A stretch of 54,451 bases of DNA from Candidatus Symbiothrix sp. (GTDB taxonomy: Bacteria > Bacteroidota > Bacteroidia > Bacteroidales > Azobacteroidaceae). Numbering within the stretch: the stretch's first letter is position 1; the number at the start of each line of letters is the position of its first letter. The translations under genes were made by a program, and so were the position numbers. The stretch covers positions 1-54,451 of the forward strand of contig JAISKT010000162.1 in NCBI GenBank assembly GCA_031261295.1. Direction: 5' to 3'. Under the pieces are notes generated by a model. That model saw only the letters and a list, made by a program, of their open reading frames with translations. It was not told the DNA's origin and did not search any database. This document shows, one piece after another, positions 1 to 54,451 of the stretch.

Positions 1-2
1 AG

Positions 3-608
3 GAAGAGCCTTATCAATCCAAATCCTCTTTCATGGATTGTTTCCGATTATTAGGCAATTGGCATATTTTATTGTTTTTCATCGGCATCATGGCGCACGT
101 CGGCATTGATGTAGGAATAAATGCCACTGCTCCCAAAATTCTCATGGAACGTATTTCCGGCATGACTTTGGCAGATGCCGGATTTGCAACCAGCTTGTAT
201 TTCCTGTTCCGCGTAGCCGGTTGTTTCTTGGGTACATTTATTTTAGCCCGTTTTTCCATTCATAAATTCTTTATAATAAGCGTAATCAGTATGGCATTAT
301 CGGTCGTTGGATTATCCTTTGCAGCAGACGTGACCACGTTGTATATCTGTATTGCCTTGATTGGTTTCGGCAATTCTAATATTTTCCCGATGATTTTCTC
401 TAAAGCCATACAATCTATGCCCGAACGGGAAAACGAAATATCCGGTCTGATGATTATGGGCATTTCCGGCGGAGCCATATTTCCCCTCTTAATGGGCGTT
501 GGCTCGGATTGGTTGAAAAGTCAGGTTGGAGCAGTCATTGTTTTAGCGGTATTGGTGGTTTACTTATTTTTCCTAACACCGCTTATCAAAGGAAGAAAGG
601 CGGAATAA
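3..608 (+). CDS. MFS transporter, C-terminal part (sugar:H+ symporter FucP-like); 5' end lies outside the window
   Basis: Reading frame is open to the window start (EEPYQSNPLSFM before the called Met); multi-TM sequence GFATSLYFLFRVAGCFLGTFILARFS...GISGGAIFPLLMG typical of the FucP/GluP group. Confidence 0.75.
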   Translation, partial: EEPYQSKSSFMDCFRLLGNWHILLFFIGIMAHVGIDVGINATAPKILMERISGMTLADAGFATSLYFLFRVAGCFLGTFILARFSIHKFFIISVISMALSVVGLSFAADVTTLYICIALIGFGNSNIFPMIFSKAIQSMPERENEISGLMIMGISGGAIFPLLMGVGSDWLKSQVGAVIVLAVLVVYLFFLTPLIKGRKAE

Positions 609-707
609 ATCAGATTATATTAGAGCATTACAAATGCTATCATTAGTTTATAACACAAGTTGGTCTCTTTGTCTTGCATCAAAGTTGTGTAATAAAGCAT
701 TCATCAG

Positions 708-1322
708 ATGAAACGACTTGTTAAAACAAAGTTTTTCCTTTTGATAAAGAAAGCTCCTGAAACTGATTTATGCCCCATTGCAGTTGAAAAGGCTTATGAT
801 GAATTTGCCGATGTTTTGTTTGCGGAGAGCGCTTCCACAGAGGACAAAGTTGTTTTCCACAACATTCTCTGTTTTACTCGTGTTGAACTCGCAAGTTTGC
901 ATCAACAGCTAACAGATTTGTCGAAAAAGAAATTTAACAACTGTCCTGTTTTGAATAAAGCCATTTCACTTGTCGATACACAGCTTGAGTTTACCAAATG
1001 GAACATTCAAGTAGATAAGTATGGGCAATCTGTTGTTCCTGAGCCGCGACCAAAGAAAAAGTTAGAGTGGACAGGTAATATTGTTGATTTGGTTGAATTA
1101 GGTTATGCGCTATTTGAAGTCGAAAGTTTCAACAAAGGTAAGATTACCTTAAAAGATTTGTTTCATTCATTGGGCGAAGCATTTAATCTTGAGGTGCAAG
1201 TCTTTTCCCGCTTCTTTACAAGCATCAAAAACCGCACGAAAGGCGAACGGACAATATTTTTAGATAAATTGAAAAAGGGATTGATACAAAAAATGGAGGA
1301 TGCAGACAAGAGAAAGTATTAA
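708..1322 (+). CDS. RteC-like protein (regulatory protein of Bacteroides conjugative elements)
   Basis: C-terminal pattern LEWTGNIVDLVELGYALFEVESFNKGKITLKDLFHSLGEAFNLEV...RTKGERTIFLDKLKKGLIQKMEDAD resembles the RteC family. Confidence 0.75.
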   Translation: MKRLVKTKFFLLIKKAPETDLCPIAVEKAYDEFADVLFAESASTEDKVVFHNILCFTRVELASLHQQLTDLSKKKFNNCPVLNKAISLVDTQLEFTKWNIQVDKYGQSVVPEPRPKKKLEWTGNIVDLVELGYALFEVESFNKGKITLKDLFHSLGEAFNLEVQVFSRFFTSIKNRTKGERTIFLDKLKKGLIQKMEDADKRKY

Positions 1323-1390
1323 AAAGCGATTGCTTACAGTTTTGGCAGGTTGGCGATAAAGCAGTACCTTTGCACCGAAAATTAAACAAT

Positions 1391-3184
1391 ATGACAACTT
1401 CGGATATAGATAAAATAATACAGCAAGGCGAAGGCACTTCCATTGAGTTTAAGAAGGCGCACGATAAAGTACCTGCATCGTTGTACGAATCTGTAGTCAG
1501 TTTTGCCAACACGAATGGGGGCGTTATCCTTTTGGGTGTTGACGATGATGGCAACGTATTAGGTGTTCATCCGGACAGCATAGTAACGTTTCTCAAAAAT
1601 ATCACGACTTCGCTAAATTCGGCTGAAAACGTCAATCCAACGCTTTATCTGAATCCTACGTCAATGGAATATGCCGGTCAAACGATTATCGTTATGCAAG
1701 TTCCGGCAAGTTCACAGGTACACGACCATGCCGGACATATTTACATTCGCGAATATGAAGCTGATTTGGATATTACCGGTAATCAGCATCAAATACGGGG
1801 ACTTTTCCTTAAAAAGGGAACGATATATACAGAAACGCACATCTATCCCGGATTGAAAATGTCGGATTTGGACGAAACGCTGTTTGATAAGGCTCGAAAT
1901 TTAATTCGCAGTAATCGCAGTGACCATCCATGGCTTTCAGTCGGTAACGAGCAGATATTGCGAGATGCCGTCTTGTATAGTAACGACTATGAGCAATCTA
2001 AAGAGGGTTTGACGTTGGCAGCCGCACTCCTTTTCGGAAAGGATTTGACGATACAAAATTTACTACCCGCCTATAAAGTGGAGGCAATGGTACGTATCAA
2101 TAACAAAAACCGATGGGACGACCGTCTTACCTTGCGTACCAATCTAATTGACACTTATTTGAAGTTAAAAGAGTTTATCAACCGACATCTACCCGAAAAA
2201 TTCTTCTTGGAAGGCGACCAGCGTATAGATTTGAGAGATAGAATTTTCAGAGAAGTAATCGGAAATATCATTATCCATCGCGAATATACGAATGCTACTG
2301 CAACAGAGTTGATTATAGAAGAAGATGCCGTACGGACATTGAACCCGAACAATCCCTATTTCAATGGGATTATGGATTTGGACAGATTCAATCCTCATCC
2401 TAAAAATCCTAATATCCGAAAGTTTTTCATGACTTTAGGCTGGGCTGATGAAATAGGCTCCGGCATCAGAAATACCAAGCATTATCTTCCATTTTATACC
2501 GAAAAGGCTAAGCCGGTCTTTATAGACGAGTCTTTTTTCAGGACTATCATTCCTTTGACTCGTTATACAATGTCCGATTTTGCCAAAGAATGGCACAGTT
2601 GGTTGGAATTAGATGAAAAATGGTTTCCTAAATTGTCTGAATCGTTGACCGAAATTGAGATGAATGCCCACTTGTATAAAATGGATTGGAAAGAACAAGT
2701 TTCAACATTGGCACTAAGTTGGATTGAAAAAGGCACTAAGTTGAAAAAACTGAATGTGACTGTAAACAAACAGTTTAAGGAATTAGAGGCACTAAGTCAA
2801 GGTGAAAAAGTCACTAAGTCCGATAGTGAAAAGCGACTAAGTCCAACTGAAAAAGTGACTAAGTCAATAAATTATGATAATGCTGTTAGTCAACAATTTA
2901 ACAACAATGAGCTATTTGATGTGATTGGAAAAGTGACCAAGTTGCCAAAAAAACTTCAGTATATAATCGTTATATTAATACTGTCGGGCGTACCTGTTTC
3001 CATTGATGAGTTAATCGAAATTTTTTCTTTCAGTCATAAAACTTTTTTCCGACAAAACTATTTGAAGCCCTTAGAAACGGTTGGCTTTATTAAAAAGACC
3101 AATCCGGACAAACCAACGGCTTCAAACCAAAAATATTTGATTACCGAGAAAGGAAAAATGTTTTTGACAGATAGTGACATTTAG
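1391..3184 (+). CDS. AlbA_2 domain / RecG-like putative transcriptional regulator with ATPase-like domain
   Basis: N-term GEGTSIEFKKAHDKVPASLYESVVSFANTNGGVILLGVDDDGNV (AlbA_2), then FREVIGNIIIHREYTN...GSGIRNTKHYLPFY. ATG at 1391 is preferred over the ORF-track start at 1370. Confidence 0.8.
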   Translation: MTTSDIDKIIQQGEGTSIEFKKAHDKVPASLYESVVSFANTNGGVILLGVDDDGNVLGVHPDSIVTFLKNITTSLNSAENVNPTLYLNPTSMEYAGQTIIVMQVPASSQVHDHAGHIYIREYEADLDITGNQHQIRGLFLKKGTIYTETHIYPGLKMSDLDETLFDKARNLIRSNRSDHPWLSVGNEQILRDAVLYSNDYEQSKEGLTLAAALLFGKDLTIQNLLPAYKVEAMVRINNKNRWDDRLTLRTNLIDTYLKLKEFINRHLPEKFFLEGDQRIDLRDRIFREVIGNIIIHREYTNATATELIIEEDAVRTLNPNNPYFNGIMDLDRFNPHPKNPNIRKFFMTLGWADEIGSGIRNTKHYLPFYTEKAKPVFIDESFFRTIIPLTRYTMSDFAKEWHSWLELDEKWFPKLSESLTEIEMNAHLYKMDWKEQVSTLALSWIEKGTKLKKLNVTVNKQFKELEALSQGEKVTKSDSEKRLSPTEKVTKSINYDNAVSQQFNNNELFDVIGKVTKLPKKLQYIIVILILSGVPVSIDELIEIFSFSHKTFFRQNYLKPLETVGFIKKTNPDKPTASNQKYLITEKGKMFLTDSDI

Positions 3185-3195
3185 AGATTGTATAT

Positions 3196-3229
3196 ATTAA
3201 CGGCAATAATTTGAGTTATTGCCGTTAAT
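3196..3229 (+). terminator. Perfect 14-bp stem hairpin downstream of the AlbA_2 gene
   Basis: ATTAACGGCAATAA (3196-3209) / TTATTGCCGTTAAT (3216-3229), 6-nt loop, T-rich downstream. Confidence 0.7.
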
Positions 3230-3253
3230 ATGATTTTATTTAGTCTTACTCCT

Positions 3254-3409
3254 TCTTAATCAAATGCTGCAACTCCGGGTCGTTCCCGATTCGTGTCAAT
3301 TCTTCTACGACAATCTGTTTCACATCGCGTGAGGTTGCTGATTTTACTTGCCGGAATAAGACTATCCGACTGTGTTGAAATGGACGTTGATTTATCGTTA
3401 CGGTTAATG
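3254..3409 (-). pseudogene. C-terminal fragment of a gene; no intact N-terminus
   Basis: Minus-strand frame reads PLTVTINQRPFQHSRIVLFRQVKSATSRDVKQIVVEELTRIGNDPELQHLIKKE*, preceded by an in-frame stop (TGA) just before the tRNA. Confidence 0.4.
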
Positions 3410-3463
3410 GTCATGGATTGGCGTTTTTGCAGCACTTAATTCATTGATAATCAATGTTATCTG

Positions 3464-3548
3464 CGGAGAGATAGGGATTCGAACCCCAGGAACCTTTCAG
3501 TTCAACGGTTTTCAAGACCGCCGCAATCGACCACTCTGCCATCTCTCC
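3464..3548 (-). tRNA. tRNA-Ser (anticodon UGA)
   Basis: Minus strand GGAGAGATGGCAGAGTGG...GGCGGTCTTGAAAACCGTTGAACTGAAAGGTTCCTGGGGTTCGAATCCCTATCTCTCCG; 7-bp acceptor stem, long variable arm, TGA anticodon, GGTTCGAATCC T-arm, G discriminator. Confidence 0.95.
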
Positions 3549-3653
3549 CTTAAAAAATAGAGCCTTTTTTCAAAAGCGCTACAAAGGAACGACTTTTTTT
3601 TCTTTCTACAAAATTCCTGAGCTGTTTTTTATCCGATTTTCCTAAGAGATTTT

Positions 3654-5156
3654 CTATTTGGTATAGATGAGTCCCCGTTTGGTCAGGGTAAGGCCTCCTC
3701 CAAATGTATCTCCCCCGAAAAATGTCCCCTTATCGTAACCGGCGGATAATTTAACCGCCAATCCTTCGGTTTGGGGACAAGTATAAATTAATTCCAATTG
3801 TGAAGCAAAACCTTTTTTGACGGCTGTGAATGGAATATAATATCTTCCCCAACTTTGTCCGGTAGTCAACGACAAGCGGTATTGAAGCGCCGGCCGGAGA
3901 TAACCTTCCAATCCCAAATGGAAAGCAATAATACGATTGCTTTTGAAATTCAAACTGCCACCGGTATTATATTCCGGGGAAAGTAGAAGTGGGCTACCTG
4001 TTGTTTTTCCAAAATGGGATGGCCCTTGTACATAATCCACATTATTATAATAGTCATCATTTCCGGTTTCTTGTGTACGTACAGAGGCATGTTCGTCATC
4101 CGCCAGCACAAAATGAATGGGGCCTGCCTGGTTTTTTGTGTAGATATATTCCAACACAGCACCGGAAAGCAATCTTTTTTGATTGGATTTGTATTGCAAT
4201 CCCAATAACATATCTTGAAAACTCCTCGGATTCATGCTGGAGCCATCTTCAAAAAAATGTTGAAAATAGAAAGACAAACAAGCGTCATTTTTTAATACAT
4301 AATCCAATTTCAGTATATAATTTCCTGAGTGAGAGCCTGCTGCATTGATACTATCTGCGCCGGAAGATCCGATACCTCCTTTTCCGGCCACCATTGCCCG
4401 GATAAAATCGGTGATTCCTTGCGGCTGATCTTCTACAATATATTGATACTCATTGTCGATATCACGATATTTATACAATAAGCCTCCCCATTGTACATAA
4501 TGGGCTAAACCTACGGTAACTTGCCATTTACTTTCTTTCTCTATGTCTTTGAGACGGAAATAAATGGATTTGTGATGGGAAAGAACGTCTTTCGTGTAGG
4601 ATTGATGCTCAGGTTTTGCGGTGTTTTCTTGCCATTGCCCGTCCAAATATTTACCGATAGCAAAATCTCCCTTGAGATACAAATTTCCTTTGGTATAAGG
4701 AATTAACCAAAAGTTATCCATATTAATTCTAATTTCGGGAATCGGACGGGCATGGTTGGATGCACTAAAATCTCCCGAACTTAACTGTTCATCTAATAAA
4801 GAAATATATTCTTCTTTGGAACCAATCCTCAACCGGAAATTTTTCCAATTCAACTCACCATAGGCTTGTTGTATCCAAACCTGCTTGTACGTGTGCGGAG
4901 CAGAACCGGCCATATCCACCCCTAATCCGAATGACCAGTCCTTGTTCAGTTGTTGGTCATGAAAAACAGCGCCTCGCAAATAAAAATTGTTTGCATCCAA
5001 AGGAACCATTCCCCACGTCCGGTTGACCATCCAGAAAGGCGTATGCTCTCCGGTGGCGAGGGAACCGAAAATTTCCGCTTGATAAGTTGTATTTATCTGA
5101 CTAAAAGAGTCAAGGAAAAATAGACAAATGATTGAAAGTAGCAACGGTCGTTTCAT
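3654..5156 (-). CDS. Capsule assembly Wzi family outer-membrane protein
   Basis: Signal peptide, then YQAEIFGSLATGEHTPFWMVNRTWGMVPLDANNFYLRGAVFH; beta-barrel-like C-terminus; Wzi-like pattern. Confidence 0.75.
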   Translation of the reverse strand: MKRPLLLSIICLFFLDSFSQINTTYQAEIFGSLATGEHTPFWMVNRTWGMVPLDANNFYLRGAVFHDQQLNKDWSFGLGVDMAGSAPHTYKQVWIQQAYGELNWKNFRLRIGSKEEYISLLDEQLSSGDFSASNHARPIPEIRINMDNFWLIPYTKGNLYLKGDFAIGKYLDGQWQENTAKPEHQSYTKDVLSHHKSIYFRLKDIEKESKWQVTVGLAHYVQWGGLLYKYRDIDNEYQYIVEDQPQGITDFIRAMVAGKGGIGSSGADSINAAGSHSGNYILKLDYVLKNDACLSFYFQHFFEDGSSMNPRSFQDMLLGLQYKSNQKRLLSGAVLEYIYTKNQAGPIHFVLADDEHASVRTQETGNDDYYNNVDYVQGPSHFGKTTGSPLLLSPEYNTGGSLNFKSNRIIAFHLGLEGYLRPALQYRLSLTTGQSWGRYYIPFTAVKKGFASQLELIYTCPQTEGLAVKLSAGYDKGTFFGGDTFGGGLTLTKRGLIYTK

Positions 5157-5165
5157 AATTATTTT

Positions 5166-5582
5166 TTAGAATTTAATGAAGTGGTATCTTGTTCCTTCTT
5201 GTCCTAAGATCAGCTCTTTGGAATTTAATTTTAGAATATCATAAGTGACTTGTTCTCCTTTCCACAATACCCTGCTTGTATGATATCCATTTAAATTGTT
5301 CTTGTCTAATTGAATGTGCATTTTGTTTTCGGCCGGAAAATCGACATATCCATAAATGATGACCGTTGAATTGGGTTTGCTCGTATCTCCATTCAACAGG
5401 GTATAGGAAAAGATTGCTTGCCGTTGGAAACTAAAATAGACCGTATCCACTGCTTGAGTCGTATGGTCTTTCTCTTGAATTGTTTTTAATTGCCACATCC
5501 CATTGACCTTCGGAAGATCGGCATCCTGGCAGGCCGTGAGAAATGCGAGGATCAGTATTCCCCCAAACAAGTAATTCTTCAT
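5166..5582 (-). CDS. Lipocalin-like lipoprotein (DUF4488/DUF4847-type)
   Basis: Lipobox LAFLTAC; VNGMWQLKTIQE...YDILKLNSKELILGQEGTRYHFIKF. Confidence 0.55.
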   Translation of the reverse strand: MKNYLFGGILILAFLTACQDADLPKVNGMWQLKTIQEKDHTTQAVDTVYFSFQRQAIFSYTLLNGDTSKPNSTVIIYGYVDFPAENKMHIQLDKNNLNGYHTSRVLWKGEQVTYDILKLNSKELILGQEGTRYHFIKF

Positions 5583-5647
5583 ATCGTAATTAATTATTGA
5601 TTGGGCAAAGATATATATTATTTTGAATCAAGGGCATTTAAAAAAGA

Positions 5648-5677
5648 AAAAGTGCAAGACCGGAATCTTACACTTTT
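5648..5677 (-). terminator. Intrinsic terminator downstream of rpsP
   Basis: 12-bp stem AAAAGTGTAAGA/TCTTGCACTTTT on the minus strand (G-U pair only in minus-strand RNA), followed by a T tract. Confidence 0.7.
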
Positions 5678-5706
5678 ATGGGATACAAATAAAACGGTTC
5701 TGTAAT

Positions 5707-6249
5707 TTACTCTGCTGCAGGAGTTTCTTCTACTGCCGGTAAATCCGTTTCTGCTGTTACTTCTGCTTTTTTAAGCTTGGCAGCTATTGCTTCGGCTTTC
5801 TTAGCGGCAAGCGCTTCGGCTTTTGCTTTATTCACTGCTTTTTCCGCATCTATACGGGCTTTTTCCGCTGTTTTTTCGGCTTCGCTGAGTTTGCTTACTT
5901 TCGTAGTCAAAACAGATTGTTTTGAATTTTTCCAAGCCTGGAATTTGTTTTCAGCATCAGCTTCCGTAAAAGCGCCTTTAGCGACACCGCCTAATAAATG
6001 TTTTTTAAGAAGCACTCCTTCGTCGGAAAGAATATTTCTCACTGTATCAGTAGGTTGTGCACCTACATTCACCCAATACAAAGCCCTGTCGAATTTCAAA
6101 TCTATTGTAGCAGGATTCGTATTCGGGTTGTAAGAACCAATCCTTTCGATAAATTTTCCATCACGTGGAGCTCTGCTATCTGCGATCACGATGTGGTAAA
6201 ACGCGTACCCTTTGCGACCGTGTCTTTGCAATCTGATTTTAGTTGCCAT
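5707..6249 (-). CDS. rpsP: 30S ribosomal protein S16 with Ala/Lys-rich C-terminal extension
   Basis: [49 protein letters not shown]. Confidence 0.97.
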
Positions 6250-6342
6250 TTGTCTTTTAATTAATTAGTTTGAAATTTGTATTAGCGGGTGCAAAGGTAA
6301 TGCTTTTTTTGAATTAAGAATGATAATTACGCAATTATTTTC

Positions 6343-7230
6343 TTACCGGATAAACATCCACGCATCGGTATGTTGCGGATGATCCGCCTTAAATTTGCGT
6401 AGAAACACTTCTGCATCCGGTCTATTGTCAAATTTATCGACATAAATCAGTATCTTGCTGCCGGTCTCTAAAATTTCGGCAGTTGGAAATCCTCTCTTTC
6501 GCAGTTCTTCCAAATCTTTCTTTGCAAAATGAATGGAAGGCGAGTTGGCAATAATGATATAATGTTCTTTGGGTGCAACAGGTAATGGAGCCGTTTCAAC
6601 CGGTTTGGTTGCCACCGGAAAAAAACTGGTCTGTTGCAATTGGGTGGTCGCATGTTCGTTCACCGGAGTCGAAACGACAAACATGGCCAAAATAGCCGCT
6701 GCCGCCGAACCTGCCCATCGAACCATTTGCTTATTCACCGGGATATAAATCAGGTGGTTTTCTTTTTTCTTTTTTGACCTGGAAATCCGGGTATGATATT
6801 TTTCTACTTCCCGGATAGTAGGAATATAAAAATTGCAGAACCCAAAATTACCGGCATTGCAACTTAACTGGTGAGAAGGTGTAAAAATGATTTTCCGTTC
6901 GGCAGACAACGATAAGCGGCCTACCCATTGAATATGAATCGTTCGTCCTGCAACTAATTGATTATTCAAAGCATCCACATAGCGCTGAATTTTCAAACCG
7001 GCTTCTGTATAGGAACTATTTTCATTCGTGGAAATGAAATTGGCCAATAATCCGTCGTTATGTTTTATAGCCGGGTTAAATCCCAAAGACTGTGCCGGAG
7101 CGCACAAAAGCTTCACTTCCTTGATTCGCTCCTCACCACTCCCGGAAGCAATAAAAGCGCCAAAGTCCGGAATGATAACACACTCGTGCTTTGTCAACAA
7201 GTAAGCGATATGAAAATTCATATTTTGCAC
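6343..7230 (-). CDS. HU (CCDC81-like) domain plus C-terminal SPOR-like domain protein
   Basis: N-term ISYLLTKHECVIIPDFGAFIAS-type HU/CCDC81 pattern (HIAYLLTKHECVIIPDFGAFIAS), central TM, C-term YIIIANSPSIHFAKKDLEELRKRGFPTAEILETGSKILIYVDKFDNRPDAEVFLRKFK (SPOR-like). Confidence 0.75.
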   Translation of the reverse strand: MQNMNFHIAYLLTKHECVIIPDFGAFIASGSGEERIKEVKLLCAPAQSLGFNPAIKHNDGLLANFISTNENSSYTEAGLKIQRYVDALNNQLVAGRTIHIQWVGRLSLSAERKIIFTPSHQLSCNAGNFGFCNFYIPTIREVEKYHTRISRSKKKKENHLIYIPVNKQMVRWAGSAAAAILAMFVVSTPVNEHATTQLQQTSFFPVATKPVETAPLPVAPKEHYIIIANSPSIHFAKKDLEELRKRGFPTAEILETGSKILIYVDKFDNRPDAEVFLRKFKADHPQHTDAWMFIR

Positions 7231-7349
7231 CCTGCAAAAATAAAGATTTTTTTTAATTTACATACTATTTTATTTATATATTCGTTAATATCATTGATAA
7301 TGATGCTATATTGCAAATGGAATAATTATTGATCTAATATTAAAAACGA

Positions 7350-8171
7350 ATGAAATTAAAATTCTGGCTCTTTTCCATACTTACGGTTTTTCTCTTATCT
7401 TGTCAGTCTGTTCCTCAGGATGTGGCTTATTTTCAGGATTTTGACAAGTATGCTCAACAAGGATATGCCAACAACTATTACAAGTATGAGCCTACGATTA
7501 AAAACAATGACCAGTTATTGATTTCCATTTCTTCACCTGTCCTGGACCAGAGGCAGGTAGCTCAATTCAATCTTCCGATGAATACCTATCTGGCTCCCGG
7601 CGAAACAACGGTTATGCAATCAAGTGCAATTCAAACTTATACGGTAGATACAGAGGGTTATATCCATTTCCCGGTGATCGGAAAAATAAAAATCGCGGGT
7701 TTAACGAAATCCCAGGGTATTGAGTTATTAGAGAACGAAGTATCCCAATACCTTCCTTCTCCGATCGTCAATCTTCAGATTATTTCATTCAAAGTAACCG
7801 TTTTGGGCGAAGTTTTGAAGCCCGGGCCTGTGGAGGTTACCGATGAACGGGTTTCTATTTTGGATGCCATTGGCGCAGTGGGCGACCTTACGGTCTATGG
7901 TGATCGCAAAAATGTAAAATTAATCCGGGATAACAACGGCGTAAAAGAACTGCATACATTTGATTTGACAAAATCAGACATTTTTAATTCTCCTTATTAT
8001 TATTTGCAGCAAAATGATGTGGTTTATATAGAACCGAATAAAACCCGTAAAACCGACAGTACTTACAGTTCCTCCAAAAGTTATGAATTATCGACTATTA
8101 GTGTCATATTATCCTCCTTAACGGCTTTGTCAACCATAGTTATGGTAGTTTTCAACGTCACTAAAGATTAA
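7350..8171 (+). CDS. Polysaccharide export lipoprotein (Wza/BexD family)
   Basis: Lipobox FLLSCQ; NDQLLISISSPV; TVDTEGYIHFPVIGKIKIAGLTKSQGIELLENEVSQYL; FKVTVLGEVLKPGPVEV. Confidence 0.9.
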   Translation: MKLKFWLFSILTVFLLSCQSVPQDVAYFQDFDKYAQQGYANNYYKYEPTIKNNDQLLISISSPVLDQRQVAQFNLPMNTYLAPGETTVMQSSAIQTYTVDTEGYIHFPVIGKIKIAGLTKSQGIELLENEVSQYLPSPIVNLQIISFKVTVLGEVLKPGPVEVTDERVSILDAIGAVGDLTVYGDRKNVKLIRDNNGVKELHTFDLTKSDIFNSPYYYLQQNDVVYIEPNKTRKTDSTYSSSKSYELSTISVILSSLTALSTIVMVVFNVTKD

Positions 8172-8182
8172 GAATTAAACGT

Positions 8183-9769
8183 ATGGACAATATACAAAAT
8201 AAAAACGAAAAAGAGCAAATTGCAGCGTTATTGAAATTATGCCTGAAACACTGGTATTATTTTGTAATAAGCATGATTGTATGTATTATTATAGCTGTTT
8301 TGTATTTAAAAATCAAAACACCCGTAATGGAAATCGCCGCACAAGTAAGCATGCGGCAAGATGATTCCTTAACCGGCGGACCGTCCGGTTCCAGTTCCCT
8401 GCTAAGCGCTTTTGGGATGAAAAACAGTTCCGTAAACATTGAGGACGAAACCTTGAAAATGTCGTCTCAAGGATACATAAGGAATGTTGTTAAAAATCTG
8501 GACCTGAACAAGATTTATATCCAATCCAACTATTTGGGATTTGTGAAAAACGATGTATCCGGTCAGTCGCCGGTTTTACTTACGACAGATCCGGCACATG
8601 CAGATACGATTTCAAGATCGGTGCGATTTTCTTTGAATATTCAACCGGAACAAACCACCGTAAAAATGAAATTGGGGAGAAAAACCATTGGTAAATACCA
8701 AATTACATCCTTCCCTTCGACGATACAAACTCCGTGGGGCGCTTATACTTTTGAAAAAACACCTTATTTCGATTTATACGATAAACCGGTTAACCTGAAA
8801 ATCATTTATACAAACTATGATTACATGGCACAGGTTTATCGAAACGGTAAATTGAATATAGATTATGAGAAAAAAACATCTAACCTGATTCATTTGGGGA
8901 CAACAAATAAAAATGTAAAATTAGCCAAACAAATCCTGTCTGAAATTATCGAAGTGTATAATCTTGAATGGGTGAAGGAAAAAGATTATTTATTTGGAAC
9001 AACAACGAGTTATATCGATCAACGCATCGGATTGGTCAAGAGTGATTTGGACGTTGCGGATATGAACATACAAAATTTCAAAAAGGCAAATAATTTAACG
9101 AATATCGAATCGGATATTTCTTATTATACCAAACTGGCAAGTGACGTACAGGTTGCTTTATTAGAAGCCGAAACCCAACTGAAAATGGTCGATATTATAC
9201 GGGATTTTGTCATTGACGAAAAGAATAAATACAGTCTTATCCCTTTTAGTTTAACGACTTCCGATCCGTCTATATCGGCAGTAATCTCTCAATACAATGA
9301 GTTGTTGATCAAAAGGAGTGAGATTAGCCGTTCTCCTCAGCAAAGTACATTTGCCCAATCATTGGACGGGTCGATTGATCTTCAACGGAAAAACTTGTTA
9401 CAATCCTTGGATAATGTATATAAAGGGGTGAAAATCAATCGTCAAACCTTAAAAGATAAAGAGCTGGAATTAAACGGTTTGATGCGGAATGTCCCAAGTG
9501 CAGAACGTGATTTCATTCAATTGAAAAGAGAACAGGAACTCCAACAAACCATGTATATCTTTTTGTTGGAAAAGAAAGAAGAAACAAGAATCAATTTTGC
9601 TACCTGGATGCCTAAATTAAAAATTATTGATGAACCTTACATCATTAATAAACCGGTGGAACCGAATACAATGAAAGTGGCTTTGACAACCCTTTTTATG
9701 GGCGCAATCCTCATTCCTTTATCGTTAATCTATGGGAGCCTTTATATAAGAAGAAGAAAAAAAGAATGA
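8183..9769 (+). CDS. Wzz-type chain-length determinant protein (no kinase domain visible)
   Basis: N-term Wzz domain with TM; coiled coil; KREQELQQTMYIFLLEKKEETRIN...IIDEPYIINKPVEPN; C-term TM. Confidence 0.85.
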   Translation: MDNIQNKNEKEQIAALLKLCLKHWYYFVISMIVCIIIAVLYLKIKTPVMEIAAQVSMRQDDSLTGGPSGSSSLLSAFGMKNSSVNIEDETLKMSSQGYIRNVVKNLDLNKIYIQSNYLGFVKNDVSGQSPVLLTTDPAHADTISRSVRFSLNIQPEQTTVKMKLGRKTIGKYQITSFPSTIQTPWGAYTFEKTPYFDLYDKPVNLKIIYTNYDYMAQVYRNGKLNIDYEKKTSNLIHLGTTNKNVKLAKQILSEIIEVYNLEWVKEKDYLFGTTTSYIDQRIGLVKSDLDVADMNIQNFKKANNLTNIESDISYYTKLASDVQVALLEAETQLKMVDIIRDFVIDEKNKYSLIPFSLTTSDPSISAVISQYNELLIKRSEISRSPQQSTFAQSLDGSIDLQRKNLLQSLDNVYKGVKINRQTLKDKELELNGLMRNVPSAERDFIQLKREQELQQTMYIFLLEKKEETRINFATWMPKLKIIDEPYIINKPVEPNTMKVALTTLFMGAILIPLSLIYGSLYIRRRKKE

Positions 9770-11142
9770 TGTTTCATGGTATTAAAACTTTCTTTAACAA
9801 AGGACATGAACGGACTATTTTAACAAAGAAAAATATCGTTGCGTCTTTTGCTATCAAAGGGATAACGATTCTTATCTCCTTGATTTTGATACCTATGACC
9901 ATTAATTATGTCAATTCGGAACGCAATGGCATTTGGCTGACCTTGTACTCCATGATTGTTTGGCTCAATTTATTCGACATTGGTTTCGGAAACGGATTGA
10001 AAAATAAATTGGCAGAAGCCAAAGTAAAAGGAGAAACCGGATTGGCCAAAAGATACATCAGTTCTACGTATGCAATAGTCGGACTGATTTGCCTATCTAT
10101 CTTTATCGCTTTTTGTTTTATAAATCCGCATCTGAATTGGCCCAAAATATTAGGATCGGTGCCTGCTGTCTATAACCGGGAAGTTTCCGGCCTGATTTGG
10201 ATAGCGATGGCTTCCTTTTGTTTTACTTTTGTTCTTAATTTACTGAAATTTATAGTCATAGCAGACCAGCGTCCTGCCATCGGTTCATTTTTAGATATGC
10301 TGGGACAATTATTAACTTTGACCGGCATTTTTATTTTGTCAAAAACGACTCCACCTTCGTTAATCTCGTTGGGATGGGTAAGTGGATTTGCACCGGTAAT
10401 CGTCTATATAATAGCCGGTTTTGTCTTATTCAATACAAGGTACAAAGCCTGGAAACCTTCTTTCAAATGTATTGATTTCAAGCTCGCCGGCAATATGATG
10501 AATCTGGGAATCAAATTTTTTATCACTACTTGCGCCGCTTTTATGGTCACGCAAACCATTCCGTTTTTGATTCAACGAATTACCAATCCGGTAGAAGTGA
10601 CCAATTATAATACGGCTTTCCGGTTATTTGCCGTCGCATTTAACGTAATGGGTATTATTATTTTGCCTTATTGGAGTTCATTCACTGATGCATACACACA
10701 AAAAGATTATGCCTGGATGAAAAGATCTATCTCACAGTTGCATAAGTTTTTTGTGTATTTATTAATTTTTCAAGGGATCGCCCTTGTATTATCACCGGTT
10801 ATCTATTATGTGTGGGTTAATTATTGGATAAAAGACGTTTCGAACCTTCTGAATATTTCCGCTTTTATGTCATGCGTCGTCTGCTTGTATGTTTGTGTTT
10901 TATGCTGGTTGAATATCAGTATTTATCCGCTCAATGGCATAGGAAAAATCAAACTGCAAGTATATAGTTCCGTCGTGGAAATGTTGTTCCTGATTCCTGT
11001 CTCTTTGTGGCTGGGGCATAAATTCGGTGCACCGGGAGTCATCCTGGCGCCTGTCCTTATTTATATTCCAAGAATGATTTGGGCGCCTATCCAGTTAAAT
11101 AAATTGATTAATAACAAAGCAACGGGAATTTGGAATAAATAA
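9766..11142 (+). CDS. Polysaccharide flippase (Wzx/MATE-like)
   Basis: Multi-TM protein in a capsule operon, starting with NIVASFAIKGITILISLILIPMTINYVNSERNGIWLTLYSMIVWLNLFDIGFGNGLKNKLAEA. Confidence 0.85.
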   Translation: MMFHGIKTFFNKGHERTILTKKNIVASFAIKGITILISLILIPMTINYVNSERNGIWLTLYSMIVWLNLFDIGFGNGLKNKLAEAKVKGETGLAKRYISSTYAIVGLICLSIFIAFCFINPHLNWPKILGSVPAVYNREVSGLIWIAMASFCFTFVLNLLKFIVIADQRPAIGSFLDMLGQLLTLTGIFILSKTTPPSLISLGWVSGFAPVIVYIIAGFVLFNTRYKAWKPSFKCIDFKLAGNMMNLGIKFFITTCAAFMVTQTIPFLIQRITNPVEVTNYNTAFRLFAVAFNVMGIIILPYWSSFTDAYTQKDYAWMKRSISQLHKFFVYLLIFQGIALVLSPVIYYVWVNYWIKDVSNLLNISAFMSCVVCLYVCVLCWLNISIYPLNGIGKIKLQVYSSVVEMLFLIPVSLWLGHKFGAPGVILAPVLIYIPRMIWAPIQLNKLINNKATGIWNK

Positions 11143-11146
11143 CATC

Positions 11147-12484
11147 ATGGTATTTGTCATCATAACATTATTAGCCATTGTTCTTTATATCCGGGATTAC
11201 AAAATTCCGGCCCTGCTCTTGTTTTTCTTTTTCCTGACTTCCGGCCTTTATTTGATTCCGGAAGAAATCACCGAATTTGCTTTTATATCCAAGGGAGTGG
11301 ATTATGCCTTTTTTATTTTATTGGGAATAATAACCGTTGACAGCCTGTTTGTAAAACAATACCTGAAACCGGATGAATATACTAAATACCTTTTTATATT
11401 CGGCTCATTTATAGCAATATGCGCTTTATATAGTAAGTATTCCGTAGGATTGAGCTGGCCTGAAATCATCCGTACCTGCAGGTATCATTTTTTCTGGGCC
11501 GCCTATTTCGTATTCCGGAACATGGAAAAAACCCAATTGGAACGCTTATTAAAATATTTGTTTGACGCAACCGTATTTATTTCTGTAATATATCTTCTAC
11601 AAATAGCTGTAGATGAGTCTATTTTGGTTGGAGAAACGACATCCGGAATATCTATTTTCGGAATAGAAATGAGAAGGTATTATAATCAGCCGAATATGAT
11701 TCACTTCTTTTCATTCATGGCCATCTACAACAATCCATACAAAGGCCCTAAGAAAATAGTTACGTCTATCCTGTTGGTACTTGGGATGATAGGGCCTTTA
11801 CACCGAAGCTTGCTGGGCGCTTTTTTTATTGCCGTAAGCATCGGCTACATCCTCCGGCTTCCCCGTTTGAAAAGAATCAAGGTGGTAAGCGTTGTTTCAT
11901 TTCTTGTACTTTGTGTGGTGGTCTATGGCGGAACCAAATTTCTCAAATCCAGGACTTTTATGGATTTGCAATATGTGGCCTCCGGCAATTTTATCGATTC
12001 GGATATAGTGGATTGGAATGAAGAAGGCGCGACATTTACGTTTAGAATAGCCCATCTGCTCGAACGGAATCAATATCTTTTGGAACATCCCCAAACCATG
12101 ATACTGGGGGCGGGCTTAATACCGGAAGATTCTAAAAAAGTAGAGGATATGTTTGATTTCAAAGTGGGTTTAGTAGAAGAATTATTGGATAGGACATCAC
12201 AGTTGGAAACGGGCGATATTTCTTATTCTATCTTATTGCTCCGCTTAGGGTATGCCGGAACCCTGTTGAATCTTCTGCTGTTTATCTACCTGATGGTATT
12301 CTTTTACAAGAAAAGAGAAAATAGATACGGTTTCTTTTCCTTTCTCTATCTTGTATTGGTTTTCATCGTATCCTTTTTCTCGGCAAATCTGACTTCTCCG
12401 GTACTATTTCTTTTGCCGCTGATAAGTTATCTGATTATTAAAAAGACTGAACAGGAATCCATTGAACTAATAGCCGGAAAATGA
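11147..12484 (+). CDS. O-antigen polymerase-like membrane protein (Wzy-like)
   Basis: About 10 TM segments, central GPLHRSLLGAFFIAVSIGYILRL; position after the flippase. Confidence 0.65.
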   Translation: MVFVIITLLAIVLYIRDYKIPALLLFFFFLTSGLYLIPEEITEFAFISKGVDYAFFILLGIITVDSLFVKQYLKPDEYTKYLFIFGSFIAICALYSKYSVGLSWPEIIRTCRYHFFWAAYFVFRNMEKTQLERLLKYLFDATVFISVIYLLQIAVDESILVGETTSGISIFGIEMRRYYNQPNMIHFFSFMAIYNNPYKGPKKIVTSILLVLGMIGPLHRSLLGAFFIAVSIGYILRLPRLKRIKVVSVVSFLVLCVVVYGGTKFLKSRTFMDLQYVASGNFIDSDIVDWNEEGATFTFRIAHLLERNQYLLEHPQTMILGAGLIPEDSKKVEDMFDFKVGLVEELLDRTSQLETGDISYSILLLRLGYAGTLLNLLLFIYLMVFFYKKRENRYGFFSFLYLVLVFIVSFFSANLTSPVLFLLPLISYLIIKKTEQESIELIAGK

Positions 12485-13269
12485 ACCCAACTATCAAAAT
12501 ATCAATTGTAACGCCTTCTTATAATCAAGGACAATTCATCGAAAAAACGATTGTGTCCGTATTGAATCAAACCTATAAAAATATTGAATATATTTTGGTG
12601 GATGGCGGTTCGACCGACAACACGATGGAAATCGTAAACCGGTACCGCGATAAAATAGACATAATCATCAGCGAAAAGGATAACGGACAATCGGATGCCA
12701 TCAATAAAGGATTCAAATTGAGTACCGGAACTTTGGTGGGCTGGATTAATTCCGACGACATTTTGTATCCCGATTGTGTCGAAAAAATTGTTGAACTTTA
12801 TCAAAATCATCCCGATGGAGCTATTTATTATCATAGTTTTAACGAAATGATTGACAGAGATGGGAAAAGCATTAAAATATATCAACATATTATTCCGGAC
12901 AGGAAGTATTTGTTGAAAACGGATTGCCGTGTGATACAACAAGGCTCTTTTTATAACCTGGATTTAGTGAAAAAAACCGGTTATATGGATGCCGCCAATC
13001 ATTACTGTATGGATTTGGATTTGTGGCTTTCCTTGTTGAAAGAAGGCCCTATTTATCATACCCAGGACGGCCCGCATGCAGGCTTTAGAATTTATACGGG
13101 AACAAAAACCGATACGGGAAAAGAAAAATTTCTCAAAAACATCTATCAGGTTTTGAGGAAACACAAGGCAAAAATCTATTATCCGACGATGTGGAATGAA
13201 ATATACTATATCTATTTAGTGATAAAAGTAAAAAAAATAATTCATTTTATAAAACCCAAAATGAGATGA
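12481..13269 (+). CDS. Glycosyltransferase family 2
   Basis: ISIVTPSYNQGQFIEKTIVSVLNQTYKNIEYILVDGGSTDNTMEIV; GWINSDD. Confidence 0.92.
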   Translation: MNPTIKISIVTPSYNQGQFIEKTIVSVLNQTYKNIEYILVDGGSTDNTMEIVNRYRDKIDIIISEKDNGQSDAINKGFKLSTGTLVGWINSDDILYPDCVEKIVELYQNHPDGAIYYHSFNEMIDRDGKSIKIYQHIIPDRKYLLKTDCRVIQQGSFYNLDLVKKTGYMDAANHYCMDLDLWLSLLKEGPIYHTQDGPHAGFRIYTGTKTDTGKEKFLKNIYQVLRKHKAKIYYPTMWNEIYYIYLVIKVKKIIHFIKPKMR

Positions 13270-14327
13270 ACATTATTCACATTTTATATGGAATGGGGAT
13301 GGGTGGTATCGAAACCATGCTTCTGAATATTGCCAATGAACAGGTAAAAACCAACCGGGTCGGTATTATTGTTATTAATAATATTGCCGAACCGTCTTTA
13401 ATAGAAAAATTTAACAAAAAAGTCGATTTGTATTTCTTAAAAAGGGAAGTGGGAAGTTTCAATCCTTTTTTCATCCTGAAATTAAATCATCTTTTGTATA
13501 AAATAAAGCCGGATATTATTCACCTGCATTATAATTCTATTTTCAGGTTTCTTTTTCTTCCCAATCTCAAAAAGAAATGTTGTGTAACACTACACGACGT
13601 TTGTTCGCCGGTTAACGCCAAGTATTTACATAAATTCGACCGGATATATTCCATTTCCAATGTTGTAAAGGAAAACGTCCGCCGGGTAAAGCACTTGGAT
13701 TCTGAAGTTGTTTTAAACGGAATTAAACCGGATTTAATTATAAAGAAGGAGTCGTTAACTCCGGCTGCCGGAGTTTTTAAGATTGTTCAATTGGGCCGGT
13801 TAATGCATGAAAAAAAAGGACAACATATACTCATTGATGCCGTTAGACTATTGGAAGAAAAAGGAATCCATACGATTCAACTCTTTTTTATCGGAGAAGG
13901 AGAATCGGAAGAATACCTGAAAAACAGGGTGGATCGCTACAATATGAACAACAATGTATTTTTCCTGGGAATCCAAACGCAAGATTTTGTTTTCCAACAT
14001 CTTCATGAATATGATTTATTAGTACAACCCTCTATTTACGAAGGATTTGGACTGACAGTCGCAGAAGGTATGGCGGCAGGAATACCCGTATTGGTATCCA
14101 AACAACAAGGCCCGTTAGAGATTATCGATCAGGGTGAATGCGGTTACTACTTCGAAAGTGAAGACCCGCAAAGTTGTGCCGCTATGATCTTGAAAATCAT
14201 GAACGATCCCGACAAACCAACGATTGTAGAAAAAGCGTATAGACGTGTATATGAATTATATAATGTAGCAAATACGGCTGCTAATTATTTGAAAAAATAC
14301 GAAGAAATTTTAAATGGGAAAGAATAG
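13266..14327 (+). CDS. Glycosyltransferase family 4
   Basis: HILYGMGMGGIETMLLNIAN; VQLGRLMHEKKGQHILIDAVRLL; LLVQPSIYEGFGLTVAEGMAAGIPVL. Confidence 0.92.
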   Translation: MNIIHILYGMGMGGIETMLLNIANEQVKTNRVGIIVINNIAEPSLIEKFNKKVDLYFLKREVGSFNPFFILKLNHLLYKIKPDIIHLHYNSIFRFLFLPNLKKKCCVTLHDVCSPVNAKYLHKFDRIYSISNVVKENVRRVKHLDSEVVLNGIKPDLIIKKESLTPAAGVFKIVQLGRLMHEKKGQHILIDAVRLLEEKGIHTIQLFFIGEGESEEYLKNRVDRYNMNNNVFFLGIQTQDFVFQHLHEYDLLVQPSIYEGFGLTVAEGMAAGIPVLVSKQQGPLEIIDQGECGYYFESEDPQSCAAMILKIMNDPDKPTIVEKAYRRVYELYNVANTAANYLKKYEEILNGKE

Positions 14328-14338
14328 ATTAAATTTAC

Positions 14339-15136
14339 ATGCAAGAGGTTGAGATAAAAGAATGTCAGAAGTATTTGTTGAATCTGGCCATCCAATTTGA
14401 TAAAATATGCCGCGAAAATAAAATTCCATACTACATGTTAGGTGGAACAATGTTGGGCGCCGTTCGCCATAAAGGATTTATACCTTGGGATGATGATATG
14501 GATTTTGGAGTTCCACGGGAATATTTTCCACAAATGCTGGAATTATTAAAAGAAAATTTGCCGGATTATATACGAATCAACACAATTGACAATTCCGGTA
14601 TGATTTTTGGATTCATTAAATTAGATGATTCACGAACTGTAATAAAAGAAAAATTCAAAGAAAATGATACAAATTATTGGGGAATCAATATCGACATATT
14701 TCCCCTTGACAAAATTTCAAATTCGAATACGCATATTTTTAGTGACAATTGGATAATAGACAAGATTATTAAGATTCAGAACTATTTATTTCTTTCATAT
14801 AGCGACCGGCCATTTTCAAAAAGGCAATTAGCTAAAATAGTTCAAATGTTAAATCCATCCACAAAATTTGCTATTATAAATTATGTGGAAAAGAAAATAG
14901 CCAAATTATCGAAAGGAAAGGCTAATTATATTGCTAATTTTTATGGATCCTGGGGAATGAAGGAAACGGTAAAAATGGATGTTTTCGATGCACCCGCTTT
15001 ATACAAATTTGAAAATATTGAATTATATGGAGTGAAAAAACAGGATGAATATTTAAAATCACTTTATAATGATTATATGAAATTACCACCGGAAAGCGAC
15101 CGGTATGCACATTCGACAGATTTTTTTATAAAATAA
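14339..15136 (+). CDS. LicD family protein (phosphocholine/sugar-phosphate transferase)
   Basis: IPYYMLGGTMLGAVRHKGFIPWDDDMDFGVPREYF. Confidence 0.92.
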   Translation: MQEVEIKECQKYLLNLAIQFDKICRENKIPYYMLGGTMLGAVRHKGFIPWDDDMDFGVPREYFPQMLELLKENLPDYIRINTIDNSGMIFGFIKLDDSRTVIKEKFKENDTNYWGINIDIFPLDKISNSNTHIFSDNWIIDKIIKIQNYLFLSYSDRPFSKRQLAKIVQMLNPSTKFAIINYVEKKIAKLSKGKANYIANFYGSWGMKETVKMDVFDAPALYKFENIELYGVKKQDEYLKSLYNDYMKLPPESDRYAHSTDFFIK

Positions 15137-15137
15137 A

Positions 15138-16310
15138 ATGAAAATACTACTTGCCAATAAATTTTATTACAACCGGGGAGGCGATTGTGCTTATACAATC
15201 AATCTTGAATCGCTGCTTAAAAGCAAAGGACAGGAGGTGGCTGTTTTTTCCATGCAACACCCGGATAATTTGAGCACGCCTTATGAAAAATATTTTCCTT
15301 CCGAAACAACGTTTTCGCCTTCTTTGAATCTGTTGGAAACCATCCGGCGTCCGTTGGGCAGCAAAGAAGTTCAAAAAAAATTTACCCGTTTGCTGGATGA
15401 TTTTCAACCGGAAGTGGTTCATCTCAATAATATTCATTCTCAATTGTCGCCTGTCATTGCTGAAATAGCTTATAACCGGGGGCGGAAGGTCATTTGGACG
15501 CTTCATGATTATAAATTGCTTTGTCCCCGTTATGATTGTTTGCGTAAAAGCAAAGAGGTTTGTGACCGGTGTTTTACCGATAAAAAACAAGTTTTGAAGA
15601 ACCGGTGCATGAAAAATTCTTATACGGCCAGCTTTTTGGCTTATAAAGAAGCCCAAAAGTGGACTAAGGAAAAATTAGAAAAATACACTACTACGTTTAT
15701 TGCTCCCAGCCGGTTTATGGCAAACAAGATGGTTCAAGGTGGATTTGATCCGGATAAAATAGTTGTCCTGAATAATTTTATCGACACCGGAAAAACTCAG
15801 CTATCCGGTTATGTGAAAGAAGATTATTATTGCTATGTCGGAAGATTGTCTCCTGAAAAAGGCATCCGGACATTAGCCGAAGCCGCCCGTTCACTCCCCT
15901 CTAAACTGAAAGTGATGGGAGATGGAATGCTATTGAAAGAATTGAGTGAAAATCCACTCTATTCCTCCATCGAATGGCTGGGCCGCCGGCGATGGCCGGA
16001 GATAAAAGAAGTGTTGGGAAAAGCCCGCTTCTCGGTTATCCCATCCGAATGTAATGAAAATAATCCGCTGAGCGCCATCGAATCTCTTTGTCTGGGAACG
16101 CCCGTCCTGGGAGCCGATATTGGCGGAATTCCCGAATTAATAGACGGAAACGGCCTGTTGTTTGAATCGGGAAATCCGGACGACTTAAAAGAGAAAATAG
16201 AAAAAATGTATTCCGCCGGTTTTAATTATTCCGGTATAGCAAAAAATGCACAATCCAATTATTCAGCCGAAAATTATTATAGTAAATTAATGGAAATTTA
16301 CAATAAATAA
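15138..16310 (+). CDS. Glycosyltransferase family 4
   Basis: NKFYYNRGGDCAYTINLESLLKSKGQEVAVFSM; YVGRLSPEKGIRTLAEAARSL; CNENNPLSAIESLCLGTPVLGADIGGIPELI. Confidence 0.92.
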   Translation: MKILLANKFYYNRGGDCAYTINLESLLKSKGQEVAVFSMQHPDNLSTPYEKYFPSETTFSPSLNLLETIRRPLGSKEVQKKFTRLLDDFQPEVVHLNNIHSQLSPVIAEIAYNRGRKVIWTLHDYKLLCPRYDCLRKSKEVCDRCFTDKKQVLKNRCMKNSYTASFLAYKEAQKWTKEKLEKYTTTFIAPSRFMANKMVQGGFDPDKIVVLNNFIDTGKTQLSGYVKEDYYCYVGRLSPEKGIRTLAEAARSLPSKLKVMGDGMLLKELSENPLYSSIEWLGRRRWPEIKEVLGKARFSVIPSECNENNPLSAIESLCLGTPVLGADIGGIPELIDGNGLLFESGNPDDLKEKIEKMYSAGFNYSGIAKNAQSNYSAENYYSKLMEIYNK

Positions 16311-16356
16311 GATTTAAACAAAAAATGCTAATTTACCCTAATATCTAAAATATAGA

Positions 16357-16388
16357 TTGAAATATATAAAAAAAAAGAATTACCTTTG
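16357..16388 (+). promoter_or_regulatory. Candidate Bacteroidetes promoter (-33 TTG ... -7 TACCTTTG) for the radical SAM / last GT pair
   Basis: TTG at 16357-16359, 21-nt spacer, TACCTTTG (TAnnTTTG) at 16381-16388, inside the only long intergenic gap of the capsule operon. Confidence 0.5.
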
Positions 16389-16418
16389 TTCTGGCAATTA
16401 TTAAAATAGAGTAACTAA

Positions 16419-17423
16419 ATGAAGAATACAATACAGGGAAGTATTATTACCACATTCCGTTGCAATGCAAAGTGCAATATGTGTAATATATGGAAGCACC
16501 AATCCCTGCCGGAAGAAGAAATAGATTATACTTATTACGAAAAACTACCCGATGGATTACGTATAAATATAACAGGAGGCGAATCAACCCTGAGAGAAGA
16601 CCTCGATGATATATTCAAGTTGTTATATCCCAAAGCGTCTTTGTTGGAACTCAGTACGAATGGATACAACACGAAAAAAATAGTCGATTTAGCGAATAAA
16701 TACCCCAATATTCTTATACGGGTAAGTCTGGAAGGTTTGCCCGCGTTAAATGATTCAAAACGCGGGACAAAAAACGGGTTTGACCACGCACTCCGGACCA
16801 TGTTGGAACTAAAGAAAACCAAATGTAAAAACATCGGTTTTTCGGTGGTTATTTCTCCCGACAACTACGAAGATCTTCTATATCTGTACGATTTGTGTGT
16901 CGCATTGGATGTGGAATTGGGAAATTCCGTAGTACACAATTCCTGGTACTTCCATAAAGAGGATAATGAAATCGTAAGCGAAGAAGCATTAAAACAACAC
17001 GAACGGTTTGTCAAAGCGTTGCTTACTTCAAAGCGGAGAGGATTGAAAAATAAGCTGAAAGATTACGGGCGGGCGTTTTTTAATAAAAGTATCCACCTCC
17101 GGTTGAGAGGGGATGAACCCGGCTACAGGCCGCCTTGTGGAGCGCTCAGCGATTTTTTCTTTATCGATCCCTGGGGAAATGTTACTCCGTGCAACGGGTC
17201 GGCAGAGGAATGGATAATCGGGAATATCAAAGATGATACTTTTGAAAATATAATGAATTCCGATAAGGCCAAAGAAGTGGCAAAAAAAGTAAAAGCTTGC
17301 GACCGCAATTGCTCTTTTATCGTAACGGAAAGACATGATATGCTGAGAAGGCCTTGGATTCCCATCCGCTGGATACTGAAAAATAAAATAAGAATTGCCC
17401 AAGGAAAAGACATTTGCTGGTAA
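16419..17423 (+). CDS. Radical SAM protein with SPASM-type C-terminal cysteines
   Basis: TTFRCNAKCNMCNIWKH (CxxxCxxC), NITGGESTLREDL, C-term PPCGALSDFFFIDPWGNVTPCNGS. Confidence 0.9.
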   Translation: MKNTIQGSIITTFRCNAKCNMCNIWKHQSLPEEEIDYTYYEKLPDGLRINITGGESTLREDLDDIFKLLYPKASLLELSTNGYNTKKIVDLANKYPNILIRVSLEGLPALNDSKRGTKNGFDHALRTMLELKKTKCKNIGFSVVISPDNYEDLLYLYDLCVALDVELGNSVVHNSWYFHKEDNEIVSEEALKQHERFVKALLTSKRRGLKNKLKDYGRAFFNKSIHLRLRGDEPGYRPPCGALSDFFFIDPWGNVTPCNGSAEEWIIGNIKDDTFENIMNSDKAKEVAKKVKACDRNCSFIVTERHDMLRRPWIPIRWILKNKIRIAQGKDICW

Positions 17424-17424
17424 G

Positions 17425-18504
17425 ATGAGAATAAATGTATTCGGAACGAGAGGTTTTCCGTTTATTCAGGGAGGTGTTGAAAAACATTGCGAATCGTTAT
17501 ATCCTCTTTTCCCTTCCGAATACAAAATCGTTGTATTTCGCCGGAAACCCTACGTTCACTCGGAAAAGAAATACGATAATATACGGTTTATTGATCTTCC
17601 CTCTACTAAAATAAAGGGATTGGAAGCGGTATTGCATTCTTTTCTCTCCACTCTTTATTCGGTATGGCAACGGCCGGACAGGGTGCATATCCACAATATA
17701 GGCCCGGCTTTGTTTTCCCCCTTGTTAAAATTAAGAGGGATAAAAATCATTTTAACCTATCACAGCCCCAATTATGAACATGAAAAATGGAATTTTTTTG
17801 CCCGCAATTTATTGAAATTAAGTGAAAAAATAGCCTTATCAACAGCCGATGCCATTCTATTTGTGAATAATACGCAACGCCAAAAATACGATGAGAAAAT
17901 ACTTCAAAAATCCTATTATATTCCGAATGGTGTAACGGTTCCGGTACATACAGACAAAACCAACTTCTTGGAATCATGGGATTTACAAAAAAACAAGTAT
18001 ATATTGTCTGTAGGCCGGATAACCCGGGAAAAGGGATTCGATTATCTGTTAAAAGCGTTTGAGAAGATAGAAAATGAAGATTACAAATTGGTCATTGCCG
18101 GAGGAGTTGAAACCGAAAGCGCCTATTTTCAAAAATTGAAAAAAAGCATTCCGGCAGGAAAAGTAGTTTTTACCGGTTATGTACATGGAGAACCGTTGGC
18201 CCAACTTTACTCAAATGCCGCATTGTTTGTGTTGCCCTCTTACCATGAAGGTTTTCCGATGGTATTGCTGGAAGCAATGAGTTACCACTTAGATATATTG
18301 GCCAGCGATATTCCGGGAAATAAAGCCTTGAATCTTCCGGAAAGTTCTTATTTTACGACAGGAAATGAACAAGAACTGTCAGACAAGATCCGACAGCGAA
18401 TGGACAAAGGCCCTCAAAAAATTCAATACAATATAGGAAATTACAATTGGGATAAAATAGCCGGACAAATCCTAAAGGTGTATGAAAAAATAAGCATATC
18501 CTGA
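17425..18504 (+). CDS. Glycosyltransferase family 4 (DUF1972-like N-terminus)
   Basis: MRINVFGTRGFPFIQGGVEKHCESLYP; LSVGRITREKGFDYLLKAFEKI; FVLPSYHEGFPMVLLEAMSY. ATG at 17425 follows the upstream stop. Confidence 0.9.
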   Translation: MRINVFGTRGFPFIQGGVEKHCESLYPLFPSEYKIVVFRRKPYVHSEKKYDNIRFIDLPSTKIKGLEAVLHSFLSTLYSVWQRPDRVHIHNIGPALFSPLLKLRGIKIILTYHSPNYEHEKWNFFARNLLKLSEKIALSTADAILFVNNTQRQKYDEKILQKSYYIPNGVTVPVHTDKTNFLESWDLQKNKYILSVGRITREKGFDYLLKAFEKIENEDYKLVIAGGVETESAYFQKLKKSIPAGKVVFTGYVHGEPLAQLYSNAALFVLPSYHEGFPMVLLEAMSYHLDILASDIPGNKALNLPESSYFTTGNEQELSDKIRQRMDKGPQKIQYNIGNYNWDKIAGQILKVYEKISIS

Positions 18505-18508
18505 ATTT

Positions 18509-20554
18509 TTAGGGTACGATTATCCGGTGTGTAAATTTATCGCCCTTTATAATATACACTCCTGATTTTAGTTCAGGAATATCCACCCTTGTATATCCTT
18601 CTATAATAGAAGTTTTACAACATCGTCCTAACAAATCGTAGATTCTTATGGTCTGCTCATAAGGCGATTCGCAAATAAAATAGCCTGTTTTTATAAGAGT
18701 CGGGTAAATTAGAACCGTAGAGTCCGGGATATCGGTTCCTGCTATCTTCTTCAACGTAAAACTCCGGACATCAATCCAATTCGTGAGATTGGGGATTCCG
18801 GCATTCCGCTTGATTGTAATCGCCTGTTTTTTAGATACCGGAATATTGATTTTCACACCTCCTAAATTATCTGTGATATAATGGTTCAGGTCATTTGGTT
18901 TTTTGGGATCTCCTGTATTTTTGTAATATCCCGTGTATTCTTTATCATCTACTTTGAAATAAAGTTCCCCATCTTCATACCAGGCAGCATACTCTGCTTC
19001 AATCATATATTCTCCGGATTCCAAATAGGTCTCAAACTGTATTTCAGCGTTTTTACTATACCAGTTTTTAAATGCATAAGGAATATAATCTTTCTTCATA
19101 GAACTGACAGTTGCCTGAAAAGGCGTTAACCGGACTGTATTGTTCCTTAATGGATATTTAACAGGCTGTACAGGAAGCTGTTGAAAATGCAGATCAATCG
19201 TAGAATAATAGGGATTCGGACAATGATCCGGTAACGAAAGAATCAAATGGTTGTTTTCCAATTTTATCTCAACCGGTTCTTTGGAATCAAATAAAGTGGC
19301 GCTCACCGGCAATTCGTTAACCCCATTCAGCACAATTTCTTTTTCCGCCCAATAACCCGCAGAAACATGAAGATACCAATGGATGCTTTTGTCTTTTTCT
19401 TCTTTTTGAGTTATATATCCGTATTCAAAAGGATTTAGCAAGTTATTTTTCCGGCTTCCATAAACGGTTTCGCCGTAAATTTTCATCCATTCGCCCACTT
19501 CCGCTAAGGTATTCAAGGCCGGTTCAGGAATATTACCATGTTTATCCGGGCCTACATTCAAGAGAAAATTTCCTCCTTTACCGGCTAATTCCAATATCCG
19601 GCTGATCGTATAAACAGCCGATTTCCAACCGTTTGTTCTCCAGGTTTCAAAAATGTCATACTCATAACCCCACGAATTGCTTAAGGAGGCACAGGCTTCC
19701 CAATCCCGGTCGTTTTCATATCCATTGTAGGGTATTGTTGGCGTATCTGTTTCGGGAGTAGAAAAATCTCCCGGAAAGCCGTTAAATAGCCGGTCATTAT
19801 AAATTATTTTATTCCCAAGCGGAGAATTTAAAAGGGCATCCTGAATCTTTTTGCTTATTACGGCATTGGAATTGGGCATATTCGGACCGTCAAACCAGAA
19901 TAAATCAATATCGTATTTTGACGTTAGTTCCTGTATATGAGGAATAACAATCGTATTGACGTATGTTTCCACTTTGTTCAATGGATATTGTCCGCCATTC
20001 AATTCCGGAACTTCTCCCATTCCTCCTTCGTGCATCCAATCGCGGTTTTGGGAGTAGTAAAACCCGATTTTCAAGCCCGCATTTTTGGCTTCCTGTACCA
20101 AGTCTTTCAGCAAATCCCGTTTGGCAGCCGAAGCATCTAAGGCATTCCAATCCGTATGTTTTGTTTCAAAAAGGCAAAAACCGTCGTGATGTTTCGCTGT
20201 GATGACGATATATTTCATGCCGGCGTTTTTGGCTATTTCCACCCATTTTTTAGGATCATACTCTTTCGCGTCAAATTCTTTGGCTGCTTCCCGGTAAACC
20301 GACCGGGGTATTTTTACGGAATTCATAATCCATTCAGATGGAAGTCCCGAACCACGATCATCGTAATGCACCTGTTGGCCGTTTATATCTACGCCATCAT
20401 ACATGTTACCGTAAACAGCATAGACACCCCAGTGGATAAACATTCCGAAACGGGCTTCGCGCCACCAATCCATCTTATCGGTTTGAGCAAAAAGATTGAC
20501 CGGAACTGAGAATAAAACAAACAGGGCTAAAAGTTTTATGCTTGAATTTTTCAT
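18509..20554 (-). CDS. Alpha-L-fucosidase (GH29) with C-terminal T9SS sorting domain
   Basis: WWREARFGMFIHWGVYAVYGNMYDG; YIVITAKHHDGFCLFETKHTDWNA; DLFWFDGP; C-term YPTLIKTGYFICESPYEQTIRIYDLLGRCCKTSIIEGYTRVDIPELKSGVYIIKGDKFTHRIIVP. Confidence 0.92.
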   Translation of the reverse strand: MKNSSIKLLALFVLFSVPVNLFAQTDKMDWWREARFGMFIHWGVYAVYGNMYDGVDINGQQVHYDDRGSGLPSEWIMNSVKIPRSVYREAAKEFDAKEYDPKKWVEIAKNAGMKYIVITAKHHDGFCLFETKHTDWNALDASAAKRDLLKDLVQEAKNAGLKIGFYYSQNRDWMHEGGMGEVPELNGGQYPLNKVETYVNTIVIPHIQELTSKYDIDLFWFDGPNMPNSNAVISKKIQDALLNSPLGNKIIYNDRLFNGFPGDFSTPETDTPTIPYNGYENDRDWEACASLSNSWGYEYDIFETWRTNGWKSAVYTISRILELAGKGGNFLLNVGPDKHGNIPEPALNTLAEVGEWMKIYGETVYGSRKNNLLNPFEYGYITQKEEKDKSIHWYLHVSAGYWAEKEIVLNGVNELPVSATLFDSKEPVEIKLENNHLILSLPDHCPNPYYSTIDLHFQQLPVQPVKYPLRNNTVRLTPFQATVSSMKKDYIPYAFKNWYSKNAEIQFETYLESGEYMIEAEYAAWYEDGELYFKVDDKEYTGYYKNTGDPKKPNDLNHYITDNLGGVKINIPVSKKQAITIKRNAGIPNLTNWIDVRSFTLKKIAGTDIPDSTVLIYPTLIKTGYFICESPYEQTIRIYDLLGRCCKTSIIEGYTRVDIPELKSGVYIIKGDKFTHRIIVP

Positions 20555-20566
20555 TGTATTAATGGT

Positions 20567-21058
20567 TTAAACGCGATTTCCTTCTTTGTCCACCCTGCCG
20601 ATTGGCTTCCCGGGATTACCTACAATCAGTGCATACGGAGACACGTCTTTAGTCACCACACTTCCCGCCCCAATCATGGCGTATTCTCCTATCGTAATAC
20701 CGCAAAGAATCGTGGCATTGGCGCCAATCGTTGCGCCTTTTTTTACAAGCGTCTTTTTGAATTCGTCTTTCCGGTCGATAAAACTTCTCGGATTGATGAC
20801 ATTGGTAAAAACACAACTTGGCCCCAGAAACACATCATCCTCGCAAATGACTCCGGTATAAACCGATACATTGTTTTGCACTTTCACATTGTTTCCCAAA
20901 ACTACACGGGGCGAAATAACCACATTTTGTCCGATAGTACAGTTTTCACCAATAACGGCGCCGGGCATAATATGCGAAAAATGCCAGATTTTCGTTCCGG
21001 CTCCTATCATAGAACCTTCCTCAATAATCGCCGTAGAATGTGCTTGATAATCACTCAT
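20567..21058 (-). CDS. Left-handed beta-helix acyl/acetyltransferase (WbpD/WlbB-like)
   Basis: Hexapeptide repeats [70 protein letters not shown]; start placed at internal [15 protein letters not shown]. Confidence 0.88.
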
Positions 21059-22178
21059 AATTCCTGATTTGAGAAATAATAAATTGGGTTTGTTCATCAT
21101 CCAATTCCGTATGCATCGGCAAAGATAATACAGATTTGCACAAATTTTCGGTTTCGCTCAAATCATTTCCGATTCTCACAATATTTTTAAACGCCGGTTG
21201 GTGATGCAAGGGCAACGGATAATAAATCATTGCCGGAATGCCTTTTTCTTTCAAATAGCTTTGCAAACCGGCCCGTTGCTCCGGTTTTACTTTCAATGTA
21301 TATTGGTGATAAACGTGTGTGGAGTAGGGGAGGCAATACGGAATTTCCAGCAAATCCGGCAAGGATTTCAGACCGGCATCATACTTCTCCGCTGTTTTTT
21401 GCCGAGCTTCCATATAAGAAGGCAATTGAGGCAATTTTGTCCGTAATATGGCTGCCTGAAGTGTATCCAAACGGGAATTGCAACCAATCATTTCATGCGT
21501 ATATTTTTGGGATTGACCGTGCGCCGCAATCATTTTGAGTTTCCGGGCAAGCGCTTCATTGTTCGTTAATAGAGCGCCGCCGTCGCCATAGCCTCCCAAG
21601 TTTTTAGTTGGAAAAAAAGATAAAGTCCCGATATCGCCGATCGTTCCGGCTTGTTTTTTCGTTCCATCCGAAAAAGTGTAAACCGAACCGATACTCTGGG
21701 CATTATCTTCAATGACATATAAACCATGTTTCCGGGCAATCTGCATCAGCGGTTCCATATCGGCGGTTTGTCCGAAAAGATGAACCGGCACAATCGCTTT
21801 GGTTTGGGGAGTAATCGCTTCTTCTATTTTATCCACATTGATATTGAAAGTCCGGGGATCTACATCGACCAACACCGGCGTAAGTTTCAGTAAAGCAGCT
21901 GCTTCGGCTGTTGCCACGTAAGTAAAAGCGGGGACAATCACTTCATCGCCCGGTTGCAAATCCAAAGCCATCATTGCCAATTGAAGCGCATCGGTTCCGT
22001 TGGCGCAGGGGATTACGTATTTTACATTAATATATTCCGACAATTCATTGGTAAATGCTTGTACGGCATCGCCATTGATGTATTTTCCCGAATGAATAAC
22101 TTCCAAAACGGCCTTATCCATTGGGGTTTGTATGCGTTCGTATTGAGTGGTTAAGTCCACCATTTGTATCGGTCTCAT
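21051..22178 (-). CDS. DegT/DnrJ/EryC1/StrS aminotransferase (WbpE/WlbC-like)
   Basis: [79 protein letters not shown]. Confidence 0.93.
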
Positions 22179-22189
22179 ATTTTATACAA

Positions 22190-22855
22190 TCAATCTTCAA
22201 AGAGTTCTTTCATATCTATTTTTAACCCCTTGAAAATGGAAACTGGTACTTTTCCTTCGTATTCGTAGGTAGTCCCTACATCGAATTTTCCGTTCTTTTG
22301 CAATAAAAAAACAGTAAGCGCTTTTTCTGCAGGAAAAACCACCCAATATTCTTTTACACCGGCTTCTTCGTACAAGTTAAATTTTTCATTCAAATCCCGT
22401 TTGGCCGTAGAAGGAGATTGTACCTCTACAATTAAATCCGGAGCGCCGATACAACCTTTTCCATCTAATTTACTTGGATCACACACAACACAAATGTCCG
22501 GTTGTACGACTGTCGCAATTTTGTCATCAGCCGTTTCTCCGTTTTTCGGAAAGCGAACATCAAAAGGAGCATGATGAATTTCGCATTTTCCTTTTCTTTT
22601 AGCAACATAATTCCATAGTCTTCCGAAAATAGAACCTGAAATTCTGGAATGAAAACGGGTGGGAGCGCTCAATAAATCATATACAACTCCATCAATCAAT
22701 TCCCGTCTTGCATCATCCATCCATGACAAATAATCCGCATAAGTATATCGCTTGGAACGACTTATATATACTGCTGCAGGTTCTTTGACACTATGTTTTT
22801 CTTCATTCTTATCCAATTCTTCTTCAGTAGGATAGTTTTTTAATTTCTTTTCCAT
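22190..22855 (-). CDS. Uma2 family endonuclease-like protein (DUF820, PD-(D/E)XK)
   Basis: YADYLSWMDDARRELIDGVVYDLLSAPTRFHSRISG; VVQPDICVVCD; GAPDLIVEVQSPSTAKRDLNEKFNLYEEAGVKEYWVV. Confidence 0.9.
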   Translation of the reverse strand: MEKKLKNYPTEEELDKNEEKHSVKEPAAVYISRSKRYTYADYLSWMDDARRELIDGVVYDLLSAPTRFHSRISGSIFGRLWNYVAKRKGKCEIHHAPFDVRFPKNGETADDKIATVVQPDICVVCDPSKLDGKGCIGAPDLIVEVQSPSTAKRDLNEKFNLYEEAGVKEYWVVFPAEKALTVFLLQKNGKFDVGTTYEYEGKVPVSIFKGLKIDMKELFED

Positions 22856-22888
22856 AGCTTCAAATATTTTTTTATCTGTTGAATTTTA

Positions 22889-22910
22889 AATTATCTTTGC
22901 AAAGATAATT
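22889..22910. promoter_or_regulatory. 22-bp perfect palindrome containing two abutting divergent -7 boxes
   Basis: AATTATCTTTGCAAAGATAATT; TATCTTTG on + (22892-22899) and TATCTTTG on - (22900-22907), between divergent genes. Confidence 0.6.
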
Positions 22911-22923
22911 AAATAATTGAATT

Positions 22924-24000
22924 ATGCATACAAAATTTGTCTTAACCCTTTTATTGGCCGGATTGGTTGCATCCGGTGTTCAGGCCCAGAAAAATGAGAA
23001 ATGGGCGCGCGTTTATATTGATGGTAAATTTGGTGTTATCGGTAAAAACGGGAACGAAATTGTGGCGCCCGAATACGACATGATTGGTCGATTCGACAAG
23101 AAAACGGCTCCTGCCATTGCCAAAGGAGAGGCGCAAGGGATTAACGAACTCGGACAGCGGGTTCCTTATACGCCGGATTCGAAAGGAAAAGCCATTGCCT
23201 ATCAGGAAAATGGCAAATGGGGATTGAAAAGCGATAAAGGCATCGTATTGGCTGAACCCCAATATGATTTTATCGGTAAGTTTAATGACGGGAAAGCGGC
23301 TGTTACCGTGGGAGATAAAATGGGCGTAGTTTCCGATAAGGGAAAGGAAATCATTGTTCCGTCAATCTATCATTTTATTGATGATTTTAATAAAGGAGTC
23401 GCGGTTGTCTTGCTGGATTCGCTCATGGGATTAGTAGATGACAAGGGGGTGGAAGTGGTGCCTCCCCGGTATAATTTGATTCGGAAAATCAAGGACAACA
23501 ATTTTTTGGTGCTCAAAAACGGTTTGTGGGGCGTATTGAATCGCAACGGCCAGGAAACGGTGGCGCCCAAATATGCCGCTATTTTTGAATGTAAAGACGG
23601 ATTTAAAACCTTATCGGATGACAAAGTGGGCTTGCTCAACGGAAATGGAGCGCTGGTTTTTGAACCAACTTATGATGATATTTACGACAAGGACAACAAT
23701 GTTTTCATCGTTACTTTGACTGGAAAGTATGGTCTGTTGAATAAAGACGGGAAACAACTTTTATCGCCGACGTATAATTACATCAGCAAATTCGATGATG
23801 GTCGAGCTTTTATTTTGAGAGACGGAGCTTGGGGATTGATCAACAATGAAGGAACCGAATTGATTGCACCCAAATACAATGCAATCGAAGCGACTAAAGA
23901 TAAATGTTATATCATCCACAAAGACGGCAAAAAAGGGCTTGTCAACCGGGAAGGTATCGTCATCGTTCAACCCAAATATCACGACATCAGCATTTTTTAA
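22924..24000 (+). CDS. WG-repeat protein
   Basis: Signal peptide, then repeated Y-x-x-I/F...D-G-K-x-G-L/V-V-D-x-x-G-x-E-hh-x-P-x-Y units (e.g. GKWGLKSDKGIVLAEPQYDFIGKFNDGKAAV). Confidence 0.9.
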   Translation: MHTKFVLTLLLAGLVASGVQAQKNEKWARVYIDGKFGVIGKNGNEIVAPEYDMIGRFDKKTAPAIAKGEAQGINELGQRVPYTPDSKGKAIAYQENGKWGLKSDKGIVLAEPQYDFIGKFNDGKAAVTVGDKMGVVSDKGKEIIVPSIYHFIDDFNKGVAVVLLDSLMGLVDDKGVEVVPPRYNLIRKIKDNNFLVLKNGLWGVLNRNGQETVAPKYAAIFECKDGFKTLSDDKVGLLNGNGALVFEPTYDDIYDKDNNVFIVTLTGKYGLLNKDGKQLLSPTYNYISKFDDGRAFILRDGAWGLINNEGTELIAPKYNAIEATKDKCYIIHKDGKKGLVNREGIVIVQPKYHDISIF

Positions 24001-24013
24001 GCCGGATAAAAAT

Positions 24014-24502
24014 CTATGCTAATTCGATAATTTCCATATCTTTAATCTCTTGTCCGTCAATTGCAAACCGCAGCAAAGTCCGTATCTGGTGAAAACCGTA
24101 CTTCCCGGCTGCACCCGGATTGACACAGAGCATTTGCCGCGTCTTGTCGTAGATGATTTTCAAGATATGCGAATGTCCGCAGATAAAGAGTTTCGGAGGA
24201 TTAGCATAGATTTCCGAACGGATTTCCGGATCGTATTTTCCCGGATAACCGCCGATATGCGTCATCAAAACGTCCACGTCTTCTATTTTGAACCGCAAGG
24301 TTTTCGGACAAACCACCCGCATCAGGTGGCTGTCAATATTTCCATATACCGCCCGAACCGGTTTCAGGGCTTGTAATTTGTTTAGAACCTCTTCACTGCC
24401 AATGTCTCCCGCATGCCAGATTTCATCGCAACCGGAGAAATATTGGATGAATTTGTCATCCCAATAAGCGTGTGTGTCGGAAAGTAATCCAATTTTCTTC
24501 AT
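24014..24502 (-). CDS. Metallophosphoesterase, YfcE/MJ0936 family
   Basis: KKIGLLSDTHAYWDDK; DEIWHAGDIGS; RAVYGNID; ICGHSHILKI; VNPGAAG. Confidence 0.92.
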   Translation of the reverse strand: MKKIGLLSDTHAYWDDKFIQYFSGCDEIWHAGDIGSEEVLNKLQALKPVRAVYGNIDSHLMRVVCPKTLRFKIEDVDVLMTHIGGYPGKYDPEIRSEIYANPPKLFICGHSHILKIIYDKTRQMLCVNPGAAGKYGFHQIRTLLRFAIDGQEIKDMEIIELA

Positions 24503-24555
24503 AAAAATTTCAAATTGTTCAACAAATTTAATACTTTTACAGTAAATTAAAAAGT

Positions 24556-26577
24556 ATGCAGTACTCTTATTTTAACCGGGATGTCAGTTGGCTCGCTTTC
24601 AACTACCGGGTCTTATTGGAAGCGGAAGATGTTACTTTGCCTGTTTATGAGCGGATTAAGTTTCTTTCCATCCATGCTTCCAACTTAGAAGAATTTTATA
24701 AAATCCGCGTGGCTGAACATCGGAGCGTGATTCTAAAAAAAATCCATTCGGAAGAAAATCCGGCGGAAGCGGAACAAACACTGGAGCAAATCAAGACGGA
24801 AGTGACCCGTCAACAGAAAGAATTTTTCCGTATTTTTTCCACTGAAATATTACCGGAATTAGCCCGGCAAAACATTATCCTTTACATGGATAACCGGCCC
24901 AGGCCGGAACACCGGGAGTTTGTAAAAGATTATTTCACAGAGGAAATATTTCCGTACCTGCAGCCGGTCATGCTGATGAAGGAGGATGTAAAAATCTTTA
25001 TCCGCGACAACCGCCTGTATCAGGTTGTATCGTTGCGGAAGAAAGAAACCAACGAAAAAGCGTACGCCATCATCAAAATTCCCTACGCAAAAATTCCCCG
25101 TTTTATCGAATTACCCAATCTGGACGGGAAATATTATTTCATGTTTGCGGAAGATGTTATTTCGGCCAACCTGTCCGCTATTTTTGTGGGATATATTGTA
25201 GAAGGAAGTTATAATATCAAGATTTCACGCGATGCGGATATTTATATGGATGAGGCGCTTAGCACAAACAATATCATTGAAACGGTTAAAAAGAAAGTCA
25301 AAAAACGGAAAATCGGCGATTTGAGCCGCTTTGTTTATGACCGCCGGATGCCGGAAGATTGCTTGGAATACATTTGTGAAACATTTAATATCCTCAAGGA
25401 AGATTTGATTCCGGACAATATCCATTTGAATATGGAGGATTTGATAAAATTGCCGAATCCCATCGGGCCGGAACTGAAAGCGCAACCGATGATTCCGCTC
25501 CGGTTACCGGAATTGGACCAGGCTCAAACAATATTTTCCGTCATCAGCAAGAAGGATGTTTTTCTGCATTACCCGTATCACAGTTTCGATTATTTCATCC
25601 ATTTTTTAATGGATGCCGCGACGAATCCCAATGTGGAAGAAATCAAAGTCACCCAATACCGGGTAGCTACGGATTCGGAAGTCATTAATAACCTGATTAA
25701 TGCAGCGAAGAAGGGAAAAAAAGTAACGGTTTTTGTAGAATTGAAGGCCCGTTTCGATGAGGAAAACAATCTTTTTACAGCCGGGATGATGCAGGAAGCC
25801 GGCATAAAGATTATTTACAGTATTCCCGGATTGAAAGTCCATGCCAAAGTGGCTCTGGTAACTGAAAAAGCAAATTTCCGGGGACAAAAAAAGTCCTACG
25901 CTTACCTGAGTACCGGTAATTTCAATGAAAAAACGGCGCAGTTGTATTCGGATATGGCCATCATGACTTCCAAAAAGAAACTGACGAAAGACCTGATTCA
26001 GCTATTTGAAGTGTTGGAAAACCGTAACAAAGACATTCATTTTGAACATTTATTGGTGACTCCATTCAATATGGTTCCGGCCTTGAAAGAGATGATTCAA
26101 CGGGAAATCTCGTTTGTCCAACAAGGAAAAAAGGCGCATATTATTCTTAAAATGAATGGTTTGCAAGATCCGGCCATGATTGATGAACTGTATAAAGCCA
26201 GTGAAGCCGGCGTACAAATCGACTTGATTGTGCGGGGAATTTGTTGCCTCATTCCCAACCGGCCGTACAGCCAAAATATCCGGATCATCCGGATTGTGGA
26301 TTTACTTTTGGAACATTCCCGCGTCTGGTATTTTTACAATAATGGGAAAGAAGATTTGTATCTGACTTCCGCCGACTGGATGAAACGGAATTTATACCGG
26401 CGCATCGAAACGGCTTTTCCCGTTCTGGACAAAGATAGTAAGCAAACGATTATCGAAATTTTGAATCTGCAATTAAATGATAATGTGAAAGCCTCTCCTC
26501 CGGCTCCAACTTGTGAAGAAGAAAACAAGAAGGAAATTCGATCCCAGAGAGATACATATAAATTACTTGCCAAATGA
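24556..26577 (+). CDS. ppk1: Polyphosphate kinase 1
   Basis: YFNRDVSWLAFNYRVLLEAED; FLSIHASNLEEFYKIRVAEH; HYPYHSFDYFIHFL; GLKVHAKVALVTE; YAYLSTGNFNEKTAQLYSD. Confidence 0.96.
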   Translation: MQYSYFNRDVSWLAFNYRVLLEAEDVTLPVYERIKFLSIHASNLEEFYKIRVAEHRSVILKKIHSEENPAEAEQTLEQIKTEVTRQQKEFFRIFSTEILPELARQNIILYMDNRPRPEHREFVKDYFTEEIFPYLQPVMLMKEDVKIFIRDNRLYQVVSLRKKETNEKAYAIIKIPYAKIPRFIELPNLDGKYYFMFAEDVISANLSAIFVGYIVEGSYNIKISRDADIYMDEALSTNNIIETVKKKVKKRKIGDLSRFVYDRRMPEDCLEYICETFNILKEDLIPDNIHLNMEDLIKLPNPIGPELKAQPMIPLRLPELDQAQTIFSVISKKDVFLHYPYHSFDYFIHFLMDAATNPNVEEIKVTQYRVATDSEVINNLINAAKKGKKVTVFVELKARFDEENNLFTAGMMQEAGIKIIYSIPGLKVHAKVALVTEKANFRGQKKSYAYLSTGNFNEKTAQLYSDMAIMTSKKKLTKDLIQLFEVLENRNKDIHFEHLLVTPFNMVPALKEMIQREISFVQQGKKAHIILKMNGLQDPAMIDELYKASEAGVQIDLIVRGICCLIPNRPYSQNIRIIRIVDLLLEHSRVWYFYNNGKEDLYLTSADWMKRNLYRRIETAFPVLDKDSKQTIIEILNLQLNDNVKASPPAPTCEEENKKEIRSQRDTYKLLAK

Positions 26578-26746
26578 GCTTAAGTAATTTGAATAAAGGG
26601 ATTGCGTTTCTTACTTTGTTGTTTCGTATTCTTCCTATTGCAAGAAACACAATCCTCGAAATCAATTATTTACTATTTCAACCTTTGTTTTAAAATCACA
26701 GGTGTGGCGGCTCACCCTATGAAACAATAAGGTATAAGTCAAACAG

Positions 26747-26765
26747 CCATTGAAATTTTCAATGG
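26747..26765 (-). terminator. Hairpin downstream of the Big_2 gene
   Basis: CCATTGAAA-T-TTTCAATGG perfect 9-bp arms; only a weak U tract on the minus strand. Confidence 0.35.
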
Positions 26766-26797
26766 CCTGCGATTTCATCCATCGCAAGTCGGTCGAG

Positions 26798-27802
26798 TTA
26801 AATTCGGCGACAACGAACCGACACGAGCTTCGGGTTATCAAATGGCATTATGTAAATTCGATCTGTTGCCAAAATCTGCTGACCGTCATCTCCGGCGATC
26901 CAGAATCGGGATTCTGAACCCGTATAGGCAAGTGTAACGGACCATATAAAACCATATTTGTACGGGCTTGAGGTCCAGCACTGCGACCCCGTGCTAGACG
27001 GATAGCGGTTCACGTAGGACCCAAGACTCGAAGCTTGTGCTACTGTGGGCAGCGCCCATCCGATCGAGCAGGCATTAGCAGCGCTGGTTATCGAATAGTA
27101 GGCTGTGGTGCCCACGAGTGTATCTGCGGCGGTCGTACTCAATGGCGCAATCATCCAGGTCCCGATGGTGGTGTCAGGATACGTGTATATCTGCGAACTC
27201 TGTCCGGCGACTACTGCGTAACCCATTCCGGCAAATACATTTACTTTTTTTGTGCTTGACGTCCCGCTTCCATCTTGTGAGGCGGCAGTAATAGTCGCAG
27301 AACCAACTCCAATGCCACGTACCAGCCCTCGTGGATCAACTGTGGCGATACTTGTATTGCTGCTCGACCATACAATCCGCTGATTGGAAGCTGTGACCGG
27401 AGCAATAGTAACTTCCAATTGTAAATTTTCATTCCTGCCGACAAGCGTATCGCCGGTGATCGTAAGACCGGTGACGGGAACCACCGGGGCAAGGGCATTC
27501 CATTTGCCGCTGTTCCAAAAATAGATACCTGCGCCTTGTCCATTAGTCATACTTGCATTGGTGTTGTAAACCATTGTACCATTCAGCGGATTGGCTCCGT
27601 TCAGTTGAGCAGTAGTAGAACCCAAGTTCACGCGCGGAAGCGATAAGCCCAATTTACCGACTGTCGTTGTATCAGTGGCATTCAAATCCAAAATAGCTGA
27701 AGGATTCGGATCGTCTATACCACCGATTCGTACTTGCGCATTTACACTTGCCGCACTCATAACGATGAGCGTCAGCATCAAAGAAACTAATTTTTGTTTC
27801 AT
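26798..27802 (-). CDS. Big_2 (bacterial Ig-like) domain protein with a C-terminal FISUMP/lectin-like module
   Basis: GLTITGDTLVGRNENLQLEVTIAPVTASNQRIVWSSSNTSIATVDPRGLVRGIGVGSATITAASQDGSGTS; C-term CSIGWALPTVAQASSL...YIMPFDNPKLVSVRCRRI. Confidence 0.75.
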   Translation of the reverse strand: MKQKLVSLMLTLIVMSAASVNAQVRIGGIDDPNPSAILDLNATDTTTVGKLGLSLPRVNLGSTTAQLNGANPLNGTMVYNTNASMTNGQGAGIYFWNSGKWNALAPVVPVTGLTITGDTLVGRNENLQLEVTIAPVTASNQRIVWSSSNTSIATVDPRGLVRGIGVGSATITAASQDGSGTSSTKKVNVFAGMGYAVVAGQSSQIYTYPDTTIGTWMIAPLSTTAADTLVGTTAYYSITSAANACSIGWALPTVAQASSLGSYVNRYPSSTGSQCWTSSPYKYGFIWSVTLAYTGSESRFWIAGDDGQQILATDRIYIMPFDNPKLVSVRCRRI

Positions 27803-27832
27803 GTCAAAAAAAATTTAATTTGTAATTATTAT

Positions 27833-27931
27833 TCATTTATAAATGGATCCGGTAAAGACAGCTGCGACTAAAAATAAATTTAAATTAATAAAGACGAGAG
27901 AAAATGAGAGCGCTGTCTTTACCTTCACCAT
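27833..27931 (-). CDS. Candidate 32-aa hydrophobic small ORF upstream of the Big_2 gene
   Basis: Minus strand ATG GTG AAG ... AAA TGA = MVKVKTALSFSLVFINLNLFLVAAVFTGSIYK; too short for the supplied ORF track. 12-bp inverted repeat GGTAAAGACAGC/GCTGTCTTTACC lies within it. Confidence 0.35.
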   Translation of the reverse strand: MVKVKTALSFSLVFINLNLFLVAAVFTGSIYK

Positions 27932-27990
27932 TATGAGTTCTATTTTGTTGCTTCCAAGCCTCTAAAAAGCAATTTTTTAAAAATAAAAAA

Positions 27991-28124
27991 GCGTGAGACT
28001 TAATTATATCTGGCTTGAAGGCTTTCGACGACCTGTAACTACAAATATATTAAACCCCACGCATTTTGCGCAAGCATTTTAACATATTCTTATAGTTACT
28101 GAAAGTGTCGAAATTTTCAAGCCA
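27991..28124 (-). ncRNA. Candidate structured leader RNA / attenuator upstream of the Big_2 gene
   Basis: Minus-strand stem GCGUGGGGUUUAAU (28062-28049) / AUUAAGUCUCACGC (28004-27991), 14 pairs including three G-U, followed by UUUUUUAUUUUU. A competing three-segment stem joins 28124-28093 with 28041-28011. Confidence 0.5.
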
Positions 28125-28215
28125 AGAACGATGTTTTCCTCCCTAAAAGGAGGTTATATGTTTAGAATTTTCTATCTATTTTGTCATAAATATTTATTTC
28201 TGTTTATTTAATTGG

Positions 28216-28246
28216 CAAAAGTAATATCTTTTTTTGTAAAAACCAA
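28216..28246 (-). promoter_or_regulatory. Candidate promoter for the leader RNA / Big_2 gene
   Basis: Minus-strand -7 TACTTTTG (28223-28216); TTG at 28246-28244 with a 20-nt spacer. Confidence 0.4.
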
Positions 28247-28371
28247 GGAATTGTCAAAAATTAACAAATACATTTTTTGTATGTTTGTTTTGAAAATCAA
28301 AAAAACGTGGTAACTTCTATAATTTTACCGGCTATGACAAGCAAGAAAATAAAAACAAGGGTATAAAAAAA

Positions 28372-28394
28372 GCGTCCCCAATTATGGAGGACGC
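28372..28394 (-). terminator. Intrinsic terminator of the Big_5/T9SS gene
   Basis: GCGTCC...GGACGC arms, minus strand followed by TTTTTTTAT. Confidence 0.7.
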
Positions 28395-28417
28395 CTTTTT
28401 CATATATTTATTTTGAA

Positions 28418-31400
28418 TTATTTCTTCAAGATCACCTTATAGGTAGAAACGGTTTTGCCGTTGTCCACAGAAATAAGATAGATACCGTTGGTATAATTCA
28501 AATGGATTTCCTGTACACCGGTCGATTGGTAAGAAGCCAGATTCCTGCCTGAAAGGTCTGCTACATGAATCGTAGCATTGCCTGCAGAAGTTACCTTGAT
28601 GCTTCCTTTGGAAATTACCGGATACACAGAGGAAGAAATACCTATTTTATCGATGCCGTCTGTTTTGCCTGTCGTGAATGCCCAGGTAATAACATCTCCC
28701 TGATTTTGAAGATACCTCGTAATAACTACTGTGTATTGGGTTTCTTCAGCAAAAGCCAAATTTTCATGCGTAATTTTCAATTTGTTGGTAGGAACTTCAA
28801 TGCTTTCTCTATCCAATAATCCGACAGCGTCTTCCCCATTGATTTTGATGCTTGGAGCTGCACCTATACCGGTATAAGCCCGTAAGAAGATATTCTGATT
28901 GAATTCCAAGGTGATAGGCGTATCCAATGCTACGTCTGTCGCATCTTCTGCAGGAACATACGTCACTACTTCAAGCGGTTGATTGCGAGTGATAAATGAC
29001 CAGGAATATCCGGCATAACCGGCGATGGCGTTTGCCGGAATCGTTACCGTATATTCGGTACTGTAAGCGAAATCGGCATGTGCAATTGTCAGTACTTTTC
29101 CTTCAAAAGTAGCTGCTACATTGGCCACTGCATTATTGCTTGCATCTTTAATCGTAACCCCGGTCAAATCAGGCGCGCCGTTGCTATCAATGTTCTTATC
29201 AAAAGTCACTGTTACCGGAGCATCCAATGCCACATTGTCGTCATATTCTCCCGGTACCGTATAATCCACTCTCAGGCTTGCCAATTCGGTGGTGAACGAC
29301 CAGGTAATCGCTTCTGCTACTCCTACAATGGCTCCGGCAGGAATCGTTACCGTATATTCGGTGTTATATGCCAAATCCGCATGCGCAATCGTGATACTCG
29401 GCAATTGCATCGGCGGGAAACCGGATGCTATATCTTGAGTTGCAACTACCTCTGCTACTGCATTACCGGCAGCATCTTTGATGGTAACACCGGTAAAATC
29501 AGGATCTGCGTTAAAACTCGATCTTTTATCAAAATTAACTTTTACATCCGCATTCAATGCCACTCCGGTTGCTCCGTTTGCAGGAGTTAATCCTCCATCC
29601 GCAAGAACAGTGATGGTTGCAGGAACGGTCATAAACGACCAGCTAACTACTTCATCAATACCGGCGATAGCGCCAACGGCCAGTTGTACCGTATAATTTT
29701 TATAAGTCCGCAAATCATCGTGAATGATGTTGAGTTTATTCGGATTTTCCGCATCAATAGCAGGAGCCACTCCATCGGCTTTGGAAGCCGGATCGTCTGT
29801 TTCAAAAACGCTGATTTTTGTATAATCGGGTGCGCCGTTGATATTCACTGCTTTATCAAATGTAATGCTTACCGGTGCATTGATAGCTACATCTGTAGCG
29901 TTGTTGGCCGGTACTGTATCTGTTACGGCAATCACTGCTTTTTCAGTAGTGAACGACAAAGTCCACGTATTCAGCGCTTCAGTAAAAGTTCCGGTTTCAA
30001 TCCGTATGGCATAGTCCGTATTGTAGGCAAACGGAGCATGATTGATTTTTAATGTATTGCCGGTAACTTCCAAATTGTCGGCATCCACAGCTATCGTGTT
30101 GATCTTGATTTTGGAAGCGTCAGCGATTGTAAATGCCCGGTTATATACGATGGATACTTCTGCGTCCACCGGTATATTTATATCATAAGATGTAATAGAC
30201 GTACTGACTCTGGCCAACGCAACAATCGTTGTAAACGACCAGGTATAGTCGCTGTCGTATCCTTTAACGGTTCCTTTCGGAATAACTACCGTATAAGCGG
30301 TATTATATCCCAAATTATCGTGCGCAATGTTGATGATGCCCGAATCGGTTTCGTCCACCGTGGCCACTACATTTTTTATTAATTGGCCGGTTGACGTTTT
30401 GATATAGATGTTATCCAATACCGGAGCGCCATTGGTAGATACGCTTTTATCAAACTTAATGCTGATAGGCGTATCTATCAAAATACCCGTTGCCGCATCG
30501 GCCGGCGATACTGCATCTGTTTCAACAGGCGCAATAGCCGTTGGAGTATTCCGGGTGGTAAATGTCCAGGAAAGAAGTCTGTCAAAACCGGCAATTGTTC
30601 CCGCAGGAATGTTTACAGTATATTCATATTCGGTAAAATTTGGATGAGGTATCCTTGCAGCTATACGCCCAGGTACTGCCAGCAGAGGCTCACTTACCGG
30701 AACTCCATTGAGGGTAATTTTTGTTCGATCAGCCACTGTAATCGTACTGATAGGTATCGCGCTACCAAACTCAACTACAACCGCTCCATTAGCAGCAACA
30801 TTTGTTGCTCCGGGCAGAGGATTTAATGTCAGCCCTTCCAACTGCGTATTCACCCGGATATACAGATTTGAACCGGAATTATTATACGCTAAAGCAGTAG
30901 TGCCTTGATCAAACTGATAATAACCGCCTCCGGTTACATAACCGGCGCCTATTCCAATTGTACCGCTACCGCTGTTTGTTGTTTGTTTAATACCAAAGAA
31001 ATAAGTGCCTGCCGCCAAAGATTGCGGCGTTGCAAACCGGTAATTTATGAAATTAGCAGCTACATTGTTCGGTGCGGCGGCTATTCCCGGCCGTTGAAAT
31101 TCTTCGGAAGTATAAACCGGAGTAGATTCTACCGCATTTGTTTCCGGATCAACGCTATAAATGTAAACCTTAAATCCGGGAGCCGAAGGCGTATAGGCTG
31201 TTCCCCAGGCTACGGATAATGATTCGATTACATCTGCTTCACCCAAGGTAAATTTATAACCGAAAGTGCTGGAAGTATTTCCGCTACCAGTACTGACAAT
31301 ACCATCTGCTACGGTTGAAAATACACCGGGCGTTAATGCAAATGTATTGGAAGTAACGTCTGTCAATGCTGTTCCATCGGCCTTTTGTAATTCGTATGTA

Positions 31401-32269
31401 AGGGAATAATTTCCATAAGCCGTAGGCGCAAAAGGAGTTGTAAATGTAAGGTTTACCGATTGAAGCGGCGCCAAAGCCGGAACATCTACCGTTGAGCTGT
31501 AAGTGTAATCACCTCCTGTGGAAGTAATTTTTACTTTCGCTTCACCGGCAGTAACGGCTTTCCCCAAGTTTTGAACCGTAGCATTCAATGCCTGGTTTGC
31601 TTGTTTAAGTGGGATTTGAGGCGTCACAGCGGATGTCGTAACTGCTAAATCAACCGTTGCGGCGTTTGTATCAACCAAAGCCACTTTATAAAGGACAGTC
31701 GCAAAAGGGCCGTTATCCGTAATTCCTCTAAAGCGGATTTTGATGCTTTGACCTGCATAAGCGGACAGGTCTTTCGTCAAAACAGTGGTCGAAGTCGTGG
31801 ATACATTGTGTCCTGTCAAGGATGCCAGAATGTTTTCCGTACTTGCCGTCCAGGTTTCGCCTCCGTTTGTTGACACTTCAAAGAAGATTTGTTCTCCATC
31901 TGAAGTAGGAGCAGGATAGGAGGCCACTTTAACCTCTTGAATTTCAAAATACAAAGTGGATGTTCCTGCTGCCGGGGTAAATGCCGGACTTACCAAGGAG
32001 AATGTCCGCACAGCTTGCGCTCCATTGAAATAGGCAAAGGTTCCGGCCGGTTTAGGTTGCCAGTTCCAATTGGCATTCGCATTCCAACCTCTATATACGG
32101 TAACGGTAGTTCCAAAAAATGGAGACGTTGTGGTTACGGTGTCTGTTGTACCGTACCAACCATCAGTTTCCGGATCACCGACTCCACCGGAAAAGGTTTC
32201 GATCCAACCGGCGGCAAACGTAGCGCTACTAATGACTAACGCTAACAAAATTAGGTAAATTCTCTTCAT
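28418..32269 (-). CDS. Large secreted protein with about seven Big_5-like Ig repeats and T9SS C-terminal sorting domain
   Basis: Repeated P-A-x-x-A-T-x-V-A-L-x-x-P-V-x-h-x-F-D-K...L-x-Y-x-T-x-Y-T-V-x-I-P-x-G-x-I-x-G...W-S-F-T-T units; N-term WIETFSGGVGDP; C-term GISSSVYPVISKGSIKVTSAGNATIHVADLSGRNLASYQSTG...GIYLISVDNGKTVSTYKVILKK. Confidence 0.88.
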   Translation of the reverse strand: MKRIYLILLALVISSATFAAGWIETFSGGVGDPETDGWYGTTDTVTTTSPFFGTTVTVYRGWNANANWNWQPKPAGTFAYFNGAQAVRTFSLVSPAFTPAAGTSTLYFEIQEVKVASYPAPTSDGEQIFFEVSTNGGETWTASTENILASLTGHNVSTTSTTVLTKDLSAYAGQSIKIRFRGITDNGPFATVLYKVALVDTNAATVDLAVTTSAVTPQIPLKQANQALNATVQNLGKAVTAGEAKVKITSTGGDYTYSSTVDVPALAPLQSVNLTFTTPFAPTAYGNYSLTYELQKADGTALTDVTSNTFALTPGVFSTVADGIVSTGSGNTSSTFGYKFTLGEADVIESLSVAWGTAYTPSAPGFKVYIYSVDPETNAVESTPVYTSEEFQRPGIAAAPNNVAANFINYRFATPQSLAAGTYFFGIKQTTNSGSGTIGIGAGYVTGGGYYQFDQGTTALAYNNSGSNLYIRVNTQLEGLTLNPLPGATNVAANGAVVVEFGSAIPISTITVADRTKITLNGVPVSEPLLAVPGRIAARIPHPNFTEYEYTVNIPAGTIAGFDRLLSWTFTTRNTPTAIAPVETDAVSPADAATGILIDTPISIKFDKSVSTNGAPVLDNIYIKTSTGQLIKNVVATVDETDSGIINIAHDNLGYNTAYTVVIPKGTVKGYDSDYTWSFTTIVALARVSTSITSYDINIPVDAEVSIVYNRAFTIADASKIKINTIAVDADNLEVTGNTLKINHAPFAYNTDYAIRIETGTFTEALNTWTLSFTTEKAVIAVTDTVPANNATDVAINAPVSITFDKAVNINGAPDYTKISVFETDDPASKADGVAPAIDAENPNKLNIIHDDLRTYKNYTVQLAVGAIAGIDEVVSWSFMTVPATITVLADGGLTPANGATGVALNADVKVNFDKRSSFNADPDFTGVTIKDAAGNAVAEVVATQDIASGFPPMQLPSITIAHADLAYNTEYTVTIPAGAIVGVAEAITWSFTTELASLRVDYTVPGEYDDNVALDAPVTVTFDKNIDSNGAPDLTGVTIKDASNNAVANVAATFEGKVLTIAHADFAYSTEYTVTIPANAIAGYAGYSWSFITRNQPLEVVTYVPAEDATDVALDTPITLEFNQNIFLRAYTGIGAAPSIKINGEDAVGLLDRESIEVPTNKLKITHENLAFAEETQYTVVITRYLQNQGDVITWAFTTGKTDGIDKIGISSSVYPVISKGSIKVTSAGNATIHVADLSGRNLASYQSTGVQEIHLNYTNGIYLISVDNGKTVSTYKVILKK

Positions 32270-32342
32270 ACTCTTCTCTTTTATATTAACAATAATTTAA
32301 CTCAACGAACTACAAAGCTACATTTTTATTTCTAAACGCAAA

Positions 32343-33557
32343 TCATGAAGCGGCATTTTTTTTTGGTAATGTTTCAAAAATACCATAAATAGGGTATGTT
32401 TTTACAAGGACATGTACACCGTTTGACAAAGTAGTGCCGAATAAATAAACGTCACCGCCTTCTTTCAGTTTCAATTTTTTTCGTAGATCAGCCACTGTCA
32501 GGGGGAAATTGCGGATCGTGAGATTGGCTTTATCTAAACCGGTTAAAAATGCTTTCAAGTCCTTCTTATTCAGGGAAGAAACGGCTTCTACCCGGAAGAT
32601 GCGGCCGGGAAAATCCGGGACACAGTGGGTGGAAGTATATAAATGACTGTCCGGATGCAGTTTTTCTACCTTATACCGCAAAGCGAGGCCTTTGTAGAAT
32701 CCGGCTTTCAACAGCGAGGCATTGGGTTCGTAAAGGAAATCTTTTATTTCCGGGGTGTAAGCCATCTGCGCTTTTTTTTCTTCCGGATATTCAAACGACA
32801 AGGTTTGATCCTCTTTTTTCCGCAAATTCACACACGTAATCAAAGGCGCCGGAGTATCTCCTTTTTTAAGTAGGAAAAGCAATTCCTTGCATTCGTTTTC
32901 CACACTGACCACATGCACTTCCCTGACATTTTTTAATACCCGCAAGGCGGCGTTTATGTCCAATAAGGGGGAAAGTTTGATTAAAACCGTACCGGCTTTT
33001 TTTAGAAGTAAATCCTGAATTTCCAAGAGATTGGGTTCGCAATCTTCTATTAATACCGTTTTTTTGCCGGACAGCGATCGTCGGGCCGGATCCAAGTAAA
33101 TGCAATCGACCGGATCCATTTGTTCCAAAAATTCGGTTCCGTCACCGGATTCTATTTGGATGGAATTTAATTCCAAGACAGAGAAATTGTGTTTAGCGAG
33201 TTTGGCCAATTCTGCTTGTTTTTCCACATAAGTCACCCGGGAAAAATTGGGGGAAATAAAGGCCGTATCTACGCCCAATCCACCGGTGAGATCGACAAAG
33301 GAATCTCCCGAAAGCAAAGAAGCTTTGTAACGGGCGGTTTTTTCGGAAGAACACTGTTCGAGGGGCAAACGTCCCGGATACCTGATTTCGTCCGATGGAT
33401 ACCAGGATGGGATTTTGTGTTCGATGATTTGGCGTCCGGAGATTTGTGTGAGCGCCGCAGGGATATCTATTTCAGCGAAAGATTGGGATTGTAAAGCCAA
33501 CTTCTGCACATCGTCAAAGCGGTGCGCGATTATAAATTTTTTCGTGGCTTCATTCAT
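32343..33557 (-). CDS. Class I SAM-dependent methyltransferase, THUMP-like / PG_1098 family
   Basis: SFVDLTGGLGVDTAFISPNFSRVTYVEKQAELAKLAKHNF; DCIYLDPARRSLSGKKTVLIEDCEPNL; C-term LRYKVEKLHPDSHLYTSTHCVPDFPGRIFRVE. Confidence 0.88.
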   Translation of the reverse strand: MNEATKKFIIAHRFDDVQKLALQSQSFAEIDIPAALTQISGRQIIEHKIPSWYPSDEIRYPGRLPLEQCSSEKTARYKASLLSGDSFVDLTGGLGVDTAFISPNFSRVTYVEKQAELAKLAKHNFSVLELNSIQIESGDGTEFLEQMDPVDCIYLDPARRSLSGKKTVLIEDCEPNLLEIQDLLLKKAGTVLIKLSPLLDINAALRVLKNVREVHVVSVENECKELLFLLKKGDTPAPLITCVNLRKKEDQTLSFEYPEEKKAQMAYTPEIKDFLYEPNASLLKAGFYKGLALRYKVEKLHPDSHLYTSTHCVPDFPGRIFRVEAVSSLNKKDLKAFLTGLDKANLTIRNFPLTVADLRKKLKLKEGGDVYLFGTTLSNGVHVLVKTYPIYGIFETLPKKNAAS

Positions 33558-33604
33558 TTGTTTCTTGGGATTTCGGGTAAAGCCTTTAATGTCAGGCTTT
33601 TGAA

Positions 33605-34432
33605 TTATTCTAAATTAATTCGCTGCGCATAGATGTCCCCTTTCAGGAAAACACCGGCCATACTTGCAAATTTATCTTCCGATTCGGTGGTATAAAAACG
33701 CACGGTTCCGTTTTTGGAACAGAGTGCGTCTATTTCAGGATGGCGGCAAAGGTAATCTGCCAGGCTTTCGGCGACATATTCTCCCTGTGACACAAGAGAA
33801 ACCGTTTCCGGCAAATAGCGCCTGATTTTATTTTCCAACAAAGGATAATGCGTACATCCCAAAATAAGCGTATCAATGCAAGGATCTTTTTCCAGGATGG
33901 AATCAATATGTTGCTTGACAAAATAATCTGCTCCCGGTAAATCGTATTCCCCGTTTTCTACCAAAGGCGCCCACATAGGACATGCTTCGCCTGTTACGAC
34001 GATTTCCGGAAACAGTTTCTGTATTTCCAAGGGATACGAACCCGAATAGATTGTTCCGGGTGTTCCCAGCACTCCCACATGGTGCGTTTGTGTTAATTTT
34101 CCTACATTTTCTACGGTAGGGCGAATGACTCCCAAAACCCTTTTCTGCGGATCAATTTCCGGCAAATCTTTTTGTTGGATGGTCCGCAACGCTTTGGCCG
34201 AAGCCGTATTACAAGCCAGGATAACCAACCGGCAACCTTCGTCGAAAAGCTTTTTGACCGCTTGAAGTGTAAATTCATAAACGACTTCAAAAGAACGGCT
34301 TCCGTAAGGTGCACGAGCATTATCCCCCAAGTATAAATAATCGTATTGAGGTAAACGATGACGGATTTTCTCTAAAATAGTGAGGCCTCCGTATCCGGAA
34401 TCGAATACGCCGATGGGAGTTATAATCCTAAT
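33605..34432 (-). CDS. murI: Glutamate racemase; N-terminus extended beyond the ORF-track Met
   Basis: In-frame upstream sequence RIITPIGVFDSGYGGLTILEKIRHRLPQYDYLYLGDNARAPYG precedes the track start; catalytic LVILACNTASAKAL and ILGCTHYPLL. Start codon uncertain; ATT at 34432-34430 is proposed. Confidence 0.85.
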   Translation of the reverse strand: MRIITPIGVFDSGYGGLTILEKIRHRLPQYDYLYLGDNARAPYGSRSFEVVYEFTLQAVKKLFDEGCRLVILACNTASAKALRTIQQKDLPEIDPQKRVLGVIRPTVENVGKLTQTHHVGVLGTPGTIYSGSYPLEIQKLFPEIVVTGEACPMWAPLVENGEYDLPGADYFVKQHIDSILEKDPCIDTLILGCTHYPLLENKIRRYLPETVSLVSQGEYVAESLADYLCRHPEIDALCSKNGTVRFYTTESEDKFASMAGVFLKGDIYAQRINLE

Positions 34433-34914
34433 TTTTTCTTTACTAACGGACTTGCATCCACAGCAGACGGACTAACATATAAAAGGCTGCTTGCATCCAA
34501 AATATAGGTGAACCCGTTTTCATCACCTACTGCTTTCAAAGCTGTCCGTACTTTTTGTTGAATAGGCGTAAGTAATTGTTCGTATATTTTTTGCAAAAGT
34601 TTTTGGGATTCTTCCTGAAAAGTAGAAGCTCTGTTTTCGACATCCTGAATTTCCTGCATTCGTCTTATCCTGATAGTTTCAACGAGCTTATCCGCTTCAG
34701 CCATAAAAGCTTCATACCTTTTCTTGTATTCTTCTTCGAGAATGCCTAATTCTGTTTGGATAGCAGTTTGTGTCTTTTGCAATGAATCTTGCATTTGTTT
34801 GTATTCGGGCATTACCTGAATGACATCGGCAGAATTGAAGTAAGCGATTTTCTCTTGTGCAAATGCTCCTACGGGAATTAATAAAAGAGCAAATAATACG
34901 ATTTTCTTAATCAT
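34420..34914 (-). CDS. OmpH/Skp family periplasmic chaperone
   Basis: Signal peptide, KIAYFNSADVIQVMPEYKQMQDSLQKTQ; coiled-coil; YILDASSLLYVSP. Confidence 0.92.
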   Translation of the reverse strand: MIKKIVLFALLLIPVGAFAQEKIAYFNSADVIQVMPEYKQMQDSLQKTQTAIQTELGILEEEYKKRYEAFMAEADKLVETIRIRRMQEIQDVENRASTFQEESQKLLQKIYEQLLTPIQQKVRTALKAVGDENGFTYILDASSLLYVSPSAVDASPLVKKKLGL

Positions 34915-34972
34915 GGGTTATCAAATTTTTATTTTTAAATACTATTTTTTTTTGCGCTGCAAATATACGCAA

Positions 34973-35497
34973 TTATTTTGAATATCCGAGTTTTGCCAAT
35001 ACTTCGTTGCTCACATCAATCTGCGGGGATGCAAAAATGATACTCATGGCCGAAGCCCTGTCCACAACTGCTGCATATCCCTTGGTGGTAGCAATTTCTT
35101 TTATAGCCGTATAAATCTCGTCCTGAATCGGTTTGATAAGGCTTTCCCTTTTTTTATACAACTCGCCGTCGGCGCCGAAATATTTGCGTTTCAATTCCTG
35201 GGCTTCCTGTTCTTTGGCTACAATATCCGCTTCCCGTTTGGTTTTCATTTCAGGAGAAAGAAAAACCAAATCCGCCTGGTAAGTCTTATACAGGTTTTGC
35301 GCTTCTTGTTGAACCGCTTCCACTTCTGTTTGCCATCTTTTAGAGATGGTGTTCAATTGTTCGTTCGCCATTTCGTAAGCCGGAATATTTTTCAAAATAT
35401 ATTCCATGTCGATCAAAGCGAATTTTTGCGCTTGCATATTTACCGCGCCCAATGCTCCTATTGCCAATAAAAGGCATACTACAACTATTTTTTTCAT
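34973..35497 (-). CDS. OmpH/Skp family periplasmic chaperone
   Basis: QKFALIDMEYILKNIPAYEMANEQLNTISKRWQTEVEAVQQEAQNLY; AAVVDRASAMSIIFASPQIDVS. Confidence 0.93.
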   Translation of the reverse strand: MKKIVVVCLLLAIGALGAVNMQAQKFALIDMEYILKNIPAYEMANEQLNTISKRWQTEVEAVQQEAQNLYKTYQADLVFLSPEMKTKREADIVAKEQEAQELKRKYFGADGELYKKRESLIKPIQDEIYTAIKEIATTKGYAAVVDRASAMSIIFASPQIDVSNEVLAKLGYSK

Positions 35498-35510
35498 ATA
35501 ATTATTATTT

Positions 35511-35592
35511 TTACCCCTAACCCCTAAAGGGGAACCGCTTTTGCATGATAATCATGCGTCAGTCAAGTCCCCTTTAGGGGATTTAGGGGTTA
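35511..35592. repeat. Intergenic compound inverted repeat (CCCCTAAAGGGGA type)
   Basis: TACCCCTAACCCCTAAAGGGGAAC ... GCATGAT-A-ATCATGC ... GTCCCCTTTAGGGGATTTAGGGGTTA; nested palindromes between bamA and skp. Confidence 0.75.
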
Positions 35593-38229
35593 TTAAAACT
35601 CTTGTCCAAGAATAAAGTGGATTTGTGAACCGGAAACTTCTGCTCCCGGTGTAGGCCTGTCAAATCCATACGCCCAATCGATACCCATCAAACCAATCAT
35701 CGGCAAGAAAATACGGGCGCCGACTCCGGCCGAACGTTTCAAATCAAACGGGCTGAATGATTTGATATCCGACCACGCATTTCCTGCTTCTATAAATGCT
35801 AAACCATAAATAGTGGATGTTTGTTCAAGCATAAACGGATAACGCAGCTCCAATGCCAATCGGGTATAGGCATAACCGTCCTGATTAGGGGTTAGTGAGC
35901 CGGCTTCATATCCGCGGAGACCAATGGTTTCATTGGCATACATGGTCGAATAACCGGTCATTCCGTCACCACCCATGTAGAATGTTTCAAAAGGATTGTA
36001 CTTATGTGAATTATAAGTGCCTACAAAACCGTATTCGATGCGACTCATAATAACCGGCGTCCGTTTGACTTTTTCCCGGTTTGCCAGCGGAATAAATATT
36101 TTACTTTTGAATTTCCATTTATGATATTCGATCCATTTATACATTTGAGGATCGCTTAACGGCAATTTGGCATAATCTACGTTATCAAATAAAGAGTAGG
36201 GCGGGGTAGCATTGACCGACAACGAAAATGTCGAACCGACACGGGTATATAACGGATTATCAATGGAACTGCGTCCCAAAGTAAGCCCCAGGGTCAAACT
36301 GTTCGCTTTCCCGTTCTGTACGACAAAATACCGCCAGTTGTTCATCATATAGCGTTGGTACGCCAATTCACCCATCAGCGTGAAATAGTTGTCCGGCCAA
36401 TTCAACCGTTTACCGTAACTTGCCGACAATCCCAATATTTTCATGGACTTGTTTTCGTCGTAGGCATAACTGCCACTTGAACCATATCCGTAGCTGGAAC
36501 CGTAACCGTAACTGCCATAACCGCCGTAGTAACTGGATCCGTAAGGATACATGCTGCTATAAGATCGGGAGTCTATATCCGTCTGAATCATGTAGTAAGC
36601 GCCTAATGAAAAACTGTTCGGCCGTTTTCCGCCAAACCACGGATCCATAAAGGAAATGCTGTACGATTGATAATAACGGCCATTGGTTTGAGCGCTCACA
36701 GTCAGGGTTTGACCTTCCCCTTGAGGGATAATTCCCTTGTAAGTGCTTGGGTGAAGCAGGTTGTTGATCGAAAAATTGGAAAATTTAAAACTCAACCGCC
36801 CGATCACTCCGGTTTGTCCCCAGCCGGCGGAAAATTCCACCTGGTCGTTTGCTTTGGATGTCAGATTGTAACTGATATCTACCGTACCGGCTTCTTGATC
36901 GGGAATAGGTTGAATATCCATTGATTCCGGATCGAAATGCCCCATTTGGGCGATTTCCCGGGCCGAACGCATCAAAACTTCCTTACTGAATAACTGTCCC
37001 GGTTTGGTCACTAATTCCCGGCGGATAATATCTTCGTAAAGCCGGTCATTCCCATTGATAATGATGCGGTTAAGTGTTGCCTGTATCCCTTCCGTAACAC
37101 GTATTTCCACATCTACCGAATCATTTTCAATATACACTTCCACCGGATCCATGCCGGAAAAGATGTACCCGTTGTTGTAATAAACGTTGGCTACCGCATC
37201 TTCATCGGAAGAAAGCCGTTCGTTCAATTTCTTTTGATTATATACGTCACCTGGCGCCATGTCGAGTATAAAGCCTAAAACATCGGACGAATATAAGGTA
37301 TTTCCCACCCACTTGATGTCCCGGATATGATATTTATCTCCTTCATCCACATTCAGATAAATATCGACGTGTTTGTCATCTACAGGCACTACACTGTCGG
37401 AAACGATGTAAGCATCGCGGTATCCTTTTTCGTTGTATTTGAGAATCAGGTTATCCAAATCCTTTTCGTATTCTTCTTTCACGTATTTTTTGGTACTGAA
37501 AAGTTCCCTTATACTCAACAACGGCCTTTTTTTCAAGGAAAAACCTTCATTGGTTTTCTTCATGGCCTTTTTCAAGTCGTTATCCGAGAGTTTTTCATTT
37601 CCGGTAATGTAAATATTTTGGATTTTCGTCTTTTCGTTTTTATCTACATTAATATCCAGAATCACTTTTCCTTCGTTGGAAATATCGTCTTTTTGCTGGA
37701 TTTTTATGACCGCATTGCTAAATCCTTTTTCATCAAAATAATCTTTGATACGCTTCCGGGCGCGGTTGATCAGGTTGGGCGTTAGCTGGGAACCGCGCGC
37801 CATACCTATCTTGGCTTCCAAATCTTCCTTTTCGCCTTTCTTTATTCCGGAAAAATTGATGCTGGAAATAAGGGGATTGGGTTTTAAGGCAATTTCCAAC
37901 CAGACACTGTCGGCTGTTTGCTTGGTCGCCAATATTTTTGCATCGGAAAACAATCCGTGTTTCCAAAATGCTTTCAGGGATGCAGTGATTTCCTCTCCCG
38001 GAATACTTACTTTATCTCCCACCGAAAGGCCGGATATGCCGATCAATACATAGTCTTCGTATCCGTAACTCTCTACTCCCGATACTTTTATGTCTGCGAT
38101 GGTGTATTTCTTCGCATCATTCAAACTATAGGTAATGACGGGAGATGTGTCAGTTGTTTCCTGTGCGAATAATGGGAAGAATGAAAGAAATGAAGCAAAT
38201 GAAAAAAATGAAAATACTAATTTTCTCAT
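35593..38229 (-). CDS. bamA: Outer membrane protein assembly factor BamA
   Basis: POTRA repeats (YTIADIKVSGVESYGYEDYVLIGISGLSVGDKV...), LHPSTYKGIIPQGEGQTLTVSAQTNGRYYQSYSISFMDPWFGGKRPNSFSLG, C-term GVGARIFLPMIGLMGIDWAYGFDRP...IHFILGQEF. Start at MRKLVFSFF (38229), not the repeat-derived [10 protein letters not shown] extension. Confidence 0.93.
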   Translation of the reverse strand: MRKLVFSFFSFASFLSFFPLFAQETTDTSPVITYSLNDAKKYTIADIKVSGVESYGYEDYVLIGISGLSVGDKVSIPGEEITASLKAFWKHGLFSDAKILATKQTADSVWLEIALKPNPLISSINFSGIKKGEKEDLEAKIGMARGSQLTPNLINRARKRIKDYFDEKGFSNAVIKIQQKDDISNEGKVILDINVDKNEKTKIQNIYITGNEKLSDNDLKKAMKKTNEGFSLKKRPLLSIRELFSTKKYVKEEYEKDLDNLILKYNEKGYRDAYIVSDSVVPVDDKHVDIYLNVDEGDKYHIRDIKWVGNTLYSSDVLGFILDMAPGDVYNQKKLNERLSSDEDAVANVYYNNGYIFSGMDPVEVYIENDSVDVEIRVTEGIQATLNRIIINGNDRLYEDIIRRELVTKPGQLFSKEVLMRSAREIAQMGHFDPESMDIQPIPDQEAGTVDISYNLTSKANDQVEFSAGWGQTGVIGRLSFKFSNFSINNLLHPSTYKGIIPQGEGQTLTVSAQTNGRYYQSYSISFMDPWFGGKRPNSFSLGAYYMIQTDIDSRSYSSMYPYGSSYYGGYGSYGYGSSYGYGSSGSYAYDENKSMKILGLSASYGKRLNWPDNYFTLMGELAYQRYMMNNWRYFVVQNGKANSLTLGLTLGRSSIDNPLYTRVGSTFSLSVNATPPYSLFDNVDYAKLPLSDPQMYKWIEYHKWKFKSKIFIPLANREKVKRTPVIMSRIEYGFVGTYNSHKYNPFETFYMGGDGMTGYSTMYANETIGLRGYEAGSLTPNQDGYAYTRLALELRYPFMLEQTSTIYGLAFIEAGNAWSDIKSFSPFDLKRSAGVGARIFLPMIGLMGIDWAYGFDRPTPGAEVSGSQIHFILGQEF

Positions 38230-38262
38230 TGTACTCTCTTTCATTTTTTTCATTTGCTTCAT
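38190..38262. repeat. Perfect 24-bp inverted repeat spanning the bamA start codon
   Basis: ATGAAGCAAATGAAAAAAATGAAA (38190-38213) vs TTTCATTTTTTTCATTTGCTTCAT (38239-38262), 25-nt spacer. Confidence 0.85.
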
Positions 38263-38303
38263 TTTCTCCATTTCTTTCATTTCTTTCATCCTTTTCATTT
38301 CTT

Positions 38304-39047
38304 TCATTTATTCAATTTGATCTGTTCGCCGGTTTTACCGAATCGTCTTTCCCTTTTCTGAAAATCCAGAATCGCTTCGTAAAGGTTCTCTTCCCTAAAT
38401 TCGGGCCAATAAACAGAAGTAAAATAAAGTTCCGCATAAGCCAATTGCCATAAAAGGTAATTGCTGATGCGGTATTCGCCTCCCGTCCGGATCAATAAAT
38501 CCGGATCAGGAATATTTTGGGTGGAAAGATGCTTGGAAATCACTTCTTCGGTGATGTTTTCTATTTCCAAACTTCCTTCTTTTACTTTTCTTGCAATCGT
38601 TTTAGCGGCTTCGGTTATTTCCCAACGGGAAGAATAGCTGAGCGCCAACACCAAAGTCAATCCGGTATTGTGACTTGTTGTTTCGATACATTCGTTCAAA
38701 TTGTCTTTGGTGACTTGCGGCAAACGATGCACATCCCCGATTACCTGGAGACGCACATTATTCTTCATCAAATCCGGCGTTTCGCGTTGAATAGCAGTCA
38801 CCATCAACGCCATCAACGCATCTACTTCCTCTTGGGGACGATTCCAATTTTCGGTTGAAAAAGTATAGACCGTCAGGTACTTGATACCGATATCTCCTGC
38901 AGCTTCTACTACTTTACGAACCGAAACAACACCTTCCTGATGGCCCATATAACGATCCATGCCGTTCTGTTTCGCCCATCGCCCATTCCCGTCCATTATG
39001 ATGGCGATATGCCGGGGAAGCCGTGTTAAATCAATTTGTTCTTTCAT
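38304..39047 (-). CDS. uppS: Isoprenyl transferase / undecaprenyl diphosphate synthase
   Basis: [99 protein letters not shown]. Confidence 0.96.
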
Positions 39048-39751
39048 CAGTTTGTTATACATCTTCCATCCCTGAGTCCAAATTCCCAGGTAATGGAAAA
39101 AAGTAAAGTATTATACCAATCTCTGTTTTTGAATAATCCGTTTTGAACATGATACGGATTATTCAAGTTAAATCCTTCGGAATCAGGTGCATCAAAACTG
39201 TCGTTAAACAATTTATGAACTGTATATTCCACACCCAGATTCAACCGGTTTCTTATCTTATATTTTACGCCCACTCCCAATGGAAAATTAATTCCGAAGA
39301 AAGTTTGGTTTTTCCCGGGAGCTACCGTCACTCCCAAACCGGCCAACATATAAGGAGAAATTTTACTTGTATTCAGATACGCAAATTTGTCGCTATACGG
39401 CAGGAAATTGAATTCCATTTGTCCGCCTAACTCAAAAAAACTGCGGCTGAAAGACGTTTGTGCATGGCCGGGAAATACATTTTCTACGTTTTTCGTATCA
39501 CCCGTCACTTTTCCCATGAATAAATCCGCTTTCAATGCCCAACGGAAATTCAGGTTGTTCCTGAATATCAGCCCGGCCGCCGGATTCCATCCCTTGAAAA
39601 GGGAATTTTCATTGGCATCCCCCATGTACATGGACATTCCCGCCATTCCTCCAATTTCGTACCTGTATTCTTGTGCAACCGCCGTTGCACCCCAACATGC
39701 AAGCATGCCGGCGATTAATACTACTTTTATATATTTTGAAACTGATTCCAT
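39047..39751 (-). CDS. DUF6089-like outer-membrane beta-barrel protein
   Basis: [49 protein letters not shown]; start placed at internal MESVSKYIK ahead of the signal peptide; located immediately upstream of uppS. Confidence 0.75.
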
Positions 39752-39827
39752 AAAAATACGATCCCTTAATGAAAACGCTAAAATCGCTTCAAAATTATAT
39801 TTATCCTTACTTTTGTCTCTTAAGTCC

Positions 39828-39911
39828 GTCATTTCGAGCGTAGCGAGAAATCTAAATTGTTCCGTAGGGCCTACGACTTAGCCTTAGATTTCTCGCTACG
39901 CTCGAAATGAC
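39828..39911 (-). terminator. 28-bp perfect inverted repeat (GTCATTTCGAGCGTAGCGAGAAATCTAA type) with nested palindrome
   Basis: Left arm 39828-39855, right arm 39884-39911, loop contains CGTAGG-G-CCTACG; lies just after the stop of the 39920-41308 gene. T run is on the + strand side only. Confidence 0.6.
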
Positions 39912-39919
39912 GATTTTTT

Positions 39920-41308
39920 TCATTCTTTGAATGTATGAGAATTTAATACTCCTTTCCAAATATCCGTCAGAGGCGATTGATTTCGTCCGCCGGCTATATA
40001 AAAATATTTCCCATCCGTATCGACCACTACCGAAGCATCGTATCGTAAAATATAGTCTTCCGGAGCGTGTGTTTTTTCTCCCCGGGCTTTCCAGACAAGA
40101 CCACCGTCCATCGAATAATATATCTCGTTATTGTAATCTTCATTTTCCAGCAAACCGCCTAAAAACCAAATTTCATTGTTATACAAAAAAGCATTTCCGC
40201 CTTTAATGGCCGGAAGCGGATTTTGCGTATTGGACAGTTTTACCCAATACAGTCCGTTTTCTGTAGCCCAAACGTTTTGCAAATTACCGACAAGAGTGAT
40301 TTTATTTAAAACCAACGCCCGGTTATTGATAACCGAAAAAGTTGTATTCGGAAAATCGGCGGGCGTTTGCTCACCATAATTTAATGTTTTGACTTCATTT
40401 GTAATTGAAAGGATATCGGGAAAGAAGGCAAAGAGGTTAATCCCGTCCTTATTATTTACCACTAAAGACAGACCCGCTTTTTGAGCTGCACTTGGTTCTT
40501 CCAAATAACCTAAAATAGCAACCACAACATCCTCATTTTCCGTATTCGTATTTATTTTATTCCAGGAAGAGGCATCTGTAGAAACATATAATTCTCCCGT
40601 TGAAGTAAAAGCGAATAAAGCCTCTTTACTCGTTTGAATCCCGTTGATAACCAAAGTATTAGGAAGCCCGTTCAAATTATTGTCCGGTTCCCATTGCTCC
40701 ATATCTGTGGATTTATAGGAAGAAATTGTTCCGGCATCATTGACGAAAGTATAATAAGCCTCCTTAAATTTCACCGTTTTGTTATTCCCTGAACTGAGAA
40801 AATCCGCAGAAGTTACCTTCGCATATTGTACGGAATCGGGATCTACCTGATGAATATTTATTTTGAGTGTATATTCTTTTTTAATATTTATGTCGGAAGG
40901 AGCAAATACCGAAAATTGCAAACCACCCTGCAAAGCTTTGGAAATATCCAGCGAATCAGTTGTTTTTACCCAAACGGAATCTCCATTCACAAGAGTCAGC
41001 AGATTGGACATTCCCGAACCACTGGTGAACGTGATTTTCACTTTATTAATTTCCTGTTTTAAATGACGTAGCGTATCGGTTAAATAAGGTAGGGAATCGT
41101 GATTGTAAATTTCACCGGTGGTCTGGTCGATACTGAAAAGAGTTTTGGCCAGGATAGACACCGAATCGTGTGAAAGGAACAAAGAAGTAATTTGGGCGTC
41201 TGTAGAAACGATATATTCATCTTCATCACTTCCTCCCAAACAAGAAGCCAAGCCCGTTAAAAGTAACGAACTTAGCAGAATGTAAAAACCGGTTTTTAAA
41301 TGCACCAT
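39920..41308 (-). CDS. Lipoprotein, DUF6242-like
   Basis: LTGLASCLGGSDEDEYIVSTDAQITSLFLSHDSVSILAKTLFSIDQTTGEIYNHDSLPYLTDTL; kelch/sialidase-like C-terminal part. Confidence 0.65.
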   Translation of the reverse strand: MVHLKTGFYILLSSLLLTGLASCLGGSDEDEYIVSTDAQITSLFLSHDSVSILAKTLFSIDQTTGEIYNHDSLPYLTDTLRHLKQEINKVKITFTSGSGMSNLLTLVNGDSVWVKTTDSLDISKALQGGLQFSVFAPSDINIKKEYTLKINIHQVDPDSVQYAKVTSADFLSSGNNKTVKFKEAYYTFVNDAGTISSYKSTDMEQWEPDNNLNGLPNTLVINGIQTSKEALFAFTSTGELYVSTDASSWNKINTNTENEDVVVAILGYLEEPSAAQKAGLSLVVNNKDGINLFAFFPDILSITNEVKTLNYGEQTPADFPNTTFSVINNRALVLNKITLVGNLQNVWATENGLYWVKLSNTQNPLPAIKGGNAFLYNNEIWFLGGLLENEDYNNEIYYSMDGGLVWKARGEKTHAPEDYILRYDASVVVDTDGKYFYIAGGRNQSPLTDIWKGVLNSHTFKE

Positions 41309-41396
41309 ACTGTTTTATTTTAAAAAAAGCTTTTGCCATGCAAAAGTAGAAACATTTTTGACTTAAATTGCTAACTTAATCAATATTTATATATTT

Positions 41397-42299
41397 TTAG
41401 TTCTTAAAGAGTAAAATCAAAGTTTTTTCACATTTTTGAACACTTTTCAACCGGCCGGAAATGACCGGCGCTTTTACTCCTTCTTTCAACTCCATCGCGC
41501 TCACTTCTATTTGCGCTTCATCCCACAAATTTTCTTTCAGAAAACTTTGCAAAAGGCTCGCGCCGCCTTCTACAATCAGCGATTGAATGCCTTGTGCATG
41601 TAATTCGCGCATCAACTCCGGAAGCGTTTTACGGCTGTCGGCTTTTATCTTCACCGGATCATTTCCATGCCAATAACGCACATTCAACAGCGGTTTATCC
41701 AATTCCTGCGTTCGGGAGCCTACCATAATCGCCGTTTCTTCCGCCCGCATCTTGTGAACTAATGTCCGGGTAAAGTCATTTGAAAACACTACCGGCTTTT
41801 GTCCGTCATTTATTTCCCGGATTTTATCGATGTATCCGTCGGAAGACTGCGCCCATTTCAAAATAATGTAAGGCCGTTTTTTGTTTACGAAAGTCAAAAA
41901 ACGTTTGTTGAGTTCCTCACATTCTTCTTTCAATACGTCCATTACCACTTCAATCCCGGCGTTTCTCAGCCTTTCGATTCCTTTTCCCGCCACTTGCGGA
42001 AACGGATCCGTTTGTCCGATAACTACGCGCGGAATCTGTTTTTCGATAATTAATTCCACACAAGGAGGCGTTTTCCCGTAATGAGCGCAAGGCTCAAGAT
42101 TCACATACAAAGTGGAATCTTTCAATAATTCGGGCTTGCGTACGGAATGAATGGCATTCACTTCCGCATGGGCCTCTCCCCATTTCCGGTGATAGCCTTC
42201 CCCGATTATTTTACCCTTGTGGACAATCACTGCGCCGACCATCGGATTAGGAGCAACGGAACCGATTCCTTTTTTTGCCAATTCCAGGCAGCGGCGCAT
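41397..42299 (-). CDS. ribD: Bifunctional riboflavin deaminase/reductase RibD
   Basis: MRRCLELAKKGIGSVAPNPMVGAVIVHKGKIIGEGYHRKWGEAHAEVNAI; LYVNLEPCAHYGKTPPCVELII. ATG at 42299; the upstream 56 aa in the track is repeat-derived. Confidence 0.95.
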   Translation of the reverse strand: MRRCLELAKKGIGSVAPNPMVGAVIVHKGKIIGEGYHRKWGEAHAEVNAIHSVRKPELLKDSTLYVNLEPCAHYGKTPPCVELIIEKQIPRVVIGQTDPFPQVAGKGIERLRNAGIEVVMDVLKEECEELNKRFLTFVNKKRPYIILKWAQSSDGYIDKIREINDGQKPVVFSNDFTRTLVHKMRAEETAIMVGSRTQELDKPLLNVRYWHGNDPVKIKADSRKTLPELMRELHAQGIQSLIVEGGASLLQSFLKENLWDEAQIEVSAMELKEGVKAPVISGRLKSVQKCEKTLILLFKN

Positions 42300-42304
42300 G
42301 TATT

Positions 42305-42382
42305 GGGTGCACGGTTCACGGTTCACGGTACATGGATCGTCCTCACTATTCGTGCACCGTGCACCTTTGCACCGTGTACCCA
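42305..42382. repeat. Repeat-rich inverted intergenic element between ribD and prmC
   Basis: TGGGTGCACGGTTCACGGTTCACGGTAC ... GTGCACCGTGCACCTTTGCACCGTGTACCCA; 7-nt CACGGTT tandem units and inverted arms. Confidence 0.65.
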
Positions 42383-42402
42383 AAATCATTATCTTTGCAG
42401 TC

Positions 42403-43260
<858 letters not shown>

Positions 43261-43310
43261 AATTAGGTAACCTATTCTGTAGTTAGGTTTTTGAGGGGCA
43301 AACATTCTCT

Positions 43311-43525
43311 GCAATGATGAAACCGCTCCGCGGTTTTGGGTAGATGGGGTGAGATTTTTTCTACAATAATGCAATCGCTCCGCGATTGGCGGTGGGCATT
43401 ATGGTTCATTTGTATCTGCAATGATGAAACCGCTCCGCGGTTTTGGGTAGCTGGGGATGAGATTTTTTCTACAATAATGCAATCGCTCCGCGATTGGCGG
43501 TGGACATTATGGTTCATTTGTATCT
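43311..43525. repeat. Tandem duplication (about 107-108 bp units), each carrying two REP palindromes
   Basis: gcaatgatgaaaccgctccgcggttttgggtag[a/c]tgggg...ggttcatttgtatct repeated at 43311 and 43418 with minor differences. Confidence 0.9.
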
Positions 43526-43717
43526 ACAATAATGCAATCGCTCCGCGATTGGTGTTTTTTGGTCATCCCCATTGTCGGAGTAAATAATGTCAACGCCGGA
43601 GGCGTTGCATTATTGTAGTTATTAATCAATCTCATATCCCCTACAATCGCGGAGCGATTGCATTATTGTAGTAGCACAAAATAATACCACCTACCACCGT
43701 CAACCGCGGAGCGGTTG
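43320..43717. repeat. Eight REP-like 17-nt palindromes (7-bp stem, TCC/GGA loop) left of the transposase
   Basis: + orientation: 43320-43336, 43372-43388, 43427-43443, 43480-43496, 43535-43551. Inverted: 43591-43607, 43644-43660, 43701-43717. Confidence 0.9.
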
Positions 43718-43827
43718 CATAATTACAGAAATCAGAAAAAAAAACAAATCAATAATATTGGAATTTAATCAAAATTATCTTATTTTTGTACAATATTGTT
43801 TTTAATAATTATTTAATCTCCAGCATT

Positions 43828-44295
43828 ATGCCGAAGCCCAATGTTTACACCCAAATTTACATACAGTTAGTTTTTTCTCCTAAAAATCGGAATGCACTAT
43901 TACACAAAGAAATTCGACCTACTGTATTTTCTTACATTTCAGGAATCGTCGATAAAATGGCGCATAAATCTATTGCTGTTAATGGAATGGCGGATCATGT
44001 TCATATTCTATTCGGACTGGATCCGAAGATTTCAATTTCCGACACTGTTCGCGACATTAAACGTTCATCTTCTTTATTTATCAACTCTAATCATTTATGC
44101 CGTTATAAATTTGAATGGCAGGAGGGCTATGGCGGATTTTCTTATGGTCGGTCTAATTTAAATAAGGTTTATAAATATGTTTTAAATCAAGAAAAACACC
44201 ACCAAAAAATGACATTTAAAACCGAATATACTGGTTTTTTGGATAGATTTGAAGTTCCATACGAAGATCCCTATTTATTTCAATTTTTTGATTAA
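43828..44295 (+). CDS. IS200/IS605-family (Y1/HUH) transposase, RAYT-like
   Basis: MPKPNVYTQIYIQLVFSPKNRNALLHKEIRPTVFSYISGIV; NGMADHVHILFGL (HUH); FEWQEGYGGFSYGRSNLNKVYKYVLNQEKHH (catalytic Tyr). ATG at 43828. Confidence 0.92.
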   Translation: MPKPNVYTQIYIQLVFSPKNRNALLHKEIRPTVFSYISGIVDKMAHKSIAVNGMADHVHILFGLDPKISISDTVRDIKRSSSLFINSNHLCRYKFEWQEGYGGFSYGRSNLNKVYKYVLNQEKHHQKMTFKTEYTGFLDRFEVPYEDPYLFQFFD

Positions 44296-44307
44296 TAAAT
44301 GATAATG

Positions 44308-44439
44308 CAACATCTCCGATGTTGTATTCGGATGGTAGAGACGCGATTAATCGCGTCTCTACGTTATGCAACCGCTCCGCGGTTGACGGTGGTAGGTGGT
44401 ATTATTCTGTGCTCCAATAATGCAACGCCTCCGGCGTTG
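44308..44439. repeat. Three REP-like palindromes right of the transposase plus a 28-bp perfect palindrome
   Basis: 44308-44324, 44369-44385, 44423-44439; GTAGAGACGCGATTAATCGCGTCTCTAC at 44335-44362. Confidence 0.9.
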
Positions 44440-44451
44440 ACATTATAAAAA

Positions 44452-44484
44452 ACGCCCGCATTGCAACGAAGCAAATGCGGGCGT
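44452..44484 (-). terminator. Intrinsic terminator of the OmpA-family gene
   Basis: ACGCCCGCATTtGC/GCAAATGCGGGCGT-like arms, minus strand followed by TTTTTTAT. Confidence 0.75.
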
Positions 44485-44512
44485 CAGTAAAATTACTTTT
44501 TAATTATTATCC

Positions 44513-45841
44513 TCAAGGAATAATGAAAATGGTTACGCGGTTCCAATCATTTTCTGCAAACGGTTGTACTTTATCACCATAATGTTTAAGTACCAAACGG
44601 CTTTTATCAATACCGAATTTGCCTGTTAACAAGTTAGCAACAGCATTTGAACGGTTTTTTGATAATTGCAGGTTAAGAGAAGGAGTACCTGTATTTTTGT
44701 CAGCATAGCTGGCTAATTCCAATTTAGATCCCGGGTGGCCAATCAGGTATTCAGCAGCTTTTGCTACATTTACCAATTGGTTATCGCGAACTACATAGCT
44801 GCCGATCGTGAAAAATACCGGAGTTAATTCTTCTGTCTTTGCAGGTTCCGGTTGTTTAACTTCCGGGCAAACGGGTACCGGAGGACAAGCAGGCGCCGGA
44901 GGACATACTGTACCCGGACGGTTGCGAAGTTCGTTGATTTCTCTGTTCAATGCATCTACTTCAGCTTGATCATACAATGGAGCTTTGATGAAATGACGGA
45001 AATTGAAACGATAAGTTAAACCTAATCTTGCATTTGCAACGATATCCATATTATGTGAGCCACCAGCCAAACGATCGAAGTTGTCGGGAGCGGTTATTGC
45101 TTGAGCATCCAAATAAAGATCCCATCTGTCACCCAGACGGAAGTTTAATTGCAAACCGAATTTTTCTACAATACTGTTAACCGCTGTTACATTGTCATTA
45201 AGATCCAAGAGATTATCAAAATCGTTTGATCCAAAAGTATGAGCATAACCCAAACCTGCATAAATTACCGGATTGAAGAATGCTTTCGGATTGTAATGCG
45301 TGAAAAGATTTTTCAGATTTACCAAGAAATCCAATGTACCTGCTGCATAAGTAACTTCGTTGGTATAACCACCTCCATCTCTTGCTTCCAAGAAACGAGA
45401 TCCGTCTCCGGAATAATAACCAATAGAACCAGCAGTTGGGTAATGTTTACCTGTGTACCATAAACCGGTTGTACTTGTAGAATAGCCCTTTAGTTGTGCA
45501 CCTGTAGCATTGATACGAAGTCCCCATACCGGAGAAAACCATTTACCGACAGATAAACCACCTGTTGGAACCAAATCATCAAATGCGTCTAAATCTCTGG
45601 AATTTTCAGACAATAAACGAGCAACCCCACCTTCTAAAGAGAAGAACCAATTGCTATTTGGTTTGTTGGCTACCCATGTAGTTCTTACGGCTGTTGAATT
45701 AGCTTGTTTATCGACTGCGGTCAGATACACTTCCCGGGCTTTCTCGTCGCCGGGATACTGATTTTCCACAGCCAATTCTTTTTGTGCATTCACACACACG
45801 GCTGAAAGCAGAAATACTGCTGTTAAAAATAAATTTTTCAT
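44513..45841 (-). CDS. OmpA family outer-membrane protein
   Basis: Signal peptide, beta-barrel, proline-rich linker CPPAPACPPVPVCPEV, C-term VFFTIGSYVVRDNQLVNVAKAAEYLIGHPGSKLELASYADKNTGTPSLNLQLSKNRSNAVANLL. Confidence 0.92.
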   Translation of the reverse strand: MKNLFLTAVFLLSAVCVNAQKELAVENQYPGDEKAREVYLTAVDKQANSTAVRTTWVANKPNSNWFFSLEGGVARLLSENSRDLDAFDDLVPTGGLSVGKWFSPVWGLRINATGAQLKGYSTSTTGLWYTGKHYPTAGSIGYYSGDGSRFLEARDGGGYTNEVTYAAGTLDFLVNLKNLFTHYNPKAFFNPVIYAGLGYAHTFGSNDFDNLLDLNDNVTAVNSIVEKFGLQLNFRLGDRWDLYLDAQAITAPDNFDRLAGGSHNMDIVANARLGLTYRFNFRHFIKAPLYDQAEVDALNREINELRNRPGTVCPPAPACPPVPVCPEVKQPEPAKTEELTPVFFTIGSYVVRDNQLVNVAKAAEYLIGHPGSKLELASYADKNTGTPSLNLQLSKNRSNAVANLLTGKFGIDKSRLVLKHYGDKVQPFAENDWNRVTIFIIP

Positions 45842-46093
45842 CTTCTTTTTGTTTAGGATGTATTAATTAAAATTGATAATTTTCACTTTCTTTTCTTTAC
45901 TGCTTTTTATAAGCCAGCAAATTTTGGGCCAAATTTAACTATTTTACATAGAACTACCAAGAAATTCTATATTTTTTTAAACATGGCACCCATTTTTTTT
46001 CTCAAATTGAGAATATTTTACATATAAACGCCCATCCCATTCATATTGTTTATATTTTTTTTTACCTTTGTAAATCAAATTAGCGTTCAACGC

Positions 46094-48604
46094 ATGAAAA
46101 AAACACAATCGCTACTAATCTTGTTTTTCCTGGGAATTCTATTTTCCCTCCGGGCGCAAGATTTCAAACTTATCGAATCCGGTTATTTTCGGAATAATGG
46201 AGTAAATATAATGGCTTTTGACGACATTTACCCCGAAGGACACCAAGGCGGACTGTCGATCATTATGCACGGCAACCGGGTCGCAACGAACGGGGATCTC
46301 CGTCTGGAAGCTACTCCCGGGCAATGGCAGCCCGTTCCCAGACAAAACGATCGCCGGTTGGATGCCGCTGCCAATACGATTACGGCTTTTATGAGCTATC
46401 CCGATTCTTCCCGCCACCTCACCGGTTTCAATCCTATGCTCTATCCGGATATTACGCTTAATTATACGGTAACGGTGAAAGGCGAAGGTAAATCCATCCT
46501 TGTAACCGTGGATTTAGACCGCCCCGTTCCTGAAAAATTGATTGGGAAAGTGGGATTCAACCTCGAATTGTTTCCGGGCGCTTTATTCGGTAAAACCTGG
46601 ATTATGGACAATCAAACCGGTATTTTTCCCCAACAACCGAACGGGCCGCTTCTGGAAACGGCTCCGAATCATTCCCATCCGGGGAATTTCAATCCTGCCG
46701 GAAAAGCCGACTCCCAAAAACTGATAACCGAAACGTATTCCCCCATGGCAGCCGATGATCTAATTGCCGCTCCGTATGCTATAGGCAAAAAACTCATCAT
46801 TCAACCGGCGGACCTATATAATAAGGTATCAATCGAATCGCAGACTGCGAATCTTCAATTATACGACGGGCGGATGAATCACAACAACGGTTGGTTTGTG
46901 GTGCGTTCGGAAATTCCGGCAGGTGCAACTAAGGGTGCAATCCGCTGGGTGATTACTCCCAATAGTGTGGAAAACTGGCTGTATGCTCCGGTGATCCAAA
47001 CTTCTCAGATCGGGTATCATCCCAATCAAACCAAAGTAGCTGTGATTGAATTGGATGAGCGGGACAAAAATTTCACGGAGGCTGCTTTGATTAAAATTAC
47101 CGGAAACGGGGAAGAAATGATAAAAACTTCTCCTGCGGCTCATTGGGGAAAGTTTTTACGCTATAATTATTTGAAATTTGATTTCACCGAAATAAAAGAA
47201 GAAGGTTTGTATCAAATAAAATACGGGAATTCCCAATCTTCTGTTTTTCGTATTGCCCCAAATATATATGATCGCGGCGTGTGGCAACCGGTATTGGAAT
47301 ATTTTCTTCCGGTGCAAATGTGTCATACGCGTGTCAATGAGAAATACCGCGTTTGGCACGATGCCTGCCATTTGGACGATGCCCGCATGGCTCCGGTTGA
47401 TTTTAACCATTTCGATGGATATGCGCAAGGGCCTTCCACACTGACAAAATATCAGCCGGGCGATGTTGTTCCGGGAATGAATGCCGGCGGGTGGCACGAT
47501 GCCGGCGATTTTGACCTGCGTGTAGAATCCCAATCGGGCGAAACTTATATCCTGTCGCTGGCTTATGAAGCGTTCAAAGTAGATTACGATGTGACCTCCA
47601 TTGATCACAACCGGCATCTGACTGAAATCCACCAACCGGATGGAAAACCTGACATTTTGCAACAAATTGAAAATGGCATTTTGACAGTTGTTGGCGGTTA
47701 TCGTGCGTTAGGACGCTTGTACCGCGGAATTATTTGCAATGATTTGCGCCAATATGTCTTGTTGGGCGATGCCGCTGCTATGACTGACAATATCCGGGGA
47801 AACGAAGACGACCGCTGGGTTTTCACCGAAGACCATCCGCTCCGCGAACTGACCACTGCGGCCCATTTGGCTGCAGCTTCCCGTGTATTGAAAGGATTTA
47901 ACGATACGTTAAGCGTTCAGTCCCTGGCGATTGCCCGTAAATTATACGAAATTACGCAAGTAGCTGATCCGGCCAAAAACGCGAAAATACAGGCTGCCGT
48001 GGAATTATTCCTGACTACCGGAGAAAATCAATACAAGGATTATTTGTTGAAAGAAACCGGTTATATCGTTCAAAATATCAATCAGACAGGTTGGTTTACC
48101 GGTCGATTTGAAAAAGCGATTCACGACAAAAAATTCACCAATGCTGTTACCGGCGCTTTGCAGGAATTCAAAAATGAAATTGAAAAACAAGGAGCGGAAA
48201 CTCCTTACGGCATTCCTTACCTTCCGTATATCTGGGGAGCGGGCTGGGACATCCAGCGGTTCGGGTTTTACCAATATTTCCTGCATACGGCTTACCCCGA
48301 AATATTTTCGGCAGAATACCTGTATAATGCACTAAATTTTGTGTTGGGATGTCATCCCGGATCCAATACCGCTTCTTTCGCTTCGGGAGTAGGCGCTAAA
48401 TCGGCTATTCCCGGTTACGGACTCAACCGGGCCGACTGGTCGTATATACCGGGCGGCGTAATCTCCGGTACGGCATTGATCCGTCCGGATTTTCCGGAAT
48501 TATTGACATTCCCTTATTTATGGCAACAAACAGAATATGTGTTGGGCGGCGGATCGGGACATTATATGTTCTTGGTGTTGGCTGCACAACAATTACTTCA
48601 TTAA
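46094..48604 (+). CDS. Glycoside hydrolase family 9 (CelD-like Ig N-domain)
   Basis: QTSQIGYHPNQTKVAVIEL (CelD_N); MNAGGWHDAGDFDLRVESQSGETYILSLAYEAF; FVLGCHPGSNTASFASGVGAKSA. Confidence 0.88.
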   Translation: MKKTQSLLILFFLGILFSLRAQDFKLIESGYFRNNGVNIMAFDDIYPEGHQGGLSIIMHGNRVATNGDLRLEATPGQWQPVPRQNDRRLDAAANTITAFMSYPDSSRHLTGFNPMLYPDITLNYTVTVKGEGKSILVTVDLDRPVPEKLIGKVGFNLELFPGALFGKTWIMDNQTGIFPQQPNGPLLETAPNHSHPGNFNPAGKADSQKLITETYSPMAADDLIAAPYAIGKKLIIQPADLYNKVSIESQTANLQLYDGRMNHNNGWFVVRSEIPAGATKGAIRWVITPNSVENWLYAPVIQTSQIGYHPNQTKVAVIELDERDKNFTEAALIKITGNGEEMIKTSPAAHWGKFLRYNYLKFDFTEIKEEGLYQIKYGNSQSSVFRIAPNIYDRGVWQPVLEYFLPVQMCHTRVNEKYRVWHDACHLDDARMAPVDFNHFDGYAQGPSTLTKYQPGDVVPGMNAGGWHDAGDFDLRVESQSGETYILSLAYEAFKVDYDVTSIDHNRHLTEIHQPDGKPDILQQIENGILTVVGGYRALGRLYRGIICNDLRQYVLLGDAAAMTDNIRGNEDDRWVFTEDHPLRELTTAAHLAAASRVLKGFNDTLSVQSLAIARKLYEITQVADPAKNAKIQAAVELFLTTGENQYKDYLLKETGYIVQNINQTGWFTGRFEKAIHDKKFTNAVTGALQEFKNEIEKQGAETPYGIPYLPYIWGAGWDIQRFGFYQYFLHTAYPEIFSAEYLYNALNFVLGCHPGSNTASFASGVGAKSAIPGYGLNRADWSYIPGGVISGTALIRPDFPELLTFPYLWQQTEYVLGGGSGHYMFLVLAAQQLLH

Positions 48605-48623
48605 TAATCATTTAATAAAAATT

Positions 48624-49040
48624 ATGGCTACAGTTAAAACAACGTATTTGGGAAATCTTCGGACAGAAGCAGTGCACTTGCAATCCGGTGCAAAAATCAT
48701 TACGGATGCGCCGACCGATAATCATGGAAAAGGGGAAGCTTTTTCTCCAACCGACTTATTTGCAGCTTCTTATGCCAGTTGCGCATTGACAATCATCGGC
48801 ATTGCCACGCAAACACATAACTTCAACATTGACGGAACCGTAGTGGAAACCACCAAAGTAATGGGCGAAAATCCCCGCCGCATTGTAGAATTAATCGTGA
48901 ATTTCACGTTTCCGCACAATAATTACAGTGAAAAAGAACGCAGAGTGATTGAAGGCGCTGTCAAAGGCTGTCCGGTAGCGAATAGCTTGCCGGCGGAATT
49001 GAAAATCACACGGACAGTAAACTTTAAAACAGTAAGCTGA
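48624..49040 (+). CDS. OsmC family protein
   Basis: APTDNHGKGEAFSPTDLFAASYASCALTIIGIATQTHNF; AVKGCPVANSLPAELKI. ATG at 48624. Confidence 0.92.
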   Translation: MATVKTTYLGNLRTEAVHLQSGAKIITDAPTDNHGKGEAFSPTDLFAASYASCALTIIGIATQTHNFNIDGTVVETTKVMGENPRRIVELIVNFTFPHNNYSEKERRVIEGAVKGCPVANSLPAELKITRTVNFKTVS

Positions 49041-49171
49041 TCGTTCTTTTATTGATTTTCCTTACAGTTACTTGCGGTAACGCCTGTTTTCATATTTAGG
49101 TAAATTATTTTCTATTATTTTCTTTTTCGGCTCAAAAAGATTGATTACTTTTGTTTTATAAATTTACAATT

Positions 49172-49375
49172 ATGAGTCAGACTGATAAAAAGGAAGCAAA
49201 TGCTATGCCAAAGGAAATAGCAGAGATGCAAAATGATTTGCTAAATCTTGTGTTGAAAAAAACGGGCGTAGATTATGAGGTGTTGTTGGAAACAGCCAAA
49301 AGAGAATTTGTTGTAAGCAATTTAGATGTGCTCAACACGATGGAACTAAAAAAGTTCCAAAGAATACTTTTGTAA
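49172..49375 (+). CDS. Putative antitoxin partner of the PIN protein
   Basis: 67-aa ORF (ATG 49172) whose stop overlaps the PIN gene start (TAATG). Confidence 0.6.
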   Translation: MSQTDKKEANAMPKEIAEMQNDLLNLVLKKTGVDYEVLLETAKREFVVSNLDVLNTMELKKFQRILL

Positions 49376-49800
49376 TGAGTGCAACTAATAAGAACAATAT
49401 TTTTATTGATACCAACGTACTAATAGGAGCTTGGTCAGGTAAAAAACCGGATAGCAATTGTTTGGATTATCTTTTTTCGCTTACCGGAAAACGTCTTTTT
49501 ATTTCGTCTTTGAGTGTAGCTCAATTAGTATCTGTTTTTCAGAAAAAGAAAAATAATGCTGAAATAAAAAAAATTGTACGTTATTTACTTTCTAAATTTA
49601 CAGTACTTTCATTTACAGACAAAGATATTGAAGATTCGTTAAATATTGAAAATTCTGACATGGAAGATAATATACAGTATATTATAAGCCGAAAATTTAA
49701 CTGTCTACATTTTGTCACCAATAATAAAAAAGATTACAATCGTTTTTATATCCTAAACATTATTATGCCATCTCAAATAAGAGTAATAAAAAGGGATTAA
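49375..49800 (+). CDS. PIN-domain protein (VapC-like toxin)
   Basis: NIFIDTNVLIGAWSG; LFISSLSVAQLVSVF; DMEDNIQYIISRKFNCLHFVTNNKKDY. Confidence 0.8.
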   Translation: MSATNKNNIFIDTNVLIGAWSGKKPDSNCLDYLFSLTGKRLFISSLSVAQLVSVFQKKKNNAEIKKIVRYLLSKFTVLSFTDKDIEDSLNIENSDMEDNIQYIISRKFNCLHFVTNNKKDYNRFYILNIIMPSQIRVIKRD

Positions 49801-49895
49801 GAATATTTTACTCTGTAATCAGTTCATCCTCCAATAGTAAATTAGTATTTATACTTTGGTGCGCCTCACGAAATATTTAGTTTGCAACTGCATAA

Positions 49896-50588
49896 ATGAT
49901 TTTAGAAGTACAGGAAATATCGAAGAATTACGGTTCACAGCAGGCGGTGAAGAATGTTTCTTTTGCTATCGCCCCCGGAGAAATCGTGGGTTTCCTTGGT
50001 CCCAATGGCGCCGGGAAATCCACTACTTTGAAAATGATTACCGGATGTGTTCCCTTGGATAAAGGGGCTGTAAAAATCAATGGTATCGACCTTTGGGAAG
50101 ATGCTCTAAAAGCCAAATCGCTTATGGGTTTTCTTCCGGAAGACAATCCTTTGTACGGGGAAATGTATATTTCCGAATACTTGGAATACGTGGCCGGGTT
50201 GTATGCGATGGATCATATTAAGGAAAATGTGACGGAAGTTATCCGGCAAACGGGTCTGCAGGCGGAAACTGCTAAAAAAATCGAACAACTCTCCAAAGGT
50301 TACAGGCAACGGGTGGGACTTGCGCAAGCCATTATTCATCAGCCGAAACTGTTGGTATTGGACGAACCTACGGCCGGATTGGATCCCAACCAGACAACGG
50401 AAATCAATGCCCTTCTTTTGTCTTTGGGCCGGAACAAAGGCATTCTTTTTTCTTCCCATACCTTGTCGGAAGTAGCAACCATTTGTACGCGAATTTTGTT
50501 TATTCACCGGGGAGAAATCGTTGCCGATCTTTCCCGGAATGAAATCGGAGATTTGGAATCTTTATTTAAAGAACTAACTGTAAATTAG
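49896..50588 (+). CDS. ABC transporter ATP-binding protein (ABC-2/GldA-like)
   Basis: Walker A FLGPNGAGKSTTLKMITG; signature LSKGYRQRVGLAQAIIHQPKLLVLDEPTAGLDPNQ. Confidence 0.92.
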   Translation: MILEVQEISKNYGSQQAVKNVSFAIAPGEIVGFLGPNGAGKSTTLKMITGCVPLDKGAVKINGIDLWEDALKAKSLMGFLPEDNPLYGEMYISEYLEYVAGLYAMDHIKENVTEVIRQTGLQAETAKKIEQLSKGYRQRVGLAQAIIHQPKLLVLDEPTAGLDPNQTTEINALLLSLGRNKGILFSSHTLSEVATICTRILFIHRGEIVADLSRNEIGDLESLFKELTVN

Positions 50589-50592
50589 ATGT

Positions 50593-51867
50593 ATGAAAAA
50601 CGGAAAGAATATTTTTCTTTTGTCCATATTATTTTTAATAACATTTTCTGTATCAGGCCAAACCTATACAGTGGATAAGGTTCCCTATGATAATCTGCAA
50701 AACAAATATGATTTCGTAAGCAATCCGGACGGTATTATTTCGCAACAGGCCGAACAGCAACTGAATACAATGCTTACATCTGTGGAAGATTCTGCCTCGG
50801 CGGAAATGGCCATTGTCTTGTTGAAATCCATTGGCTACGAGGATATTGATGATTTCGGAACCGCTCTTTTTACAAAGTGGGGAGTCGGGAAAAGACAGAA
50901 AGACAACGGATTACTGTTCCTTTTGGTAGAAGATCAACGGCAAATGATATTCCGGACCGGTTACGGTTTGGAAGGCGTATTGCCGGATGTCATTTTGTCA
51001 CGAATCATCCGGAATGACATATCTCCTTTGATGCAGCAGGGAAATTACGACCAGGCCATCGTCAACGGAATCGGAGAGGTCTGCAATTACCTTTTGAATC
51101 CGGAAGCGGTGCAGGAAATCCTTGTGCAGGAAAAAAATGCACAAATCCGGCAACAGGAGGAAATGGTCGCTTTTTTCAAAAAACTGTTTAAAATCTATCT
51201 GGCGCTTTCCGTCCTGGTATTTGTCTGGTTCCTGTTTTCTTTCAATACCAAATTAAAATGGAAAACCAATGTGGACAAATACAATCATCTGAATTCAATG
51301 CGAAATTCGGTGATTATCTGTGCCGTCCTTTTCCCGGTATTGATGGTATTTTTTGCAATTTTCTATTTTATAAAACTAAAAAGCCTGCGGAACGAAACGG
51401 TTGTTTGCCCTGAATGTGAGCATGATATGGTCAAACAAAGTGAAGCGGATGAAGATGCTTATCTGACTTCGGCGCAAACCGAAGAAGAGGAACTGAAATC
51501 AGTGGATTACGATGTTTGGCATTGCAATAACTGCGGCCATAACGAGATTTTCGCTTACGATAACCCACAGACCAAATATACGGTTTGTCCGCATTGCCAT
51601 GCCCGGACTTATTTTTACGAAGGAGAACGGATTGTTACGAATGCGACTACTTTTTCCAAAGGGCAAGGGGAAAAAGTATATCAATGCCTGAATTGCAAAA
51701 AGAAAGATGTTACACCGTTTATCATTCCCATGATTTTACTCGCTTCCGCCATGGGAAGCAGCGGAAGACGGGGCGGCGGTTTTGGCGGCGGCTTCGGAGG
51801 CGGAAGTATAGGCGGCGGCTTTGGGGGAGGACGCACCGGTGGAGGTGGCGCGCGAGGCGGCTGGTAA
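50593..51867 (+). CDS. TPM domain membrane protein with zinc-ribbon-like cysteines and Gly-rich tail
   Basis: VSNPDGIISQQAEQQLNTMLTSVEDSASAEMAIVLLKSIG...KDNGLLFLLVEDQRQMIFRTGYGLEGVLPD; CPECEHDM...CNNCGHNE...CPHCHART; GGGFGGGFGGGSIGGGFGGGRTGGGGARGGW. Confidence 0.9.
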   Translation: MKNGKNIFLLSILFLITFSVSGQTYTVDKVPYDNLQNKYDFVSNPDGIISQQAEQQLNTMLTSVEDSASAEMAIVLLKSIGYEDIDDFGTALFTKWGVGKRQKDNGLLFLLVEDQRQMIFRTGYGLEGVLPDVILSRIIRNDISPLMQQGNYDQAIVNGIGEVCNYLLNPEAVQEILVQEKNAQIRQQEEMVAFFKKLFKIYLALSVLVFVWFLFSFNTKLKWKTNVDKYNHLNSMRNSVIICAVLFPVLMVFFAIFYFIKLKSLRNETVVCPECEHDMVKQSEADEDAYLTSAQTEEEELKSVDYDVWHCNNCGHNEIFAYDNPQTKYTVCPHCHARTYFYEGERIVTNATTFSKGQGEKVYQCLNCKKKDVTPFIIPMILLASAMGSSGRRGGGFGGGFGGGSIGGGFGGGRTGGGGARGGW

Positions 51868-51994
51868 TAATTTAGATAGGAGATAAAAGGCAAAAATTGG
51901 AAAAAATCTTCGGGAAAAGTGAATAAAATTTGACGAAAAAACCGTAACTTTGCCGGCTCAAATACTATTTATTAATTCAATTTAAATACGAAGT

Positions 51995-53062
51995 ATGAAA
52001 AAGTACAATTTTAACGCCGGTCCGTCCGTTTTACCCAAAGAAACCGTAGAAAATACGATTGAAGCGATCAGAGATTTTGAAGGAACAGGTATTGGTTTGA
52101 TGGAAATCAGCCATCGTATCAAAGAATACGAAAAAGTGGTGGCGGATGCAGCTGCTTTGTTCAAGGAATTGTTGCACATTCCGGAAGGTTATTCGGTTCT
52201 TTTCTTAGGCGGCGGTGCAAGTTTGCAATTCTGCATGGTTCCGTTTAATTTATTAGAAAAAAAAGCCGCTTATCTGAACACCGGTGTATGGGCGAATAAA
52301 GCGCAAAAAGAAGCTAAATTGTTCGGTGAAGTGATTGAAGTGGCTTCTTCCAAAGATGCAAATTACACCTTTATCCCTAAAAAATATACCATCCCGACGG
52401 ATGCCGATTATTTCCACATTACGACAAACAACACTATTTACGGTACGGAAATTCACGAAGATATCGATTCTCCGGTGACTTTAGTAGCCGATATGTCGTC
52501 CGATATTTTCTCCCGTCCGATAGATGTGGCTAAATACGGCTTGATTTACGGTGGCGCTCAGAAAAATTTGGCTCCGGCCGGCGTTACTTTTGTGATTGTG
52601 AAAGACGAATTATTAGGCAAAGTGAGCCGCGCTATTCCAACCATGCTGGATTATCGCACGCACATCAAATACGGTTCGATGTTCAACACACCGCCCGTAT
52701 TGCCTATTTATGCTGCATTGCAAACCTTGAAATGGTTGAAGAGCATCGGTGGCGTAGAAGAAATGTACAAACGCAACAAAGAAAAAGCAGCTCTTCTGTA
52801 TGCCGAAATCGACCGCAACAAATTATTCAAAGGGACAACGGCTGTCGAAGACCGTTCGTTGATGAATATTTGTTTTGTAATGAACGAAGAATACAAAGAT
52901 TTGAACGACGATTTCTATAAGTTTGCTACGGAAAAAGGCATGGTAGGCATCAAGGGACATCGTTCGGTAGGCGGATTTCGCGCTTCCACTTACAATGCCC
53001 TTCCCAAAGAAGCTGTTGAAGCGCTGATCGCTTGTATGCAGGAATTTGAAAAGTCGCATTAA
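51995..53062 (+). CDS. serC: Phosphoserine aminotransferase
   Basis: [61 protein letters not shown]. Confidence 0.97.
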
Positions 53063-53065
53063 AGG

Positions 53066-53110
53066 ACTTTAAGGACCTTAAGGTACTTAAGAGCCTTAAG
53101 GCCCTTAAGA
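53066..53110. repeat. Five tandem 9-nt units with palindromic CTTAAG core between serC and pgk
   Basis: actttaagg accttaagg tacttaaga gccttaagg cccttaaga. Confidence 0.9.
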
Positions 53111-53146
53111 AAGGCAACAACAACAATAATATAATAATCAGACATT

Positions 53147-54406
53147 ATGCAAACAATTGACAATTTTAATTTTGCAGGGCAAAAAGCATTTGTACGTGTG
53201 GATTTCAACGTACCTTTGGATGAAAAATTTAACATTACTGACGACACCCGTATTCGCGCAGCGATTCCTACTTTAAAGAAAATCCTGGCGGATGGCGGTA
53301 GCGCCATTATCGGTTCGCACTTGGGACGGCCGAAAGGAGTGGATGGTAAATATTCCTTGCAACATATTCTGCAACGTGTTTCGGAACTGTTAGGCGTCAA
53401 AGTGGATTTTGCCAGCGATTGCTTGGGAGAATCAGCCGTTGAAAAAGCCGCTGTTTTGAAACCCGGACAGGCCTTGTTATTGGAAAACCTCCGTTTCTAT
53501 GCTGCTGAAGAAGGCAAACCCCGTTTGTCAGACGATGCAAGCGATGAAGAAAAAGCAGCTGCCAAGAAAGCGGAAAAAGCCAATCAAAAGGAAATGGCGA
53601 AACAATTGGCGTCTTATGTTACTGTGTATGTGAATGATGCTTTCGGAACAGCTCACCGGGCGCACGCTTCCACAGCCATTATGGCCGATTATTTCGATGC
53701 GGAACATAAATTGTTCGGTTATTTGATGCAAAATGAAATTGATGCAGTAGAAAAAGTCTTGAAAGATACCGCTCATCCGTTTACGGCCATCATGGGAGGC
53801 TCCAAAGTTTCTTCCAAAATCGAAATCATCGAAAATTTATTGACCAAAGTAGATAATTTGATTATTGCCGGAGGTATGACTTATACTTTCACCAAAGCCA
53901 TGGGCGGCAAAATCGGAAATTCCATTTGTGAAGACGATAAATTGGATTTGGCTTTGAGCTTGATTCAGAAAGCGAAAGACAACAACGTAAATTTGGTTTT
54001 GGCGATAGACGCCAAAGCAGCCGACAGTTTCAGCAACGATGCGAATACACAATTTGTTCCCGTAGGAGAAATTCCGGATGGTTGGGAAGGTTTGGATATC
54101 GGCCCTGAAACCGAAAAATTGTTTGCCGAAGTCATTGAAAATTCCAAGACAATCCTTTGGAACGGACCGACCGGTGTATTCGAATTCGACAATTTTGCAG
54201 GCGGTTCGAGTGCCGTAGGCCGGGCGATTGTCAATGCAACCGAAAAAGGCGCTTTCTCCCTTGTGGGCGGCGGCGACTCGGTAGCTTGCGTAAATAAATT
54301 CGGAATTGCCGATAAAATGAGTTATGTATCTACCGGTGGCGGCGCTTTACTGGAATTTATCGAAGGAAAAGAATTGCCGGGTATCAAAGCCATTCGCGGG
54401 TATTAA
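53147..54406 (+). CDS. pgk: Phosphoglycerate kinase
   Basis: [81 protein letters not shown]. Confidence 0.98.
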
Positions 54407-54425
54407 TCGCAGCGGACAATAGAAC

Positions 54426-54449
54426 GCCCGAAAGTTTGTCATTGCGGGC
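54426..54449 (+). terminator. Possible hairpin after pgk at the window edge
   Basis: GCCCG ... CGGGC arms, 14-nt loop; sequence ends before a T tract could be seen. Confidence 0.3.
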
Positions 54450-54451
54450 CT

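Follow-up and report, generated by a model that had tools for sequence, protein, structure and literature searches.

A likely REP-associated single-strand transposase cassette of TnpA-Y1 subclass 1.2 in Candidatus Symbiothrix sp.

The window analysed here is a stretch of 54,451 nt, contig JAISKT010000162.1 of Candidatus Symbiothrix sp., from the draft assembly GCA_031261295.1 (4.15 Mb in 388 contigs, 88% complete; denoted G000). The gap between prmC and an OmpA-family gene in this window holds tnpA, an open reading frame of 155 aa on the (+) strand (43828–44295) that encodes an HUH/Y1 single-strand DNA transposase with a Y1_Tnp domain, together with 11 REP hairpins, of which five (+) and three (−) precede tnpA and three (+) follow it. 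As stated in a preliminary description of the locus, the transposase gene sits inside two nested inverted pairs, an outer pair of 32 bp that is exact, with no mismatches (43584–43615/44415–44446), and an inner pair of 50 bp with one mismatch (43673–43722/44364–44413). When mismatches were allowed, the outer arms comprised 35 nt at 97% identity (43584–43618/44412–44446) and the inner arms 58 nt at 93% identity (43665–43722/44364–44421).

The left outer arm consists of a REP hairpin followed by CATTATT and GTAG (the latter at 43615–43618), and the right outer arm has CTCC where the complement of the left arm has CTAC. The outermost hairpins have the sequence CAACGCC-TCC-GGCGTTG (43591–43607, − strand, and 44423–44439, + strand). 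The inner left arm, made up of a link and the inner REP, pairs with the inner right arm, and the inner hairpins on both sides read CAACCGC-TCC-GCGGTTG (43701–43717, −, and 44369–44385, +). The two sides are unequal, as had been pointed out: the left side has one additional 53-bp unit between the same neighbours, with the hairpin CAATCGC-TCC-GCGATTG (43644–43660, −) and then GTAG (43668–43671). Directly after the tnpA stop lies the hairpin CAACATC-TCC-GATGTTG (44308–44324, +), and the right side also contains a 28-bp palindrome, GTAGAGACGCGATTAATCGCGTCTCTAC (44335–44362), a GTAG/CTAC double-foot repeat that constitutes a separate family. The inner left and the outermost right REPs are without an intact GTAG in the window. 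All REPs listed in the preliminary description are real, but the list had overlooked an array of five further (+) REPs at 43308–43560 (hairpins 43320–43551, starting at 43320, 43372, 43427, 43480 and 43535, with spacings of 52–55 and direct repeats D1–D3). Because both flanks are built of the same REP units, stacked outward from the gene, they form inverted repeats; the long inverted repeats are thus inverted REP arrays, not terminal inverted repeats (TIRs) of the DDE type.

The pattern ATGCAANNNCTCCGNNNTTG matched 17 times in the window with up to three mismatches, against 5.5 expected (the largest number in 100 shuffles was 11), and its nine exact matches all fell within the prmC–ompA gap. 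With up to one mismatch, the whole genome contained 76 + 79 (≈155) copies, compared to none for the reversed pattern. This enrichment is not a product of chance. Each REP forms a hairpin of 17 nt whose 3-nt loop is conserved as TCC (GGA on the opposite strand) and whose stem varies: among 141 copies, AATCGC was present in 66, AACCGC in 48, AACATC in 20 and AACGCC in three. The stems change on both sides together, and therefore show the covariation of a hairpin. The core AANNGCTCCGCNNTT was counted in 61 genomes belonging to the genus and order, with 141 matches in G000 and 0–6 elsewhere. The REPs are thus not equally abundant in genomes lacking the transposase, a possibility that the preliminary description had raised: the core was near background in 60 relatives, and was abundant only in the tnpA-bearing G000. 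The core matched three times in the sister genome whose enzyme is 88% identical, and two of these matches are the pair adjoining its tnpA. A scan of 13 loci against Rfam yielded no family at the gathering score.

TnpA matched Y1_Tnp (PF01797) with 91 bits and contains the motifs DHVH, WQ and YVLNQEKHH, the last corresponding to the tyrosine motif Y---Q--HH. Residues D56, H57, H59, W97, Q98, Y117, Q121, H124 and H125 were invariant across 30 homologs. The signature described for TnpA-Y1 subclass 1.2 consists of Y---Q--HH, DH[IV]H and WQ in a protein of ≈148–150 aa that occurs in low copy in Bacteroidota and Cyanobacteria (PMC6006769). By its sequence, with Y---Q--HH, DHVH and WQ all in place, TnpA therefore belongs to subclass 1.2, which it also resembles in its length of about 150 aa, its low copy number (one in the genome, plus five paralogs that are ≤45% identical) and its relatives, which were mostly Bacteroidota in the species-level genome collection. 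However, Quentin et al. (2018) list subclass 1.2 as "no" for REPs and as generally without terminal (IS-type) structures (PMC6006769). That description was not matched here: REPs lie on both sides of tnpA, and REP-like hairpins flanked most of the homologs examined.

The preliminary description had interpreted the locus as an autonomous RAYT parent unit with its target repeats. Our results support a parent unit of a transposase, accompanied by REPs that resemble targets, but not its identity as a RAYT. Class-2 RAYTs have the tyrosine motif Y---NP, which is missing from TnpA, and the NCBIfam RAYT model NF047646 scored 23.6 bits, below its cut-off of 80. An AlphaFold model of TnpA (pLDDT 92) had its best PDB matches in the TnpA proteins of IS608 and ISDra2, with the RAYT structure 4er8 a poorer match. 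In a tree, TnpA grouped with two sisters that are 84–88% identical and E. coli RayT formed a very distant branch, with the caveat that the placement of long branches is uncertain. A class-2 RAYT with its REPs would account for a single-copy gene whose flanking REPs are dispersed in the genome. It would, however, be expected to have GT[AG]G at the hairpin's 5′ foot, whereas the tetranucleotide here lies ≈7–9 nt away on the 3′ side, and together with the motif, model score and tree this makes such an assignment extremely unlikely.

The flanks of subclass 1.2 homologs were compared at 58 loci, taken from the species-level genome collection and from the paralogs in the genome itself; 56 of these encode Y---Q--HH. 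A hairpin-bearing repeat common to both flanks, within 400 nt of the gene, was found at 33 of the 58 loci, compared to one of 212 control windows with matching geometry drawn from the same DNA. The criterion (stem of at least 5 bp, loop of 2–5 nt, GC of at least 50%) was the same for real and control windows. It had been relaxed after short stems were seen; under the stricter version (stem of at least 6 bp, loop of 3–5 nt) the counts were 15/58 and 1/232, so that both versions separate real from control windows. The shared-hairpin test failed at 25 of the 58 loci, some of which are cut by contig ends. The hairpins follow a common plan with a stem of 5–7 bp, a 3-nt loop and the tetranucleotide [AG]TAG 15–16 nt from the centre, usually preceded by TT, while the hairpin sequences proper differ between species. 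Of 258 hairpins collected within 330 nt of the genes, 110, from 43 loci, had [AG]TAG 14–17 nt from the centre (shuffle mean 1.15, maximum 4), and the 258 themselves represent an ≈8-fold enrichment over the mean of 30 in dinucleotide-resampled flanks. Neighbouring hairpins were most commonly spaced 49–54 nt apart. As controls, three IS200 loci had hairpins that did not follow the [AG]TAG plan, and in E. coli RayT the GTAG lay on the 5′ side; the Y---Q--HH motif was absent from the subclass 1.1 controls, and E. coli RayT contains YIYINP. Flank hairpins of one plan, shared in this way, give a seemingly orphan group of enzymes a likely target in DNA. Judged from these flanks, subclass 1.2 seems to be a system associated with REPs that have their tetranucleotide on the 3′ side.

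Copies of the unit were also found away from the genes. A search with a generic pattern detected dispersed copies in seven of eight other genomes (up to 21 matches), and nine Flavobacterium genomes had 3–23 matches each, many of them as inverted doublets ≈72 bp apart; the reversed pattern gave none in either case. Dispersed inverted REP doublets, the characteristic feature of REPINs, are thus present, both in Flavobacterium and as (−,−,+,+) blocks in G000. Flavobacterium also carries CTGGACTTCAGTCCAG doublets. In the TTGTAGRGCTGGACTTCAGTCCAG doublets of Flavobacterium (G069–G077), GTAG is located 15–16 nt from one hairpin centre, and the following hairpin begins 2 nt 3′ of the same GTAG. This GTAG occupies both positions, and so links the 3′-tag plan to the 5′-foot plan of RAYT REPs. 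Two further arrangements were observed. In G000, a paralogous TnpA of 45% identity (L004; contig 138, 31548–32003) lies between the arms of a 167-bp inverted repeat (98% identity) that holds two hairpins on each side, which reproduces the nested plan of the window cassette in unrelated sequence. In a Saprospiraceae genome (G062), REP units are arrayed in tandem, three to four at a time and with a period of 48–70 bp, on four contigs (24, 52, 102 and 275).

We considered the possibility that the locus is an ordinary IS200/IS605 insertion sequence of subclass 1.1, bordered by left- and right-end hairpins. The NCBIfam IS200 model NF033573 passed its cut-off (72 bits versus 55), and the fold is nearest to that of the IS608 and ISDra2 enzymes. 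However, such an element would have one subterminal hairpin per end, not an inverted array of three hairpins on each side, and near-identical full-length copies were not seen in a genome that has a single copy and only distant paralogs. The ≈155 dispersed hairpins without a gene, the IS200 controls lacking the [AG]TAG plan and the 1.1 controls lacking Y---Q--HH also argue against this explanation, and we consider it very unlikely. Membership in the RAYTs was rejected on tyrosine motif, model score and position of the tetranucleotide, and membership in the plain IS200 group on hairpin number and single copy.

GC-rich hairpins can serve as transcription terminators or mRNA-stability elements. 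The hairpins do sit in intergenic gaps, and they could in principle be such elements of convergent genes that lie beside tnpA by chance. On the other hand, the units are followed by a fixed [AG]TAG and not by a run of T, and the offset is the same in sequence-unrelated hairpins across the phylum. Given, in addition, their excess over shuffled flanks and the near absence of hairpins common to both flanks in control windows, this explanation seems scarcely credible.

The orthologs in two sister genomes, G006 (88% identical) and G003 (84%), lie in cassettes at loci other than that of the window, one of them between ABC-F and S4-domain genes. These cassettes end in the same REPs as the window cassette, and nucleotide similarity between the window and the sister genomes spans the REP-bounded unit, and whatever else aligned consisted of REP units. 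The cassette is absent from the S4-gene locus of G000 and from the prmC loci of relatives. In the comparison with an empty site that the preliminary description had proposed, these prmC loci did not have the cassette, but the neighbouring genes differ and no junction could be read at the base level. An exact empty site was sought at the prmC and S4-gene loci and none was recovered; synteny differs around the three cassettes. Homology that is confined to the REP-bounded unit and REPs, at different loci, favours the view that the cassette has moved as a whole; the different locations may alternatively be due to rearrangement or horizontal exchange.

G000 contains 50 REP clusters, most of which are complete or truncated forms of a four-hairpin block (−,−,+,+), or tetrad, with spacings of 52–57 within a side and 50, 55 or 61 across the centre. 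The halves of the tetrads correspond to the sequences flanking tnpA in the cassettes of G000, G006 and G003, including an AT-rich end, CTAAATTA, found in the G006 and G003 cassettes, and the blocks therefore look like cassettes without the gene. The five-REP array in the window resembles the tandem halves of type-B tetrads. The 28-bp palindrome forms the centre of type-A tetrads; its family, GTAG...CTAC with a variable but compensated centre, was present in 20 of 61 relatives, with up to 24 copies in G003, and resembles the "double foot" REPs of subclass 2.4 (PMC6006769).

Many tetrads lie within an additional inverted repeat (GTAACTAYTCAG...). Ends of this type abut IS66 tnpC genes in sister genomes (identified by Pfam IS66 domains), where the same ends also occur without REPs. 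IS66 elements are characterized by GTAA ends and 8-bp target site duplications (TSDs). Among 43 untruncated clusters, 14 had two IS66-like ends, 14 had one and 15 had none, so that about two thirds (28/43) had at least one, in a fuzzy test with a background of ≈7% per side. Flanking 8-bp sequences matched at a mean of 4.3 of 8 positions, compared to 2.2 for swapped pairs, and convincing TSDs (6–8/8) were present in six of 13 testable pairs, with CCTTAAAA an example of the 7–8/8 cases. The tnpA cassette itself has no IS66-type ends, and no GTAACTAYTCAG end was found near the single IS66 transposase gene of G000 (C50). A minimal miniature inverted-repeat element (MITE), L208 (contig 362, from 15309), comprises one REP hairpin between IS66-type ends and is bordered on either side by a matching 8-bp repeat, AAACATAA. 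Other tetrads (L115, L116 and L117; contigs 330, 341 and 350) are located inside another repeated context (TTAGGGTAACGCTTCTTATTGG...), twice in tandem in L117, and many REP blocks (at L015, L027, L097, L101, L109, L114 and L119) are bordered by a common AT-rich stretch (approximately AAAAGTAATATCTTTTTTCATATAAACCAAGGAATTAGCAAAAATTAAC). Hitch-hiking on IS66 is well supported for part of the REP burst and, given the IS66-like ends and several 8-bp target duplications, much of the burst probably consists of hitch-hiking on IS66-type MITEs. Because REPs have been captured by IS66, the REP copy number in G000 is no proof of TnpA activity.

Taken further, the hairpins might be passive cargo, with the burst purely an expansion of IS66-type MITEs and tnpA a mere donor of hairpins. 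The frequent IS66-like ends and TSDs, the minimal MITE with its one REP, and the IS66 ends without REPs in sister genomes are all in agreement with this. However, it leaves the 15 clusters without a recognisable IS66 end, the dispersed inverted doublets in Flavobacterium, and the phylum-wide conservation of hairpin–[AG]TAG flanks beside tnpA; nor does IS66 explain the fixed position of [AG]TAG. We therefore regard purely passive spread as unlikely.

Instead, the locus is likely to represent a REP-associated single-strand transposase cassette of subclass 1.2, with TnpA acting on the REPs. In the systems solved for IS608, ISDra2 and RAYTs, dimeric TnpA proteins bind hairpins in single-stranded DNA and cut near a tetranucleotide that is picked by guide base pairing (PMC8266576). 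The unit here is ≈53 bp, composed of a 17-nt hairpin (13–17 nt in relatives), 7–9 nt and [AG]TAG, and inverted arrays of this unit bracket tnpA. A TnpA dimer would bind the hairpins as single strands, presumably on the lagging-strand template, and would cleave near the fixed [AG]TAG, by analogy with the IS200/IS605 and RAYT enzymes. The 3′ [AG]TAG sits where a right-end cleavage site would lie, and might be a cleavage or a recognition site. Cleavage would then move the cassette and the REP units in the manner of those enzymes. The dispersed (−,−,+,+) blocks would be halves of the cassette flanks joined without tnpA, and many appear to have been captured in IS66-type MITEs, where much of the copying was probably the work of a DDE transposase.

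The locus has features in common with several known systems. Like the REPtrons and REPINs of RAYT/TnpAREP (PMC2817692, PMC3116915, PMC8266576), it has a REP-flanked tnpA, dispersed copies and inverted doublets, and the doublet spacing of ≈72 bp in Flavobacterium is close to the 71 bp of P. fluorescens GI. However, the enzyme is of class 1, [AG]TAG is found 7–9 nt 3′ of the hairpin rather than at its 5′ foot, and the blocks have four hairpins. Furthermore, REPtrons reportedly do not relocate as whole units, whereas the cassette occurs at different loci. The fold, the catalytic HUH and tyrosine residues and the hairpin-bordered unit are shared with IS200/IS605 elements of subclass 1.1 (IS608, ISDra2), which differ from the present case with its several hairpins per side in inverted arrays, its single copy and its lack of an adjoining tnpB. 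TIRYT/TIRtrons likewise have a Y1 transposase gene within long inverted repeats (Di Nocera et al., 2013; PMC3733652), but their enzymes are RAYT-like and most of their TIRs are not REPs, while the inverted repeats described here are REP units. Many REP blocks have IS66-like GTAACTAYTCAG ends, several of them with 8-bp target duplications, as in IS66-family MITEs, except that the REP tetrads are carried as cargo and that the tnpA cassette is without such ends.

An association of REPs with transposases was already known. In the open literature searched, which does not include most subscription papers or any preprints, we found no description of REPs in subclass 1.2, of the 3′ [AG]TAG plan or of REP-carrying IS66-type MITEs. 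The IS200-like enzymes of subclass 1.2 had been described with neither IS ends nor REPs, and so without a known substrate; the common hairpin–[AG]TAG unit, found next to most of the genes examined, provides a testable candidate. The evidence is evenly balanced on whether subclass 1.2 as a whole constitutes a further REP–transposase system, distinct from RAYTs and on the IS200/IS605 side, that uses a hairpin unit with a 3′ [AG]TAG, is still mobile as a cassette ending in REPs, and multiplies its repeats in two ways, through its own single-strand chemistry and as cargo loaded into DDE-type MITEs. REP blocks in IS66-type MITEs suggest a second route of multiplication, so that REP copy number alone does not equal transposase activity. 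With a REP-based lifestyle on the IS200/IS605 side, REP association may have several origins or may predate the split between the classes, which bears on how transposases become domesticated.
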